Assembly: GCA_017633255.1 (NCBI GenBank)
Contig: JAGBPS010000019.1
Span: 1-64,000 of the forward strand
Reading direction: 5' to 3'
DNA length: 64,000 nt
Source of the DNA: Bacteroidales bacterium
GTDB lineage: Bacteria; Bacteroidota; Bacteroidia; Bacteroidales; WCHB1-69
Both the position numbers and the translations under genes were made by a program. Positions 1 to 64,000 of this stretch are shown here, in pieces; the first letter of the stretch is position 1, and each line of letters opens with the position of its first letter. Under the pieces are notes generated by a model that did no database searches, had not been told where the DNA came from, and was given only the letters and a program-made list of their open reading frames with translations.

Positions 1-1
1 T

Positions 2-2077
2 AACACCTCCAACCATTATGCCGGCACAGCTTCCCTCTATTTCTACGCAGGTTCTTCCGGCACCTATAACATTGCCGTTACACCTCCATTCGACGCCTCT
101 ATTCCTGTCAACACCTTGCAGGCTACTTTCATGTACCGTGCAAATGGCACTTCCGACAAATTGATAGTGGGTGTGATGACCAACCCTGCTGATGCCAGCA
201 CTTTTGTACCTATTGATTCGATTATCCCCGCATCATCAGCAACCACATGGGTTGAAAAAGAAGTTGTCTTCTACAACTATAATGGTAGCGGTCAATACAT
301 TGCCTTCAAGAATGCCTATACCACCACCAGCGCATACGCCTATATCGACAACCTGTCCATCGACCTGATTCCGAGTTGTCCGAAACCACAGCATCTGCAA
401 GCATTGAACTCCACCACTTCCAGCATTGAACTGGGATGGAATGAAGTTGGCTCGGCCACCTCATGGGAAATTGCGTACGGTGCACCTGGTTTCGATCCTG
501 ACGGCACTGACGCCAACTTGGTAACAGCCACCAGCAACCCGTTCACTATCAACAATCTGAACAGCTCTACAACATACGAGTTCTACGTTCGCTCTCTCTG
601 CGGCGGCAGCGATGTCAGCTACTGGAGCACCAGCATACAGACCTCCACTACCATGACCCCCACGAGCTTGCCATACACTGCTGACTTCTCCGATCCTAAC
701 GACGCTTGGGTACTGAACAACGGCAGTTGCGGCAACTACTGGGTGAAAGGCACCGTGAGCAACACACCCGCACTCTTCGTGACCGACAATGGCACTACCC
801 CGAACTATAGCGGTAGTACTGCCGCTGTCGCTGCACTCAAATTGTTCACCGTTGGAACAGCAGATACCATCACCATCTCCTTCGACATTGTGGTCAATGG
901 AGAGTCCAGTTATGACTACTTCAAACTGTTCCTGGCACCGCCCACACAGCAATTCCCTGCCACAACCTCAGTAACTTCCGACCACTTCGGATACAACAGT
1001 TACTCAACAAACGCATACAACTTCTATGCCAATGGTTATGGAACACAAAGTTCATATCCGTATGTTCTGAATCTGAAGACCACCACTACTCATGTGACGG
1101 CGAAGATGCTGAATCCTAATACGAACCCGAATGCCAACTCCACAGCTCTGATGGCATTGACATGGAAGAATGACTTGTCCGTCTTTAACAATCCTCCTGC
1201 CACCATCACCAACCTGACAGTCACTGCCAGCGGTTCAAGTCCTGCTGTAACCGATCCTACTGTTACTACCAATGCCGCTTCCTCAATCACACAGAACAGT
1301 GCCACACTGAACGCTACCATTACGAATCCTGACAATGTGACCATCACAGCGAAGGGCTTTGAATGGAAACTGACCAATGGTGGTACTTACACGCAAATTG
1401 CAGGTACAGGAACAGGCAACAGCTTCACCGCTAACCTCACTGGTTTGACTGCTAATACAGGCTACACCTTCAAAGCATTCATCACCTTCAACGGTACTAC
1501 TGTTTATGGTAGCGAAACGACCTTTACCACACTGCCCGAAGATGTTGAACCTTGCTATGCACCTACCAACCTGCAGATTTCCAACATCACCCAGAACTCC
1601 GCAACCGCAACCTGGACACCTGGCGGAAACGAAAACGCTTGGAACGTTCAGTACAAATTGCAGAGCTCACAACAGTGGCAAGAAGCTAACGTTCAGCAAC
1701 CCACTTACACTATTGAAGGCCTGACCGCCAACAGCACCTACGATGTACGTGTGAAAGCCGTCTGCGCCGCTGACAACCAGAGCGACTTCGTCAGCACCAG
1801 CTTCACCACCACAGGTGTAGGCATCGACAACCTCACACTGGCCAACAGCATCAGCCTGATGCCGAACCCCGCTGACAACTACATTGACCTGAACGTGAAC
1901 AGCAACGTGAACGTGAAGGAAGCTGTGGTTTATAACGCCTTCGGACAGATGATACAGACTGTTGAACTGACCGACAACCACGCCCGCATCGACTTGAGCG
2001 ACATGGCCTCCGGCATGTATTTCGTGAGAGTGAACGGCGAGGGTGTGAGCGCAACGAAGAAGTTCATACGTAAATAG
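2..2077 (+). CDS. T9SS-sorted surface protein, N-terminus cut by window edge
   Basis: The frame is open from base 2, so the gene begins upstream of the window; internal starts such as 116 are not the real start. The visible 691 residues hold the end of a choice-of-anchor/cleaved-adhesin-like domain (about 1-120, with GVMTNPADASTF), a fibronectin III-like domain (126-210), a larger beta-rich domain (215-410) shared with the proteins at 2534 and 6304, two more FN3-like domains, and a C-terminal sorting domain (about 605-691: SLMPNPADNYIDL, then GMYFVRVNGEG and a terminal KKFIRK). In this family the last ~80 residues direct export through the outer membrane by T9SS and cell-surface attachment. 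Adhesion is the likely role, by inference. The terminator at 2194-2224 closes the gene. Confidence 0.85.
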   Translation, partial: NTSNHYAGTASLYFYAGSSGTYNIAVTPPFDASIPVNTLQATFMYRANGTSDKLIVGVMTNPADASTFVPIDSIIPASSATTWVEKEVVFYNYNGSGQYIAFKNAYTTTSAYAYIDNLSIDLIPSCPKPQHLQALNSTTSSIELGWNEVGSATSWEIAYGAPGFDPDGTDANLVTATSNPFTINNLNSSTTYEFYVRSLCGGSDVSYWSTSIQTSTTMTPTSLPYTADFSDPNDAWVLNNGSCGNYWVKGTVSNTPALFVTDNGTTPNYSGSTAAVAALKLFTVGTADTITISFDIVVNGESSYDYFKLFLAPPTQQFPATTSVTSDHFGYNSYSTNAYNFYANGYGTQSSYPYVLNLKTTTTHVTAKMLNPNTNPNANSTALMALTWKNDLSVFNNPPATITNLTVTASGSSPAVTDPTVTTNAASSITQNSATLNATITNPDNVTITAKGFEWKLTNGGTYTQIAGTGTGNSFTANLTGLTANTGYTFKAFITFNGTTVYGSETTFTTLPEDVEPCYAPTNLQISNITQNSATATWTPGGNENAWNVQYKLQSSQQWQEANVQQPTYTIEGLTANSTYDVRVKAVCAADNQSDFVSTSFTTTGVGIDNLTLANSISLMPNPADNYIDLNVNSNVNVKEAVVYNAFGQMIQTVELTDNHARIDLSDMASGMYFVRVNGEGVSATKKFIRK

Positions 2078-2190
2078 GTTACAGGTTTCAGGTAACAGGT
2101 TACAGATGTAGAGACGCAAAATTTTGCGTCTCTACTTTGACCACTGACACCTAACCCCTGACCCCTATAACCTAATCACTGACCCCTAAA
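2078..2190. repeat. Heptamer-type mosaic repeat with REP palindrome
   Basis: Directly after the stop codon come words of the GGTTACAG / CAGGTAA type, then the 28-bp palindrome at 2108-2135, then a run of CCCCTGA / CCCCTAA / ATCACTGA words leading into the terminator. The same vocabulary recurs at 24345-24415, 35205-35290 and, inside a gene, at 29862-30172. Confidence 0.7.
2108..2135. repeat. 28-bp REP-like palindrome, AAAATTTT-core subtype
   Basis: Perfect inverted repeat GTAGAGACGC AAAATTTT GCGTCTCTAC. Further copies of this subtype are at 6187-6214 and 18535-18562; a second subtype with a TTTC(A/C)TGAAA core is at 30338-30365 and 30679-30706. Size and intergenic position resemble REP elements mobilised by RAYT/TnpA_REP transposases, but no such transposase is in the window. 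Confidence 0.85.
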
Positions 2191-2193
2191 AAA

Positions 2194-2224
2194 ACGGGCG
2201 AAAAATTTTTCGCCCGTTTTTTTT
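2194..2224 (+). terminator. Rho-independent terminator
   Basis: The stem ACGGGCGAAAAA / TTTTTCGCCCGT is perfect, is preceded by an A-run and followed by a T-tract. The T-tract runs almost directly into the next promoter (2226-2233). Confidence 0.85.
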
Positions 2225-2225
2225 G

Positions 2226-2233
2226 TATCTTTG
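2226..2233 (+). promoter_or_regulatory. Bacteroidota -7 promoter box TATCTTTG
   Basis: Matches TAnnTTTG and is followed by C as in many promoters of the phylum. It lies 20 bases before the remnant ORF at 2254. The gene at 2534 has no clear promoter of its own, so it may be transcribed from here. Confidence 0.6.
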
Positions 2234-2253
2234 CAACATCAATTTTCAGCATA

Positions 2254-2469
2254 ATGTTCAACCATACACGCAAATACCCCGTAGGAATACAGACCTTTTC
2301 CGAAATCAGGTTGGCTATCATGGAAAAAGACTACGGCAAGGATGAGACGGAGGTCTCTCCGGGTATGCGGTTGGCAGGCCTGATTCAACGTGCCTGGCAG
2401 AAGACTGGCCGCCAAACGGTGGTCATCATCGACGAATACGACGCACCACTGTTGGACGGGATACCATGA
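2254..2469 (+). pseudogene. Remnant of AAA-ATPase-like/PD-(D/E)XK (DUF1703) protein
   Basis: The 71-residue ORF starts like the family (RKYPVGIQTFSEIR) but then lacks the usual LYVDKT and P-loop RPRRFGKS region. It jumps to the later MRLAGLIQRAWQKTGRQ and Walker B-like VVIIDEYDAPLLD and stops there, whereas intact members run to about 500 residues. So roughly 110-120 residues have been deleted internally and the C-terminal two thirds, with the nuclease domain, is gone. The TATCTTTG promoter 20 bp upstream is intact. A functional product is unlikely. This family is often multicopy in Bacteroidota genomes. Confidence 0.75.
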
Positions 2470-2533
2470 CAGTAAAAGATTTTAAATTAGCATAAACATA
2501 TATAAACCAACACATTTAGTGATCATCTAACCT

Positions 2534-5500
2534 ATGAAAAGAGTTTTACTTTTATTGACATTATTATGTGCGACCGCACTCGGTGCAATAGCACAAACCT
2601 CGCCATGTAACCCGATTGCCGTGACAAACGCCTCTCCCTGGCTGGATGACTTCAGCACTGCTCCCACATGCTGGTCATTCCCGACAGACAACATCAACTC
2701 TTCGTGGATGTGGGACGATGAGGATCAGGACATATACCATGACTATGGTTCTTACGAAAGCGATGTACTCTCTCCTATCCTGGACATCAGCGCTGTGACC
2801 ACCCCCTATCTCAAATTCTCCCAGAAAAGAACCGATTTTTCTTTCTCCGATGTATCCGACGAGCTTTATGTTTACTATCGTTCCACCGCCGCTGGCGAAG
2901 ACTCCACCTGGTTTCTGTTAGGCGCCTATACCGCAGTATGCAACGACTGGTTTATCGACTCCATCCCGCTTCCACAATATCTGACCACCATTCAATTCAA
3001 GTTCCATGCTGTTGGCAACGGCGATTTGGCCAATGGTGTCAATATTGATTTCGTAAGCGTTTACAACGAAGAAAATGCCCCCTCTTGCATAGCGCCCTCC
3101 GCTTTGAATGTGTTCAATATCGGAAATTATTCCGCTGAACTTTCATGGGCACTGGTTTCCTCTGGCAATGTTGACTTGTACTATAAAGTAGTATCTGACA
3201 GCATTTACAACCTGGTGGAGACCCCGATGCTTAGCGACGGAGTGTTCCTTCTTGACAACTTGGAGACCGCCACACAATATGTATGGTATCTGGACATGGA
3301 CTGCGGCGGGGAGAGTGTCCAAACCCCTTTGCATTATTTCACCACAGGCTGCGGACTGATAAGCGCACCGTATAACGAAGGGTTCGAATATGTGAATCCC
3401 GGCAAAAATCCGCCCTGCTGGAACAGCATCAACAGTGTAACCGAAGGCACCTATACTTTTCCGGGGGTCAGCAACATCCTCAACACCTACGCCCACACTG
3501 GCAGTCTCAGCTATAAATTCAAAAACAGCAGCGATGCCCAATATGCCATCATGCCCGAATTTGACAATGTGTTCTCCAGTCTGCAACTCAACTTTTGGAC
3601 CCGCAGGGAGGGCTCCGGCTCCGGCACTTTCAGCGTGGGCTATGTCACCGACCCTCAGACCGACAGCAGCTTCGTCTCACTCCTGACCATAAGTGGCAGT
3701 CAGCTTGGCGACAACAGCTACTATAATTTCACCGTTCGATACGATTCTGTGCCAGTATTGGAAAACACCCATTACTATATCGCCTTCAAGTACGAATGCA
3801 CATCCACATGGTTTTGGTATATAGATGACATCAGTGTCACCGAGATAACCCCCTGTATGACACCCGATTCTTTGACTGCCTGCAATGCCACCGGCTCCAG
3901 CATTGACCTCAGCTGGACTGGCAACGCCGATGAATACACCGTATATTACAGAGTGGTCGGCGAAACAGTGTATGCCCAGAATGACAATGTTACGCTCAAC
4001 GCAAGTGGTGTCTATACCCTGACCGGATTGACACCGAGCACCAATTACGAATGGTATGTGGAAGCCTACTGCAATGACGGCACAACAGTGTCAAGCTTTA
4101 TCATAGCGTCTTTCACCACCGAATGCGGTCCTCTCGCCGCTGTGCCCGTAAACTGGGATTTGGAAGACAATCTGACCGCCGGAACTCCCAGTTACCCGCT
4201 GCCCACCTGTTGGAGCAGGATAGCCGCCGATGCCCCACATATATACGTACATCAGCAAAGCTCAAATGCACACAGCGGTAACAAAAGCTTGCGTTTCTAC
4301 AACCGTTACCCCAATTCGCACGCTGTGCTTCCAGCTGTGGACAACACCGTGTTAAGCTTTGGTAATTTGCAACTGTCTTTCTATGCCAAAACGACATTCA
4401 CCAATGCAGCTGTAAGTTTGGAAGTGGGCGTAATGACCGACCCCGAAGACGCTTCCACGTTCACAGCAGTAGGTGCTGTAACGCCAAGTGAAACCTATAC
4501 TTTGTACGAGATCCCTTTCCTCAGCTATACCGGTTCGGGCAATTATATCGCCATCAGGAATGTATCCACCTCGACAGGCAACGTCTGGAGCTATTTTCAT
4601 GTTGATGACATCAGCTTGACATCAGTCGCGAACTGCACCCCTCCCATCAACCTGACAGCAACGCCCTCCACCCATTCGGCCACACTCTCCTGGGTATCTA
4701 CTGGCAGCACTTTCACCTTACACTATAAAGAAGCAGACAGTGACACCTGGCAAACCGAAAGCAACGTCAGTCTGGACAGCAACAACGAATATGAACTGAC
4801 AGGCTTGACGGATGGTACCGCATACGACTGGTATGTGGAAACCGCCTGTGGCATAAGTCCTGAGCTGGAAAGCACACAAGCTTATTTCACTACCATCATG
4901 GAAACTGTTGACCTGCCTTACCAAACAGACTTCTCCAACAGTGAAGAATGGCTAATGAATAATGGCCATGCCGGTAACTTTTGGAGAACAGGCATCCCAT
5001 ACGGGGACACAGAAACCGCACTGTATATCACCTGCCTTGACGGCTCTATCGCGGAATATAACACCACAACAAATGCTGTTGTCACTGCGGAAAAAGCGTT
5101 CAATATGCCTGAAGGCAGCTCCGTGCATGTGGAGTTTGACGTGCTAATAGGCGGTGAAGGAGGCTACAACCCCGCTGACTATCTGAAGGTGTTTCTGGCA
5201 CCCAACACGACAGTGTTCAACGTTGGAGCCACCTCCAGCAATGCCCAGTCCGCAGCGGGATACAGCACCCATGCCTTCAACTTCAGTGATTATATTTGGC
5301 AAACAGGTGAGAACAACTACCCTTACAAGCTGAACCTCACCCAAGACAGCACCCTGCATATCAGCATGAATGTGGACAATCCCGACATCAACGGAGAAGC
5401 CAAGATTGTTTTCTTATGGAGAAACGACGACTATCTGGGGACTCAGCCAAGTGCCATCATCCGCAACTTCCTCATCACCGATGACACCACCTATACGCCA

Positions 5501-6055
5501 CCCACACCTCCTACACCTCTCACTTGTACCACCCCATCCAGTGTTACCGTGAACAATATTGGCCACAGCAGTGCGGATGTCAGCTGGACCGCCGGTGATG
5601 ACGAGACGGTATGGAACCTGCAATACAAGGAAAGTTCGGCCAGCACCTGGGGAAACAGCATTCCTGTGTCTGTACCAAATTATCATATTTCAGGACTGAA
5701 TCCTGAAACAGAATATCAGGTCCGTGTCCAGGCCAACTGCATCGACACCCTCAGTGATTGGACAACACCCGTCAACTTCACCACTGCGGAAGAGGTGAGT
5801 ATCGACAACATCACATTAGCCAACAGCATCAGCCTGATGCCGAACCCCGCTGACAACTACATCGAACTGAACATCAACAGCAATGTTGAAGTGAAAGAGG
5901 CTGTGGTCTATAACGCCTTCGGCCAGATGATCCAGACCGTACAACTCACCGAGAACCATGCCCGCATCGACCTCTGCAACATGGCCAGCGGCATGTATTT
6001 TGTGAGAGTGAACGACGACAATGTGAGCGTAACGAAGAAATTCATCAAGCGTTAA
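2534..6055 (+). CDS. T9SS-sorted multidomain surface protein, 1173 aa
   Basis: A signal peptide (residues 1-21, MKRVLLLLTLLCATALGAIAQ) fixes the start. It is followed by a MAM/choice-of-anchor-like domain (25-180), FN3-like (185-275), adhesin-like domain (280-430), FN3 (435-525), adhesin-like domain (530-695), FN3 (700-780), the large beta domain shared with both neighbours (785-985), FN3 (1000-1085) and the type A sorting domain (1095-1173, SLMPNPADNYIELN ... GMYFVRVNDDN ... KKFIKR). The expected fate is export to the periplasm by Sec, then T9SS secretion and surface anchoring. Cysteines recur at domain borders. The stop TAA lies inside the first octamer (GTTAAGAC, 6051-6058) of the downstream repeat element. 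Ligand unknown. Confidence 0.85.
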   Translation: MKRVLLLLTLLCATALGAIAQTSPCNPIAVTNASPWLDDFSTAPTCWSFPTDNINSSWMWDDEDQDIYHDYGSYESDVLSPILDISAVTTPYLKFSQKRTDFSFSDVSDELYVYYRSTAAGEDSTWFLLGAYTAVCNDWFIDSIPLPQYLTTIQFKFHAVGNGDLANGVNIDFVSVYNEENAPSCIAPSALNVFNIGNYSAELSWALVSSGNVDLYYKVVSDSIYNLVETPMLSDGVFLLDNLETATQYVWYLDMDCGGESVQTPLHYFTTGCGLISAPYNEGFEYVNPGKNPPCWNSINSVTEGTYTFPGVSNILNTYAHTGSLSYKFKNSSDAQYAIMPEFDNVFSSLQLNFWTRREGSGSGTFSVGYVTDPQTDSSFVSLLTISGSQLGDNSYYNFTVRYDSVPVLENTHYYIAFKYECTSTWFWYIDDISVTEITPCMTPDSLTACNATGSSIDLSWTGNADEYTVYYRVVGETVYAQNDNVTLNASGVYTLTGLTPSTNYEWYVEAYCNDGTTVSSFIIASFTTECGPLAAVPVNWDLEDNLTAGTPSYPLPTCWSRIAADAPHIYVHQQSSNAHSGNKSLRFYNRYPNSHAVLPAVDNTVLSFGNLQLSFYAKTTFTNAAVSLEVGVMTDPEDASTFTAVGAVTPSETYTLYEIPFLSYTGSGNYIAIRNVSTSTGNVWSYFHVDDISLTSVANCTPPINLTATPSTHSATLSWVSTGSTFTLHYKEADSDTWQTESNVSLDSNNEYELTGLTDGTAYDWYVETACGISPELESTQAYFTTIMETVDLPYQTDFSNSEEWLMNNGHAGNFWRTGIPYGDTETALYITCLDGSIAEYNTTTNAVVTAEKAFNMPEGSSVHVEFDVLIGGEGGYNPADYLKVFLAPNTTVFNVGATSSNAQSAAGYSTHAFNFSDYIWQTGENNYPYKLNLTQDSTLHISMNVDNPDINGEAKIVFLWRNDDYLGTQPSAIIRNFLITDDTTYTPPTPPTPLTCTTPSSVTVNNIGHSSADVSWTAGDDETVWNLQYKESSASTWGNSIPVSVPNYHISGLNPETEYQVRVQANCIDTLSDWTTPVNFTTAEEVSIDNITLANSISLMPNPADNYIELNINSNVEVKEAVVYNAFGQMIQTVQLTENHARIDLCNMASGMYFVRVNDDNVSVTKKFIKR

Positions 6056-6180
6056 GACGTGGAGACGTGGAGATGCTCACTTCGTTCGCTCGGGGAGTCT
6101 CATGCTTCGCATTCGAGGGGAGTTTCGCACTTCGTGCTCAAGGGGAGATTTTCTTAACGTCTTCACGCCTAAACACCTAA
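6051..6180 (+). repeat. Octamer-arm mosaic element
   Basis: Starts with GTTAAGAC overlapping the stop codon of the 1173-aa gene, then GTGGAGAC and GTGGAGAT words, then CTCACTTCGTTCGCTCG (6076-6092). Short hairpins follow (CATGCTTCGCATTCG, GCACTTCGTGC), and CGTCTTCACG / CCTAAACACC words end the element. It is one of about eleven in the window. Confidence 0.8.
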
Positions 6181-6186
6181 CCGACT

Positions 6187-6214
6187 GTAGAGACGCAAAA
6201 TTTTGCGTCTCTAC
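6187..6214. repeat. 28-bp REP-like palindrome, AAAATTTT-core subtype
   Basis: Identical to the copy at 2108-2135. It sits between the octamer element and the terminator of the 1173-aa gene. Confidence 0.85.
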
Positions 6215-6234
6215 CCTGCCCCCCCCAAAAAAAA

Positions 6235-6267
6235 ACGGACAGGCAATTGCGCCCGCCCGTTTTTTTT
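6235..6267 (+). terminator. Rho-independent terminator
   Basis: The stem ACGGACAGGC / GCCCGCCCGT has two mismatches around AATTGC; an A-run precedes it and eight T follow. The T-tract touches the promoter box at 6269. Confidence 0.75.
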
Positions 6268-6268
6268 G

Positions 6269-6276
6269 TATATTTG
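6269..6276 (+). promoter_or_regulatory. Bacteroidota -7 promoter box TATATTTG
   Basis: TAnnTTTG box 28 bases before ATG 6304. Its place rules out the longer start at 6247, which lies upstream of the box inside the terminator stem. Confidence 0.7.
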
Positions 6277-6303
6277 CAAAATTTTAATTTAAATCATTCC
6301 TCA

Positions 6304-9300
6304 ATGAAAAAAATTTTATTCTTTCTTATGTTGACCTCCATTTTATGGATATGTCGTGTCAACGCACAAGTCACCGTTCTCAGTGAGACTTTTGAGATTC
6401 CGGGGCTTCCAACAGGATGGTCCCTTATTGATGCCAACAACGATGGGCAAACATGGGCTCACAATTCCACCTTTTATGTCGATGGCCATAACAGCGATGG
6501 CTGCTACTATTCCTCTTCCATGGGCGGAGTAACCCCCAATGACTGGTTAGTTACCCCAGCCGTCAATTTAGGGACATCCAGCACCTTGAAGTTTTGGAGA
6601 ATGTTTGGTTTCCGAAAATATGACCACTATGGAGTGTATGTTTCCACAACTTCGGCATCAGACCCCTCGGCATTCACACTTCTATATGAAGAGACCCTTG
6701 CGGGTGACGCTTATGCCTGGCAACAAAAAACAGTAGATTTGAGTAATTACGACAACAGCACCGTATATATTGCTTTCCGTCACTTTAACTGTACCAACCA
6801 ATTGGCTATTATCCTTGATGATATACTTGTAACCACCACATTGTCTTCTTCTTTCATCACCGTGGAACCCGGCACACTGCATTTCGTTGACGTGCCGGCA
6901 GGAACACCTTCGGCAGGTCAACTGGTGACAGTGAACGCTGTTAACCTTACCGATATGATTACTGTCTCAGTGAACCCTCCGTTCGAAGTCTCCACAGACA
7001 GTGTTAATTATACCCAGACACTTACAATGATGGATGTGGATCACAACCTGTATGTCCGCTATTATCCCGATGCTGCCGGAGAGGACAGTGACATGGTCAT
7101 TCTCACCAGTGGCACTGCAAGCGCCAGTGTGAACCTCTTCGGAAACTGCATTGCCTGCGAGGCTCCCACTTCCCTTGCCTCTTATAGTGTGACAGGCAGC
7201 TCTGCCATCGTCAATTGGACTGGCAGTGCGGACAATTACAATATTTATTATAAGGCCGCCTCTGATACCGAATGGACGGCAATCGAAAATGTATATCCTG
7301 ATACCATGGGCTATACCATCGACAATCTGTCTTCGTCCACTACCTATACTTGGTATGTCGCTTCCGTATGTGGCGACGGTAGTACTGTCAGCAGCCTTGA
7401 AGAGGGCACTTTCACTACAGGTTGCGATGCCTATACAATTCCTTTTGTGCAGCCTTTCGACGTTTACAGCCAATTACCACAGTGCTGGAACAGATACAAA
7501 GGCATGGCTACCGACGTGTTTGCCGGAGGAGGTCTCAGCACCACAACATCTGGCTGGAATTTTTACAACACGAATGTGTTTGGCGCTTATCACGCCAGAT
7601 TGAATATTTGCAACACCAACTGCAACGATTGGTTGGTGACACCTCCTATTGACCTGAGCGAGCTCACCGATCCCACATTGACCTTCGAATTGGCACTCAC
7701 TCGTTGGAACAACACAACATCTATTACCCCGAATAGCCAGCCAGATGACAAGTTCATGGTTATCATATCCACGGATGGCGGTGCCACATGGAATGCCAAC
7801 AACGCCATAGTGTGGAGCAACGATGGCAACGGTGATTTTGTCTATGACCAGATTCCCACCGCTGGTCAGGAAATAAGCATTTCCCTTGCCGATTATGCCA
7901 ATCAAACTGTCAGAATTGCTTTTTATGGTGAATCAACGGTAACTAATGGTGACAACGATTTGCATATTGACAATGTTACGGTGGATGCTGCCGTTACATG
8001 TGCAAAACCTACCGATTTCGTTGTTACTGAGGTCGCCAGCAATTCCGTCACCCTGTCGTGGACAGAAAACGGCACCGCCACCGTCTGGAACATCGAGTAT
8101 GGTCCCGCCGGCTATCAGCAAGGCTCAAGTGCGGCCACTTTGGTGCCGGCTGACACCAACACCTTCATCATCAACAACCTGTCCGCAGACTTTTACGACT
8201 TTTACGTGCAGGCAGATTGTGGAGATGAACAAAGCCGCTGGTCAGGTCCCGTCTCCGCCTACCCGGGCAGCTATAATATGGGCACCTCTGGCAGCGACAC
8301 CTTGACCACCTGCAACCTGATTGTTTTCGACAATGGCGGTTTCAATGGCGATTATGCCGAGGGCTGCAACAATACACTTGTGATTTTCCCCGAAGTTAGC
8401 GGCAACTCCATCGCCGTGTCCGGCAACTTCCATACGGAAAACTGCTGCGATTACCTCCGTTTCTATGACGGTGTCGGTACCGACGGAAATATGTTAGGAC
8501 AATATCAAGGCACCGGCACTATTCCATCCGTGGTATCCTCCTCCGGCCCGATGACCATCGTCTTCTATTCAGACAATGGCTTGCAATATGATGGATTCGA
8601 GTTGAACGTTTCCTGCGTTTCTTGTACACCTCCCAGCAACCTGGCCGCTTCCAACATTGACTACGCCTCCGCCGAGCTCAGCTGGACAGGCTCGTCCTCC
8701 CTCTACGTAGTGGAATACAAGGCTGAAGACGACACAGCCTGGATTACAGCAACCACCACAGATACATCTCTTGCCCTTACGAACCTGCATGACTACACCG
8801 TTTACACCGTGAATGTTTACAGCGACTGCAACGGCGATTTGTCCCCCGCCACCACCATCACCTTCACTACCACGATGACTCCTGTTGACATACCTTTCAG
8901 CACAAACTTCAGCAATCCAACGGAATGGGCGTTCAACAACGGCAGCTGCAGCAATTATTGGACCATCAAAGCGGTAAATGACACCGCCAATGCCCTGTTT
9001 GTCACCAACAATGGCAACACCCCAGGCTATAACATCGGCTCCATTTCGGTAGTCTCCGCCGAAAAGCTGTTCACCATAGGAACAACGGCTGAAGTGGAGA
9101 TCAGTTTCGATGTGCAAATTGGAGGTGAGGACATGTTCGACTTTCTGAAGGTGTTCTTCGCCCCTGCTGACGAGACCTATCCCGCTTCTACCAGTCTCAC
9201 CACCACCTCATACGCCGACGAGACCTACAACACCTACGCTGTCAACTTTACCGACTATCTGCAGTATTCCGACTATACTTCATTACCCTACAAATTCAAC

Positions 9301-10782
9301 CTCACCAATGGCAACACCGTTCACGTGACAGTGGCAATGCCCAATCCGAATGCCAACCCGGATGCCAACTCCACCGCAAAGCTGGTTTTCTTGTGGCGGA
9401 ATGACCATACCGGAGGTGCGCAGCCAGCTGCCATTGTCCGCAATGTCTCTATCGCACCGCTGGCCTGCCCGGCTCCCACAAACCTTAGCGTTACGAATAT
9501 TACCGGCTCAAGTGCCGACATCTCCTGGAACGCCACCGGCAATGAGGAAAACTGGATACTGGAATATCAGGAAAGCGGAGACAGCACATGGACATCCGTT
9601 TCCGTCAGCGGCACCCCGGCATACAGCCTCAGCGATTTGACAGTCGGCATCCCCTATCAGTTGCGCGTAAAGGCGGTTTGCGGTGTTGACGAGCAATCCC
9701 TGTGGATTTCCACAATGTTCACCACTTTCTGCGATGCTGTCACCACCTTCCCCTTCACCGAGGATTTCGAGCACAACGGTCTCCTGCCCGACTGCTGGTC
9801 ACAAGAATATGTCTATAACAACTTGGATTGGGCTTTCCAAGCCGGTGGTCATAACCTCGGAAATATACACAATGCCCATAGCGGTTCTTACAATGCTTTC
9901 TTTTTCGCGGAAAGCAACGATGGGCCGACTACCCGTTTGGTCACTCCAATATTGGACCTCAGCAGTATGACGGAAGCATACATCACCCTGTGGTATGCCC
10001 AGCCGGCTTGGGGTAACAACCAAGACCAGCTGTCTGTGTATTATCGCACCAATCCCAACAACCAATGGCAACTGCTAACCCGATACATCGGCTCCGTCAA
10101 CTTCTGGACAAAAGACTCCCTTGACCTGCCCAATCTGTCAGCCACCTACCAGCTGGCGTTTGTGGGAGTGGCCAATTACGGCTATGGCGTTGTACTGGAC
10201 AACATCACCATTGACGGCAGCTACACTCCGCCCACCAATCCTACCGTGTTGACCATTGCTGCCAGTGATGTTAACCAAACCACCGCCACCTTGAACGCCA
10301 CCATCAACAACCCCGACGACGTAGCCATTACCGCAAAAGGCTTTGAATGGAAGCCGACCAATGGAGGCTCTTACACTCAGATTGCCGGCACCGGCACGGG
10401 CACCACCTTCACAGCATCACTCACAGACCTCACTGCCAACACTGGATATACCTTCAAGGCTTTCATCACCTATGGAGGTGAAACAGTTTATGGCGAAGAG
10501 ATGAGTTTCACCACTTCTAGTGTGGGTATCGACAACATTACGCTGGCCAACAACATCAATCTGATGCCGAACCCCGCCGACAACTACATTGACCTGACTG
10601 TCAACAGCAATGTTGCAGTGAAAGAAGCTGTGGTCTATAACGCCTTCGGACAAATGATCCAGACCGTTGAACTGAACGACAACCACACCCGCATCGACCT
10701 CAGCAACATGGCCAGCGGCATGTATTTCGTGAGAGTGAACGGTGAGGGAGTGAGCGCAACGAAGAAGTTCATCAAACGTTAA
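6304..10782 (+). CDS. T9SS-sorted surface protein with CUB domain, 1492 aa
   Basis: The start at 6304 is chosen because the signal peptide MKKILFFLMLTSILWICRVNAQ begins there and the promoter lies at 6269-6276. Rough order: choice-of-anchor-like domain (22-190), a beta domain (190-280), FN3 (282-370), adhesin-like domain with DPTLTFELALTRW (379-560), FN3 (565-650), a CUB-like domain (662-772, with ENCCDYLRFYDG and FYSDNGLQYDGFELNVSC), FN3 (775-860), the shared beta domain (860-1055), FN3 (1055-1140), adhesin-like domain (1145-1310), FN3-like (1310-1400) and a type A sorting domain (1406-1492). A secreted or surface adhesin or carbohydrate/protein-binding role is inferred. The stop codon lies in the first octamer of the next repeat element. 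Confidence 0.85.
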   Translation: MKKILFFLMLTSILWICRVNAQVTVLSETFEIPGLPTGWSLIDANNDGQTWAHNSTFYVDGHNSDGCYYSSSMGGVTPNDWLVTPAVNLGTSSTLKFWRMFGFRKYDHYGVYVSTTSASDPSAFTLLYEETLAGDAYAWQQKTVDLSNYDNSTVYIAFRHFNCTNQLAIILDDILVTTTLSSSFITVEPGTLHFVDVPAGTPSAGQLVTVNAVNLTDMITVSVNPPFEVSTDSVNYTQTLTMMDVDHNLYVRYYPDAAGEDSDMVILTSGTASASVNLFGNCIACEAPTSLASYSVTGSSAIVNWTGSADNYNIYYKAASDTEWTAIENVYPDTMGYTIDNLSSSTTYTWYVASVCGDGSTVSSLEEGTFTTGCDAYTIPFVQPFDVYSQLPQCWNRYKGMATDVFAGGGLSTTTSGWNFYNTNVFGAYHARLNICNTNCNDWLVTPPIDLSELTDPTLTFELALTRWNNTTSITPNSQPDDKFMVIISTDGGATWNANNAIVWSNDGNGDFVYDQIPTAGQEISISLADYANQTVRIAFYGESTVTNGDNDLHIDNVTVDAAVTCAKPTDFVVTEVASNSVTLSWTENGTATVWNIEYGPAGYQQGSSAATLVPADTNTFIINNLSADFYDFYVQADCGDEQSRWSGPVSAYPGSYNMGTSGSDTLTTCNLIVFDNGGFNGDYAEGCNNTLVIFPEVSGNSIAVSGNFHTENCCDYLRFYDGVGTDGNMLGQYQGTGTIPSVVSSSGPMTIVFYSDNGLQYDGFELNVSCVSCTPPSNLAASNIDYASAELSWTGSSSLYVVEYKAEDDTAWITATTTDTSLALTNLHDYTVYTVNVYSDCNGDLSPATTITFTTTMTPVDIPFSTNFSNPTEWAFNNGSCSNYWTIKAVNDTANALFVTNNGNTPGYNIGSISVVSAEKLFTIGTTAEVEISFDVQIGGEDMFDFLKVFFAPADETYPASTSLTTTSYADETYNTYAVNFTDYLQYSDYTSLPYKFNLTNGNTVHVTVAMPNPNANPDANSTAKLVFLWRNDHTGGAQPAAIVRNVSIAPLACPAPTNLSVTNITGSSADISWNATGNEENWILEYQESGDSTWTSVSVSGTPAYSLSDLTVGIPYQLRVKAVCGVDEQSLWISTMFTTFCDAVTTFPFTEDFEHNGLLPDCWSQEYVYNNLDWAFQAGGHNLGNIHNAHSGSYNAFFFAESNDGPTTRLVTPILDLSSMTEAYITLWYAQPAWGNNQDQLSVYYRTNPNNQWQLLTRYIGSVNFWTKDSLDLPNLSATYQLAFVGVANYGYGVVLDNITIDGSYTPPTNPTVLTIAASDVNQTTATLNATINNPDDVAITAKGFEWKPTNGGSYTQIAGTGTGTTFTASLTDLTANTGYTFKAFITYGGETVYGEEMSFTTSSVGIDNITLANNINLMPNPADNYIDLTVNSNVAVKEAVVYNAFGQMIQTVELNDNHTRIDLSNMASGMYFVRVNGEGVSATKKFIKR

Positions 10783-10909
10783 GACGTGGAGACGTGAAGA
10801 CGTGGAGACGTGGAGACGCTCACTTCGTTCGCTCGTTAAGACGATAATTGCTTCAACGCCTTAACGAATGCACGCAGTGCATGTCTTAACGCCTTAACGC
10901 CTAGACGAA
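10778..10909 (+). repeat. Octamer-arm mosaic element
   Basis: GTTAAGAC overlaps the stop codon, then GTGGAGAC, GTGAAGAC, GTGGAGAC, GTGGAGAC, then CTCACTTCGTTCGCTCG (10819-10835). The right arm CTTCAACGCCTTAACG follows, then the hairpin ATGCACGCAGTGCAT (10868-10882) and CTTAACGC repeats. The left and right arms are roughly complementary, so the whole unit could fold back on itself. Confidence 0.8.
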
Positions 10910-10914
10910 AAAAA

Positions 10915-10942
10915 ACGGACGAAAAAATCGTCCGTTTTTTTT
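10915..10942 (+). terminator. Rho-independent terminator
   Basis: Perfect stem ACGGACGA / TCGTCCGT with an AAAAA loop, followed by a T-tract. It ends the 1492-aa gene. Confidence 0.85.
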
Positions 10943-10973
10943 ATTTTTCGCACCATCATTCAAATATTTTTTG

Positions 10974-10981
10974 TAAGTTTG
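10974..10981 (+). promoter_or_regulatory. Bacteroidota -7 promoter box TAAGTTTG
   Basis: TAnnTTTG box 79 bases before ATG 11060, giving an AT-rich leader of about 70 nt. Confidence 0.55.
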
Positions 10982-11059
10982 AAAACTGAATTTAAATCAC
11001 TGGTTTTACTCAATATAAATGTCTAAAAATCAATATATTAATCATTAAAAACACAATTT

Positions 11060-14000
11060 ATGAAAAAATTTCTACTTTTTTTGACACTGTTATGCACAAC
11101 AGCACTCGGTGTGATGGCACAATGCGACGTACCGACCAATGTGCAAGCGAACGCCGACCACAATCTTGTCAACCTCAGCTGGGAATCTTCCTTGCTGGAT
11201 CCTGTTGTTTTCTCCGACAGCATAACGTACGGTAACACCGCTACCAGCGGTATTGGCACGGGCAGTGCATTCACCTTTACCGTAGCTGTTCGTTTTCCCG
11301 CTTCCATGCTGGCAGGTGTGAACGGACAATACCTGAGCCATGTGAATTTCGTTCCCTGGCAATTGAATGTGAGTGCAGTGACTATCAAAGTATGGACAGG
11401 CGGAAGTTACAATACCACGTACAACGAAGGCACTTTGGTATCTACCACCAATGTCAACATCACCGAACTGACCGCCGAAGCGAACAACACCGTGAGACTT
11501 TCCACTCCAGTGCAAGTGAATACAAGTCAGGGCGAATTGTGGATTGGTATTGAATACGTCGCCACAGGAGGTTACCCGGCCGGATGTGGATCTGCTTTGA
11601 CCGCAGGATTCAACAACCTGATATATTCTAATGGGGAATGGGCAGAACTTACTGATCTCAATGAGGCCCTTCTTTACGGATGGTGTATCGCCGGTTTATT
11701 CACCAGCAGCCTACCCGAAATCACTGGTTTTAATGTATTCCGCGACAATGTGCAGCTAAACACCACCCCGGTTACCGGGCACAACTATACCGACGCCACC
11801 ATTTTGGGCGAGACGCAATACTGCTACACGGTGCAGTCAATATGTAGCGGAACCACCAGCATCCCTTCCGATCCTGCGTGTATCACCACTCCATACCAGC
11901 CCACTTGCTATCCGATTGGCAACGGCACAGGCACTTGCTACACTCATCCTTTTAACACCTACTATAATTACTCTTACACCCAGCAGATTTACAAAGCCAC
12001 AGAAATAGGAGCGCAATCAGGAAATATCGTAGCTCTCACTTTCGATTATTTCTACACTTCACCCATTACCATGAATGATATTACGGTGTATATGGCCAAT
12101 GTCAACCGTGAGACCTTCGCTTCCTCTTCCGACTGGTTGCCTGGCTCGGAACTGACTCAGGTTTTCCACGGATCAGTTTACTGCTCCAATGCCTACTCAA
12201 ACAAGGTGACCATCAACTTCGATGATATATTTGAATGGGATGGTCACAGCAATATTTTGGTAGCCATCGTCAATAGTCAAGGCTCTTACGAAAACTCAAA
12301 TCCCCGTTTCTATACCCATACCACCTCCGGTAACACGGTGTTGCATGCTTACAACGACGATAACACTTACAACATTCTCCAGCCTTCCTCCGGCAATCTC
12401 AGTTCAGAAAGAAACAACATGCAATTCTGCTTCGGCCCTGAACCCACCTGCTATCGCCCCACCCACCTCACCGTGGTCAACACCAGCGATATGCAAGCCA
12501 CTTTCTCATGGCAACGCCATAGCAGCAGCGACAACAGTTGGGAAGTGGTAGTGGTTCCCGCCGGCACCTCGGTCAACACCGGCACACCGGTTCAGGTGAG
12601 CGACACCTTCTACACCGCAACAGGCCTGTCAGAAAACATGGCTTACGAAGTCTATGTCCGTTCGTATTGCTCCAGTACCGACCAAAGCGAATGGGTACAC
12701 ACTGATTTCAGAACCCGTTGCGTCTCCATCCATGTAGGTGTTCCTTACTATGACAACTTCACCAGCTACGGTACTGGCACCGATGCCTTCCCCTACTGCT
12801 GGTACCGCGAGACCACTCACGAGAGCATCTCCTATCCGTATATCACTTCCACTTCCGCCACCACGGGACAAATGGTTTTCTTCTCCAACGCCAGCACCTA
12901 CTCACTGGCTGTTTCGCAGGGCATGGATCTGTCTGCCTATCCGGCAGGCTCTTTGGCACTGTCTTACTGGATTGCCCAGGGTCAGGCTACCTACGGAAGA
13001 ATGGATATCGGTGTCATGACCGACCCCACGGATATGAGCACCTTCACCCTGCTGAAATCGTATTATCCGACAGATTACCATGAAACCGGCTACTTCCAGG
13101 AAGATTATATCCTGCTGACCGAGAGTTATCCCAACACCGTTTATTTCGCCTTCATGACACCCGTTAGTGGCAATAACAGCACCAATATCACCCACCTGTC
13201 TCATGTGAAGGTTGACATGGCCCCCAACTGTATGCCTCCTGCCAACCTCGCCATTTCTGAGGTCTCTGGCACTTCCGCTGTGGCAAGCTGGGATGAAGCT
13301 TTCTTCTCCGCCAACAACTACACCCTCGCCTACGGCTCCGCAGGACAAACTCCTACAACCACCATTGTGGACGGCACCAGCTTTATGCTCACCGGTTTGA
13401 CCCAAGGTACCGAATATGAGGTAATGCTGTGGTCGAACTGCGATAATGGTGAGGCCGACACCCTGACCGCCAGCTTCACCACCCTGGCCTTCATCGAATG
13501 TACGGCTGGCTCCAATACCTGTACCATCACTGGTGCTACCACTACAACCGTTTACCAATTGCCTGTCAACAATTTCTATAACTATAGTTACACTCAGCAG
13601 ATTTTCACCGCTAATGAAATTGACACCGCACATACTCCGACCGTCATCACCGGAGTGGCTTTCAGCTATGCTTATAGTTCACAAAATACAGACAAGACGG
13701 ATGTGAAAATCTATCTGGCTCACCGCACCAGCAGCACTTTCTCCTCCACTACTGACTGGACACCCATCAGCGGCGCTACCTTGGTTTACGAAGGACCCCT
13801 TGTATGCACACAGGGATGGAACACCTTCACTTTTGACAACGATTTCGCCTATAATGGAAGCGACAATCTGGTACTCATCGTGGATGATAATTCAGGTGCA
13901 TACAATAGCAGTTCATACACCTTCGATGCCCACACCATGACCACCAATTCCTCCATATACTACCAAAGCGACGGAACCAATCCTGATCCGGCAAACCCGC

Positions 14001-17000
14001 CTACAGGTACCCTTTCCACCGAACGCAATGATGTCAAATTCTTCTGCTGCGCACAAACCGCACCCATGAGCTGTCCGCCTCCCTACTTGTATGTTAGCGG
14101 AACCGAAGCCGAAAGCGCCACATTGGCATGGAACGCCAACGGCAGCGAAACCGAATGGAATCTGGAATACAAAGCCGAAGGCAGCACCACATGGACTTCC
14201 GAAGGCACCGTTTCCACATCTCCCTATACTATTTCGAACCTGACTACCGATATGAACTATGAGTTCAGAATCCAGGCTGTTTGTACCGCAGGCGACAGCA
14301 GCGAATGGGCCTACACATCAGCTTACGTTCCCTGCGAAAGTGTTGAACTGCCTATCGTGGACAACTTTGACAGCTACAATGCCAACGAGACTCCCTCTTG
14401 CTGGGTATTTCGTTCCAATGGCACTACTGCCGCTCCATACGTTACTACCGCACAAGCCTATTCCGGCACCAAGTCTCTGTATTTCTACTGTCCTTCCAAT
14501 GGCAATTACGCATACGCTATCAGCCCCCGTATCAACGAGAACGTGGCAATGGACAGTCTGGAAATCATGTTTTATGCCTATACCGCTACCGCAGGTTACT
14601 TTATCGAAGTGGGTATCATGGAGGATCCTGATGATTTGAACAGTTTTGCCGCTTTAGGACAATTCAACCCCTCCAATATCAATGATTGGGAACTGGCCAC
14701 TTTCATTTCCAGAGGTTATGCTGGTGAAGGTCATTATGTGGCCTTCCGTGTACCGCAATGGTATGCCAACAATATTTATATAGATAATGTCAACATCCAT
14801 TACATTCCTTCCTGCCTGAACGTGAGCAATATTCACGCCGTCAACATCACGCCGTACACTGCTGAAATCAGCTGGACCTCCAACGGAAGCGAATCACAAT
14901 GGAACTACATTTATGGCCCCGCTGGCACGGTGGATCCCGACGATGCCACACTGATGACCGCCAATGCCAACACAATTACCCTCACCGACCTTGCCGCCAA
15001 CACCTTGTACGACATATACGTACAGGCCAACTGCGGCGATGGCGACTTGAGTATCTGGATGAGCGCCAGCTTCCGCACCGAATGCGCACCTATGACGCTC
15101 CTGCCTTACGAAGAGAATTTCGACAGCTACACCGGCACCTCTTCCTCTTCCACCAATGTGCTGCCCAGCTGCTGGTCACGTTATAATACCGGCACCTCCT
15201 ATACCGGTATGCCCACAGTATGGTCCAGCGCCGCACACAGCGGAACTAATAGTATGTATTTCTACACTTACAGCTCCACCGCCTATTCAGACCAGATAGC
15301 CATTCTGCCTGAAATCGATACCATTGCTATACCGATCAACACGCTGCAGCTGTCATTGTTTATGCGTTCCTATAGCACTTCCTATCCTTTCAACATTGAA
15401 GTAGGTGTGATGACTGATCCTTCTGATATCAGCACCTTCCAGCTGGTACAGACCCTCACAGTCAGCGGAACCTCATACGTTGAAAAGGAAGCCTATTTCG
15501 ACAGCTTCACCGGCAACGGCAACTTCATTGCTTTGAAGGTGGCCCAACCTACTTCCAACTACAACTATGGTTACATTGACGACATCGTATTGAGCGCTAT
15601 TCCCAGCTGTTCACCAGTAAGCGAACTGAACGTCAGCAACATTGCCGGTTCTTCCGCTTTGATATCCTGGTCAAACGGCCATTTCGGCACAGTAAGCAGC
15701 TACACACTGGAATACTCCGAAGCCGGACAAAGCAACTGGATGACCGCTTCCAACAACATCACCTCCACCTCTTACATGCTGAGCGGTTTGGATCCCCAGA
15801 CCCAGTATGACGTGCGTGTAAGTGTCAACTGCGAAGACGGTGAAGAAAGCGATGCTGTTGTGGAAACCTTCTACACCAGATGCTTGGCTGGCGGCGAAGT
15901 GGCTATCGGCAACGGTACCACCACCAACACTTACCTGCCTTCTTACAGTTTCTACAAACATACTTATACTCAGCAGATTTTCACCGCCGCTGAAATGGGC
16001 GGTGCTGCCAACATCACCTCCGTATCTTTCGAAATGGCTAACCTGAGCCAGCAGAGACACTACACCATTTACCTGATGCACACCACTGAAACCGCCATCA
16101 ACGCATGGATACCCGCTGTCAACGCACAACAGGTATTCTCTGGCGACCATGTTTTCCAAGTGGGCTGGAACACCTTTGACTTCAGCACCCCATTCGCTTA
16201 CAATGGTATCGACAACCTGCTTTTGATTGTGCTTGACGATAACGATTCATACGTTAGCGGCAACTCTTTTTATACTCATGCGTCCACCACCAACTGCGCT
16301 AGATACATCTATACAGACAGTGCTCCCTATAGCATCACTACGGTTCCCTCCTCTACCGGAACCGCATTGAGTGTGAAAAACAACGTCATCTTCGGCGGCA
16401 ACTGCGACTCTACCGCCACTTGCTTCGCCCCCAATATGTATGTGACCAACATCACTACCACCACAGCCGATGTAAATTGGGTTCCCGGTTATAATGAAAG
16501 CGACTGGGAGATGGAATACGCCCTCTATGGTGACACCACCAACTGGACGCCTGTCGCCAATCCGACCACCGGTACCATCACCCTTGATCCGCTGACCTCC
16601 AACACCCATTACATGGTGAGAATGCGTTCCAACTGCGGCGGCGGTGATCTGAGTGCATGGACCATTGCTGATTTCAGAACCGAATGCGGACAGACCTCTA
16701 TTCCGTTTGCTGAAAACTTCAACAGCTATGGCAGCGGCAACAGCGCATTCCCCGACTGCTGGAGCAGACACAACACCTACAGCACCACTCCTTATCCGTA
16801 TATTTCCACTACCAACAACAGCGGAAGCACCGGTGGTTCTCTATACTTCTACAGCGGCACCACCAGCTACGATTTGGCCGTTACACCTGAATTCAACACG
16901 GATGTCAACACCATGGAAGTTACCTTCTACCTGCGAGTAGGTACTGCCACCAACGGCATGATAGTAGGTGTGATGACCGATCCCGAAGACTACGATAGCT

Positions 17001-18316
17001 TTGTACCCGTTGACACGGTATTCTGTTCTACCGCCAGCGTATTCGAGTACGTTGAAGTGGATATGGATAACTATACCGGCACAGGTAAATTCATTGCTTT
17101 CAAGAACTATATGACCACTTCTGGCGCGCTCTATCTTGACGACCTCAACATCACGCTGATTCCAAGCTGCAAACGTCCTGGCGATGTCACAGTTTCCAAC
17201 ATTGACATGACTTCTGCAGTAGTTGCTTGGACCGAAAGAGGCAACGCCACCGCATGGGAGATTGAATACGGTCCTGCCGGATTCTCACACGGTGCAGGTA
17301 CAACTGTTCCCGCCACTTCCAATCCATTCACCTTGACAGGTCTGACCGCTGGCACCCAGTATGATGTATATGTACGTGCCAATTGCGGTGCAGGCGACCT
17401 CAGCGACTGGGCACTCAACTATGTTTCATTTGCGACATCCTTCTGCGCAAGCAACGACCAATGCGAATACCGCTTTGTATGCACCGACGGTTATGGTGAC
17501 GGCTGGAATGGTGCCTATGTGAGCATCGAGCAAAACGGTGTGACCGTTGCCACCGTGGAGGCTATCGACCACGAGCTTAGCAGCACCACCACTGTGGATA
17601 CTGTCCGTGTCATGTTATGCGACAATGTCAGCACAACCCTTACATGGCATTCAGGCTCCTATGATGACGAAGCCAGCTTGGCCGTATTGGCACCCAACGG
17701 AGTTGAGCTCTATAACGAAGCGGACATGTCCTCCATCAGCACCACCAGCCTGCTGACCTTCACCACCGACTGCGATGCCGTTGCACCTACCTGTAACGCA
17801 CCCACAAACCTGAATGTGTCCAACATCACCGAAAACTCCGCCACCGTTTCTTGGACTGCTGGTGGCAGCGAAAGCTCATGGGATGTGGAATACAAGCTGC
17901 ACAGCGCAAGCCAGTGGCAACAGACCACCGTGGCACAAACCAGCTTCAACATCACAGGGCTGACCGCTAACAGCAACTACGATGTACGTGTGAAGGCTCT
18001 TTGCGGCTCTAATCTCGAAAGCGAGTTTGTCAGCACTACCTTCACCACCCAAGGTGTAGGTATCGACAACATCACACTGCTGAACAGCATCAGCTTGCAG
18101 CCGAACCCGGCAGACAACTACATTGATCTGACCGTCAACAGCAATGTTGCAGTGAAAGAAGCTGTGGTTTACAATGCCTTTGGACAGCTGATTCAGACCA
18201 TTGAACTGAACGACAACCACGCTCGCATCGACCTCAGCAACATGGCTGCCGGCATGTACTTCGTGAGAGTGAACGGTGAAAGTGTGAGTGCGACGAAGAA
18301 GTTCATTAAACGTTAA
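11060..18316 (+). CDS. Giant T9SS-sorted repetitive surface protein, 2418 aa
   Basis: Signal peptide 1-21 (MKKFLLFLTLLCTTALGVMAQ). The protein is built from repeated modules. Three copies of a domain with the signature YSYTQQI(Y/F)xAxE(I/M) lie at about 285-460, 820-1000 and 1615-1790. Four choice-of-anchor/adhesin-like domains (FDSYxxxxxxxPSCW ... GVMTDPxDxSTF) start near 563, 1100, 1353 and 1885. FN3-like linkers lie between them, with one DGWNG domain (about 2130-2240, GYGDGWNGAYVSIEQNG), a last FN3, and a type A sorting domain (2335-2418, SLQPNPADNYIDL ... KKFIKR). Modules alternate, which suggests growth by internal duplication. Surface display by T9SS is inferred from the sorting domain; ligand unknown. 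The gene has its own promoter, and its stop codon lies in the first octamer of the following repeat array. Confidence 0.85.
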   Translation: MKKFLLFLTLLCTTALGVMAQCDVPTNVQANADHNLVNLSWESSLLDPVVFSDSITYGNTATSGIGTGSAFTFTVAVRFPASMLAGVNGQYLSHVNFVPWQLNVSAVTIKVWTGGSYNTTYNEGTLVSTTNVNITELTAEANNTVRLSTPVQVNTSQGELWIGIEYVATGGYPAGCGSALTAGFNNLIYSNGEWAELTDLNEALLYGWCIAGLFTSSLPEITGFNVFRDNVQLNTTPVTGHNYTDATILGETQYCYTVQSICSGTTSIPSDPACITTPYQPTCYPIGNGTGTCYTHPFNTYYNYSYTQQIYKATEIGAQSGNIVALTFDYFYTSPITMNDITVYMANVNRETFASSSDWLPGSELTQVFHGSVYCSNAYSNKVTINFDDIFEWDGHSNILVAIVNSQGSYENSNPRFYTHTTSGNTVLHAYNDDNTYNILQPSSGNLSSERNNMQFCFGPEPTCYRPTHLTVVNTSDMQATFSWQRHSSSDNSWEVVVVPAGTSVNTGTPVQVSDTFYTATGLSENMAYEVYVRSYCSSTDQSEWVHTDFRTRCVSIHVGVPYYDNFTSYGTGTDAFPYCWYRETTHESISYPYITSTSATTGQMVFFSNASTYSLAVSQGMDLSAYPAGSLALSYWIAQGQATYGRMDIGVMTDPTDMSTFTLLKSYYPTDYHETGYFQEDYILLTESYPNTVYFAFMTPVSGNNSTNITHLSHVKVDMAPNCMPPANLAISEVSGTSAVASWDEAFFSANNYTLAYGSAGQTPTTTIVDGTSFMLTGLTQGTEYEVMLWSNCDNGEADTLTASFTTLAFIECTAGSNTCTITGATTTTVYQLPVNNFYNYSYTQQIFTANEIDTAHTPTVITGVAFSYAYSSQNTDKTDVKIYLAHRTSSTFSSTTDWTPISGATLVYEGPLVCTQGWNTFTFDNDFAYNGSDNLVLIVDDNSGAYNSSSYTFDAHTMTTNSSIYYQSDGTNPDPANPPTGTLSTERNDVKFFCCAQTAPMSCPPPYLYVSGTEAESATLAWNANGSETEWNLEYKAEGSTTWTSEGTVSTSPYTISNLTTDMNYEFRIQAVCTAGDSSEWAYTSAYVPCESVELPIVDNFDSYNANETPSCWVFRSNGTTAAPYVTTAQAYSGTKSLYFYCPSNGNYAYAISPRINENVAMDSLEIMFYAYTATAGYFIEVGIMEDPDDLNSFAALGQFNPSNINDWELATFISRGYAGEGHYVAFRVPQWYANNIYIDNVNIHYIPSCLNVSNIHAVNITPYTAEISWTSNGSESQWNYIYGPAGTVDPDDATLMTANANTITLTDLAANTLYDIYVQANCGDGDLSIWMSASFRTECAPMTLLPYEENFDSYTGTSSSSTNVLPSCWSRYNTGTSYTGMPTVWSSAAHSGTNSMYFYTYSSTAYSDQIAILPEIDTIAIPINTLQLSLFMRSYSTSYPFNIEVGVMTDPSDISTFQLVQTLTVSGTSYVEKEAYFDSFTGNGNFIALKVAQPTSNYNYGYIDDIVLSAIPSCSPVSELNVSNIAGSSALISWSNGHFGTVSSYTLEYSEAGQSNWMTASNNITSTSYMLSGLDPQTQYDVRVSVNCEDGEESDAVVETFYTRCLAGGEVAIGNGTTTNTYLPSYSFYKHTYTQQIFTAAEMGGAANITSVSFEMANLSQQRHYTIYLMHTTETAINAWIPAVNAQQVFSGDHVFQVGWNTFDFSTPFAYNGIDNLLLIVLDDNDSYVSGNSFYTHASTTNCARYIYTDSAPYSITTVPSSTGTALSVKNNVIFGGNCDSTATCFAPNMYVTNITTTTADVNWVPGYNESDWEMEYALYGDTTNWTPVANPTTGTITLDPLTSNTHYMVRMRSNCGGGDLSAWTIADFRTECGQTSIPFAENFNSYGSGNSAFPDCWSRHNTYSTTPYPYISTTNNSGSTGGSLYFYSGTTSYDLAVTPEFNTDVNTMEVTFYLRVGTATNGMIVGVMTDPEDYDSFVPVDTVFCSTASVFEYVEVDMDNYTGTGKFIAFKNYMTTSGALYLDDLNITLIPSCKRPGDVTVSNIDMTSAVVAWTERGNATAWEIEYGPAGFSHGAGTTVPATSNPFTLTGLTAGTQYDVYVRANCGAGDLSDWALNYVSFATSFCASNDQCEYRFVCTDGYGDGWNGAYVSIEQNGVTVATVEAIDHELSSTTTVDTVRVMLCDNVSTTLTWHSGSYDDEASLAVLAPNGVELYNEADMSSISTTSLLTFTTDCDAVAPTCNAPTNLNVSNITENSATVSWTAGGSESSWDVEYKLHSASQWQQTTVAQTSFNITGLTANSNYDVRVKALCGSNLESEFVSTTFTTQGVGIDNITLLNSISLQPNPADNYIDLTVNSNVAVKEAVVYNAFGQLIQTIELNDNHARIDLSNMAAGMYFVRVNGESVSATKKFIKR

Positions 18317-18530
18317 GACGTGGAGGCGTGGAGGCGTGGAGACGTGGAGACGTGGAGACGTGGAGACGTGGAGACGTGGAGACGTGGAGACGCTCACTTC
18401 GTTCGCTCGGGGAGTCTCATGCTGCGCATTCGAGGGGAGTCTCGCACTGCGTGCTCGAGGGGAATTTCGCACTGCACTCGAGGGGAGGTTTTCTTCACGC
18501 CTAACCGCCTAACCGCCTAACCGCCTAACC
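18312..18530 (+). repeat. Octamer-arm mosaic element with 10-unit perfect 8-bp array
   Basis: 18312-18391 is exactly ten octamers: GTTAAGAC (containing the stop codon), GTGGAGGC twice and GTGGAGAC seven times. CTCACTTCGTTCGCTCG follows at 18393-18409, then small hairpins (GCACTGCGTGC and variants) separated by AGGGGAG words, and a CCTAACCG word run. It is the longest such array in the window. ORFs read through it are artefacts of an 8-bp repeat being read as codons. Confidence 0.85.
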
Positions 18531-18534
18531 GAAT

Positions 18535-18562
18535 GTAGAGACGCAAAATCTTGCGTCTCTAC
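18535..18562. repeat. 28-bp REP-like palindrome, one core change
   Basis: Same arms as 2108-2135, core AAAATCTT instead of AAAATTTT. 18563-18708 after it holds no gene or repeat that I recognise. Confidence 0.8.
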
Positions 18563-18708
18563 GTGAAAATTTTGAAATTAAGAGTTGAGGATGGAGACAT
18601 TCTTGACTCTTATTTTTTTTCAATGACTGCCACACGAGTTTGGTAACGGATTTGAAACGGGTGAGGCGTTATTTCTTTCATTATATTTGGAAATTAAAAA
18701 TTTTTACA

Positions 18709-18716
18709 TATATTTG
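18709..18716 (+). promoter_or_regulatory. Bacteroidota -7 promoter box TATATTTG
   Basis: TAnnTTTG box followed by C, 137 bases before ATG 18853. The implied leader of about 130 nt is AT-rich, without an obvious riboswitch or hairpin. Confidence 0.6.
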
Positions 18717-18852
18717 CAGGTGATATTTCTTTCAACTTCCCTTTTCTGCTGCATCACTATAAGAAACAGAATATAAATATCTGTTAATTAGATTACTACA
18801 TTTCATTCTGATAACATTTAACAAAAATATTCACCCCAAAAAAAACAAGAGT

Positions 18853-21800
18853 ATGAAAAGAGTTTTATTTTTTTGTTTGATGACTTTTCTGCTGTCTTTT
18901 GCCCTAAAAGCCCAAGATGTCATCATTGGAACAGAAACCAGCAACGACTATGACATTGCCTTTTACCCCTTTTACGAAGATTCATGGTGGGAGAGTGTTT
19001 ATACCCCTTCTGAGATAGGAGTAAGCGGCAACATCAGCGCCGTGGCACTGCAACACAACGGTGGCGGCACACTTGCTTGCCAGAATGTACGCATCTACAT
19101 GGGTTACCGCACACAGGCATCCTACGGTTCCACCGGCGCATGGACTCCCATGTCGGACCTTACACTGGTTTATTTCGGCACCAACATGAGCATTGGTGGA
19201 AATACCAGCGGATGGGAAACTTTCAACTTGTCCACACCCTTCTTCTATAATGGCACCGGTAACTTGGTAATTGTTTTCGCTAAACATGCCACGAACTATA
19301 GCAGTGCCCTCAACTACTATTATTCTTCGACAAGCGAATACACCAGCCTATACAGATATATGGACGATGACGAAAGTTATTCCCTGCATCCTGGCAGTAA
19401 TACCGGAAGCCGTCAGTTTTACCGTCCCAACACCAAGTTGAGCATCATCACCGACCCCAACTTCTGCGGAGGAGTGGTTGATGTGCAAGCGTCAGGCATC
19501 ACCACTACTGATGCTACCATATCCTGGACACCTGGCTTTAATCCTCAGTCATACATCGTGGAGCTAAAAACTGCCAACCAAACATGGAACGACCCTGCCG
19601 TGGAGATTTACACCACCACCGACACCTTTTTGACTGTTTTCGGACTTAATCCCTCCACCACCTACAATGTCCGTGTCGCCAACGATTGTGGCGACGAGGT
19701 CAGCACATACACCTCAGCCAGCTTCACCACCCAATGCGGCCCGACCTCGCTACTGCCCATCCAAGAGAACTTTGACTCCTACACGCACACCAACAACAAT
19801 GGGAACAACAACCTGCCCCACTGCTGGGACTATATCAATACCGGAAGCGAATCAAGCAACCATCCCTTTGTATATTACGCCTCCAACAACGCATACAACG
19901 GCAGTTACAGTCTTCGTTTCTACACGGGAAGTGGCAACGGCTACGCCGACCAATATGCCTTTCTGCCCAGTTTGGACCTTACCACTGTCAACATAGCCAA
20001 CCTCTCTTTAGGTTTATATATGCGTCGGCAAGGCAACAACGGAACTTTCAGGTTAGTGGTAGGTGTCACCGAAGGAACAGACCTCAGCACCTTTGTGTCC
20101 GTGGACACGCTGAGTTCTAACAGTGGCACATACGCTTATAAAGAAGTATCTTTCAGCAACTATGTCGGCAATGGCGACCGTATTGTCTTAAAGGCCTTCA
20201 AGCCGGGCAGCGGCAACAATCGTGGTCATGTTGACGACATTGTGTTAGGCTCCAACCTCTGCGCCACCCCCTCCAACCTGTCGATGACAGCAGCCGACGA
20301 GTACAGTATTACCCTTCAATGGTCTGAACTTGGCACCGCCACCTCATGGGAGATTGAATACGGTTCTGAAGGCTTCACCACAGGCAGTGGCACGACTGTC
20401 ATCGCCAACAATCATCCTTATACCATCACGGGGCTGACTCCCGGCACCACCTATCAGTTCCAAGTGCGCGCCGACTGCGGCGGCAGCACCAGCGGATGGT
20501 CCATTAACCGTGTCACCGCTTCCACCAACTGCCTGCCAGCCACAATACCTTTCACAGAGAACTTCGACACTTACACCCATACCAGCAACCCCAACAACGG
20601 CAACGGAACCAACAACCTTCCCAACTGCTGGGATGCCTACAACACCGACAGCAACTATACGGCCTACCCATACGTTTATTACAGCAACAATAACGCATAC
20701 AACGGCAACTACAGTTTGCGCTTCTACACCCAGAACGGCAACAACTATGCCGACCAGTACGCTGTGTTGCCTGTTTTCGACGCCAACACTTCACTCAACA
20801 CACTGCAAATCTCATTCAAGGCCCGCTCTAACGCCGCCAACACGCCGTTCACATTGATTGTGGGCGCAATGTCTGGTGGCACCAACAGCTTCGAGCCAGT
20901 GGACACATTGACCATCACCGGCACAAGCTACTCAACCTATATCGTCTATTTCGACGCTTACGATGGCACCGCCAACCGTATCGCACTCAAGGCCCCGAAA
21001 AACAGCGGTTCCACCAACAACCGCGGTTATGTTGACGACATTGTAGTGGGGCAGCTTTCCAACTGCCGCATGGTGTCTGATGTGACCTTCAGCGACATCA
21101 CCACCTCCGAAGCCACCATCTCATGGCAGTCTCATGGCAACGAGAATACCTGGATTATTGAGTACAGGGCTACCGGTGAAGACAGCTGGTTGACCGCATA
21201 CGCCAACACCAACCCCTACACCCTCACCGGGCTGACCAATGCCACCACCTATCAGGTACGCGTGACAGCCGACTGCTCTTCAGAACAGAGTGAGGCAACC
21301 GCCATCAGGAGTTTTACCACTCTCACCTGCGACGTTTCCGACCAGTGCGCATACAGCTTTGTGCTGATGGATGATTATGGCGACGGCTGGAACGGAGCCT
21401 CTCTTTCCGTCAGACAAAATGGAATACTGGTAAGCACAATACAAGCCACTAACCACAACGTGACCTCTACATTGACTTTAGATACCGTACAAGTGATGCT
21501 GTGCGGCGACGTTCCCGTCACCTTGTCATGGAGTTCCGGAGACTATGATGATGAATGCTCCATACAAGTGATTGATCCAACAGGAGACATAATATATAAC
21601 GTGTCCGAACCCTCCTCCGGCACCCTCACCACATTCTCCGCCAGCTGCGTAATATCCGATTGTCCGAGACCTGCCTCTATTACTGTCACTGAGATTGGTT
21701 CCACCACCGCCACAGTAAGCTGGGTTTCCACTGGAACCGAAACAGCCTGGAATGTGGAATACAGACCTGCTGGCACCAGCACATGGACAGTGGAATCGAC

Positions 21801-24222
21801 AACAGACAATCCTTACTATCTGTTTGGTTTAACACCAAGCACCCAATATGAGATTCGCGTGCAGACCGACTGCGGTTACGATGTATCCGCTTACAGGGAT
21901 GGAGCATTCAGCACTGCCGGCTGTGAGTTGGAGGACCAGTGCCCCTACGAGTTTGTCCTTAACGACAGTTTTGGTGACGGATGGAACGGAGCCTCTCTTA
22001 CTGTACAACAAAACGGAATCACCATAGCCACCATGACTCTCGAAGCTGGTGAATCTACCGCCACTTTCCAAGTCATGCTCTGCGACAACCTTTCCACTTC
22101 TTTGGTGTGGACTTCCGGCAACTATGACTCCGAATGCGGATTCTCTGTATATAACCCCAACGACTCGTTAATATACACTGCCAGCAGTTTCTCTTCCGGC
22201 ACTATGTTCACCTTCACTTCCAGCTGCGCGATGCCAAACTGCCCGAAACCCACCAGTCTAATCGTCACAGACATCGAATCCACTTCCGCCACCATCAGCT
22301 GGACCAACTTCGGTACAACAGTTGGCGTATGGAATATTGAATACAAGCCAGCCAATACCAGTAACTGGATCCTTGAAACCGCCTATTCCTCCCCGTATGT
22401 TCTCATGGGATTGACACCGTCCACTGCCTACGATATCCGTATCCAGTCTGACTGCGGCAGCGATGTCTCCGACTGGCGCGAATCTTCTTTCTCCACCGCC
22501 GGATGCGATCTCATTGACCAATGCAATTACACCTTTAGCCTTTATGATTCATATGGTGACGGATGGAACAACGCTTCCCTCTCTGTGCAGCAGGACGGAA
22601 TCACTGTAAGCACAATGACCATCGAAAGCGGCAGCAGTTCGGCAACTGTCCAAGTTTCTCTTTGCGACAACCTTCCCATCACACTGGTGTGGAATACCGG
22701 CAACTATGACAGTGAATGCAGCTTTACCGTAACCTCTCCGTACGGAGAAACCATCTACACTGGTTCGAATCTCGCTTACGGCACCCTCACCACCTATACA
22801 AGCCATTGCACACCTCCCACCTGCCCGATGCCCTCTTCTGTCACTATATCCAATATTGGCAGCACCTCCGCAACAGTCAGCTGGGTAAGCACCGGCACTG
22901 AAACCGCCTGGAATGTGGAATACAAAGAAGTCAACAGTAACACCTGGACAGTAGAATACTCCACCACTAACCCGCTCACTCTCAATGGACTGAATGCAGG
23001 TACAAGGTATGACCTGCGTGTGCAGGCTGACTGCGGCGGCGGCGACCTGTCCGACTATCGTGAAACCACCTTCAACACCTCTCTTTGCGAAGTGTCTGAA
23101 CAATGTACCTATACCCTTTCTGTTATGGGTGAATTCGACGATTCCTGGGATTATTGCTCCTTATCTGTTCAACAAAATGGTATTGAAGTCGCTGTCATTA
23201 CTGAAATCGGCAGCTATTCAGCCAGCATCAACCTCAACTTATGCGATGGTGTTTCCACTTCATTAGTTTACAATTCAGGTCTTTATGATGACGAATGTGC
23301 CATCAGCCTTTATGCTCCTGACGGAAGTCTCGTGTTCACTCAGAATGACATGACCTACTATACGACCTATACCTTCACCACCAACTGCAACGGCAGCACT
23401 CCTCCACCCACTTGTGATGTACCCACCAACCTCAACGCCAACGCCACCTCATACAATGCCGCCGATGTAACATGGACGGCAGGAGGCAGCGAAACCTCAT
23501 GGTTCCTGCAGTACAAATTGGCTTCTGCCAGCAACTGGGGCAACAGTATCACGGTGAACGCTCCCACTTACCACATCACTGGTTTGACTGCTCAAAACAC
23601 CTACCAAGTGCGCGTACAAGCTATATGCAACAGCAGCGAGGTCAGCGATTGGACAACAGCTGTCAGCTTCACCACTCCCGTTGAACCCGTTGATCCTTGC
23701 GATGCTCCTACTAACTTACAGGTGAGCAATATCTCGCAAAACAGCGCTACTATGACCTGGACCGCCGGTGGCAGCGAAACCTCATGGAAAGTGGGCTACA
23801 AACTGCAGAGCGCAGGCCAATGGCAAGAAGCCACCGTACAGCAGACCACTTACGAGATTGAAGGTCTGACAGCCAACAGCACCTACGATGTACGAGTGAA
23901 GGCCGTATGCGCTGCCGATAACCAGAGTGACTTCGTCACCGGCAGCTTCACCACCACAGGTGTTGGCATCGACAACATCAGCCTGACCAACAGCATCAGC
24001 CTGATGCCGAACCCCGCCGACAACTATATCGAACTGAGCATCAACAGCAATGTAGATGTGAAGGAAGCTATGGTATATAACGCCTTCGGACAACTGATAC
24101 AGACCGTACAACTCACCGGAAACCATGCCCGTATCGACCTCAGTAACATGGCCGCCGGCATGTACTTCGTGAGAGTTAACGGTGAAAGTGTGAGTGCGAC
24201 GAGGAAGTTCATTAAACGTTAA
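18853..24222 (+). CDS. T9SS-sorted surface protein with four DGWNG/FN3 tandem units, 1789 aa
   Basis: Signal peptide 1-21 (MKRVLFFCLMTFLLSFALKAQ). An N-terminal domain (22-205) resembles the YTQQI module of the preceding gene. FN3 and adhesin-like domains alternate to about 820. Then come four units of about 195 residues, each a DGWNG domain (DGWNG near 843, 1041 and 1235; degenerate in the fourth near 1429) plus an FN3 domain. Two further FN3 domains and a type A sorting domain (1705-1789, SLMPNPADNYIEL ... RKFIKR) end the protein. The 3' end, from the sorting domain across the stop codon into the octamer array, is almost identical in DNA to that of the preceding gene, which points to duplication or gene conversion. 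Surface location is inferred; function unknown. Confidence 0.85.
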   Translation: MKRVLFFCLMTFLLSFALKAQDVIIGTETSNDYDIAFYPFYEDSWWESVYTPSEIGVSGNISAVALQHNGGGTLACQNVRIYMGYRTQASYGSTGAWTPMSDLTLVYFGTNMSIGGNTSGWETFNLSTPFFYNGTGNLVIVFAKHATNYSSALNYYYSSTSEYTSLYRYMDDDESYSLHPGSNTGSRQFYRPNTKLSIITDPNFCGGVVDVQASGITTTDATISWTPGFNPQSYIVELKTANQTWNDPAVEIYTTTDTFLTVFGLNPSTTYNVRVANDCGDEVSTYTSASFTTQCGPTSLLPIQENFDSYTHTNNNGNNNLPHCWDYINTGSESSNHPFVYYASNNAYNGSYSLRFYTGSGNGYADQYAFLPSLDLTTVNIANLSLGLYMRRQGNNGTFRLVVGVTEGTDLSTFVSVDTLSSNSGTYAYKEVSFSNYVGNGDRIVLKAFKPGSGNNRGHVDDIVLGSNLCATPSNLSMTAADEYSITLQWSELGTATSWEIEYGSEGFTTGSGTTVIANNHPYTITGLTPGTTYQFQVRADCGGSTSGWSINRVTASTNCLPATIPFTENFDTYTHTSNPNNGNGTNNLPNCWDAYNTDSNYTAYPYVYYSNNNAYNGNYSLRFYTQNGNNYADQYAVLPVFDANTSLNTLQISFKARSNAANTPFTLIVGAMSGGTNSFEPVDTLTITGTSYSTYIVYFDAYDGTANRIALKAPKNSGSTNNRGYVDDIVVGQLSNCRMVSDVTFSDITTSEATISWQSHGNENTWIIEYRATGEDSWLTAYANTNPYTLTGLTNATTYQVRVTADCSSEQSEATAIRSFTTLTCDVSDQCAYSFVLMDDYGDGWNGASLSVRQNGILVSTIQATNHNVTSTLTLDTVQVMLCGDVPVTLSWSSGDYDDECSIQVIDPTGDIIYNVSEPSSGTLTTFSASCVISDCPRPASITVTEIGSTTATVSWVSTGTETAWNVEYRPAGTSTWTVESTTDNPYYLFGLTPSTQYEIRVQTDCGYDVSAYRDGAFSTAGCELEDQCPYEFVLNDSFGDGWNGASLTVQQNGITIATMTLEAGESTATFQVMLCDNLSTSLVWTSGNYDSECGFSVYNPNDSLIYTASSFSSGTMFTFTSSCAMPNCPKPTSLIVTDIESTSATISWTNFGTTVGVWNIEYKPANTSNWILETAYSSPYVLMGLTPSTAYDIRIQSDCGSDVSDWRESSFSTAGCDLIDQCNYTFSLYDSYGDGWNNASLSVQQDGITVSTMTIESGSSSATVQVSLCDNLPITLVWNTGNYDSECSFTVTSPYGETIYTGSNLAYGTLTTYTSHCTPPTCPMPSSVTISNIGSTSATVSWVSTGTETAWNVEYKEVNSNTWTVEYSTTNPLTLNGLNAGTRYDLRVQADCGGGDLSDYRETTFNTSLCEVSEQCTYTLSVMGEFDDSWDYCSLSVQQNGIEVAVITEIGSYSASINLNLCDGVSTSLVYNSGLYDDECAISLYAPDGSLVFTQNDMTYYTTYTFTTNCNGSTPPPTCDVPTNLNANATSYNAADVTWTAGGSETSWFLQYKLASASNWGNSITVNAPTYHITGLTAQNTYQVRVQAICNSSEVSDWTTAVSFTTPVEPVDPCDAPTNLQVSNISQNSATMTWTAGGSETSWKVGYKLQSAGQWQEATVQQTTYEIEGLTANSTYDVRVKAVCAADNQSDFVTGSFTTTGVGIDNISLTNSISLMPNPADNYIELSINSNVDVKEAMVYNAFGQLIQTVQLTGNHARIDLSNMAAGMYFVRVNGESVSATRKFIKR

Positions 24223-24330
24223 GACGTGGAGGCGTGGAGACGCTCACTTCGTTCGCTCGGGGAGTTTCGCACTGCGTGCTCAAGGGGAGTCTCGCTGCGC
24301 TCGAGGGGAGTGATGCTTCGCATCAGGGGA
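24218..24330 (+). repeat. Octamer-arm mosaic element
   Basis: GTTAAGAC (with the stop codon), GTGGAGGC, GTGGAGAC, then CTCACTTCGTTCGCTCG (24243-24259), followed by triloop hairpins GCACTGCGTGC and TGATGCTTCGCATCA with AGGGGAG spacers. Confidence 0.8.
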
Positions 24331-24344
24331 GCCTTTGAATTCTG

Positions 24345-24415
24345 AATTTCTGATCACTGACCCCTGACCCCTGACCCCTAATCACTAACCCCTAAAACCT
24401 AATCACTAATCACTA
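24345..24415. repeat. Heptamer array (CCCCTGA / TCACTAA words)
   Basis: Runs of CCCCTGA, CCCCTAA, ATCACTA and AACCTAA words, mostly at 7-bp spacing, just before the terminator. The same words are at 2140-2190. Confidence 0.75.
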
Positions 24416-24420
24416 AAAAA

Positions 24421-24444
24421 ACGGGCTTTTGCCCGTTTTTTTTT
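24421..24444. terminator. Terminator between convergent genes
   Basis: Stem ACGGGC / GCCCGT with TTTT loop, A-run before and T-tract after, so it can work in both directions. The T-tract overlaps the stop codon of the RNase H gene on the minus strand. Confidence 0.8.
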
Positions 24445-25084
24445 ATTTCCTCCCGAAATCCGCAGGAATCTCGCCCCAAGTCCGGGTGTCCCACTTGATG
24501 ATTTTTGTGGTGAAAGTATTGTTGCGCAGCCATAATTCAGCACGGTTCAGCAACTCGAAAATGCGGGTGTTTTCCTCGGTGGGCAATACAATGGACTTAT
24601 GCTTCTTATGCCGCACCCATGCCAAGGCCGTGATACTGTCGGTGTATATCGGAATGGGACTGTTCCTTTGCTTCAGTAAAGCCAGACCATGCACTATGGC
24701 CAGAAACTCGCCTATATTATTACTGGCACCAGGAAACGGCCCCTGATGAAACCATACCTCTTTGGTGGTGGTATGTACCCCACGGTACTCCATCTGTTTG
24801 GTCACCATATTGCATGCCGCATCCACTGCCAAACTATCCCAAACGGGTATGGGATCGTTGCCGCTGAGAAAACTCAAACCCGCGGGCTTGGACGACGACA
24901 GCTGTCGCCTCTTGTACTGCTCATAACCTTCCATAAACGCCTTGTCGGCTTCCATCTTTGATTCAAACGACTTATACTTGGCGCCTTCAAACTGATCAAC
25001 CTGAGCCTTGCAAGTGGCCCAATCCTCGAACACACCGGTAATGCGGCCCACCCAAACCACGTAATATTTTTTCTTTCCTGCCAT
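24443..25084 (-). CDS. rnhA: Ribonuclease H with N-terminal viroplasmin-like domain
   Basis: 213 residues. The first ~50 (KKYYVVWVGRITGVFEDWATCKAQVDQFEGAKYKSF) form the caulimovirus viroplasmin-like domain that binds RNA/DNA hybrids in eukaryotic-type RNase H1. The rest is a type 1 RNase H fold with the acidic active site visible: D in SLAVDAA, E in NNIGEFLAI, D in IYTDSITA and D in PADFGRK. It should cleave RNA in RNA/DNA hybrids (R-loops, Okazaki primers). This two-domain form is common in Bacteroidota. It is a single gene, convergent with the T9SS array and divergent from the GldH-like gene. Confidence 0.9.
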   Translation of the reverse strand: MAGKKKYYVVWVGRITGVFEDWATCKAQVDQFEGAKYKSFESKMEADKAFMEGYEQYKRRQLSSSKPAGLSFLSGNDPIPVWDSLAVDAACNMVTKQMEYRGVHTTTKEVWFHQGPFPGASNNIGEFLAIVHGLALLKQRNSPIPIYTDSITALAWVRHKKHKSIVLPTEENTRIFELLNRAELWLRNNTFTTKIIKWDTRTWGEIPADFGRK

Positions 25085-25119
25085 ATTTATTTGTTGAATC
25101 GTTGAACTGTATATTTGTT

Positions 25120-25195
25120 TAATCGTTTAGACGTGAAGGCGATTTTTTCGTCTTGACGAGCGAACGCAGTGAGCGTCTCCTCGTCTCCACGTTTC
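25120..25195 (-). repeat. Octamer-arm mosaic element, minus orientation
   Basis: GTTTAGAC, GTGAAGGC, spacer, then CGTCTTGACGAGCGAACGCA with GTGAGCG, and GTCTCCTC / GTCTCCAC words. This is the reverse complement of the order seen after the T9SS genes. Confidence 0.75.
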
Positions 25196-25239
25196 TGAAT
25201 CATTTTATATCCACATGTTTACCATTCAAAAAATTTGTG

Positions 25240-25247
25240 TAATTTTG
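25240..25247 (+). promoter_or_regulatory. Bacteroidota -7 promoter box TAATTTTG
   Basis: TAnnTTTG followed by C, 50 bases before ATG 25297 of the GldH-like gene. Confidence 0.6.
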
Positions 25248-25296
25248 CAGAATGTATCCGCAAAATCAAGACGGCAAAAATATAAAACTATAACGT

Positions 25297-25812
25297 ATGA
25301 AAAGATTCTCTCTTCCAAAACTTATCAACATTTTTTTCATGCTCACGCTGACTTGTGCTCTGCTGTTTTCCTGCCAACAGAAAAAAGGAAACGACATTGT
25401 CTATGAGCAAACAGTCTGCTTTGAGAATAGCAACTGGGACTTCACCCAGCGTACTTTGGAGTTCACCGCGAATATCACCGACACCATTTCCCCCTATCGT
25501 GTTGAAATGGAACTGAAATACGGTGACGACGATGAGCGTGTAGACCAGATGCCAGTCAGCTTTGCCGTTACCGCTCCCGACGGCGGAAAATCAGTGGTCT
25601 CCTCCGCTTTTGTTTTTGTTGAGCAAGATGATGAGTCAGACTTCACCAACCAAGCCAAGCAACTCAGCGGTTCTCAGATACAGACACTTTACAGTAAAAA
25701 ATATTTCAACAGATCGGGCGACTACCACTTCCGCCTCAACCGCCATTCCGACAAATTCGACAACTACAATATCCAGTCGCTGACGCTGAGAGTTATCCGC
25801 TTACCAGAATAA
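25297..25812 (+). CDS. gldH: Putative gliding motility lipoprotein GldH
   Basis: 171 residues with a lipoprotein signal ending in LFSC, Cys26 being the lipidation site. The mature part (YEQTVCFENSNWDFTQRTLEFTANITDTISPYRVEMELKYG ... up to a final RSGDYHFRLNRHSDKF and a beta strand) has the length and layout of GldH: a core beta-sandwich with the W-containing start and the FxxxGDYxFxL end. GldH is a lipoprotein needed for gliding and linked to T9SS function in Flavobacterium. The assignment rests on a weak, remembered pattern; another small periplasmic beta lipoprotein is possible. It has its own promoter, and an octamer element follows the stop codon. Confidence 0.55.
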   Translation: MKRFSLPKLINIFFMLTLTCALLFSCQQKKGNDIVYEQTVCFENSNWDFTQRTLEFTANITDTISPYRVEMELKYGDDDERVDQMPVSFAVTAPDGGKSVVSSAFVFVEQDDESDFTNQAKQLSGSQIQTLYSKKYFNRSGDYHFRLNRHSDKFDNYNIQSLTLRVIRLPE

Positions 25813-26052
25813 AGACATGGAGACGTGGAGACGTGGAGACGCTCACTTCGTTCGCTCGGGGAGTCGTTCACTTTGTTCGCTCGTCAAGACGTGGAGACGT
25901 ATAATTCCCCTTCTATTAGAAGGGGTGCCCGAAGGGCGGGGTAGTGACGCAAACATAATACAATAAAATCGCCTTAACGCCTTGACGAATGCACATAGTG
26001 CATGTCTTCACGTCTTCTCGTCTCCCCGAATGCACGAAGTGCATGACTTAAC
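25813..26052 (+). repeat. Octamer-arm mosaic element with internal second repeat
   Basis: Left arm (ATGGAGAC, GTGGAGAC, GTGGAGAC) then CTCACTTCGTTCGCTCG at 25842-25858. A different GC-rich double hairpin lies in the middle (25907-25946). The right arm has CGCCTTAACGCCTTGACG, hairpins ATGCACATAGTGCAT (25989-26003) and ATGCACGAAGTGCAT (26030-26044), and GTCTTCAC / GTCTTCTC / GTCTCCCC words. It fills the whole gap between convergent gldH and gpsA. No terminator was recognised here; the hairpins may serve. Confidence 0.8.
25907..25946. repeat. Double-hairpin repeat CCCCTTCT..AGAAGGGG + GCCCGAAGGGC
   Basis: Two adjacent hairpins: CCCCTTCT with AGAAGGGG (ATT core), then GCCC-GAA-GGGC. It is nested inside the octamer element, as though inserted into it. 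There is only one copy in this window. Confidence 0.6.
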
Positions 26053-26054
26053 GT

Positions 26055-27128
26055 TTAAACAAAATGCTCCGCAATACGCTTCATCTCTGACGAGACATTA
26101 TTGCTTTCATACAGAATTCCATAGATAGTTTCCACGATAGGAATATCAGCCTTGAATTCCTTGTTCATCTCGTGGATACAGCGGCAGGAAAAATAACCCT
26201 CCGCAATCATGTTCATCTCGAGGCGGGCCACACGCACCGACAGTCCGTGGCCAATCATGTTGCCGAACATACGGTTACGACTGTAGCTTGAATAAGCCGT
26301 CACCAGCAAGTCGCCCAAATATACGGAATCAGAAATATGACGGTCTTCCAGCGGATAAATACTGGCCACAAATTTCTTCATTTCCTTGAGACAATTGGCG
26401 ATATAGGCCGCGATGAAGTTGTCACCATAGCCCAAACCGCTATATATACCGGCTCCCAATGCATAGATATTCTTCAGCACCACCGCCATCTCCGCTCCCT
26501 TAATGTCGGTCGACACAGATGCGCGCACATAGCGGTTGGTGAAAAACTGGGCCACCGTCTTGGCCAGTTCCTCATTTTCGGAAGCCGCCGTCAGGAAGGT
26601 GAACTTCTCTTTCGCCACCTCTTCGGCATGAGAAGGACCGCTGATAACAGCCAAATTGGATGCGGGTATTCTGAACTCGGTTTTCAGATATTCGGTAATC
26701 ACCTGCATGGTTTCCGGCACAATACCTTTCACCGCATTGATGATTTTCTTCTGGTTCAGCTTGCTTTTCTTAAGAGGCTCAAGTGTTTTGTGCAAGAAGG
26801 CCGACGGCGTGACAATGATCACATAATCCGACTTGGCCACCACCTGTCGCAGGTCGGTACTGATTTTAACATCTTTTGGGTTGATGTAAACCGAACTGAG
26901 GAACAAAGGATTGTGCCCGTAAGTGCTCACACCTTCCACAATTTCTTCCTCACGCACCCACCAATGAATGTGCTCCAGGTTTGCCGACAGAATTTTCACG
27001 ATGGCGGTAGCCCAGCTGCCACCACCGATTACCGCTACTCTGTAGCGCATTCTGGTCTTCTTCTTACGTGCCGGAATCATCACTTCCGAAAACATATCCA
27101 CCAATTCCATCCTATAGGGTTTTAACAT
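26055..27128 (-). CDS. gpsA: NAD(P)-dependent glycerol-3-phosphate dehydrogenase
   Basis: Converts dihydroxyacetone phosphate to sn-glycerol 3-phosphate for phospholipid synthesis. Visible: Rossmann motif VAVIGGGSWATAIVKIL (about 31-47), VTPSAFLHKTL, VISGPSHAEEVAKEK and the catalytic-lysine helix AEMAVVLKNIYALGAGIYSGLGYGDN. The start is uncertain. ATG 27128 lies only about 13 bases from the -7 box; ATG 27110 or 27050 (MRYRVAVIGGGSW, closest to the family's usual N-terminus) may be used. It is a single gene, divergent from the AddB-like gene. Confidence 0.9.
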   Translation of the reverse strand: MLKPYRMELVDMFSEVMIPARKKKTRMRYRVAVIGGGSWATAIVKILSANLEHIHWWVREEEIVEGVSTYGHNPLFLSSVYINPKDVKISTDLRQVVAKSDYVIIVTPSAFLHKTLEPLKKSKLNQKKIINAVKGIVPETMQVITEYLKTEFRIPASNLAVISGPSHAEEVAKEKFTFLTAASENEELAKTVAQFFTNRYVRASVSTDIKGAEMAVVLKNIYALGAGIYSGLGYGDNFIAAYIANCLKEMKKFVASIYPLEDRHISDSVYLGDLLVTAYSSYSRNRMFGNMIGHGLSVRVARLEMNMIAEGYFSCRCIHEMNKEFKADIPIVETIYGILYESNNVSSEMKRIAEHFV

Positions 27129-27140
27129 TTTTTAATTGTG

Positions 27141-27148
27141 CAAAAATA
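27141..27148 (-). promoter_or_regulatory. -7 promoter box TATTTTTG for gpsA
   Basis: On the minus strand, TAnnTTTG followed by CA, 13-18 bases from the first possible gpsA start; this favours a start a little further inside the gene. Confidence 0.6.
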
Positions 27149-27251
27149 CAAAAATTTTTCACACAAACAAGTAAAATTCACAGTTTTTAATTTCATTGGC
27201 ACATTAGCACATTGTATCATTAGCACATTGACCAATTTGCTAATTAATTCG

Positions 27252-27259
27252 TATCTTTG
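27252..27259 (+). promoter_or_regulatory. -7 promoter box TATCTTTG for the AddB-like gene
   Basis: TAnnTTTG followed by C, 19 bases before ATG 27278. This excludes the upstream TTG at 27257, which lies inside the box. Confidence 0.65.
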
Positions 27260-27277
27260 CAAAAACAAAAAAGAAAG

Positions 27278-30235
27278 ATGACCTTCCTCCGGCAACTGGC
27301 ACAAACCATTCTGCAACGCGACGATATCACGCTGAAAGACACGCTGATAGTGCTGCCTAACAAGCGTGCCCGGAGGATGCTGCAGCAAGAGCTGGCTGCA
27401 GGTATCTCGAAACCCTGCTTCTCCCCCACCATCTTCTCTATCGACGAATTCATCCACAAACTGTCGGATTACACCCTCTGCGATGACATCGAGCTGCTAC
27501 ATATCCTGTTTCAGGCCTATCAGCAGTTCGAGCATGCCCACAGCGAAAAGCTGGCGTCTTTCCTCTCGTGGGCTGAGACTTTCATCCACGATATCAGCGA
27601 GATAGACATGCAGTTGGCCGACGCCTCCAGGATTTTCGGAAACCTGTCGGACATCAAGGAGTTGGAAACCGTTTTCGGCCGAGAAACCCTCAGTCCTAAC
27701 CAACAGCGTTACCTGAAATTCTACAGCAGCCTGCACGAGCTTTACCTAGGTTTTAACAGTTTTTTAGACAAAGAAAAACTCGCTTACGAGGGCAAAATTT
27801 ACAAAGATGTGGCCGAACATTTGCTGGATTATGCCCCTAAATTCAAGTTCAAACGTTATATCTTCGCCGGCTTCCAGACCCTTTCGCCCTCCGAGATGGC
27901 CTTGGCACAATACTACCATCAGGAGCATCAAGCTGAATTCTATTTTGATATTGATGATTTCTATCGCAGCAACTACACGCCTTTTATCAATATCCTTCAG
28001 AATAAACTGAAATTAAAAGACCTTAACTGGATTCATCAGGATTATGCTTCCATCCCGAAAGAGATTTTCCTGGTGGGAGCCTCCAAATCGATGAACCAGA
28101 TTTTCTATGCCATCGAACAACTGAACCGAATTGAAAAGGAAGAAGGCAGCCTCAACAACACCGTGCTGGTTTTTGCCGACGAGAAACTGCTCATTCCTTT
28201 CATCCACTGCTACGACTGCAGCAAGGCCAACCTCACCATGGGCTACCCTCTGGCGGCCACCCCAGCCTACGCCCTGCTCGCCAGCCTTATCAGCAGCGCC
28301 CGAAATGGACAACGCTTCCAAAGCATACAGCAGCAAGACGAAATGCTGTACTACCACCGCGATGTGTTCAGCTTCTTCAGAAACCCGCTGATTGTCAACT
28401 ACCTGTTCAGCAACGCCCAACAGCACGGGGAGTTCATCAAAGACCTGCTGGCACTCAACAGCATCCTTTATCCCCGCCAAGCCTTGCGTTTCCCGACCAA
28501 TGGCACCCTCGAAGCCCCCGAATTTCCTGATTTATCAGGTACTCCCGCAGATATGCTCCAGTCGGTCACCAGTTTCTTCGAACTGCTGCAATCACAGTGC
28601 ATACAGGCAGGTACTTCTTCTTTCGACCAGCACTGTCTCAGCATGATTATCGACGGACTGCAGGAGGCCATGCGCTATCTGCAACATTTCCATACCGACA
28701 CCACCGACTTGGAATCCGCTGTTTTCATCATCAACCACCTCATCCAGCGCAACTCCATCCCCCTCAAGGGAAGTCCGTCGGAAGGCCTGCAGATTATGGG
28801 TTTGCTGGAAACCCGAACTCTGGATTTCAAGAACGTCATCATGCTGTCGGTCAACGAAGGCACCTTGCCGGCAGGCCGCAGCTCCAACTCGCTGATACTG
28901 CACGAGGTGAAGCGCTATTTCGACCTTCCTACCTACCAAGAGAAAGACACGGTTTACGGCTATCACTTCTTCCGTCTGCTACAGCGCGCCGAGCAGATCC
29001 ACATTCTGTACAATACCGACTCGGACACCAGTCTGGCGGAAAAAAGCCGTTTCCTGAAGCAGCTTGACTTTGAAATCAACGCCCAGCATCTAAGTAACAT
29101 ACAACTCCATGAGCTGGTGCTGCCCACCATGGTCAGCTCGGAACAGCAGAACAAAGAATTCAGCATTGCGAAGACCGATGCCATTGTGGAGAAACTGCTC
29201 AACATGGAATACACCTATTCCCAACTGAACAACTACCTCAACTGTCCGCTCCAGTTCTACCTCAAGCACGTCGCCAAAATAGAGCCTGCCGAGGACATCT
29301 CCGAAAGTGTGGAGCAGAAACTCATCGGCAACGCCATCCATGATCTGCTGGACGAAATTGGCCAACAACTGATTGACAAACCGACCGCCTACCCACAAAT
29401 TATTGGCGAAAGCCTGCGAAATATCGACGATGCCGTGGAAAAAGCCATGCGGAAAGCCGTTCTCCAAGAACATAAAAACAGCGACGAGAACAAGATCTAC
29501 ATCGACCTCAGCCGGGGGAAGAGCTTTCTGGCCACCGAAGTCGTCAAGAAGGCGGTGACAAGTTACCTCAACAAGCTGAAAGAGGATTTCGAACAGGCTG
29601 AAAAAGAGCAATACAGCTTCAAGATTCTGGCCACAGAGCAAAAGCTGACCGCCACCGTCAATGTGGACAAACAGCCTATAAAGCTGAAAGGCTTCGCCGA
29701 CCGCATCGACCTGCGGAAAGGTCTTGTCACCCTCCTGGACTACAAAACTGGCTATGTGGACGACAAAGGACTGAAATGCGATGACCTGTCCGACATCTTC
29801 ACCGGTACGGAACACAAACAACTGCTGCAGCTGCTGATGTACGCCTACCTTTTTGACAGGGGTCAGGAGACAGGGGACAGGGTACAGGATACAGGATACA
29901 GTGATCAGGGGACAGCTAATGAAATCCAAAATCCAAAATCCCAGTGCCCCAAAAACTGTCAACTGTCAACTGTCAACTACTCCTGCGGTATCATCAGCTT
30001 CCAGCGCCTGTACAAAAAAGAGCAGCACGAGCTCTACCCCACTTTTCAGTTATCAGGGGACAGCAACCAGGAAACAGGGGACAGGATACAGGGGACAGAT
30101 AGTGAAATCCAAAATCCAAAATCCCAGTCCCCAAAAATCTGTCAACTGTCAACTGTCAACTGTCAACTCGGAAAGCCTCATCACACCCGAAATACTGGAA
30201 CTTTTCGAAAGACATCTCATCAATCTGCTGCGTGA
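27278..30235 (+). CDS. AddB-like helicase/PD-(D/E)XK nuclease, frameshifted near the C-terminus
   Basis: The visible frame gives 985 residues. It starts MTFLRQLAQTILQRDD with an inactivated-helicase-like N-terminal part (VLPNKRARRMLQQEL). A UvrD-C-like middle follows (NVIMLSVNEGTLPAGRSSNSLI), then a RecB-type nuclease domain with YSQLNNYLNCPLQFYLKH, GNAIHDLLDE, KGFADRID and TLLDYKTGY as the catalytic D..DxK. The family acts in recombination repair. Two ~115-bp heptamer-repeat insertions lie at 29862-29984 and 30050-30172. They read as the related peptides NEIQNPKSQCPKNCQLSTVN and SEIQNPKSQSPKICQLSTVN. After the second, the frame runs into an early stop at 30235, while the true C-terminus continues in another frame to 30341. 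The product is truncated or phase-variable, or the assembly is wrong. Confidence 0.75.
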   Translation: MTFLRQLAQTILQRDDITLKDTLIVLPNKRARRMLQQELAAGISKPCFSPTIFSIDEFIHKLSDYTLCDDIELLHILFQAYQQFEHAHSEKLASFLSWAETFIHDISEIDMQLADASRIFGNLSDIKELETVFGRETLSPNQQRYLKFYSSLHELYLGFNSFLDKEKLAYEGKIYKDVAEHLLDYAPKFKFKRYIFAGFQTLSPSEMALAQYYHQEHQAEFYFDIDDFYRSNYTPFINILQNKLKLKDLNWIHQDYASIPKEIFLVGASKSMNQIFYAIEQLNRIEKEEGSLNNTVLVFADEKLLIPFIHCYDCSKANLTMGYPLAATPAYALLASLISSARNGQRFQSIQQQDEMLYYHRDVFSFFRNPLIVNYLFSNAQQHGEFIKDLLALNSILYPRQALRFPTNGTLEAPEFPDLSGTPADMLQSVTSFFELLQSQCIQAGTSSFDQHCLSMIIDGLQEAMRYLQHFHTDTTDLESAVFIINHLIQRNSIPLKGSPSEGLQIMGLLETRTLDFKNVIMLSVNEGTLPAGRSSNSLILHEVKRYFDLPTYQEKDTVYGYHFFRLLQRAEQIHILYNTDSDTSLAEKSRFLKQLDFEINAQHLSNIQLHELVLPTMVSSEQQNKEFSIAKTDAIVEKLLNMEYTYSQLNNYLNCPLQFYLKHVAKIEPAEDISESVEQKLIGNAIHDLLDEIGQQLIDKPTAYPQIIGESLRNIDDAVEKAMRKAVLQEHKNSDENKIYIDLSRGKSFLATEVVKKAVTSYLNKLKEDFEQAEKEQYSFKILATEQKLTATVNVDKQPIKLKGFADRIDLRKGLVTLLDYKTGYVDDKGLKCDDLSDIFTGTEHKQLLQLLMYAYLFDRGQETGDRVQDTGYSDQGTANEIQNPKSQCPKNCQLSTVNYSCGIISFQRLYKKEQHELYPTFQLSGDSNQETGDRIQGTDSEIQNPKSQSPKICQLSTVNCQLGKPHHTRNTGTFRKTSHQSAA
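29862..29984. repeat. Heptamer mosaic element inside the AddB-like gene, copy 1
   Basis: CAGGAGA / CAGGGGA / ACAGGAT words, then ATCCAAA twice, then CCCAGTGCCCCAAAAA, then ACTGTCA three times. It sits between LLMYAYLFDR and SCGIISFQRLYKKEQ, two segments that are adjacent or nearly so in the family. It keeps the frame. Confidence 0.8.
30050..30172. repeat. Heptamer mosaic element inside the AddB-like gene, copy 2
   Basis: Same order of words as copy 1 (ACAGGGG / ACAGGAT, ATCCAAA twice, CCCAGTCCCCAAAAA, then ACTGTCA three times). It breaks the frame. Loss of one 7-bp ACTGTCA unit would join the upstream frame to the downstream one. Confidence 0.8.
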
Positions 30236-30341
30236 CATCATCAACCCTGAACTACCATTTGTCCAGACCGATGATGAAAACCACTGCCGCTACTGTGACT
30301 ACGCCGCCATCTGCAAAAAGAGCACCACACAGGATGAGTAG
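30173..30341 (+). pseudogene. Displaced C-terminus of the AddB-like nuclease
   Basis: In the frame two bases away from the main ORF (codons at positions divisible by three) the sequence reads ESLITPEILELFERHLINLL, then INPELPFVQTDDENHCRYCDYAAICKK. The CxxC pattern with a PF(V)QTDDExxCxxCDY(x)xICxR motif is the usual end of Bacteroidota PD-(D/E)XK nucleases of this type, so this stretch belongs to the gene at 27278. Its stop TAG (30339-30341) lies inside a REP palindrome. Confidence 0.75.
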
Positions 30342-30365
30342 AGACGTTTCCTGAAACGTCTCTAC
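30338..30365. repeat. 28-bp REP-like palindrome, TTTC-core subtype
   Basis: GTAGAGACGTTTCC TGAAACGTCTCTAC, perfect but for the centre. It provides the stop codon of the displaced nuclease C-terminus. Confidence 0.85.
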
Positions 30366-30411
30366 AAGATTCGTCCACTTTTTGAATTCTTAATTTATAA
30401 CAAGAAAAACG

Positions 30412-31155
30412 ATGAAGTCTTTTTTCAGATTCACCGCTGGTGAGTGGGCTGCCTCCGCCCTCATTGGCCTATTGCTTTTGGCAGGCATTCTTTTTTATTT
30501 CCTTTACGAAAACGACGCTGTCGCCCATACCGACACTGCGGAATACCAGAAACTATCCCTGGAGTTCGAGAAAGAACAGCAACGGCTGGCGGATTCGGCA
30601 AAAGCAGCAAGACAGGCAAAATACCAAAACAGATATTCAAACAACAGCGGACAATACTCATACGACAGGCAACATCCTGTAGAGACGTTTCATGAAACGT
30701 CTCTACGACACTCGGGTGACAGCCTCAAAAGACAGCCCCAAAAACCGCAATACGCCATTGTCAAGGTAGAACTGAACCGTGCCGACACCAGCGACATCAT
30801 GCGTATTCCACAATTCGGCAGCAAGCGGGCACAGAAAATCGTAGAGTATCGCGACAAACTGGGCGGTTTCTACAGCCTTGCGCAGCTTCAGGAAATCTAC
30901 ATCCTGCAGAACATCAATTTGGAGTATGTCGAGAAATACTTCACTGCCGACCGCAAGCTGATCCGCAAAATCAACATCAACCAGTGCGACTACAAAACAT
31001 TGGTTTCGCATCCCTATTTCGACAGCTACCTCACTAAGACCATTCTCAACTACCGCCAGAAGAACGGACCCATCTGCGACATGTCACAGCTCCGTGACAT
31101 CACCCACATCTACGCGGAGTTGGAGGAGAAGTTACAATGGTATATTGAATTTTAA
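30412..31155 (+). CDS. ComEA-like helix-hairpin-helix protein, membrane-anchored
   Basis: 247 residues. There is an N-terminal membrane anchor (about 14-33, ASALIGLLLLAGILFYFLY), a charged, Lys/Gln/Tyr-rich linker (40-115), and helix-hairpin-helix modules of the ComEA type (VELNRADTSDIMRIPQFGSKRAQKIVEYRDKLGGF at about 120-155; ININQCDYKTLVSHPYF at about 188-205). Such proteins bind DNA non-specifically at the cell envelope and can act in DNA uptake. Codons 90-99 of the linker (VETFHETSLR) are encoded by a complete 28-bp REP palindrome in frame. It lies 70 bp after the nuclease C-terminus and may be co-transcribed. The DNA-uptake role is inferred. Confidence 0.75.
   Translation: MKSFFRFTAGEWAASALIGLLLLAGILFYFLYENDAVAHTDTAEYQKLSLEFEKEQQRLADSAKAARQAKYQNRYSNNSGQYSYDRQHPVETFHETSLRHSGDSLKRQPQKPQYAIVKVELNRADTSDIMRIPQFGSKRAQKIVEYRDKLGGFYSLAQLQEIYILQNINLEYVEKYFTADRKLIRKININQCDYKTLVSHPYFDSYLTKTILNYRQKNGPICDMSQLRDITHIYAELEEKLQWYIEF
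30679..30706. repeat. 28-bp REP-like palindrome inside a coding sequence
   Basis: Perfect inverted repeat GTAGAGACGTTTCA / TGAAACGTCTCTAC in the linker of the helix-hairpin-helix gene, only 313 bp from the copy at 30338 and of the same subtype. Confidence 0.85.
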
Positions 31156-31660
31156 ACTTCAAACTTTCCAAGGATGGAAAGTTTGCAAAGATCCTTTACC
31201 GATTTTTCTCTTCCAACTTTTTCCTTGATGAAAAAGTTGGCAAAAAATCAAGCCGACGGTAAGTGCAGCCGCACAAGCCCGTACCCCCCAACCGTCGGCC
31301 CTGCCCGCGCACGCAGCATCATAGCATTATTTGCAGGAACGCATCGAATGCGTCCGCATCTGCATTATGCATGCATATCATGTAGCACCTTGTAGCGCTG
31401 TAATCCCAGCGAACCAAGTGTCGAAGACACGTCATCCTAATAACCCCGCACGTAAGTGTGGGGCAAAAGGATGTACTCACTGTCTCCAAGCCTCGAAGAG
31501 GCGCTACGCACGCAGTGCAATTAACCCCTGACAAGGCCGAAGGCCGCAGTCTGGGGTAAGCATGACACACCCCTCCTCTCTTCGCGGCACACAAAAGACT
31601 CACCCCGAGGCTGGAACGAGCCTGCCGCGAAAGGGATAGTATCACCACAAAGAAAAACTA
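31156..31660. ncRNA. Structured GC-rich non-coding block, function unknown
   Basis: No convincing gene. It has an unusual density of perfect hairpins: CAAACTTTCC/GGAAAGTTTG (31160-31185), CCAACTTTTTC/GAAAAAGTTGG (31213-31240), GCCGACGGT/ACCGTCGGC (31252-31299), CGCAT-CGA-ATGCG (31340-31352), CGCTG/CAGCG (31396-31411), GTGTC-GAA-GACAC (31418-31430), CCCCGCAC/GTGTGGGG (31444-31463), GCCTC-GAA-GAGGC (31490-31502), ACCCCTGAC/GTCTGGGGT enclosing GGCC-GAA-GGCC (about 31524-31557), and a CTTCGCGGCA/TGCCGCGAAAG pair enclosing AGGCT/AGCCT (about 31578-31634). It could be a structured RNA or a cluster of hairpin repeats; the type label is provisional. Confidence 0.35.
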
Positions 31661-32199
31661 AAACCATATATCTATGATGTTCGTGGTAGTTCGGCAATTG
31701 CAATTGTCGTTTTAACTTGTCAGTCACAACAATAATTTCAAAATTCACAGAATTTTAAAGTGCAGTTCCAACTTGATCACAATTTCTCCTTTCAGAGAAA
31801 CATCGCCATCACCACAGGCAGCAAAGTGATATTACCGTCGTACCGAAAATCTCACAATTTTACCAGCCATCAAGCTGTTCTTACCTCATTTCTTCCGTAT
31901 ACTTTTTGATATACAGGCGCTGTTCGTTAAACTGGTAGTAGGGTATCACATATCTCCGATATACACATGAGATACTATATGCTTGTCACCACAGAGTGCG
32001 TCTGCGCCGCTTGTGTGGTGTTAATTGCGACTTCGGCACGTCTCATACCTCCAGCATGCCGTTATAGCCAATACAGAATGCCCGATCAACATTAAGAACC
32101 ATACAAAATCACTTTGACCAACCATTTAACAATTTAGAATTTAATCATAAATATTGAAAAATATTTTTCAACAAATTATATTCATATTAAAATTATTTA
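31661..32199. other. Intergenic region with possible decayed coding trace
   Basis: No ORF that I can support. CACCACA/TGTGGTG (31987-32020) could form a hairpin. On the minus strand a short open stretch ending at a stop at 31881-31883 reads RRYVIPYYQFNEQRLYIKKY, which looks protein-like and may be the end of a lost gene. From 32100 the DNA becomes AT-rich and leads into the promoter at 32200. Confidence 0.4.
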
Positions 32200-32207
32200 T
32201 ACTTTTG
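32200..32207 (+). promoter_or_regulatory. -7 promoter box TACTTTTG
   Basis: TAnnTTTG followed by CAG, 98 bases before ATG 32305. Confidence 0.55.
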
Positions 32208-32304
32208 CAGCGAAAATTCCGGTTCAAAAGGAAAACAGAAAACGAACACCAAAAAATTATTTAGACCGCAAATATTATTGTATAACATATTAATCCATAG
32301 AATT

Positions 32305-32817
32305 ATGAACACATCAACATTAGACCCTAAAACAATGAGCTGGGACGACATCAAAGAGGCTATGGCCGAAACCGACCGGAGAATGAAAGAGCTGCAAGGT
32401 CTATTTACTACCCAGTGGGGAAAACTGATTGAGGCATTGACGAAACCTGCGGCACTCAAACTGTTCAAGGAGAAAGGTATCAAAATTACACAGATTTATA
32501 GAGGCGCCCATTATGGAGAGTGGAATACGGGAGCAATGGAGGTGGATGTTATCCTTTGCAACACGATAGAAGCCGTGGCCGTAGAAGTGAAGACCACATG
32601 CAAAGTGGAAGATGTGAACTATTTTATGAAGCAGATGGAACACTTCAAGGAGGCTTTCCATCCCTTTGACAAATGCAAGGTCTATCCAGCCATCGCGGCC
32701 TTGCAATACGACGAGAATTCAGATATCTATGCTTTGAAGCACGGTCTATATGTGTTGCATACTAATGGCGATGGTCTTTTCTCTCTTACCGAACCCAATA
32801 ACAAATTGGTACTATAA
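32305..32817 (+). CDS. Small PD-(D/E)XK nuclease-like protein (DUF3782-type)
   Basis: 170 residues from ATG 32305; the longer TTG start at 32278 lacks support. A short helical N-terminus (DDIKEAMAETDRRMKELQGLF) precedes a fold with the nuclease signature MEVDVILCNTIEAVAVEVKTT: D in EVDVIL, then ExK in VEVKT. It ends in a beta-rich stretch (KHGLYVLHTNGDGLFSL). Relatives are widespread, often multicopy and of unknown role in Bacteroidota and cyanobacteria. The full-length catalytic core suggests an active nuclease or a restriction-like protein. It stands alone with its own promoter, next to the large non-coding region. Confidence 0.65.
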   Translation: MNTSTLDPKTMSWDDIKEAMAETDRRMKELQGLFTTQWGKLIEALTKPAALKLFKEKGIKITQIYRGAHYGEWNTGAMEVDVILCNTIEAVAVEVKTTCKVEDVNYFMKQMEHFKEAFHPFDKCKVYPAIAALQYDENSDIYALKHGLYVLHTNGDGLFSLTEPNNKLVL

Positions 32818-32860
32818 GATCACCCCTGTTCGGACGCATGCGGAGGAAGTCACATAAGAA

Positions 32861-33898
32861 CTATTTCAGGTATTCGGCAATCCGCAGGGCGGCAGAGCGG
32901 GCATCGGTCAGGCTGTCGTTGATGGACATGGGGCGTTTGCAACTACCCGCCACATAGAGTCCCGGCTGGGCAGTTTCATTGTCGCGCGCATGCGGATTCA
33001 CAGTGGTGGCAAAGCCGTAAGCATCGGCACAATTGCACTGGCGGGTCAAAGTTTTGGTACCCTCGGAAGGCTCCATACCCACCATCAGCACCAGCAAGTC
33101 GGCACTCATCTTCAGCGGCAAACCCACCAACGTATCCTCCGACTTAATCTGGATTTTGCCATCGTATGTTGACGCCGCCTCGGAGATACGACCACGGACA
33201 TAGCGCACCCCGTATTTTTCTTGCGACTCGCGGTACATCTCCTCGAAACCACCGCCCCACATGCGCAAATCCATGTAGAAAATATAGGTTTCCACCTCAG
33301 GCAAGAGTTTCCGCACCTCAATGGCCTGCTTGACCGCTGTCACACAGCACACCTTTGAGCAGTAATGATTGCCCGACTTCTCATCGCGCGAACCAACACA
33401 CTGTAAGAAGACAATTTTCTTGGGGATATCGCCAACAGCATTGAGGATTTTCCCTTCCTTGAGTTTCTTTTCCAAGTCGATGGAAGTTATCACACCAGGA
33501 TAGATGCCATAGCCCAGTTCTTCCTTGCGATGGGCATCGAACACCCTGTAACCAGTGGTCACCAGCACAGCATCGACCTGATAGCGGGCTCCCGACGCGT
33601 CCTGCAACTCCCATGCCATGATACCACCCGCTTCTGTGGCTGTGCTTGTCGATGCCACCGAAGTGATGGCTGTAGACAAATGCAGTTTGATATTGTCGCG
33701 GTTCAATTTAGCCTCCATTATCTCCACCAAGTCGGCAGCGGATGAGAAATCCGGAAAGAGAAAGGCCTTGTCACGAAGATTGTCCATGGTGGTTGCCGAT
33801 TTCTCGAAAAGCAACACTTCGGTTTCTTCCATGGCAGCTAATACTGATGCCGCCTCTATACCGGCCGGTCCGGCTCCTATGATTGCGATGGTTCTCAT
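32861..33898 (-). CDS. HdrA-like FAD/iron-sulfur oxidoreductase subunit
   Basis: 345 residues. An FAD-binding Rossmann motif starts the protein (IAIIGAGPAGIEAASVLA). The HdrA hallmark is present: FLQCVGSRDE followed by HYCSKVCCVTAVKQAIE, whose cysteines would hold a [4Fe-4S] cluster, then YIFYMDLRMWGGGFEEMYRE and VRYVRGRISE. It is close to the flavin core of HdrA and lacks the extra ferredoxin domains of methanogen HdrA (about 650 residues). Together with the HdrB-, HdrC- and HdrD-like products encoded just upstream on the same strand it should form a flavin-based electron-transfer complex; bifurcation is possible but unproven. It is the last gene of the run. Confidence 0.8.
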   Translation of the reverse strand: MRTIAIIGAGPAGIEAASVLAAMEETEVLLFEKSATTMDNLRDKAFLFPDFSSAADLVEIMEAKLNRDNIKLHLSTAITSVASTSTATEAGGIMAWELQDASGARYQVDAVLVTTGYRVFDAHRKEELGYGIYPGVITSIDLEKKLKEGKILNAVGDIPKKIVFLQCVGSRDEKSGNHYCSKVCCVTAVKQAIEVRKLLPEVETYIFYMDLRMWGGGFEEMYRESQEKYGVRYVRGRISEAASTYDGKIQIKSEDTLVGLPLKMSADLLVLMVGMEPSEGTKTLTRQCNCADAYGFATTVNPHARDNETAQPGLYVAGSCKRPMSINDSLTDARSAALRIAEYLK

Positions 33899-33942
33899 AT
33901 ATGTTTAATTGTTGAGTTGTTTAATTGTTGAATTGTATTTAT

Positions 33943-34053
33943 CGTTAAGACGTGGAAACGTGAAGATGCTCACTTCGTTCGCTCGTTAAGACGAAAGAAA
34001 ATCATCTTAACGTCTTGACGTCTTGACGAATGCACGCAGTGCATGTCTTTACG
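33943..34053 (+). repeat. Octamer-arm mosaic element between hdrA- and hdrB-like genes
   Basis: GTTAAGAC, GTGGAAAC, GTGAAGAT, CTCACTTCGTTCGCTCG (33969-33985), GTTAAGAC, spacer, GTCTTGAC words and hairpin ATGCACGCAGTGCAT (34030-34044). It runs opposite to the flanking genes. Confidence 0.8.
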
Positions 34054-34058
34054 GATCA

Positions 34059-35120
34059 TCACACTTTCAGCACGGTCGGCTTATCCGGCATAGCCAACAC
34101 CTTCCCCGAAACGCCTTTGTATTTCTCGTCGGGATTGTAGGCGATGCCGATTTTGTCCATCAGCGTCTCGCACTGCACCTGATGCAGCTGCAAACCCAGT
34201 GTCCACGGGTCATAACCCAGCAACAGGCCTGTCAGTTCCTCGTAAGTGAGCACCGGAATACCATAGCCGTCTTTGTCGTAGGTCTTGTGTTCCAGCTCGG
34301 AGATGGTATACTGCCATTTGTCCAGAAACATGCCGCAACCCGGGCAGTTGGTGAGGATAAAATCGGGCTCGTAAGGTTCCATCGACTCGAATTTCTTCTT
34401 GGAGTTGGCCACCGAGTAACCCCGGTTTTCCTGCACCAGATACTGGCGGAAGCCGAAGCCGCAGCAATGGCGTCTTTCGGGATAGTCAATCACCTCGCCG
34501 CCCCAGGCCTCAATCATGCCCGAGAGCACGTGCGGGAACTCCGACTTGCCCACACCCTTCTCCGGGAAAATCTTGGCATAATGGCAACCCACATGCTCCA
34601 CGGCCCGCAAAGGTTTGCCCGTGAAACGGTTCACCAGCTGGTACTTCATCTTAGGCTTCAAATCATTTCTGAATTTGAAGATAATATCAGACGGATGGGC
34701 GATATTCTTGGGCAGCTCGAACTCACGGCCGGTAGCCTCGCGCAAGTATTTACGGGCCTGCTCCAGCAAGGCGGGATCATGTTTCCACATCTCCACCATC
34801 TCTGTGAACACACCGAACGAGGTGACACACGAGGGCACATAATTTTCGTAGCCGTCCTCCGTCATCAGCGAGAACAAACGGGCCACCACCGTCATCGTGG
34901 TCTCAATGGGCACCACATCCGAATGATAGCCGATACCCGTACAGGTGTGCTGGTTGGCCTCGTCCTTAATGTCCTTGCCCAGCTCTTCCCGCATGATTTT
35001 CAGGAAAGCGGCCTCAGAGCCCGGAAAGAAGGTCTGACGGATACAGCTTCTTTCGTAGAAGTAATGGTCATCCGCAATCTCCTTTTGATATTCGTTCCAG
35101 AAACGTTTTTGTATTTGCAT
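34059..35120 (-). CDS. HdrB-like subunit with CCG cysteine-rich domain
   Basis: 353 residues. The C-terminal half has the CCG signature (CX~38CCGX~35CxxC) of the non-cubane [4Fe-4S] cluster in HdrB: HVGCHYAKIF, RRHCCGFGFRQ and TNCPGCGMFL. An N-terminal region carries scattered Cys residues (ERSCIRQTFFPG, QHTCTGIGYHSD, VPSCVTSFG) in place of a second canonical CCG domain. In HdrB this site cleaves disulfides; the physiological substrate here is unknown. It is encoded between the membrane HdrD-like gene and the HdrA-like gene. Confidence 0.8.
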   Translation of the reverse strand: MQIQKRFWNEYQKEIADDHYFYERSCIRQTFFPGSEAAFLKIMREELGKDIKDEANQHTCTGIGYHSDVVPIETTMTVVARLFSLMTEDGYENYVPSCVTSFGVFTEMVEMWKHDPALLEQARKYLREATGREFELPKNIAHPSDIIFKFRNDLKPKMKYQLVNRFTGKPLRAVEHVGCHYAKIFPEKGVGKSEFPHVLSGMIEAWGGEVIDYPERRHCCGFGFRQYLVQENRGYSVANSKKKFESMEPYEPDFILTNCPGCGMFLDKWQYTISELEHKTYDKDGYGIPVLTYEELTGLLLGYDPWTLGLQLHQVQCETLMDKIGIAYNPDEKYKGVSGKVLAMPDKPTVLKV

Positions 35121-35204
35121 GTTGGTTACTTCGTGTTAATGACTTCGTGTTTATTATTGCATGTTAATGACTTCGTGTTGGCGAGTTGATGCTTGGACTA
35201 TCCT

Positions 35205-35290
35205 AATTCTTAATCCCTGCAACCTGTATCCTGTAACCTGACACCTATTAATTATTAGTTTTCAACTTTCAGTTTTCAGTTTTCAACTTG
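35205..35290. repeat. Heptamer mosaic element
   Basis: AACCTGTATCCTGTAACCTG words, then TTTTCAGTTTTCAACTTTC words, running into the 3' end of the 591-aa gene. In reverse complement the first half matches the ACAGGAT / GGTTACA words of the elements inside the AddB-like gene. Confidence 0.7.
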
Positions 35291-37051
35291 TTTAACGACC
35301 AACTCCGCCACATCCATCACCTTGGCCTCGGTGGCGCGGGTGAAAGCTTTCTTGCACATCGGGCAGGCCGTGCAAATCAAATCGGGATTACCCATCTGCA
35401 AGTTCTCTAAAGCGGCGTTGCGAATCTTCTCCTGCTGTTCCAGCTCAATCACCGTGTTGCCCAGGTTGAAGCCGCAACACAGGCTGTGCTCGCGCTCTTC
35501 GGGGGTTTTCATCAGCACCGCCACACTGTTCAGCACATCGCGAGGCTCCTGATAGATGCCGCAACCGCGTCCCAACTCGCAGGGGTCGTGATAGGTCACC
35601 TTCAGCGAAGCGTCCTTACTCACCTTCAGCCTGCCACTCTTGATCAACATGTCGATATACTCGGTATGGTGCATCACCTTGATGGGCAGCTTGTATTCTT
35701 TGGTGAACGACTGATAGCAAATCGGGCAGGAAGTGACCAGCAGTCTGGCGTGCGACTGCACAATCAGCTGGGTGTTCTTCCTTCTCAGTTCCGAAGCCTG
35801 CGTATGGAAACCCTGCTGCATCAGCGGCCGTCCGCAGCAAATGGAAGCCTCCTTGTCCATGTACCAGTATTTCTGACCCACCGCCTCGAAAATCTTCTCC
35901 ATCGCCTCGGGAATACCTGGTGTAAGGTGCGACATACAGCCGGCGAAATACACCACGCGGTCCATGGCGTTAAAGGCGCGCACGGTATCCAGATAACGGT
36001 AATTGTTCTTGGTGTCAAGCTCTTTCTTGTCACGCATCTGGCGGCGGATAGCCATCAAATCAAGCTGCACCGGACAATCGCTCGCACAGCGGCTGCACAT
36101 CAGGCAGTTGTCGGCAATCTCATCCTTCAGTATTTTGTAACGGATATCTCGCAGAAAATACACCGACTGCACACCTTTGATATCCAGCTGTTTGTTCAAC
36201 GGGCAGGCATCAATGCATATACCGCAACGCGAGCAAGCGCTCAGCTCGTACATCGTATAACCCGACTTCTGCTCATCCTCTTTCACGCCCAGACGGCGGA
36301 AGAAAATGAGGAACACCTCGGTAAAGATGTGCATATAGCGCGAGAACGGCATCGCCACAAAGAATACGCCCAAAGCCAAGGAATACATTAACCAGCAGGT
36401 ATATTCAATATACACATTGGCAAAAGGCAGAATGTCGCCGATGGTCTGCGTGAGAAAACCGCCATTGTGGTACAAAGCGGCGGTGACACTCTCCGACAGC
36501 AGTCGGAAGGGGAAGATGCACCACAACGCCACTCTTGCAAAATGATCAAAAATCACATGTTTAGTAGCTTTTTTCATGCCCACAATGCGACTGTAAATCA
36601 TTTTCACAAAGGCGATAGTGACACCTGACAGCACAAAGAGCAGCAATCCGTCCATCACCTGCGTGAAGACCGCGGCAGAGGGGAAGGTGTTGTGCTCATG
36701 CTGGAAGAAACGGTAGAAAATAGCCACCCAGAAAGGCTTGCTGCCCTGGATGCCGAACTCCGCCTCGAAGAAGCCCACCACAATCAGCAGGAACCACCCA
36801 AAGGCGATGCTGGCGTGCATATAGCCCAGCATGAGATTCCGCTTGAAGATGCGGCGATGCAACAGCGACTCCATAATGATCTCCCAGATAGCCGGCAAGA
36901 ACTTCCAAGAGAGAATGTTTTTCCTGATAATAGCCCGCTGCAAACGGTCGAAGCCTTTGTACCATCTGATGTACTTCCATATACAGAAAGCAAACAGCAG
37001 TACCACACCGATGCAGAACGGAATCACAAAGGGACTGAAATACTTACTCAT
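35276..37051 (-). CDS. Membrane-bound HdrD/HmeD-like iron-sulfur oxidoreductase
   Basis: 591 residues. It has five predicted membrane helices in the first 250 residues (for example FVIPFCIGVVLLFAFCIW and IEYTCWLMYSLALGVFFVAM) with possible haem ligands in GYMHAS and SRYMHIF, as in NarI/HmeC-type subunits. A two-cluster ferredoxin domain follows (CSRCGICIDACP near 280, CLMCSRCASDCP near 320). Then come two CCG domains (YFAGCM ... SICCGRP ... TSCPICYQ; YHDPCELGRGCG ... SLCCGFN ... TACPMCKK). The fusion of membrane, HdrC-like and HdrD-like parts suggests electron exchange with the menaquinone pool. It overlaps the upstream 4Fe-4S gene by 8 bp. Confidence 0.8.
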   Translation of the reverse strand: MSKYFSPFVIPFCIGVVLLFAFCIWKYIRWYKGFDRLQRAIIRKNILSWKFLPAIWEIIMESLLHRRIFKRNLMLGYMHASIAFGWFLLIVVGFFEAEFGIQGSKPFWVAIFYRFFQHEHNTFPSAAVFTQVMDGLLLFVLSGVTIAFVKMIYSRIVGMKKATKHVIFDHFARVALWCIFPFRLLSESVTAALYHNGGFLTQTIGDILPFANVYIEYTCWLMYSLALGVFFVAMPFSRYMHIFTEVFLIFFRRLGVKEDEQKSGYTMYELSACSRCGICIDACPLNKQLDIKGVQSVYFLRDIRYKILKDEIADNCLMCSRCASDCPVQLDLMAIRRQMRDKKELDTKNNYRYLDTVRAFNAMDRVVYFAGCMSHLTPGIPEAMEKIFEAVGQKYWYMDKEASICCGRPLMQQGFHTQASELRRKNTQLIVQSHARLLVTSCPICYQSFTKEYKLPIKVMHHTEYIDMLIKSGRLKVSKDASLKVTYHDPCELGRGCGIYQEPRDVLNSVAVLMKTPEEREHSLCCGFNLGNTVIELEQQEKIRNAALENLQMGNPDLICTACPMCKKAFTRATEAKVMDVAELVVKQVEN

Positions 37052-37397
37052 TGTCTTTCCGTTTTGGGTCTGTTAATATTTTTCTCATATTCATAATCAT
37101 CGAACGTAGATTCACCCCGCGAGGGCACACCAAAGTACATTTTCCGCACAGCATGCATGGTTTCAATTCATTCTCCAAGTCCTGATACTGTTGCATTCTG
37201 AACATTGAGTGAATTCTCCTGATGTTGTAATCGGTAAACTGACGGGCGGAACAAGTAGCCGAGCAAGCTCCGCAGTTCATGCAGCGCTTAAACGACGGCA
37301 CCTCTTCCTCCAGCTGTTTCAGCAAACGATTATCGGCCGTATCCATGTTGATAGACCGCGGTGTGGAGATGGCAAAACCGAATTTCAGATTTCTCAT
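37044..37397 (-). CDS. HdrC-like 4Fe-4S dicluster protein (short)
   Basis: 117 residues with two cysteine motifs, CMNCGACSATCSARQF and CMLCGKCTLVCPRG, typical of HdrC. It overlaps its neighbours on both sides (4 bp with the gene before, 8 bp with the gene after), so translation is coupled. It should pass electrons between the HdrA-like flavoprotein and the CCG subunits. It starts with a hydrophobic stretch MRNLKFGFAISTPRS, which is not a signal peptide. Confidence 0.8.
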   Translation of the reverse strand: MRNLKFGFAISTPRSINMDTADNRLLKQLEEEVPSFKRCMNCGACSATCSARQFTDYNIRRIHSMFRMQQYQDLENELKPCMLCGKCTLVCPRGVNLRSMIMNMRKILTDPKRKDNE

Positions 37398-38005
37398 GGC
37401 TCGTCCTCCAACACTTTTTTGCGTAATTCCATTCCACCGGTCACCTCGAAAATCCTACGTATCTCCTCCAAGTTTTCCTCACGGATTTTACGCAAAGCGC
37501 CGGGGCCGTCACCATGATAGTTGGCGCCCAGTTTCGGGGCAATCTCCTCAATGTTTTCTATATACCACTCCCAAATCGGCCCCTGCTCCGGATGGTAGGC
37601 AGGATCAACCTTGTCGGGATGCACACAATAGCCTATCTCCAAAATGTTGGAACCGATACTGTTCATCAGCTGCTTTTGCTGACGCCCCATCGTACTGTCC
37701 TTGAAATAGCCCAGTTCCTGTGAGCGTTTCCTTAAAACAGAAATCACCTCTCCCGGAATATTCCCTCTCGGACAGCGCGGTTTGCAGGACATGCACTGAC
37801 CGCAGTACCAGATGGTTTCCGAACGCAGCAGTTTCTCTATCTCCTCCTCATCCTGTCGCTGTACCGTGTCGCAGATACGGCGCGGATCATAGTCATAAAA
37901 CTCCGCCGCCGGACAAATGGCTGTACAGACCCCGCAGTTCATACAGGCTTTCAAAGCCTCGCCAAAGCGGAGATCCTGCATCAGTAAATCATGCAAATTT
38001 CCCAT
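37394..38005 (-). CDS. HdrC-like 4Fe-4S dicluster protein (long)
   Basis: 203 residues. CMNCGVCTAICPAAEFYDYDPRRI and YCGQCMSCKPRCPRGNIPGEVI give two [4Fe-4S] sites. A C-terminal half without cysteine clusters includes HPDKVDPAYHPEQGPIWEWY. It starts 2 bp after the stop of the VOC gene and overlaps the next gene by 4 bp. Two HdrC paralogues side by side suggest a heteromeric electron wire. Confidence 0.8.
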   Translation of the reverse strand: MGNLHDLLMQDLRFGEALKACMNCGVCTAICPAAEFYDYDPRRICDTVQRQDEEEIEKLLRSETIWYCGQCMSCKPRCPRGNIPGEVISVLRKRSQELGYFKDSTMGRQQKQLMNSIGSNILEIGYCVHPDKVDPAYHPEQGPIWEWYIENIEEIAPKLGANYHGDGPGALRKIREENLEEIRRIFEVTGGMELRKKVLEDEP

Positions 38006-38007
38006 AT

Positions 38008-39081
38008 TTATTGCATTTTAATTCGATTGAATCTCATCAGCTTGTAGAAAAGTTTCGGCAACGCCTTGGTGCGCTCGTGCTTCAACAAGTCGATGAACAA
38101 ATGGAACTTGCGGGCTAACGGTATCCTGTAAGTTTCCACAAATTCTATAAGCGTACCGTCGGGGTCCTCGATATAGGTGAAATGCCCCGATGCCTCGCCC
38201 ATGTCGAACTGGCTCTGACCGGCACAGCTGTCCACCGTGAAAGGAAAGCCTTTGGACTGGCAATACGCCTCCAGCTCCCTCATATTGATGGTGTCCATGC
38301 AAATCTGAATAAAGCCGGGGTCTCCCCAGTAGCGGCCCTCGTAAATCTTGCGAGGCTGACGGTCCAATGCCACCACCAACTCAATACTGCCAGGTCCCAA
38401 CAAGTTGGAGAAAGGTCCTTTACGCGGCTGTTTATTCTTCAACAGCACCCTGCGGTATTGCTGGTCGCCACCTCTCAGAAAAGCCAAATCTTCGAAGGTT
38501 CCCGTCTTGTCATAAATAATCGTATCGAAGCCCAGAATATCCTGATAAACTGGCAAAGCTTTCTCCACATCGGTCACACCCACCATCATACCAGCCACAC
38601 CGCCAGAGGGAAAGCCCGTTTTCACACAGATATTCTCGTCCTCCACCGCCTGGAAGTAGTTGCCAAAGGGGTCTTCAACAAAAAAGGTCTGACTACCATC
38701 TGGAGCTGTGGCTATAGGCCCCACCTTATCATATTTGGCATTCAGCTGCTGGTGAAAAGCCTTGACATCATAGCATCTCAACTTGGCTACAAATACACCG
38801 AGATCGGCCACCTGAATATCGAAATCGACAGGCTGCGGTTTACGCTCTGAATACTGCCATATTTCGAAGCCGCCACCGCCTTGCAGGTTGATGGTGACAC
38901 AGGCATGGCGCTTCTGCGGCGACTGCCCCGTATAAGGCAGCATGTGCTCTGCCACCGTGTCATCTTCCAGAATCTTGATGTCCATCTGGAACATGTCGAT
39001 ATACCATTTCCAAGCCTGCTCGAAGTTTTCCACTCCGATACCGACTTGCTGGATTCCTGCGAAGAAATAGTTTTTGTTCAT
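38008..39081 (-). CDS. VOC-superfamily protein (4-hydroxyphenylpyruvate dioxygenase-like size)
   Basis: 357 residues, the size of a four-module vicinal-oxygen-chelate protein. Module starts are visible at FAGIQQVGIGVENFEQAWKW and GGVAGMMVGVTDVEKALPVY, and module ends at FFVEDPFGNYFQAVE and YIEDPDGTLIEFVETY. The last Glu is the usual metal ligand, but the His expected at the start of each domain is replaced (Q/V and M), so metal binding is uncertain. It is translationally linked to the Hdr-like genes (2-bp gap) and follows the short-chain dehydrogenase after a repeat element. Substrate unknown; a lipid- or sulfonate-linked oxygenase or isomerase is only a guess. Confidence 0.65.
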   Translation of the reverse strand: MNKNYFFAGIQQVGIGVENFEQAWKWYIDMFQMDIKILEDDTVAEHMLPYTGQSPQKRHACVTINLQGGGGFEIWQYSERKPQPVDFDIQVADLGVFVAKLRCYDVKAFHQQLNAKYDKVGPIATAPDGSQTFFVEDPFGNYFQAVEDENICVKTGFPSGGVAGMMVGVTDVEKALPVYQDILGFDTIIYDKTGTFEDLAFLRGGDQQYRRVLLKNKQPRKGPFSNLLGPGSIELVVALDRQPRKIYEGRYWGDPGFIQICMDTINMRELEAYCQSKGFPFTVDSCAGQSQFDMGEASGHFTYIEDPDGTLIEFVETYRIPLARKFHLFIDLLKHERTKALPKLFYKLMRFNRIKMQ

Positions 39082-39097
39082 TTTTTTTATTCTTTTT

Positions 39098-39216
39098 CGT
39101 TAAGGCGTTAAGGCGTCAAGACGTTAAGACGATTTTACTTCGTCTTGACGAGCGAACGCAGTGAGCGTCTCCACGAATGCACGCAGTGCATGACTTCACG
39201 TCTTACCGTCTCCCCG
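39098..39216 (-). repeat. Octamer-arm mosaic element
   Basis: GTTAAGGC, GTTAAGGC, GTCAAGAC, GTTAAGAC, spacer, GTCTTGACGAGCGAACGCAG with TGAGCG, GTCTCCAC, hairpin ATGCACGCAGTGCAT (39177-39191), then GTCTTACC / GTCTCCCC. It ends 4 bp from the stop codon of the dehydrogenase gene. Confidence 0.8.
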
Positions 39217-39219
39217 TTC

Positions 39220-40029
39220 CTACATCGACTTAATGCTCCTTGCAATCCTCGCAGCCAGTCCCGGGAAGAAGCGCTTGATGTACGCCATTAGCAATTCCTT
39301 GCGGCCCACCAGCACCTCGCGCTTTTTCCGGTACACAGCCTTGACAATCTTGTTAGCCGCCTGCTCGGGAGTAACCCCGCCAGCCTGACCGGCATCCAGT
39401 TTGCCATGCCGCGATCCGTCTTTCTCCAAGGCATAGAAGGAAATGTTGGTCCTCACGCGTCCCGGACAAACTATGGTAACACGGATATTCTGCTGGTAAT
39501 ACTCCGCCTGCACCGTCTCGAAGAAACCATACAGGGCGTGCTTGGCCGACGAATAGGCGCAACGCAGCGGAAAACCGAACAAGCCGGCAATGCTGGTGGT
39601 CACCACCAGCTGTCCCCCACCCTGGGCAATCATCTTGGGCAGCACTGCTTTCGTCAGAACCACCGGGGCATAGAAATCAATATCCATCACCTTGCGGATA
39701 ACACTCATCTGCGTCTCGATGGTAGTGGCGCGCTGACTGATACCCGCGTTGTTGTAGAACACGTCAATACGTCCGAAGCTGTCCCACGCCTTGGTGGCCA
39801 AATCCTCCAACTCCTCAGTTTTTGAGAGGTCGAAAGGCAAAATCTCCACCGCAGGTGCTCCCAGCGACAAACACTTATCCTTCACCTTTAAAAGGATATC
39901 CTCCTCCAAGGCGGTGAGAATCAATTTAGCCGATTCCTGCGCAAAACGGTAGGCCGTCGCTTCACCGATACCCGACGAGGAACCGGTAATCCATACTATC
40001 TTATCCTGAAACCAATTCGCCATAAACAA
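39220..40029 (-). CDS. Short-chain dehydrogenase, candidate 3-oxocapnine reductase
   Basis: 269 residues. Classical SDR motifs: nucleotide-binding VWITGSSSGIGEA (12-24), NNAGIS, and the catalytic Ser (TTSIAGLFGFPLRC) and YSSAK. A C-terminal amphipathic/hydrophobic tail (LLMAYIKRFFPGLAARIARSI) suits a membrane-lipid substrate. The start may be the second Met (40023). It follows the threonine-synthase-like gene by 6 bp. By context it would reduce the 3-oxo intermediate made by the alpha-oxoamine synthase to capnine, as 3-ketosphinganine reductase does in sphingolipid synthesis. The fold is certain; the substrate is inferred. Confidence 0.8.
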   Translation of the reverse strand: MFMANWFQDKIVWITGSSSGIGEATAYRFAQESAKLILTALEEDILLKVKDKCLSLGAPAVEILPFDLSKTEELEDLATKAWDSFGRIDVFYNNAGISQRATTIETQMSVIRKVMDIDFYAPVVLTKAVLPKMIAQGGGQLVVTTSIAGLFGFPLRCAYSSAKHALYGFFETVQAEYYQQNIRVTIVCPGRVRTNISFYALEKDGSRHGKLDAGQAGGVTPEQAANKIVKAVYRKKREVLVGRKELLMAYIKRFFPGLAARIARSIKSM

Positions 40030-40035
40030 ATTGTT

Positions 40036-41247
40036 TTACAATGAGTTGGCAAATTCCTTGGCACGGGCGGCACCTTCGCCGGTATTCATCAGCAGCATCT
40101 CGCCGTCATGAATCTCACCCTGCTCCAGAGCCTGGTAGAAACCAGCCAAACAAACGATGGAAGCGGGACCCAGAACGACATTACGCTCTTTCTTCACCAG
40201 ACGGGCCAGATCCACCAAGTCAGCCTCTTTCACTCTCAGGAATGTGCCTCCACTCTTGTGCACGATGGGCGCTACAATAGGGAACATGCCCGGATTGCCC
40301 GTGGACAGTATCGACACCTTGGTCTGCGGATTGTCAATCACCGGATAATTCTTCTCATAGCCTTCGGGGAAACCAGCCTTGACGGCATTCTCCCAACCTT
40401 GCACCATCGGGTCGCAGGTATCCTGCTGTACCAGCAGCATACGCGGCAGTTTCACCTCCGGAAATACCGGTGAGATGTCGCGCACACCCTTATCGACAGC
40501 GATGGGACCTGTGCCACCGGCCACAGCCTGCACATACACATCAGGCATACGGCCCAGCTGGCGCATGAACTCGAAGACCATCGTCTTCTTGGCTTCCACA
40601 CGGATGGGGTCAATATTACCTGCGGAAATCAGCACATGATTGTCCTTATGATAAGCGGCGGCCAGCTTTTTGGCGTAGGCATAATCGCCATCAGCGATAT
40701 GGATGTGCTGACCGTGCGATTTGATTTCCTCCACCGTATCCTTGCACACGCAATCGGGCACAAAGACGTTAAAATTCACACCGGCCTTAGCCAGATATTT
40801 ACTGTATGCGGTTGCAGTATTGCCAGTCGAGGCCACACAGAACTCCTTCACACCATTCTCTTTGAAGATGGAAGCAGCCATGGAAGCGGCCACATCCTTG
40901 AAGGTGTTGGTACCCCCGTTCAGGTCGTTACGGTAAACCATCACCTGGCAGTGAATACCGTATTTCTCCAAGGCGTATTTCTCCATGAAATCCCATTCCT
41001 CAATAAGAATAGCGCCTTCACCGCAAGAAATGATATTCTCGCGATGTTCCAAAGGCAGATAGTCGAAATACAGCCAGAAGCTGTCGGGAGACTGCTTGTA
41101 AAGTTCCGGCAGTTTAGAATAATCAGCGGTATAGCGGACATCCACGTGGTTGCTGCCGCATTCCGGACAACATTGGTCCTGAGCCAACCACTGGGCGAAA
41201 TTTTCCGTCACATGACCGCATTTTTTACAAACAAGCGAATATTTCAT
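40036..41247 (-). CDS. Threonine-synthase-like PLP enzyme, candidate cysteate synthase
   Basis: 403 residues. An N-terminal zinc-ribbon-like part has paired cysteines (CKKCG at 7-11, CCPECG at 26-31). A fold-type II PLP core carries Lys117 (GGTNTFKDVAAS) as the internal aldimine, followed by ASTGNTATAYSKYLAKAG and the phosphate-binding AGGTGPIAV. It is a threonine synthase paralogue. Lying between an alpha-oxoamine synthase and an SDR, it fits cysteate synthase (phosphoserine plus sulfite to L-cysteate), described as a threonine-synthase relative in methanogens and proposed for Bacteroidota sulfonolipid makers. True threonine synthase is the alternative, but thrA/thrB are absent here. Confidence 0.7.
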   Translation of the reverse strand: MKYSLVCKKCGHVTENFAQWLAQDQCCPECGSNHVDVRYTADYSKLPELYKQSPDSFWLYFDYLPLEHRENIISCGEGAILIEEWDFMEKYALEKYGIHCQVMVYRNDLNGGTNTFKDVAASMAASIFKENGVKEFCVASTGNTATAYSKYLAKAGVNFNVFVPDCVCKDTVEEIKSHGQHIHIADGDYAYAKKLAAAYHKDNHVLISAGNIDPIRVEAKKTMVFEFMRQLGRMPDVYVQAVAGGTGPIAVDKGVRDISPVFPEVKLPRMLLVQQDTCDPMVQGWENAVKAGFPEGYEKNYPVIDNPQTKVSILSTGNPGMFPIVAPIVHKSGGTFLRVKEADLVDLARLVKKERNVVLGPASIVCLAGFYQALEQGEIHDGEMLLMNTGEGAARAKEFANSL

Positions 41248-41271
41248 TAGTTGTCAATTATAATTAAATTT

Positions 41272-41425
41272 CGTTATAGACGTGAAGACGTCAAGACGTC
41301 AAGGCGTTAAGACATGCTCTGCGTGCATTCGTTAAGACGTTAAGGCGTTGAAATAATTAATTATTCGTCTTGACGAGCGAACGAAGTGAGCGTCTCCACG
41401 TCTCCACGTCTCCACGCTTCCACGT
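41272..41425 (-). repeat. Octamer-arm mosaic element
   Basis: On the minus strand it begins right after the stop codon of the 418-aa gene: GTGGAAGC, GTGGAGAC twice, then CTCACTTCGTTCGCTCG (41374-41390 on the plus strand) and the right arm CAACGCCTTAACGTCTTAACG. A decayed hairpin TGCACGCAGAGCAT follows, then GTCTTGAC words. Its orientation matches the gene it follows. Confidence 0.8.
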
Positions 41426-41426
41426 T

Positions 41427-42683
41427 TTAGTCCTTCACCAAACACATCGTCGGAATCGGCTTGTTGTATTCGCCGGCATCCAATTTCTTCTTCACTTCTT
41501 TGAAGACCTCGATAGTGCGGTTAACATGTTCCATGGTATGAGCGGCGGTCGGGATGATACGCAGCATGATCACACCCTTAGGCACAACAGGATAGAGTAC
41601 CATTGAGCAGAAAATACCATGATTTTCGCGCAGGTCCACAATCAGGTTGGTAGCCTGTCCGGGGTCGCCCTTCAGGTAAACCGGAGTCACAGGTGACTGG
41701 GTTCTGCCCAGGTCGAAACCTTCGGCTTTTAAACCGCTCTGCAGTGCGTTGGCAATAGTCCACAGTTTCTCGCGAATCTCGGGACGGGTCTTGATGAGCT
41801 CCAGACGTTTCATAGCGCCGATTACCATGGGCATAGGCAGTGATTTGGCGAAAATCTGTGAACGCATGTTGAAGCGCAGGTGATCCACCACATATTTCTC
41901 GGAAGCCACGAAAGCACCGATACCGGCCATACTCTTGGCGAAAGTGGCAAAATACACATCCAGCTCGTCAATTACGCCGAAATGAGCGGCAGTACCGTCA
42001 CCCTTGGGACCCATGGTACCGAAACCGTGAGCGTCGTCGATAAGCAGACGGAAGGGGAATTCTTTCTTCAGGGCCACAATGCCGGCCAAGTTGCCAAGGT
42101 CGCCAGCCATACCGAACACACCTTCAGTAATCACCAGTACGCCACCGCCTTGCTCGTCAGCCAGTTTGCAAGCCTGAGCCAACTGTTTGCGCAAGCTTTC
42201 CATGTCATTATGCTGATACACATATCTCTTGGCGAAGCTCAGACGCAGACCGTCCATAATACAAGCGTGTGATTCAGAGTCATATACAATCACATCACGA
42301 CGGCTGGTCAGCACATCGATAATGGAAATCATGGCCTGATAGCCGAAATTGACCAGATAGCCGTAGGGTTTACCCACATAATGAGCCAGATCCTGCTCCA
42401 GTTGCTTATGATACTTGGTGTCACCCGACATCATACGGGCACCCATAGGGGCGGCCATACCGAAATCGCGGGCACCCTGGGCGTCGGCCTCGCGAACTTC
42501 GGGCATATTAGCCAATCCCAAGTAATTATTCAAACTCCAGTTCAGCACTTTCTTGCCATTAAACACCATTTCGGGGCCAATTTCGCCTTCCAAACGGGGG
42601 AACATAAAGTAACCATCGGCATTAGCCTGATACTGTCCAAGGGGACCCGGAGTCTCTTTAATTCTTTCAAAAATGTCTTTCAT
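41427..42683 (-). CDS. Alpha-oxoamine synthase, candidate cysteate fatty-acyltransferase
   Basis: 418 residues, PLP fold-type I, alpha-oxoamine synthase family (serine palmitoyltransferase / 2-amino-3-ketobutyrate CoA ligase). PLP residues visible: H139 (DSESHACIMDG), D217 and H219 (LIDDAHGFGTMG), K250 (TFAKSMAGIGAF); also the family motif NNYLGLA at 52-58. The N-terminus (ERIKETPGPLGQYQANADGY) and MGARMMSGD match the Bacteroidota subgroup often annotated as serine palmitoyltransferase, to which the Flavobacterium/Alistipes sulfonolipid enzymes (CFAT/SulA) belong. Adjacent cysteate-synthase-like and SDR genes favour condensation of cysteate with a fatty-acyl thioester to 3-oxocapnine. Serine palmitoyltransferase (sphingolipids) remains possible. 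It is the first gene of the run, with its own promoter. Confidence 0.75.
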   Translation of the reverse strand: MKDIFERIKETPGPLGQYQANADGYFMFPRLEGEIGPEMVFNGKKVLNWSLNNYLGLANMPEVREADAQGARDFGMAAPMGARMMSGDTKYHKQLEQDLAHYVGKPYGYLVNFGYQAMISIIDVLTSRRDVIVYDSESHACIMDGLRLSFAKRYVYQHNDMESLRKQLAQACKLADEQGGGVLVITEGVFGMAGDLGNLAGIVALKKEFPFRLLIDDAHGFGTMGPKGDGTAAHFGVIDELDVYFATFAKSMAGIGAFVASEKYVVDHLRFNMRSQIFAKSLPMPMVIGAMKRLELIKTRPEIREKLWTIANALQSGLKAEGFDLGRTQSPVTPVYLKGDPGQATNLIVDLRENHGIFCSMVLYPVVPKGVIMLRIIPTAAHTMEHVNRTIEVFKEVKKKLDAGEYNKPIPTMCLVKD

Positions 42684-42779
42684 AAGCCTAAAAAGTTAAA
42701 TATGTTAAAAAAACTTAATTTTATATATTATTCTGTATCAATTCATTATGTCGTTTTACGTCTGATTTTTATAGCACTG

Positions 42780-42787
42780 CAAACATA
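42780..42787 (-). promoter_or_regulatory. -7 promoter box TATGTTTG for the sulfonolipid/Hdr gene run
   Basis: Minus-strand TAnnTTTG followed by CAG, about 97 bases before ATG 42683. The 365-bp gap to the divergent gene at 43049 is strongly AT-rich; apart from two promoter boxes I see nothing in it. Confidence 0.6.
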
Positions 42788-42959
42788 CACATTTTTTTTA
42801 TTATGGCATAAACTGTTCAAAAATATAAATTCAAAATCGCATTTTATTTTTCATTCAAATAAAAATACGATAAAATTTACAATTATAGACAGCTATCATA
42901 AAAAACATTTCTCTGTGAATAAATTTTGCAAAAAATGTAATTTATGTTGATTTTTTTCC

Positions 42960-42967
42960 TATTTTTG
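42960..42967 (+). promoter_or_regulatory. -7 promoter box TATTTTTG for the glycine-rich protein
   Basis: TAnnTTTG followed by CA, 82 bases before ATG 43049. Confidence 0.6.
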
Positions 42968-43048
42968 CATTTTGATAATTATAAGGTGAGAAAAGTGCCG
43001 ATTGGAATTTGAAAATGAACAAAATAAAAACATAAAACACTTACAAAC

Positions 43049-45829
43049 ATGAATTTAAAAGAGACAATTTTCAAATCAGTCATTCTGAAAACGTTCTTTT
43101 TTGCAGCGATGCTATGCTTCTTTTGCGGCTCAGCAACTGCACAAACAACGCTTACCCAGTCGTTCACCTCAAATGGCTCATGGGTCGTTCCCGCTGGTGT
43201 TACCGAAGTCACCATTGAATGTTGGGGAGCTGGCGGTGCCGGCTCATATAGAAATGCAGGTGGTATAGGTAGCCCCGACAACCCTGGTGCTGGTGGTGGC
43301 GGCGGTGCTTACGCCAAGAAAGTTCTGACCGTGGAAGCCGGAAAAACCTTGACCGTTGTGGTAGGACAAGGTGGTTCAGGAACACAGTCTGTTAGTGGCA
43401 ATGGCGGAGAAAGCTCCGTAAGCTATAACAGTGCTGTGGTGGCCAAAGCAGTAGGAGGCACTGGTGCTACTAACAATAGCGCTATCAACCCAGGCTTAGG
43501 TGGAAACAAAGACAATTGTATTGGCGATGTCAGATCCTCCGGTGGTAATGGTGGCAAGGGCAGTGGTGACACTTCCGGTGGTGGTGGTGCCGCAGGTGGC
43601 GCTGGTGGAGATGGCGGAAATGGCCATGACGCCGGTAATGGAGGAACAGTCGCTCCGGGAAGCCCCAACAGTGGAAATGGCGGTAATTCAGTCACAAGAA
43701 CTCTGTATCGCATAGATGGAGTAACCGGCAATAATTATGGTGGTGGCGGTTCCGGCTGTGTATCTGGATGGATGCTGAGTGCCGATGGCGGTAACGGAGC
43801 TAACGGATATGTACTGCTTACCTACAGAAACTGTGGAGCTGTCGTCGTCAATCCAGGTACAATCACCAAAGAGACCTGGACCTGCTCTGCGATACCCGAC
43901 ACTACCATTGTTCTGGCCAGTGTGACAGAAGCCACCCCTACACCGGGCAGCTATTCCTGGCAATTATCCACTAACAACGGCAGCACCTGGTCAGCTATCA
44001 CTGGAGCCAACGCCAACAGTTACACAGCAACTGCCACTGGTTGGTACAGAAGAGCTTACACTGTCACAGGATGTGACATCACCGATTACACAGGCATGGT
44101 TGAAGTTACACACCCGGGTGAAATCGACCCAGGTACCATCAGCGACAATAGACATTCAGCAGATACTGTCGCATGTGATGGCACGGACCTTTCAGTTACC
44201 CTTACGACCACTTCTACCTATCCCGACAAAACCTGGCAAATAACTCACGACAATGGTCTCACTTGGAGCAATCTTGCCACGGTAACCCCTCTAGTCGTAA
44301 CTGTCGATCATCCGATTATGGTACGTTGCGTCATTAATTACTCTTCAACTTGCGAGCTGATCTCCAACAACTATTACACCATTTTGCCCGTATTATACCC
44401 CTCCGTCACTAAACTCATCCCCAGTGACACCTGTGCTGGTCCTGCCACGTACACCATCTCCGCTGAGATTAGCCCCAGTAGCGGTACCTACACTTATTTC
44501 TGGAATGGATCCGCAACTGGAACTTCTGAAAACACATTGCTTTTATCAGCCTATACTCCTGAGAAGTGCAATCACAAATATACATACAGTTTGAAGGTAA
44601 AGGATCAATACGGATGCGCCAGTAGCGTTAAAATTGATTCATTCAAAACTCCCGCTGAGAACTTTACTCCCATTGTAGAGGTTACAGCCCAAATCAATCC
44701 TGCTAACTGCAAATATGTTGTTCCAAATTTGAAAGACAGCCTCGAATCCTGCTTCCACTCCTCTTGCCCTCACATCATTGACGCTTCTTATACTCAGGAT
44801 GTAGCTGCTGGCACAGAGATAGCGCCTAACACCTATGTTATGGTGAACACGGAATTCAATACAGAATGTGATAATCACTATACTCCCACTATCAAAGTAA
44901 TTGCACCTGCCGCTGTTCCTCCTATTACTGCTGCCGACATTGATTTCGATGATTCAAACGATACTATTAAATTATATTATGGTATTTGCGATACCTTATA
45001 TTATGTACATATCCCCACTTATTCGACGACAAGTTCAAGCCCCTACAGCGTGAGCGACCTGATCTTGTCCAACAACAAGAGTACCGATAATGAAGGTGCC
45101 CTGCTGGGCCGTATTCCTGGTGGCAGTGAAGACACCATCGTATGGCGACTCACAAGTCCTTGCGGCAACTACGTTGAATATACCAAGATATACGTCGTTA
45201 TGTATCCTCCATGCGGTGGCACCATGACGGTTGACGATGCCGATGGTATTACTTATCAAACTGTTCGTGTGGGTTGCGAATGCTGGACCAAACCCAACCT
45301 CAAAACCACTACAGGTGTGACAGGCAACAGCTATGTATATCGGAACGATGATTCCAATATTGAGAAATTTGGTCGTCTGTACTCCTGGTATTCAGCAGTG
45401 GGTCTGCCCGAAAATTCCACTAATACACCCGATACCATCACCGATCCCGTAAGTCATGTGAAATATATTCAGGGTATTTGTCCTGCGGGCTGGGGTCTTC
45501 CTACTACCGCTTCCTTCGAAAGCATGCTCCATGCTGCCGGTGAAGATGTCAAGAACATCAAGTCAAGCAATATTTCCACCTGGCTGGAAGGCATGACTGG
45601 TACCGATGCTACAGGTTTTGGCGCAGTTGGTACAGGCTTCTACATGGATGCTAGTCCTTACTTCTTCGACCTCTTGGGTGAAGCCTTCTTCTGGACCAGT
45701 GAAGGTGCTCCTGTTGAAAAGAAAGGAACTTGCTGCAGCATTACACTCACCTGTCCCAAACTGCTGTATTACACAACTGACGCACACATGGGTTACAGCA
45801 TTAGATGTGTCAAACGTAAAAATGACTAA
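43049..45829 (+). CDS. Secreted protein: ALK-like glycine-rich domain, Ig-like region, FISUMP domain
   Basis: 926 residues. The signal peptide ends near SATAQ (about 32). Residues ~33-265 form a glycine-rich domain: FTSNGSWVVPAGVTEVTIECWGAGGAG, then long GGxG and GGxGGxG stretches, ending GGNGANGYVLLTYRNC. It resembles the ALK/LTK-type glycine-rich domain, which forms poly-glycine helices. A middle region has Ig-like/PKD-like segments with conserved Cys (270-700). The C-terminus is a FISUMP domain (TVRVGCECWTKPNLK ... RLYSWYSAVG ... ICPAGWGLPT ... YSIRCVKRK). No T9SS sorting domain is present. A secreted or surface adhesive role is inferred. The palindromic terminator at 45847 closes it. Confidence 0.8.
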   Translation: MNLKETIFKSVILKTFFFAAMLCFFCGSATAQTTLTQSFTSNGSWVVPAGVTEVTIECWGAGGAGSYRNAGGIGSPDNPGAGGGGGAYAKKVLTVEAGKTLTVVVGQGGSGTQSVSGNGGESSVSYNSAVVAKAVGGTGATNNSAINPGLGGNKDNCIGDVRSSGGNGGKGSGDTSGGGGAAGGAGGDGGNGHDAGNGGTVAPGSPNSGNGGNSVTRTLYRIDGVTGNNYGGGGSGCVSGWMLSADGGNGANGYVLLTYRNCGAVVVNPGTITKETWTCSAIPDTTIVLASVTEATPTPGSYSWQLSTNNGSTWSAITGANANSYTATATGWYRRAYTVTGCDITDYTGMVEVTHPGEIDPGTISDNRHSADTVACDGTDLSVTLTTTSTYPDKTWQITHDNGLTWSNLATVTPLVVTVDHPIMVRCVINYSSTCELISNNYYTILPVLYPSVTKLIPSDTCAGPATYTISAEISPSSGTYTYFWNGSATGTSENTLLLSAYTPEKCNHKYTYSLKVKDQYGCASSVKIDSFKTPAENFTPIVEVTAQINPANCKYVVPNLKDSLESCFHSSCPHIIDASYTQDVAAGTEIAPNTYVMVNTEFNTECDNHYTPTIKVIAPAAVPPITAADIDFDDSNDTIKLYYGICDTLYYVHIPTYSTTSSSPYSVSDLILSNNKSTDNEGALLGRIPGGSEDTIVWRLTSPCGNYVEYTKIYVVMYPPCGGTMTVDDADGITYQTVRVGCECWTKPNLKTTTGVTGNSYVYRNDDSNIEKFGRLYSWYSAVGLPENSTNTPDTITDPVSHVKYIQGICPAGWGLPTTASFESMLHAAGEDVKNIKSSNISTWLEGMTGTDATGFGAVGTGFYMDASPYFFDLLGEAFFWTSEGAPVEKKGTCCSITLTCPKLLYYTTDAHMGYSIRCVKRKND

Positions 45830-45846
45830 TCCTATCAATATTCGAT

Positions 45847-45880
45847 AAAAAAAGAGGTTGGATATCCAACCTCTTTTTTT
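45847..45880. terminator. Bidirectional terminator between convergent genes
   Basis: Perfect 34-bp palindrome: A7 + GAGGTTGGATATCCAACCTC + T7, serving both the glycine-rich protein gene and trmB. Confidence 0.9.
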
Positions 45881-45926
45881 TGTATTTACAATGAAACTCT
45901 GCTAAACAAACTAAACTATCAAACTG

Positions 45927-46589
45927 TTATTTAATTCTCCAACTCACATACGAAATCATACTTCCACCTTCCAACCAATGACGTTCATAAAAGGTTTGTA
46001 TTTCAGTCAAGATATCGGGAGCTCCCCCTGCATAAACATCCTCTATATCTGCTTGTAATAGCCATTGCTGTTGAGGAATCACCTCGCGAATATAGTCATA
46101 TAACAAACGGCTGTCAGTTTTTAGATGCATCAACGCATCTGCCTTGAGAAAACGTTGGTATTTGGCCACAAAATGGGGTGACATCAAACGTTTACGTTCC
46201 TTGGTGGGCTGGGGATCCGGGAAAGTAATCCAAATCTCACTGACCTCATTTTCCGCAAAATAATAAAAAATGTCATCAATGGCCGTTCGCAAGAAAGCCA
46301 CATTGGGCAGTTGTTGCCCCAAGGCGGTCTTGCAACCACGCCACAGACGGGCACCCTTACGATCAACGCCTATAAAATTCTTATCCGGAAAGCGCTGCGC
46401 CAGAGCCAAAGTATATTCGCCTTTGCCACAACCCAACTCCAAAACGATAGGGTTGTCATTATGGAAATACTCCACACCCCACTTCCCCTGCATGGGGAAA
46501 CCTTCCTCACGAATATTATATGAGGTGTGCTGAAAAAGATTCGGAAAAGTTTCATTCTCGGCGAAACGAGCAAGTTTATGTTTGGACAT
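45927..46589 (-). CDS. trmB: tRNA (guanine-N7-)-methyltransferase
   Basis: 220 residues. It makes m7G46 in tRNA with SAM. SAM-binding motif VLELGCGKGEYTLALAQRFPDKNFIGVDRKGARLW (about 51-85) and the family signature VSEIWITFPDPQPTKERKR, with DPQPT and LMHLKTDSRLLY as substrate-binding segments. Full length. The last ~30 residues (TFYERHWLEGGSMISYVSW) include the conserved Y/FE at the tRNA-binding end. Confidence 0.92.
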   Translation of the reverse strand: MSKHKLARFAENETFPNLFQHTSYNIREEGFPMQGKWGVEYFHNDNPIVLELGCGKGEYTLALAQRFPDKNFIGVDRKGARLWRGCKTALGQQLPNVAFLRTAIDDIFYYFAENEVSEIWITFPDPQPTKERKRLMSPHFVAKYQRFLKADALMHLKTDSRLLYDYIREVIPQQQWLLQADIEDVYAGGAPDILTEIQTFYERHWLEGGSMISYVSWRIK

Positions 46590-46594
46590 GTTAG

Positions 46595-46765
46595 TGTTTA
46601 GGGGTTAGGGGTTAAAGAATAGGGGTATGAGCTATGAGGTATGAGGTATGAGGTATGAGCTATGGGTATGAAGTTATGAAGTTAGAGTTTAGTATTTAAT
46701 GTTTAGTGTTATAGTTGAGGGGTTATAGGTTTTTGGATTTTGAATTTTGAATTTTGAATTTTGGA
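46595..46765. repeat. Heptamer mosaic element (GAGGTAT / GGGGTTA / TTTTGAA)
   Basis: Successive runs of three different 7-bp words: GGGGTTA, then GAGGTAT / GAGCTAT (six or so), then TTTTGAA (three). This fills most of the gap between trmB and the ABC transporter. No promoter box was recognised in it. Confidence 0.75.
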
Positions 46766-46817
46766 TTATAAATCAGTATTAATCAATATTAATTATTAAT
46801 TGTTAATTGTTTATGTC

Positions 46818-48623
46818 TCACTTCGTGCCTTCTTGAATCTGAACGAACATTGCATAGCGGCCATTCAACGCCATCAATTCTTTATGATTACCTTGCTCCA
46901 CAACACGACCTTCCTCCATTACATAAATCTTATCAGCATTACGAATAGTGGAAAGTCTATGAGCAATTACAATAGCGGTACGATTTTTTATCATCTTATC
47001 CAAAGCATCTTGTACCAGGCGCTCCGATTCCGTATCCATAGCGGAGGTCGCTTCATCAAGCAAAAGAATAGGTGCATTTCTCAGAACGGCACGGGCAATA
47101 CTCAAACGCTGGCGCTGTCCACCCGAAAGATTCAGTCCTCGGTCACCAATATTCGTCTCAAAACCTTCGGGTAAAGTACAAATAAAATCATAAATGTTAG
47201 CGGTTTTGGCAGCCTCGATAATACGCTCTTTCGACACATTTTCCAAGCCAAAGGCGATATTATTGGCAATGCTGTCATTAAACAGCACCACATCCTGGGA
47301 CACCACCGCATAGAGAGCCCGCAGGTCGTCGATTTTATACCTACGGATATCAACACCATCTATGGTAACAGAACCCGATGACGGGTCGTAAAAACGGGGT
47401 AATAAGTCAACCAAAGTGGACTTACCAGCACCTGAAGCACCTACCAAAGCAACTAAAGAACCCTTAGGGACGATAAGATTTATATCATGCAATATTTCCT
47501 GCTGATCATATGAAAAAGATAGATGATCTATTTTCAAATCATGTTCAAAATCATGAACTGACAAAGCGCCATTCTCTTCCAGAATCAATTCATCAGCATT
47601 AAGAATCTCGCGCATACGATCCATCGCTGACAAGCCACGACGGTAATTGGAAAAAGCAGTGGAAAAATTTTTGGAAGGGTTAATAATCTGAGTAAACAAA
47701 GCGATATACGTGATAAAAAGTTCAGGGGTCAGCGAGCTGTCCGGACGCATGACATTCATTCCTCCGAATACCAGAATAATCATCACTAAGGTGATGCCCA
47801 TTACCTCGCTTAAAGGAGAAGCCAGATCCACCTTACGGTATATGGTTCTTTGAATCTTGGTATAACGCTCATTACTCTCTTCAAAAGCCTGCTCAGCATG
47901 TCTGAAGGCATTGAAAGCTTTAATGATACGAAGGCCCGACAGGGTTTCCTCCACATGAGCCAGCAATCCACCCAAATACTCCTTGGAATGTTTGGCATTA
48001 TGTCTTAAAGAACGGGAAATCGAGGAAATAACATAGCCAGCCACCGGTAAAAGCACAAGTACAAAAAGGGACAAACGTGGACTGATCCAGAATAAAGCAA
48101 TCATATACATCACAATCGTCAACGGTTCGGTAAGGAACTGTTTTAATGCAGTCAATATAGTATATTCTATTTCGTGGGTGTCATTCACCGCACATGAAAT
48201 CACATCTCCCTTCCGTTGATCGCTGAAATAAGACAGAGGTAGTATAAGAATCTTATCGAAAAGTGCATTGCGCATATTCCGCACCACATCACTGCGAACA
48301 GGTGCCATAAACCATTGCGCCATAAAAGTGAAAAAATTCTTCAGGAAGAAAAACAAGACTGCCAAAATCACTAATCCCGACACCTGATGACTCGCCTCCT
48401 GAAGATCGATAAAAGAGGAAAGAATATTCATCATAAAAGAGCCAAGCACACTCAAGCGAGAAAGATCCATTCCAAACAGAACAGCTACAAAAGGCTCAAT
48501 CAGCAAAAGAGAAAGAATAGAGAAGGCGACAGCCAAAATGTTAAAGAAGAAGACCACTACCAGTTTATACCAATACTGGTTCAATAAAAATCCCATAAAG
48601 TTGCCGTCCGCAAATTTCTTCAT
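46818..48623 (-). CDS. ABC transporter, fused permease/ATPase (MsbA-like)
   Basis: 601 residues. The type IV exporter transmembrane domain (1-330) has six helices. The nucleotide-binding domain (340-601) shows Walker A VGASGAGKSTLVDLLPRFYDP, Q-loop VVSQDVVLFND, signature LNLSGGQRQRLSIARAVL, Walker B ILLLDEATSAMD and H-loop VIAHRLSTI. Half-transporter that works as a homodimer; in Bacteroidota such genes export lipid A or other lipids. The start follows only a few bases after the terminator of the large T9SS gene, with no clear promoter, so it may depend on read-through. Confidence 0.88.
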   Translation of the reverse strand: MKKFADGNFMGFLLNQYWYKLVVVFFFNILAVAFSILSLLLIEPFVAVLFGMDLSRLSVLGSFMMNILSSFIDLQEASHQVSGLVILAVLFFFLKNFFTFMAQWFMAPVRSDVVRNMRNALFDKILILPLSYFSDQRKGDVISCAVNDTHEIEYTILTALKQFLTEPLTIVMYMIALFWISPRLSLFVLVLLPVAGYVISSISRSLRHNAKHSKEYLGGLLAHVEETLSGLRIIKAFNAFRHAEQAFEESNERYTKIQRTIYRKVDLASPLSEVMGITLVMIILVFGGMNVMRPDSSLTPELFITYIALFTQIINPSKNFSTAFSNYRRGLSAMDRMREILNADELILEENGALSVHDFEHDLKIDHLSFSYDQQEILHDINLIVPKGSLVALVGASGAGKSTLVDLLPRFYDPSSGSVTIDGVDIRRYKIDDLRALYAVVSQDVVLFNDSIANNIAFGLENVSKERIIEAAKTANIYDFICTLPEGFETNIGDRGLNLSGGQRQRLSIARAVLRNAPILLLDEATSAMDTESERLVQDALDKMIKNRTAIVIAHRLSTIRNADKIYVMEEGRVVEQGNHKELMALNGRYAMFVQIQEGTK

Positions 48624-48635
48624 CTTTCTATTCTA

Positions 48636-48672
48636 AAAAAAAAGGAGTTACGCAGAGAACGCAACTCCTTTT
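48636..48672 (-). terminator. Rho-independent terminator of the 2423-aa gene
   Basis: Minus-strand stem AAAAGGAGTT / AACTCCTTTT with loop GCGTTCTCTGCGT, followed by nine T. It is 23 bp after the stop codon. Confidence 0.85.
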
Positions 48673-48694
48673 GAACTTATTTTTTAATCAATAA

Positions 48695-51600
48695 TTATCT
48701 TGCGATAATCAACTTCTTCGTCATCACAGCGCTGCCATTAACAGCCTTGATGAAGTAGATACCTTGTGAGAAGTTATCAACCGGCAGATTGACGATCTGA
48801 TTATTACCATCAAGATCAACTCTCATACTGGTAACAGCCTTACCACTCATATCATGAACTGTGATGACAGTCTGACCTTCAACACCGCTCAAAACAACAT
48901 TCACATTGTTAGAAGCAGGATTCGGGTAAACATTCATGTTAATAGCCTTCTCAGCAGCGCTTTCTTCAGGTGAAGTGGTAACAACTGTCTGATTAGCAAT
49001 GCTCGGAGTAGTAGAAGCACCTACGAAAGTAGAATCAACATAGATGTCGAAGGTATCAAATGCAACAGTATCCAGATGGTTCATGTCAAGACCAACCTGA
49101 CCATTGTAACCACCAACCTTCAGTGAAGACGTATACAACTGAGCAATTTCAGCGGTATGCGGACCAGCTTTGATAACAGCGAATGAGAATGTGTAAACAC
49201 CTTTTGATTCAGGTTTCCAAGCACCTGTTCTCACCGTAATCTTACGTGCAGGATCAGTACCGGACTTAGTAGTCAAGAAATGCATGTATACCCAGTCGTA
49301 ACTATAAGAAGTGTAATTGATGAACTCAGAATTCGGGAAGAAGTATCCAGCCTGGCCAAAGTAGCATGAATTCACACCTACTAATTCAAGAGCAGGAGCA
49401 TTATAATGGTTCACATCAAAATCGTAGCTTGTATTGTAGTTGGAAATAATATAGTTCATACTTGAACCCAACTCAGCATCAGACATGGGAACACCATTCT
49501 TATAAACTTGAACAGTAACAAATACTCTCTCGGTCTCATCATGACACTCGTTCGTGATATACATTTCAAAACCAGCAGCATCACCAGAATGTACTTCCAT
49601 GCTATGGATATTCTTAGTACTGTCAATTTGACGGAAGATGAAAGCAGGTCTGTTGGAAGCTGCGATTCTTATAATATTCTTACTAGAATCTGATTTACAA
49701 CCATTAACATCTTCAATAGAAACTTTGTACAAAGTCGGAACTGGGAAGCCATTAACAATAGCACTTGAATCAGGACCAACCTTTTCTACAGATAATGGAA
49801 CATCATAAACTGTATCAAAAGGTGCTGTATACTTGTACCAAGTAAAATCGTATGGACCAGTAGAACCTGTTACGGTAGCGGAAATCATCAAACTATCACC
49901 AACGCATACGGTTGTATCGGGGCTTAAAGCTACAGTAAAGATCGGATAGAAGTTAACCTTAACAGTGTCATAATTCTTACAACCATTAGCATCCGTACCA
50001 ATTACAGAGTACTTGATAGAATCAACAGCAAAGATAGAGTCGATAGTTGCACCAGTTGACCATTCATATGTGCTAGCACCAGTCACTTTCAGAATAGCGG
50101 TATCACCATAACAGATTGTTGTACCATGAGGAGCAATTCCAACTGTCGGCAATTCATGTCTTGTTACAGTAATTGTACTATCGGCACTTACACATGAGTG
50201 GAACGAAGTATATCTTACGTGTGCTACAACATTACCAGATGCAGCAGCAAAAGTATCGGGCAAGCTAGGTGTAGGCACTAATTCAGTTCCGGTGGTTAAC
50301 AGAGTGAAGAAGTCTTCAGTAACAATAACAGTATCACCAGCGCAGAAAGCAGTATCTTTTGTCAACAGACTGAACTTAGGAGTTTCAAAGAAAGTATAGG
50401 TAATAGTAGAGTCGAAATCGAATGCACAAGCCACACCAGAGAAGCTGTTTGCAATAGTATCAATCAAATGATAGAAGAAGGTTACCGAAGTATCAGCTGT
50501 CGGAGTAGCAATCAAAGTAGCAGTGTTAGTAGTTGAAACAACATCTTTCCAAGCAAATGTCTCAATTCCGGTGTAATGAACATTAGGAGTTGTAGAGAAA
50601 GAATAAGTCTCGTTAATAGTTGAACCTTCGCAAATGGTGTCATTATGCCAATTAGTACTATTAGTAATAGTTGCGGTAGGAAGAGCAACCTCAACAATCA
50701 CGAGGGTTGAATCCTTTGAGCAACCTTCTAACTTATCAACGATTTGTAAATTATATACACCAGCAGTTTTAGGTTGTTCAGCAAGAGGAGTAGTACCATT
50801 GAAATAAAGAATAGTATCATTAACGTTCAAAGGAGTAATGTTGTAGCTGGCCTGAGTACCGGCGCAATAGTAAACTGTGTCATATAAAGGAACAACAGGC
50901 ATACGTTTCTTGTGAACCTTCACATACAAAGTATCACTCGGGCACTTAGGTTCAAGAGTATTGTTAGCCACAACTCTATAAATTGCATCAGTTGCAGCAC
51001 TTTCAGTAATGTTACCATCAACCATTGAAACAGTAGCACCTGTGCTGGTGGAGAAGTCTGTAGCTGTAATAGTGAAGGTTGAACCATCACAATAAGCGAT
51101 TGAATCAGGATCCACATATCCAAAGACAGAAGTACTCATCACAGGAATAGTAGGTTTCGCCTGGATGTAAATCTTCACAGAATCCATCGGGGTCTTGTAG
51201 CAAGTAGCGCTATAAGCACCATTCTCAGCGTGTACACCAACTTTCACAGTAATTGTATCAGATGTGATGAAGGTATGATACAAAGTGTCAGCATTAACAG
51301 TCTTTGAAATTTCGGTACCCTCATCCCAAGTGAACAATCTGGTATAAGAAGGTTCAATAGTGTTAGTAATAGTAGCAACAATAGTATCATTAAACACATC
51401 GCCATCGCAAAGCTTGCTGGCATCTTTATGAGTAACTGAAACAACCGGATTCGGAACCATGACAATCTTGTAGGGGAAAGTATTCGTACAGTTCGGAGTC
51501 ACATCAGTTCTGGTAACATAAAGTGTATGTGCACCATCAGCTGTAGGAATAGCGGTACCCGTGAGGCTGTCATAGTGAAGCACACAGTTAGCAGGAGCAG

Positions 51601-54600
51601 TGAAACCAGTGTAAGAAGGAGTTACACCCTCGCAATGGAAGATGGTAGAATCACCATTATAGGAGTTCGGGAAATCAACCGGAGCAACACTCGGCAGAGC
51701 ATTAATGGTCAAGTAATAATAGATAGTAGTATCATTTTCACAATTAACTGTACCATGAGTAGCTACTGCATGAATTGTGATAGTATCAATGTATGAACCA
51801 GCATCAGTTCTGGTGATAACGAAATCTTTTGTTGATGATAAAGTACCATTATTCAATTTGTAAGTATAAACTGTTCCAGTAACAGGAGTAACATTAACAT
51901 GGATAGTATCACCAGCGCCTACTTCGTAACATCTCTTATGCATGGTATCAATAGCAGTCTCTGAGTTATATCTCACTGCAACGTCGAAATGAGGAGCACC
52001 CGTAATCTCAACAGCAACAGATGTAGTGTCAGAGTAACATGAAACGCCATTTTCAGTATTCACATAATATGCCTGGTAAGTTCCGTTGACTTTTGCAACT
52101 TCAGGATCCGAACCATTTAACCAAGTGAAAGTACCTACCGTAGGATTATCTTGAGCAGGTGAAGCATATTCAATGGTTACATTGTTGTCGCAGAAATACT
52201 GAGGAGTATGATCGAAATTAGGATGACCAGGAATTTCAATCACATTGATATCCACGGTGTCGTGGTTAACACAACCATGAGCATCCGTAACTGTCAGTGT
52301 CACATCGAAATCGGTCATACCTACATTAATTTTCAATGTGTCGGTAGTACCTTCAACGGTAGCACCTTTCTTCCATTCGTAGGTATAAGGATCAGTTGTG
52401 TTTGGTGTAACTACAACTTTTGAAATAGTATTCTGGCAGTAATTCTGTTCAGCAGTATTGATAGTGAAAGAAGGCAGAGGATATACGTCAAGGTCAACAA
52501 ATTTAGAGTTGCTACAACCATGGTTATCATATACCACGATGGAAACACGTCTGTTATCGTAAACAGGGGTAACCCAAACAGTATCATACTTACCAGCAGT
52601 AGAGTAATGATATTCACGAGCATACCAGTTATAGGTAATAATAGTGTCAGTAACATCATCCGGGAAGTATCTACAGAACACTTTCACAGAATCGTATGAA
52701 CAAACTTGAGCGTTATAAGGTATAGTGATCAAATCAATGTTCACCGGAATTACACGCAAGGTGTCTGTTACAGTATTTGTACAATGAGTAACAGTGTCAT
52801 GGAAATGAGCGGTGAAGTTGTGCTTACCAGCAGGGAAGCCCTTCATGCTGAATGATTGTTTTCCTAAAATAGTATCAATCATAGGATCTGATGAAGGAAC
52901 AGGACCACTATAAGTCCAGTAATCGAAAACAACATCAAGACCACCAGGAAGCATAGTCACACGGTTGGTGTCACCGTAGCAAATCTCAGGACGGGCAGAG
53001 ATGGTAGCAGTAGGAAGAACACTGGTTGACTTAACAGTGATTGTATCACTTCCAACGCAAGCCGAATTAACATCGCGTGCGTAAACGGTATAGAAACCAT
53101 GTTCTAATCCGGTGAACAAAGTATCGTCTTGATAGTTTAGATAAGGAGCGGTAGACAGTTTGTACTGATAAGTAGAGTCAGCAGGATCCATAGCGGTGAC
53201 AGCAATTGAACCACCAAATGGAGCAATACAGTGAGTATTCGGATTCTGAACCAAAGTGAGCACTGGAGTTACTCTGCCATTGGTAACATTATGAGTAGCG
53301 GTGTCTCTACAACCCGTGGTCATGTCTTTTACAATAACAGTGTATGTACTGTCTTTCAGAGCGCTGAATATTGAGTCAGCCTGGAAAGCACCATCCAACA
53401 ACTGATAGTTGTAAGTAGCGGCGGGAGTAACAGAGGCAATCAACTTACCATTGAACGGAGCCTCGCAACGAGTGTTGGCTGAGTCGGTAAGTGTGAGAAC
53501 CGGCATGATAGGAGCGTCGATGATGGTTTCAGGATTAGCATGGTTCTTACAACCTCTACTGTCCTCAACGACCAAATTGTAGTTACCAGCTGCCAGGGTG
53601 TCGAACACTTTCGTAGTTCTCCAGGTGCCAGCAGCACCGTTGTAAATGCTGTATCTCTCATAATCGGGAGTCAAGAATTCAATTTTACCATTCACACCTA
53701 CACAGAATTCGTTATTCTTAACTGTGTAGTTCACATCCTTCACAATCACAGGAAGAGTATCAACGGTAATATCAATAGTAGCATGGTTGGAGCATTGATG
53801 GGCAGGGGTAGTGTAGTGAATCGTCACCGTCAAAGTGTCGGTATAAGTACCAGCAGTTGCATAGTTGAAAACAACGCTATCTCTGTTAAGAGGAGCAACC
53901 AAACCAGTGCCACTCCATACGTAATCCAAAACATATCCCGTAGGAACAACTGAAGAACGGATAATCAGGTTTTCTTCAGCACAAACTGAATCACCAACAT
54001 GGTCGGTGGTCAAAGTAATCTGAGGAACGCTGTCCACTGTCACAATAATGCGCAACCAATTGTCTTTCGGAGTTTCGCAACCGAAATCATTTGAAGAAGA
54101 AACATACAAAGTATCAGTTTCAGTATAGTTCTGAGTATAGGTTGTACCTGTTCCCAAAACGCTTGTTTTGGTCTTGTCATACCAAGTTGAAGTAGAGGCG
54201 TGAGTACCATTTGCAACTTCACGGGTGACAGAACCAGGACCGCAGATAGCGGTGTCGCCACGAACGGGGGTAGGAGCACCGATAGTCGGGTAAGCCAAGA
54301 TGTCGATAGTATCGGCAGCATTACAAGACTTCACCACGTGCAATTCTGTAACCTTAACCATAAACTGAACCGTAGTTGTGTCGGTTACATTATTAGTATA
54401 TGTGAAAGTAGTATTGGTTGAGTCGGCAACGTCAACACCGTCTTTCTGCCACTGGTAAGTAGTCCAAGTGGTAGGAGTAGCAGCCATGGAAGCCTTGTCA
54501 CCGAAGCACAAGGTGTCATTGTCGGTAGTGATGGCCACTGTAGGATTGTCATACACCTTAACAGTAATGGAATCATAATCGTCGCTAATGCACTGGTTCA

Positions 54601-55966
54601 CGGTGGTGGTATCCTGCAGTTTCAGATAATACACTTTCGTACCGGCAGCAGTAGCAGTGGGAACAGGAGCGGTTGTTGAAGTGATATTGTCAACATCCTC
54701 ACCCCAAAGAACCTGCTGACCAGCGGGAGCTGTATAGGTCAGTGCAACCGGAGTCTCACCAACGCAGTATTCCACCAAAGTGTCAGTTACACTCGGACCA
54801 GCCGGAATCGGGGTGATTCTCACCTGGAAGGTATCCACTTCACTTTCGCAACCAGTCACATTGTCGTGACGTTTTACATAATATATATATGTACCCGCTA
54901 AAGTATCCGTATTAGGTGTGAACGACGGTGCATAATAGAAGGTGTCACCATCTAATGACCAATAAGCCACGATGTCGGCTCCATGGTCAATACGGAGACT
55001 ATCATTGGGTTCCGGACCCAAAACGATAGAATCGGAAGTAGCTCTCTGGCAATAAGTGTAAGTTGAGTCTGACAAAGTAGGAGTTGTCGGGTGTAAAAAG
55101 TGAGTATAGTTGTAGTTTACGATGCTATCGATTCTGTAACCACATGAAGTGTCAACGTAAGCAATCTTATAATCACCTGTAGTGTCCATCGTATAAGCAG
55201 GCATACCAACAATTACCGGTTCGCAGTCCTTAATGGTATCATTCTTTTCAACGATAGTTTCAGTACTCAAAGTATCAGAAGCGAGCACTCTAGCAGGATG
55301 AGATTGGTGACCACCAATCTGGTAGTATTCACTTTCTTCAACATGAGAATTCCAGTACAAAGAATTGTCGGTACCATGGATACGTTCTCTGATGTGAACA
55401 ATCAGCATAACATCGCGGAAAACCTGGTTCCAGGTAACAACGATTCTTGATCTCGTATTGGTAAGGAACCTGAAATAAAAATAGTCGAAAGCTACATTAC
55501 TAATGTTATAAGTACCACTGAAAATCGGAATAGCTCCCGGGTACTCATACACAAAAGAATAATTTTCCTGCAACATGGGAGTACCCACCCAATGCAGTTC
55601 CTCATAGGCAGTTTGGAGGGTAATATTGCAGTAACGGCTCAGGTCGTGCTGTCCGTCAAGGACATTCTCAAGACCATTCGGACCATCAACCCACAACTCG
55701 AGTTCAACAGACACTTTCGCGCCTTCGTCAATACCCAAGCAATTAGCATCTGAGAAAATCATGTCATAGACATCGGTGGCACCAAATACCAGAGGACTCA
55801 TGTAATGAGACAATGGCAAGTTGCCACCCGGCAGATTCGCAATGCCGTGGAGAGTGTCAGCATGGGGATTCGAAAGCTGGAAACAGCAGTCCCTCTGCGC
55901 TTGCGCTTGCATACCAAACATCATTAAAAAGATGCTTAAGAAGCAAATTGATAATAGTTTTTTCAT
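48695..55966 (-). CDS. Giant T9SS-sorted Ig-like repeat protein, 2423 aa
   Basis: Signal peptide 1-24 (MKKLLSICFLSIFLMMFGMQAQAQ). An N-terminal beta domain follows (25-215). About 1800 residues of Ig-like/PKD-like repeats come next, 80-90 residues each, with recurrent C-x-GD and TYTVIVKD / TVTDAHGCVNHDTVDI patterns of the kind seen in gliding-associated filament proteins. After a C-terminal beta region (2130-2330) comes a type A sorting domain (about 2345-2423: MNVYPNPASNNVNVVLSG ... GIYFIKAVNGSAVMTKKLIIAR). This sorting domain differs in sequence from those at 2077-24222. A long surface filament or adhesin is inferred. Own promoter (56080-56087) and terminator. Confidence 0.85.
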   Translation of the reverse strand: MKKLLSICFLSIFLMMFGMQAQAQRDCCFQLSNPHADTLHGIANLPGGNLPLSHYMSPLVFGATDVYDMIFSDANCLGIDEGAKVSVELELWVDGPNGLENVLDGQHDLSRYCNITLQTAYEELHWVGTPMLQENYSFVYEYPGAIPIFSGTYNISNVAFDYFYFRFLTNTRSRIVVTWNQVFRDVMLIVHIRERIHGTDNSLYWNSHVEESEYYQIGGHQSHPARVLASDTLSTETIVEKNDTIKDCEPVIVGMPAYTMDTTGDYKIAYVDTSCGYRIDSIVNYNYTHFLHPTTPTLSDSTYTYCQRATSDSIVLGPEPNDSLRIDHGADIVAYWSLDGDTFYYAPSFTPNTDTLAGTYIYYVKRHDNVTGCESEVDTFQVRITPIPAGPSVTDTLVEYCVGETPVALTYTAPAGQQVLWGEDVDNITSTTAPVPTATAAGTKVYYLKLQDTTTVNQCISDDYDSITVKVYDNPTVAITTDNDTLCFGDKASMAATPTTWTTYQWQKDGVDVADSTNTTFTYTNNVTDTTTVQFMVKVTELHVVKSCNAADTIDILAYPTIGAPTPVRGDTAICGPGSVTREVANGTHASTSTWYDKTKTSVLGTGTTYTQNYTETDTLYVSSSNDFGCETPKDNWLRIIVTVDSVPQITLTTDHVGDSVCAEENLIIRSSVVPTGYVLDYVWSGTGLVAPLNRDSVVFNYATAGTYTDTLTVTIHYTTPAHQCSNHATIDITVDTLPVIVKDVNYTVKNNEFCVGVNGKIEFLTPDYERYSIYNGAAGTWRTTKVFDTLAAGNYNLVVEDSRGCKNHANPETIIDAPIMPVLTLTDSANTRCEAPFNGKLIASVTPAATYNYQLLDGAFQADSIFSALKDSTYTVIVKDMTTGCRDTATHNVTNGRVTPVLTLVQNPNTHCIAPFGGSIAVTAMDPADSTYQYKLSTAPYLNYQDDTLFTGLEHGFYTVYARDVNSACVGSDTITVKSTSVLPTATISARPEICYGDTNRVTMLPGGLDVVFDYWTYSGPVPSSDPMIDTILGKQSFSMKGFPAGKHNFTAHFHDTVTHCTNTVTDTLRVIPVNIDLITIPYNAQVCSYDSVKVFCRYFPDDVTDTIITYNWYAREYHYSTAGKYDTVWVTPVYDNRRVSIVVYDNHGCSNSKFVDLDVYPLPSFTINTAEQNYCQNTISKVVVTPNTTDPYTYEWKKGATVEGTTDTLKINVGMTDFDVTLTVTDAHGCVNHDTVDINVIEIPGHPNFDHTPQYFCDNNVTIEYASPAQDNPTVGTFTWLNGSDPEVAKVNGTYQAYYVNTENGVSCYSDTTSVAVEITGAPHFDVAVRYNSETAIDTMHKRCYEVGAGDTIHVNVTPVTGTVYTYKLNNGTLSSTKDFVITRTDAGSYIDTITIHAVATHGTVNCENDTTIYYYLTINALPSVAPVDFPNSYNGDSTIFHCEGVTPSYTGFTAPANCVLHYDSLTGTAIPTADGAHTLYVTRTDVTPNCTNTFPYKIVMVPNPVVSVTHKDASKLCDGDVFNDTIVATITNTIEPSYTRLFTWDEGTEISKTVNADTLYHTFITSDTITVKVGVHAENGAYSATCYKTPMDSVKIYIQAKPTIPVMSTSVFGYVDPDSIAYCDGSTFTITATDFSTSTGATVSMVDGNITESAATDAIYRVVANNTLEPKCPSDTLYVKVHKKRMPVVPLYDTVYYCAGTQASYNITPLNVNDTILYFNGTTPLAEQPKTAGVYNLQIVDKLEGCSKDSTLVIVEVALPTATITNSTNWHNDTICEGSTINETYSFSTTPNVHYTGIETFAWKDVVSTTNTATLIATPTADTSVTFFYHLIDTIANSFSGVACAFDFDSTITYTFFETPKFSLLTKDTAFCAGDTVIVTEDFFTLLTTGTELVPTPSLPDTFAAASGNVVAHVRYTSFHSCVSADSTITVTRHELPTVGIAPHGTTICYGDTAILKVTGASTYEWSTGATIDSIFAVDSIKYSVIGTDANGCKNYDTVKVNFYPIFTVALSPDTTVCVGDSLMISATVTGSTGPYDFTWYKYTAPFDTVYDVPLSVEKVGPDSSAIVNGFPVPTLYKVSIEDVNGCKSDSSKNIIRIAASNRPAFIFRQIDSTKNIHSMEVHSGDAAGFEMYITNECHDETERVFVTVQVYKNGVPMSDAELGSSMNYIISNYNTSYDFDVNHYNAPALELVGVNSCYFGQAGYFFPNSEFINYTSYSYDWVYMHFLTTKSGTDPARKITVRTGAWKPESKGVYTFSFAVIKAGPHTAEIAQLYTSSLKVGGYNGQVGLDMNHLDTVAFDTFDIYVDSTFVGASTTPSIANQTVVTTSPEESAAEKAINMNVYPNPASNNVNVVLSGVEGQTVITVHDMSGKAVTSMRVDLDGNNQIVNLPVDNFSQGIYFIKAVNGSAVMTKKLIIAR

Positions 55967-56079
55967 AAGATTTTGAATTTAATTGTTATTGTTTTTTTCT
56001 CTTTTTTCTCTCTATTTTATTGGTTTTTCAGTGTTTATAAATAATTTTTGAGATTGCAGTACACTACAATTTCAACATG

Positions 56080-56087
56080 CAAAAATA
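56080..56087 (-). promoter_or_regulatory. -7 promoter box TATTTTTG for the 2423-aa gene
   Basis: Minus-strand TAnnTTTG followed by CA, 114 bases before ATG 55966. The surrounding 190 bp are AT-rich with homopolymer runs. Confidence 0.6.
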
Positions 56088-56153
56088 CATATTTTTTTTA
56101 CATGAAACGCAAAAAAATATTTTTTATCGATTTTTTTTTTTAACAGAATGATG

Positions 56154-56834
56154 TTAAATATCTTCCAAAAGGTCGGGACGGCGCTCTTGGGTTCGCTTCA
56201 ATTGTTGCTCCAAACGCCAGTCATCAATTTTTTTCTGATGCCCTGAAAGCAAGATTTCCGGAACCTTATATCCTTGATAATCAGCTGGACGGGTATAGAC
56301 AGGTGCCGATAAGAGTCCGTCCTGAAATGAATCCAGCAATGCAGAGGTTTCATCGTGCAAGACACCTGGGATGATTCTGGCCACCGCATCCACAATGGCC
56401 ATAGCCGCGATTTCGCCTCCCGACAGCACATAGTCACCAATACTGACTTCCTCGTCAATGAACAATTCGCGCACTCGTTCGTCCACACCCTTATAATGAC
56501 CGCACAAAATCATGATATTCTCTTGCAAAGAGAGGCGGTTGGCATAATTCTGGTCAAAGGTCTTGCCATCAGGGGCCATGAAAAGCACCAAATCGTACTT
56601 CCGTTCACTCTTCAGCTGTTCGATGCAGCGGGCGATAGGTTCCACCATCATCACCATGCCAGCTCCACCTCCAAATGGATAGTCGTCCACACGGCGATGC
56701 TTGTCGGTACTATAATCCCTTATATCATGCGTATGCAATTCCAGATAGCCGCCTTTGACCGCTCTGCTGATAATGGAGCAGCCAAACACACCGGTAAACA
56801 TTTCGGGAAATAAGGTCAGTATATCTATTCTCAT
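56154..56834 (-). CDS. trmD: tRNA (guanine-N1-)-methyltransferase
   Basis: 226 residues from ATG 56834 ([13 protein letters not shown], the standard N-terminus). The longer start at 56894 is rejected because its extra residues (TSERSERL) are translated repeat DNA. It makes m1G37 in tRNA. The trefoil-knot SAM-site signatures are present: [53 protein letters not shown]. The usual C-terminal helical domain ends at RRPDLLEDI. Full length. Confidence 0.93.
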
Positions 56835-56855
56835 AATTCTATTTTTTCGTTTATA

Positions 56856-56975
56856 CGTGAAGGCGTAGAGACGCTCACTTCGTTCGCTCGTCAAGACGAT
56901 TAATTAATTACTTCAACGTCTTATCGCCTTAACGAATGCACGAAGTGCATGTCTTAACGCCTTGACGTCTTAACG
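56856..56975 (+). repeat. Octamer-arm mosaic element
   Basis: GTGAAGGC, GTAGAGAC, CTCACTTCGTTCGCTCG (56874-56890), GTCAAGAC, spacer, GTCTTATC / GCCTTAAC, hairpin ATGCACGAAGTGCAT (56936-56950), GTCTTAAC, GCCTTGAC, GTCTTAAC. It lies opposite to the flanking genes. Confidence 0.8.
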
Positions 56976-56981
56976 TATATC

Positions 56982-57623
56982 TCAGCACATCACCATCATG
57001 ATGCCATCCCGCAAAGGCAAGAGCACATTGCTAACACGCTCGTCCCGCTGCACATAGTCATTGAATTCCATGATGGCTTGGGTGTCCAAATCATAATGGC
57101 TCCCCTCCTCCACCACTTTGCCGCTCCACAGCATATTGTCAATCATCATCAGCCCGCCTTTACGCATCCTAGGCAACAAAAGATCGTAAAACTCGCGCGT
57201 ACTTCTTTTCTCCGCATCCATGAACACCAAATCCCACTGGCAATCAAACTGGGGAATCAGCTGGCGCGCATCTCCAATGTGGAGACGGATTTTATCCCTA
57301 TATTCTGAAGCGCCAATATATTTGTTAATCATCTCTTCCAACTCCTCGTCCACCTCTATCGTGTCGAGCACTCCCTCCGGAGCCAAGCCCTCTGCCAAAC
57401 ACAGAGCGGAATAACCAGTATAAGTACCTATTTCCAGCGCGTGCACAGGTCTTACCAAACGTGAAACCATGGAGAGAAAGCGTCCCTGCAACTGTCCCGA
57501 CAGCATCCGTGGCTTGACCGTATGCAAATGAGTATCACGGAACAACTGGTACAACAATTCGCCCTCCGGGGAAGTGTGTGCCTCGCAGTATTCTTCGATC
57601 AAGGGGGTGGTAAGGGTTTCCAT
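56982..57623 (-). CDS. SAM-dependent O-methyltransferase (caffeoyl-CoA OMT type)
   Basis: 213 residues. SAM motif I ALEIGTYTGYSALCLAEGL (about 62-80), then TIEVDEELEEMINKYI, the acidic metal-site region WDLVFMDAEKRSTREFYDLLLPRM, and MIDNMLWSGKV. This is the family of small Mg-dependent O-methyltransferases that act on catechol-like substrates or tRNA (TrmR). Substrate not predictable. A short gap with octamer repeats separates it from trmD. Confidence 0.85.
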   Translation of the reverse strand: METLTTPLIEEYCEAHTSPEGELLYQLFRDTHLHTVKPRMLSGQLQGRFLSMVSRLVRPVHALEIGTYTGYSALCLAEGLAPEGVLDTIEVDEELEEMINKYIGASEYRDKIRLHIGDARQLIPQFDCQWDLVFMDAEKRSTREFYDLLLPRMRKGGLMMIDNMLWSGKVVEEGSHYDLDTQAIMEFNDYVQRDERVSNVLLPLRDGIMMVMC

Positions 57624-57629
57624 GATATA

Positions 57630-57785
57630 CGGGGTTAGAAGGTGAGAAGGTGAGAAGGTTAGAAGGTGAGAAGGTTGATAGGATTATAGGATTACAGGAT
57701 TACGGGATTATGAATTTAGGATTTTGAATTCTTTTCTACTAACACCTAATCCCTAACCCCTATTTGTCAACTTTCAGTTTTCAGT
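57630..57785. repeat. Heptamer/octamer mosaic element
   Basis: GTGAGAAG / GTTAGAAG octamers, then AGGATTAT / AGGATTAC / GGGATTAT octamers, then ATTTTGAA, CTAACCCC, and TTTTCAG / TTTCAAC words. It fills the gap between xseB and the methyltransferase. Confidence 0.75.
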
Positions 57786-57787
57786 TT

Positions 57788-57985
57788 TCAACTTTCAGTT
57801 TCCATGATTTTCGCAATTTCCGCTTCGGTTTTGGTCAGCTTGTCCTTGCATAATTTGATGAGTAGCGTGCAACGCTTGATTTTGTCGGACAACTCATCCA
57901 CTGGAATGTCTGCATTTTCCATTTCACTGACGATTTGTTGTAATTCCGCCAGGGCTTCGGTATAGGTAATCGTTTCTTTTGCCAT
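57788..57985 (-). CDS. xseB: Exodeoxyribonuclease VII small subunit
   Basis: 65 residues, the usual size. ETITYTEALAELQQIVSEMEN followed by VDELSDKIKRCTLLIKLCKDKL matches the family pattern (xxY..A...L..Iv..LE...l.ldel....+....l...C...L). It forms ExoVII with XseA, which degrades single-stranded DNA. xseA is not adjacent in this window, whereas it usually lies directly upstream. Own promoter at 58001-58008. Confidence 0.85.
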   Translation of the reverse strand: MAKETITYTEALAELQQIVSEMENADIPVDELSDKIKRCTLLIKLCKDKLTKTEAEIAKIMETES

Positions 57986-58000
57986 AATTCAAAATTTCTG

Positions 58001-58008
58001 CAAAAATA
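58001..58008 (-). promoter_or_regulatory. -7 promoter box TATTTTTG for xseB
   Basis: Minus-strand TAnnTTTG followed by CAG, 16 bases before ATG 57985. Confidence 0.6.
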
Positions 58009-58040
58009 CAATTTAATTGGCAAATGTGCAAATTAATTAA

Positions 58041-58194
58041 TGGAGGGAAGTCACTCACTTCGTGAGTTCGTGAAGACGCTCGCCATGCTCGCTCGACAAG
58101 ACGTTCACTTCGTTCACTCGTTAAGATGAACACATCGTCTTTCCGTCTTCCCGTCTCCCCGAATGCACGAAGTGCATGTCTCCCCGTCTAAACG
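58041..58194 (+). repeat. Octamer-arm mosaic element, degraded
   Basis: CTCACTTCGTGAG hairpin, GTGAAGAC, a variant CTCGCCATGCTCGCTCG block, GTTCACTTCGTTCACTCG, GTTAAGAT, right arm GTCTTTCC / GTCTTCCC / GTCTCCCC, hairpin ATGCACGAAGTGCAT (58163-58177). It lies between the ribosomal operon terminator and xseB. Confidence 0.7.
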
Positions 58195-58226
58195 AAAAAA
58201 GACTCCCACCCGTAAGGGCAGGAGTC
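58195..58226 (-). terminator. Terminator of the ribosomal protein operon
   Basis: Minus-strand GACTCCTGCCC / GGGTGGGAGTC (two wobble pairs) with a short TTAC loop and six T. It is 29 bp after the rpsE stop codon. Confidence 0.85.
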
Positions 58227-58254
58227 TCGCATATAAAAAACTTTTGGGGAAATC

Positions 58255-58773
58255 TTAGCCGTTGAATACGGTGTCGAGCTGTACGCCACGCACTTTGGCG
58301 ATGGTGTAAGGATCGCGGAGCTGAGCCAAAGCGTTGATGGTAGCCTTCACCACACTGTGGGGGTTGGAAGAACCTTTGGATTTTGCCAACACGTTCTTCA
58401 CACCAACACTTTCGAGGACGGCACGCATAGCACCACCAGCGATAACACCGGTACCAGGAGCAGCGGGTTTCATGAATACGAGAGAACCACTGTATTTGCC
58501 TTCCTGAGCGTGAGGAATAGTACCTTTGAGCACGGGCACCTGAATCAGGTTCTTCTTAGCATCGTCGATACCTTTGGCGATAGCGGCGGAAACTTCCTTT
58601 GCTTTGCCGAGGCCGTAGCCAACGATACCATTCTCATTACCAACGACGACGATAGCGGAGAAGCTGAACGTACGACCACCCTTGGTAACCTTAGTAACTC
58701 TGTTTACTGCAACCAATCTGTCTTTGAATTCGATATCGGTTGATTTTACTCTTTTGATATTAGCGTTTGACAT
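58255..58773 (-). CDS. rpsE: Ribosomal protein uS5
   Basis: 172 residues. The N-terminal RNA-binding part [31 protein letters not shown] and the C-terminal [41 protein letters not shown] are diagnostic. A 30S protein near the mRNA entry site, involved in decoding fidelity. It is the last gene before the terminator; rpmD and rplO, which normally follow, are absent here. Confidence 0.96.
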
Positions 58774-58786
58774 ATTCCTCCTCGTA

Positions 58787-59146
58787 TTAGAAAATTAAAC
58801 CACCTTCTCTGGCTGCGTCGGCCAAAGATTTAATTCTACCATGATACAGATAGCCGTTACGGTCGAAAACGACAGCGTTGATGCCAGCTTCTTTAGCACG
58901 TTCGGCGATCAGTTTGCCCACCATTGCAGACTTCTCGGTCTTGGTAACCTTCTGGTTCTTGATGTCAGCAACGACAGAGGAAGCAGATGCCAGGGTAACA
59001 CCGGCTCTATCATCGATAATTTGTACGTAGATGTCCTTGTTGCTTCTGAAAACGGACATTCTCGGACGTTCAGGAGTTCCGCTAACGATTTTGCGCACGC
59101 GGTTTTTAATCCTGTTTCTTCTAAATTCTTTCTTATTATAAGCCAT
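58787..59146 (-). CDS. rplR: Ribosomal protein uL18
   Basis: 119 residues. [35 protein letters not shown] and [26 protein letters not shown] match the family. It binds 5S rRNA. Operon position between rplF and rpsE is the standard one. Confidence 0.96.
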
Positions 59147-59164
59147 TGTCTTAAATTTTCAATA

Positions 59165-59725
59165 TTATTTTTCTGCTGATTTACCGGCTTTCTTTCTAAC
59201 AACTTCACCCACAAAGCGGATACCTTTTCCTTTGTAAGGTTCGGGCTTTCTGTATGAGCGAATCTTGTTAGCCACCTGGCCTAATAATTGTCTGTCGATA
59301 CCTTTAAGGATGATGATGGGGTTTTTACCTTTTTCGTTGATGGTTTCAACCTTGATTTCATCCGGGAAATCGAAAAGGATATTGTGTGAGTAACCCAAGC
59401 TCAGGTCTAACTGATGAGCTCCCTTGGCTTCGGCTTTGTAACCGACACCCACAACTTCCTGTTTCAGTTCGAAGCCTTTGGAAACACCGGTCACCATATT
59501 GTTGAGCAGTGCTCTGTAAAGGCCATGGAGGGCTTTATGACGTTTCTGGTCAGTCGGACGTGACAGTTTCAGATGACCGTCTTCCACTTCCAAAGTGATG
59601 TCAGGGTCAACATACTGGTGCAGTTCGCCGAGGGGACCTTTAACGGTAACGACGTGAGATTTCTCGTCTTTCTTGATTTCAACACCTGAAGGAATTGAAA
59701 TGGGTAATTTTCCTATTCTTGACAT
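59165..59725 (-). CDS. rplF: Ribosomal protein uL6
   Basis: 186 residues, two related domains. Starts MSRIGKLPISIPSGVEI, ends with the signature EPYKGKGIRFVGEVVRKKAGKSA. A 50S protein near the factor-binding region. Confidence 0.96.
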   Translation of the reverse strand: MSRIGKLPISIPSGVEIKKDEKSHVVTVKGPLGELHQYVDPDITLEVEDGHLKLSRPTDQKRHKALHGLYRALLNNMVTGVSKGFELKQEVVGVGYKAEAKGAHQLDLSLGYSHNILFDFPDEIKVETINEKGKNPIIILKGIDRQLLGQVANKIRSYRKPEPYKGKGIRFVGEVVRKKAGKSAEK

Positions 59726-59741
59726 ATCTGTTTCCTCCTAA

Positions 59742-60140
59742 TTAGCTAATGTAACATAAAACTTCGCCACCGACTTTCTGTGCTTTGGCTTCCTTATCGG
59801 TCATCATGCCGTGGGAAGTGGAAACGATAGCGATTCCGAGGCCGTTCATTACGGAAGGCATTTCGTCAACGCCAACGTATTTACGAAGACCGGGGCGGCT
59901 CACGCGTTTCAGCTCGGTGATTGCCGACAACTTGGAAGTCGGATGATATTTCAAAGCGATCTTGATCATGCCGGGGTGTACGTCATCGACAAATTTATAA
60001 TTCAGGATATAACCTTTCTCGAACAAAATCTTGGTGATTTCGCGTTTGGTTTTTGAGGTAGGGATTTCCACCACTTTATGATTAGCCCTGATGGCGTTTC
60101 TCATTCGGGTTAAATAATCTGAAATCGGATCGGTATTCAT
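59742..60140 (-). CDS. rpsH: Ribosomal protein uS8
   Basis: 132 residues. MNTDPISDYLTRMRNAIRANH at the start and GLGIAIVSTSHGMMTDKEA near the end are the family signatures. It binds 16S rRNA and in many bacteria represses the spc operon. Confidence 0.96.
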   Translation of the reverse strand: MNTDPISDYLTRMRNAIRANHKVVEIPTSKTKREITKILFEKGYILNYKFVDDVHPGMIKIALKYHPTSKLSAITELKRVSRPGLRKYVGVDEMPSVMNGLGIAIVSTSHGMMTDKEAKAQKVGGEVLCYIS

Positions 60141-60165
60141 AGTATCTTTCTCCTAATTTTAAATG

Positions 60166-60465
60166 TTACCAACTTGCTTTTTTTACGCCCGGGATGAGAC
60201 CAGCGGAGGCCATTTCTCTGAAATTGATACGGGAAATGCCGAACTGACGCATATAACCTTTTGGACGACCGGTTAACTTACAACGATTGTGTAATCTGAT
60301 AGGGTTTGAGTTGGGAGGCAGTTTCTGCAGAGCCACGATAGCAGCCTGCTTTGCCTCATAGTCATTACCATTAATGATCTTCTTTAACTCCTGACGTTTA
60401 GCGGCGTATTTAGCAATTAATTTTGCTCTTTTTACTTCTCTTGCTTTTAAAGATTCTTTTGCCAT
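60166..60465 (-). CDS. rpsN: Ribosomal protein uS14, zinc-free type
   Basis: 99 residues. [20 protein letters not shown] and [26 protein letters not shown]. It lacks the CxxC...CxxC zinc site of the short form, so this is the long, zinc-independent type usual in Bacteroidota. 3-bp gap to rplE. Confidence 0.96.
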
Positions 60466-60468
60466 AGC

Positions 60469-61023
60469 TTATTTCTGATTTTTAAATGGTAATCCAAACT
60501 CTTTCAACAGTGCGAGGCACTCTTTATCATTATGGGCTGTGGTAACGAAGGTGATATCCATACCGTTAATTTTAGCCACTTTGTCAATATCGATTTCGGG
60601 GAAGATAATCTGTTCGGGGATACCGAGTGTGTAATTACCTCTACCGTCAAAACCCTTGTCGCTGATACCGCGGAAGTCACGGATACGAGGGATAGAAACA
60701 GAAATCAGACGATCGAGGAATTCATACATTCTGTCGCCACGGAGGGTCACTCTCACGCCAATGGGCATACCTTTTCTCAACTTGAAATTGGAGATATCTT
60801 TCTTTGACTTGGTTGCCACGGCTTTCTGACCTGCGATCATGGTCATTTCCTGAACACCTGCGTCGATTAACTTCTTGTCGGCGATACCGAATTTACCGAG
60901 ACCCTGGTTCAGACAGATCTTGGTGATTTTCGGGATACGCATCACGGATTTGAATCCGAACTGTTCTTTCAGTGCAGGAAGAACTTCCTTTGTATATTTT
61001 TCTTTATATCTTGGTGTGTACAT
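60469..61023 (-). CDS. rplE: Ribosomal protein uL5
   Basis: 184 residues. [57 protein letters not shown] and [18 protein letters not shown] are diagnostic. Binds 5S rRNA. Its start overlaps the rplX stop by one base, which suggests coupled translation. Confidence 0.96.
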
Positions 61024-61337
61024 TACTTAATCTCCTCTCCTGACTTTTTTGAATATCTAACTAATTTGCCGTTCTCATTCTTTCTTCTGCCGATACGGGT
61101 AGCGTTACCCTGAGCGTCGATAAGCATCAGGTTAGAAATATGGATCGGAGCTTCTTTCTTAACGATACCGCCGTTAGGGTTCTTAGCGTTGGCCTTAGTG
61201 TGTTTTGACACCAAGTTCACGCCTTCCACCATGGCGCGGTATTTTTCGACATCTACCATCATCACTTTGCCTTGTGAGCCTTTGGAGTCACCGGCAATAA
61301 CTTTAACGATGTCGCCTTTTTTGATGTGAATTTTCAT
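61023..61337 (-). CDS. rplX: Ribosomal protein uL24
   Basis: 104 residues. KOW motif at the start ([25 protein letters not shown]) and [33 protein letters not shown]. An early 50S assembly initiator. Confidence 0.95.
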
Positions 61338-61414
61338 TGTTTTTTGATTTTAATTGTTTTTCAATTGGTCTTTGTCAATTGTCCTTATATAAATAATTGT
61401 TGTATGGGCAACAA

Positions 61415-61783
61415 TTAAAGTACTTCCGGAGCGAGGGAAACAATCTTCATATATTGTTTCTCACGAAGTTCACGGGCAACAGGGCCGAAGATACGGGTGC
61501 CGCGGAGTTCATCACCAGGGGTGAGGAGGACAACGGCGTTATCATCGAAGCGGATGTAAGAACCGTCGTTTCTGCGGACATGTTTCTTGGTACGGACGAC
61601 CACTGCCTTAGAGACAGAACCTTTTTTGATATTACCTGAAGGGATGGCGCTTTTCACGGTGACGACCACTTTATCGCCAACGGTGGCATAGCGTTTTTTA
61701 GTACCACCCAGAACGCGGATACACAAAACTTCCTTTGCGCCGCTGTTGTCGGCCACTGCCATTCTTGTTTCTTGCTGTATCAT
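61415..61783 (-). CDS. rplN: Ribosomal protein uL14
   Basis: 122 residues. [51 protein letters not shown] and [14 protein letters not shown] are the family hallmarks. A 77-bp AT-rich gap separates it from rplX, one of the largest within this operon. Confidence 0.97.
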
Positions 61784-61785
61784 AA

Positions 61786-62043
61786 CTATTTAGCTCTTTC
61801 AATGATTTCTACTAATCTCCAGCGCTTGCTTTTGCTCAAGGGTCTGGTTTCCATAACTCTTACTTTGTCACCGATGTTGCAATCGTTTTTCTCGTCGTGA
61901 GCCATCAGTTTGGTAGTTCTTTTGAGGAACTTACCATACTTGGCGTGTTTCAGTCTTCTTTCGACGCTGACCACGATAGTTTTGTCCATCTTGTTGCTGG
62001 TGACAAGACCTTCTCTGACTTTTCGTTTATTTCTTTCTTCCAT
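61786..62043 (-). CDS. rpsQ: Ribosomal protein uS17
   Basis: 85 residues. [21 protein letters not shown] and [34 protein letters not shown]. Primary 16S rRNA binder. 2-bp gap to rplN. Confidence 0.96.
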
Positions 62044-62051
62044 GGGATTAA

Positions 62052-62255
62052 TTATTTCACGTTTTCTTTCAATTCGCGCATGCGCAATTCGGTCTTGAGA
62101 CGAGCCACGGTTCTTCTCTGCTCTTTGATCTTCTGAGGATTCTCGATAGGAGAAATGGCGTGGTTCAGTTTCAGTTTCACCAACTGTTGTTGTTCTTCCA
62201 CTAATCTTTCCTTCACTTCGGGAGTGGAGAGTTCACGTATTACTTGCTGTTTCAT
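62052..62255 (-). CDS. rpmC: Ribosomal protein uL29
   Basis: 67 residues, two-helix protein. [45 protein letters not shown], with the basic ending typical of the family. Located at the peptide exit tunnel. Confidence 0.95.
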
Positions 62256-62260
62256 TGCTC

Positions 62261-62686
62261 TTAAATTTCTTCTGAATAATCTCTTCTAACTATGAACTTG
62301 GTTGCGATGGGCAACTTCTGGGCTCCGAGGCGGAGGGCTTCCTTAGCTACTTCGAAGGGAACACCGTCGGCTTCGAACATGATTCTACCGGGGCTAACGC
62401 GGGCCACGAAGTATTCGGGGGTACCTTTACCTTTACCCATACGAACTTCAGCAGGCTTCTTGGTCACGGGCTTGTCGGGGAAGATGGAGATCCACAGCTG
62501 ACCCTCACGTTTCATGTGACGGGTGATAGCCTGACGGGCGGCTTCGATTTGGCGACCGGTGATCCAGCATTCCTCGAGGGCTTTCAGGGCGAAAGAACCG
62601 AAAGCGATTTCAGAACCGCGTTTGGTGATGCGTTTCATTCTGCCCTTTTGCGGTCTTCTGTATTTGGTCTTTTTTGGTTGTAACAT
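62261..62686 (-). CDS. rplP: Ribosomal protein uL16
   Basis: 141 residues. [30 protein letters not shown] and the signature [25 protein letters not shown]. The Arg in the [11 protein letters not shown] loop region is the usual site of hydroxylation in some bacteria. Needed for the A-site architecture of the 50S. Confidence 0.97.
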
Positions 62687-62737
62687 TGCTGTATAATTTT
62701 ATTGTTTATATACTATTTGATTGTGAAGTCAACGCTG

Positions 62738-63457
62738 TTAGCTTCTTTTCTCTTTGCGGGGACCGCGGGGAGCGCGTTTGGCTGAGCCCTTGGATTCCTT
62801 GGCCTCGTTGTTGGCTGCGAAGAGGTCTCTCTTGCCATAAACCACACCTCTGCAGATCCAAACTTTGATACCGATACGACCGTAAGTGGTATGGGCTTCA
62901 GCGGGAGCGTAATCGATGTCGGCTCTCAGAGTATGGAGAGGAGTTCTTCCTTCCTTGAAATGTTCGGTTCTTGCCATTTCAGCGCCGCCGAGACGACCTG
63001 AGCAGGAAACCTTGATACCTTCTGCGTTGGCGCGCATGGTGGCAGCGATGGCGGTTTTAACAGCCTTTCTGTAGGAGATACGGCCTTCGATCTGCTTAGC
63101 GATGTTCTGGGCAACCAAAACTGCGTCCAAATCGGGGCGTTTCACCTCGGAGATGTTGATTTGGATTTCCTTGTTGGTAATCTTCTTCAACTCTTCTTTC
63201 AGTTTGTCAACTTCTTGACCACCTTTGCCGATAATCAAACCGGGACGGGCGGTGTTAATGGTAACCGTTACAAGCTTGAGTGTTCTTTCAATGTAAATCT
63301 TTGCGATTCCGGCTTTGAACAGACGTGCGTTCAAATATTTTCTAATTTTGTCGTCCTCGACTAATTTATTGGCGAAATTTTTGCCGCCATACCAATTAGA
63401 ATCCCATCCTCTGATAATTCCTAATCTTAAACCTACCGGATTAACTTTTTGACCCAT
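62738..63457 (-). CDS. rpsC: Ribosomal protein uS3
   Basis: 239 residues. [25 protein letters not shown] domain [14 protein letters not shown], then GVKVW-type [11 protein letters not shown]. It ends in a basic tail ([20 protein letters not shown]). mRNA entry site of the 30S; helicase activity is described for the S3/S4/S5 set. Confidence 0.97.
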
Positions 63458-63474
63458 ACTTTTTGTAATTAATA

Positions 63475-63906
63475 TTATTCGTTAGTATTATTATTGTCAA
63501 CTGCAACTTCCTGAGCGCGGCTATCAAGGATGATGGTCACGTGGTTGGAACGTTTTCTGATTCTGTGTGCGCGGCCTTGGGGGGCGGTTCTGATTCTCTT
63601 CAGCATTCTGCCTCCGTCAACCATGATGGTCTTCACATACAAATTGGCGTCTTCCAGTCTGGCACCTTCGTTTTTCACTTGCCAGTTGGCGATAGCCGAT
63701 TTCAACAATTTCAAAAGTTTCTCTGCTGACTCTTTTCTGCTGAATTTCAACACGTTCATTGCATAATCAACGTCTTTTCCTCTAATCACGTCAGCCATGA
63801 TTCTGGTTTTGCGCGGAGAAGTCGGATTATCGACTAAACGAGCCATATAGACATTTTTCTTGGCTTCTTTACGCGCATCTGCTGCTAATCTTTTTCTTGC
63901 TCCCAT
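63475..63906 (-). CDS. rplV: Ribosomal protein uL22
   Basis: 143 residues. [29 protein letters not shown] and [23 protein letters not shown] include the tunnel-loop signature. The N-terminal extension of about 20 residues ([18 protein letters not shown]) and the acidic tail ([11 protein letters not shown]) are usual for the phylum. Confidence 0.97.
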
Positions 63907-63964
63907 TGTTTTTGTTCTATTTTATTTTTCTAAGTATCTAATTTTCAATCTGATAGACCAGCCG

Positions 63965-64000
63965 TTATTTTTCTTCTTCATTATCTATCAAAATTGGCGG
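63965..64000 (-). CDS. rpsS: Probable 3' end of ribosomal protein uS19 (partial)
   Basis: Only the last 11 codons and a TAA are in the window (PPILIDNEEEK). The call rests on position: uS19 precedes uL22 in the S10 operon. The residues themselves do not match the usual GHAGNKK end, so a C-terminal extension would be needed. Confidence 0.35.
   Translation of the reverse strand, partial: PPILIDNEEEK

Follow-up and report, generated by a model that had tools for sequence, protein, structure and literature searches.

Heptamer-repeat inserts kept in the reading frame of conserved genes in a Bacteroidales genus, with frame loss at one site in addB

Does a seven-base repeat inside the gene for a recombination nuclease act as a switch, has it inactivated the gene, or is it part of something more general? 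The question is raised by an addB-like gene in a 64,000-nucleotide stretch of Bacteroidales DNA (the window), which is contig 23 in a genome (G000) of 2.28 Mb and 44 contigs. A preliminary description of the locus had proposed either a switch controlled by slippage or an inactivation of recent date. Close relatives of G000 are rumen and hindgut Bacteroidales metagenome assemblies, and nine genomes of the genus, one per species, were compared.

The gene lies on the forward strand. Its upstream frame (27278-30235, with ATG at 27278) encodes helicase-like and nuclease domains through the second of two inserts. Pfam detects PDDEXK_1 (PF12705; E 8.6e-24) in two pieces: profile positions 3-182 in this frame, and 195-247 in the open reading frame 29853-30341. 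The same profile is unbroken (3-247) in the ortholog from G002, as the C-terminal PD-(D/E)XK nuclease domain of AddB. The G000 protein has a profile match to AddB in the PDB (3u44_B; E 1.6e-11), and the best Foldseek matches to the model of the intact ortholog are AddAB chain B (E 2.9e-25). The protein scores 77 bits against NCBIfam addB_alphas (cut-off 486.5), and so is not that equivalog. A candidate for the AddA partner, an AddA-like gene of the UvrD family (UvrD_C, 1039-aa open frame), is present at about 74 kb of contig C18, unlinked to addB.

Both inserts interrupt the nuclease domain, and both are built from heptamer words in a common order. Insert A (29862-29978) reads (GGRACAG)n, AAATCCA two to three times, CCCAGTGCCCCAAAAA, and CTGTCAA three times, its arrays being detected by TRF; the host frame continues through it. 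The host DNA that follows (29979-30049) encodes a strand and turn, YSCGIISFQRLYKKEQHELYPTFQ, conserved in the genus members compared. Insert B (30050-30170) repeats the word order of A, ends in CTGTCAA four times, and has a length of 1 mod 3, with loss of the host frame. The array at the break (30139-30168) holds 4.3 perfect units (TRF: period 7, 100% match). The two inserts can be aligned over about 110 bp, and their presence is far beyond chance: ACTGTCAACTGTCA occurs four times in the window, each time in an addB insert, where 100 shuffles gave an expectation of 0. The sizes first reported need slight revision: the inserts are indeed alike in length, at about 117 and 121 bp, but the gap between them is about 71 bp rather than 65. 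Likewise, three ACTGTCA units had been ascribed to each insert; A has three CTGTCAA units, but B has four (three ACTGTCA plus one that follows T). By inspection, neither insert contains a dyad or palindrome; they consist of tandem direct heptamers.

The loss of frame after insert B is as first described. Homology of the upstream frame stops at about 30169; beyond insert B some 21 further codons, out of frame with the host, are read before a stop whose last base is 30235. The conserved AddB C-terminus (30171-30341, forward strand) lies in the +1 frame: a helix, a CxxCx5C motif, and a TAG stop. The accompanying arithmetic, in which 7-bp unit changes restore the frame, is also correct: the 169 nt of the B segment leave a remainder of 1 on division by 3, as does a single 7-bp unit. 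(The TAG stop itself is carried by a GTAG-type palindrome, GTAGAGACGTTTCCTGAAACGTCTCTAC, read from the sequence at 30338-30365. Bacteroidetes are absent from the groups for which a survey lists GTAG repeats, namely Proteobacteria, Cyanobacteria, Chloroflexi, and PVC [PMC3733652].)

What would the truncated protein lack? Four cysteines (C656, C1001, C1004, and C1010 in G002 numbering) are at least 90% conserved in 53 homologs, and the nuclease-motif residues E787, D808, D821, and K823 are conserved in AddB. The cysteines are assigned to the Fe-S "staple", which is described as essential for the structural integrity of AddB (PMC3466216). In G000 the last three of the four come after insert B, out of frame. 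With three of its four Fe-S ligands gone, AddB would be expected to have a nuclease domain that is unstable or has no activity.

One reading of such a gene is an old, fixed inactivation that left addB a pseudogene in the species. The broken frame and the missing cysteines fit it, but about 950 upstream codons are intact, the addB of the sister species G004 is intact, and the AddA-like gene is still in the genome. Moreover, the C-terminal 53 codons give a dN/dS of 0.14 between G000 and G001, both of them frame-broken, versus 0.115 in the core, with 10 synonymous and 7 nonsynonymous differences (P 0.0016 against neutrality). This pattern indicates that purifying selection still acts on the AddB C-terminus, and a break in such a gene should be recent, reversible, or an assembly fault. 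A long-standing pseudogene is therefore very improbable, as the selection on the C-terminus and the intact relatives both speak against it.

Comparison across the genus places the locus in a wider setting. Inserts occupy the same two loops of addB in six species (G000, G001, G002, G004, G006, and G008), and G006 and G008 have a third insert further upstream. The addB genes of the outgroup species G005 and G007 have no inserts, and addB was not found in G003. Unit numbers and word content vary between species, around a broadly constant order: GGRACAG, then AAATTCA/AAATCCA or AATGCAC, then CCTGAAA/CCTGTAA, then CTGTCAA. Insert A of G000 is closer to insert B of the same gene (score 80) than to its own orthologs (at most 64), and insert B is closest to the B insert of G002 (score 94). 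This suggests that heptamer elements are copied between one another.

The frame behaves differently at the two sites. Measured as the distance between conserved codons, the site A region is a multiple of three in each of the eight species. At site B the same is true of four species among the six that bear inserts, and the distance is 1 mod 3 in G000 and G001. In gene trees, G000 is sister to the in-frame G004 with support of 1.0 for the NRPS-type synthetase and more weakly (0.75) for the AddB core, with G001 outside, and neighboring genes place G000 in a different, weakly supported topology. Under the first arrangement, the frame was either lost twice or lost once and regained. By this phylogeny the frame state at site B is one that has changed at least twice within the clade, and the losses in G000 and the non-sister G001 were apparently independent. 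On and off alleles are thus far found between species, each represented by one genome; a search for further strains of the G000 species turned up only other species.

Two further explanations concern the assembly and translation. The first is a faulty assembly or consensus, in which the number of units at B was miscounted in the metagenome and the real gene is in frame. Inserts A and B share long identical stretches, and heptamer arrays are over-represented at the left ends of contigs (4/40 versus 1.4%), both of which could favor such an error. Against this, arrays of 25-30 bp fall far below a typical read length, and G001, assembled separately, is in the same +1 state. Nor is the assembly generally ridden with frameshifts: of the roughly 38 genes of the window that were compared with syntenic relatives, addB alone has a clearly broken frame. 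A miscount at B is thus somewhat unlikely, though to be taken seriously. The second explanation, programmed ribosomal frameshifting, would have the C-terminus made despite the shift. G000 and G001 do need the same +1 shift, and the upstream frame of G001 runs into a TAA just where the insert ends. However, inspection of G000 and G001 revealed no slippery site or stop context common to both, and related species encode the product simply in frame; such a mechanism is hardly credible here.

If site B is judged against comparable inserts elsewhere, it stands alone. Ten insert sites were compared in six unrelated genes, and 47 of 49 species copies are in frame; both exceptions are addB site B, in G000 and G001. 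Since species copies are not independent, the fairer figure is per site: nine of ten are in frame in all species, with a chance of 3.6e-4 at one-third per site. Besides addB, the hosts encode an NRPS-type synthetase, a C39 peptidase-ABC exporter, and NlpC/P60, ResB/CcsA, and Vsr proteins, with copies in frame. For all five, this holds in every insert-bearing ortholog compared. Where host-gene orthologs exist in the outgroups, the insert is missing or short. In both the synthetase and the exporter, one species differs by exactly 7 aa, that is, 21 bp or three heptamers.

Part of this comparison requires care. In-gene arrays were called from open reading frames, so contrasting their open frames with those of intergenic arrays is partly circular; the G000 NlpC/P60, ResB/CcsA, and Vsr loci avoid the circularity because they were picked by DNA pattern. 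The notion that such arrays are open in all frames, making the frame irrelevant for stops, was also considered and rejected as a general rule: outside the host frame, most multi-word inserts meet stops.

Two of the host genes merit separate description. The Vsr mismatch endonuclease (L027:1111-1755, reverse strand) carries its insert in frame; the insert is shorter in G003 and absent in G005 and G007. Vsr is thus a second DNA-repair gene that serves as host. In orthologs of the NRPS-type synthetase (L169-L175), one loop carries heptamer-encoded residues in G000, G003, G006, and G008, and palindrome-like residues (VETFHETSL or VETFPETSL) in G004 and G001. Two types of element therefore appear to exchange at a single loop.

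Where would the inserts fall in the folded protein? An AlphaFold2 model of the intact G002 AddB, built on a 53-sequence alignment, has a mean pLDDT of 84. Its only long segments with pLDDT below 50 are residues 865-897 (insert A) and 928-961 (insert B). The first separates the QxxxY helix from a core strand, and the second precedes the last long helix. Because the in-gene inserts occupy loops or linkers and remain open in the host frame across species, the protein very probably includes them as loops of low complexity (...NPKSQ...NCQLSTVNCQLSTV...); translation here is deduced from conservation of the frame. Frame-policed, very probably translated heptamer inserts are well supported as a general phenomenon, and this genus-wide, normally in-frame coding feature extends beyond the preliminary account.

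These observations suggest a model in which slippage or unequal exchange lengthens and shortens the heptamer elements, supplemented by copying between elements, and in which purifying selection retains only those inserts whose length is divisible by three. A length change at site B would have put the C-terminus out of frame in G000 and, apparently independently, in G001, although the gene is otherwise maintained intact in this lineage. The frame loss would most likely be recent and unselected, and, as a single 7-bp step restores the frame, reversible in principle. We consider this account, of coding inserts held in frame by selection with a recent and unselected loss in G000, the probable one, with confidence somewhat above even. 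Neither a target duplication nor a mobilizing gene for the elements was identified.

The main biological rival is a selected switch: slippage of the 7-bp CTGTCAA unit at site B would toggle the AddB nuclease in some cells, thereby varying recombination, repair, or the degradation of phage DNA. Mechanically it is possible, since the unit length is not divisible by 3, the array holds four perfect copies, and their number sets the frame; in addition, two non-sister species are off at site B with C-termini intact. There is precedent in the neuO gene of Escherichia coli, in which a coding repeat of AAGACTC heptanucleotides drives phase variation and the full-length protein requires a number of units that is a multiple of 3 (PMC13001214). 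The resemblance includes the heptapeptide period, but neuO arrays have 3 to 53 units, lie near the 5' end, and have had their switching measured; the addB array has only four, is placed toward the 3' end, and is known from assemblies. Allele switching at a 6-bp repeat in Salmonella mutL (PMC2955026) likewise shows that a repair gene can be a slippage target, with a short tandem repeat as a possible switch of mutability. There the gene and unit are different, and a 6-bp change removes residues in frame without a frame shift. Moreover, site B is ON in four of six species and all other inserts checked are in frame. Frame maintenance over ten sites in six genes, in two of them through three-unit steps, argues for selection for the ON state. 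A selected switch is accordingly a doubtful reading of site B. In sum, of the two proposals first made for this locus, a slippage switch is workable yet unproven, and an inactivation, if real, is very unlikely to be old.

How widespread are the elements? Repeat statistics were drawn from 464 kb of G000 and about 380 kb of relatives. In the former, arrays of period 7 (43) and period 8 (39) dominate, with 0-4 for each other base period (period 14 being a harmonic). Although 90% of the 464 kb is called coding, 36 of the 43 period-7 arrays lie outside gene calls. G005 and G007 have almost no arrays. Three consecutive CTGTCAA units occur in seven of nine genus genomes, one of 95 other genomes of the family, and some 10 among 395 from the phylum as a whole, a rarity that rules against a widespread Bacteroidota feature. 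As judged from these genomes, multi-word heptamer elements are shown to reside in a subclade of the genus, mostly between genes.

Other repeats accompany them. Octamer arrays (AGACGTGG) start at the stop codons of four genes (window 6055, 10782, 18316, and 25812), three of which share the ending TTCAT(C/T)AA(A/G)CGT-TAA. A 14-bp tandem repeat (35128-35179) encodes the divergent C-terminus of the open reading frame 34023-35189, past the part that matches relatives. TRF marks long stretches between genes in which several heptamer and octamer words are mixed, at 24353-24416, 46590-46811, and 57633-57801. Y1 transposases of the REP-associated type are present in all nine genus genomes, with three in G000; the one inspected (G000:C30:84341) has other palindromic repeats alongside, not heptamers.

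Repeats that enter coding sequence are known from other bacteria. Rickettsia palindromic elements enter protein genes without disturbing the frame (reviewed in PMC10969869). Like the inserts described here, which have six hosts, they are small repeated elements that add a peptide segment to many unrelated proteins. They differ as palindromes of about 150 bp; the Bacteroidales inserts have no palindrome and are arrays of heptamer words, with a content that changes from species to species. GTAG/CGTC REPs also occur inside genes, many of them repair genes; in two Xanthomonas species, recB carries them at roughly the same position (PMC3733652). Here the parallels are repeats in genes of the RecBCD/AddAB type, repeated use of one site, and additional encoded residues. 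However, REPs are stem-loops of 20-40 bp often linked to RAYT transposases, and the heptamer inserts have neither a palindrome nor a known mobilizer. Finally, heptamer arrays such as TAACTGA and GGGAATC/GGGGATT are described from Beggiatoaceae, Cyanobacteria, Bacteroidetes, Xanthomonas, and Nostoc (PMC4679880, PMC4692102). They share the 7-bp tandem unit, a phylogenetically sporadic distribution, and a mainly intergenic location with occasional copies in open reading frames; in contrast, the inserts of this genus join several words in fixed order, and sit inside domains of conserved enzymes with the frame kept across species. A search of open-access text found no earlier description of multi-word heptamer elements that stay in frame within conserved enzymes across a genus. 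The addB-type inserts are best filed with protein-coding repeat insertions (Rickettsia elements, and REPs inside recB), built in this case from multi-word heptamer arrays.

Together, these results describe simple-sequence DNA turned into very probably translated, species-variable loops in conserved enzymes, with the frame seemingly policed by selection through three-unit steps. They thereby offer a natural experiment in the entry of repetitive DNA into proteins. If the switch were real, translated heptamer inserts would let a gut Bacteroidales genus alternate between complete and truncated versions of its main nuclease for double-strand-break recombination, and perhaps of other proteins as well; repair, DNA uptake, or the destruction of phage DNA would then vary within a population. 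The lone site to escape the rule belongs to a recombination nuclease, which makes phase-variable repair in gut Bacteroidales directly testable.
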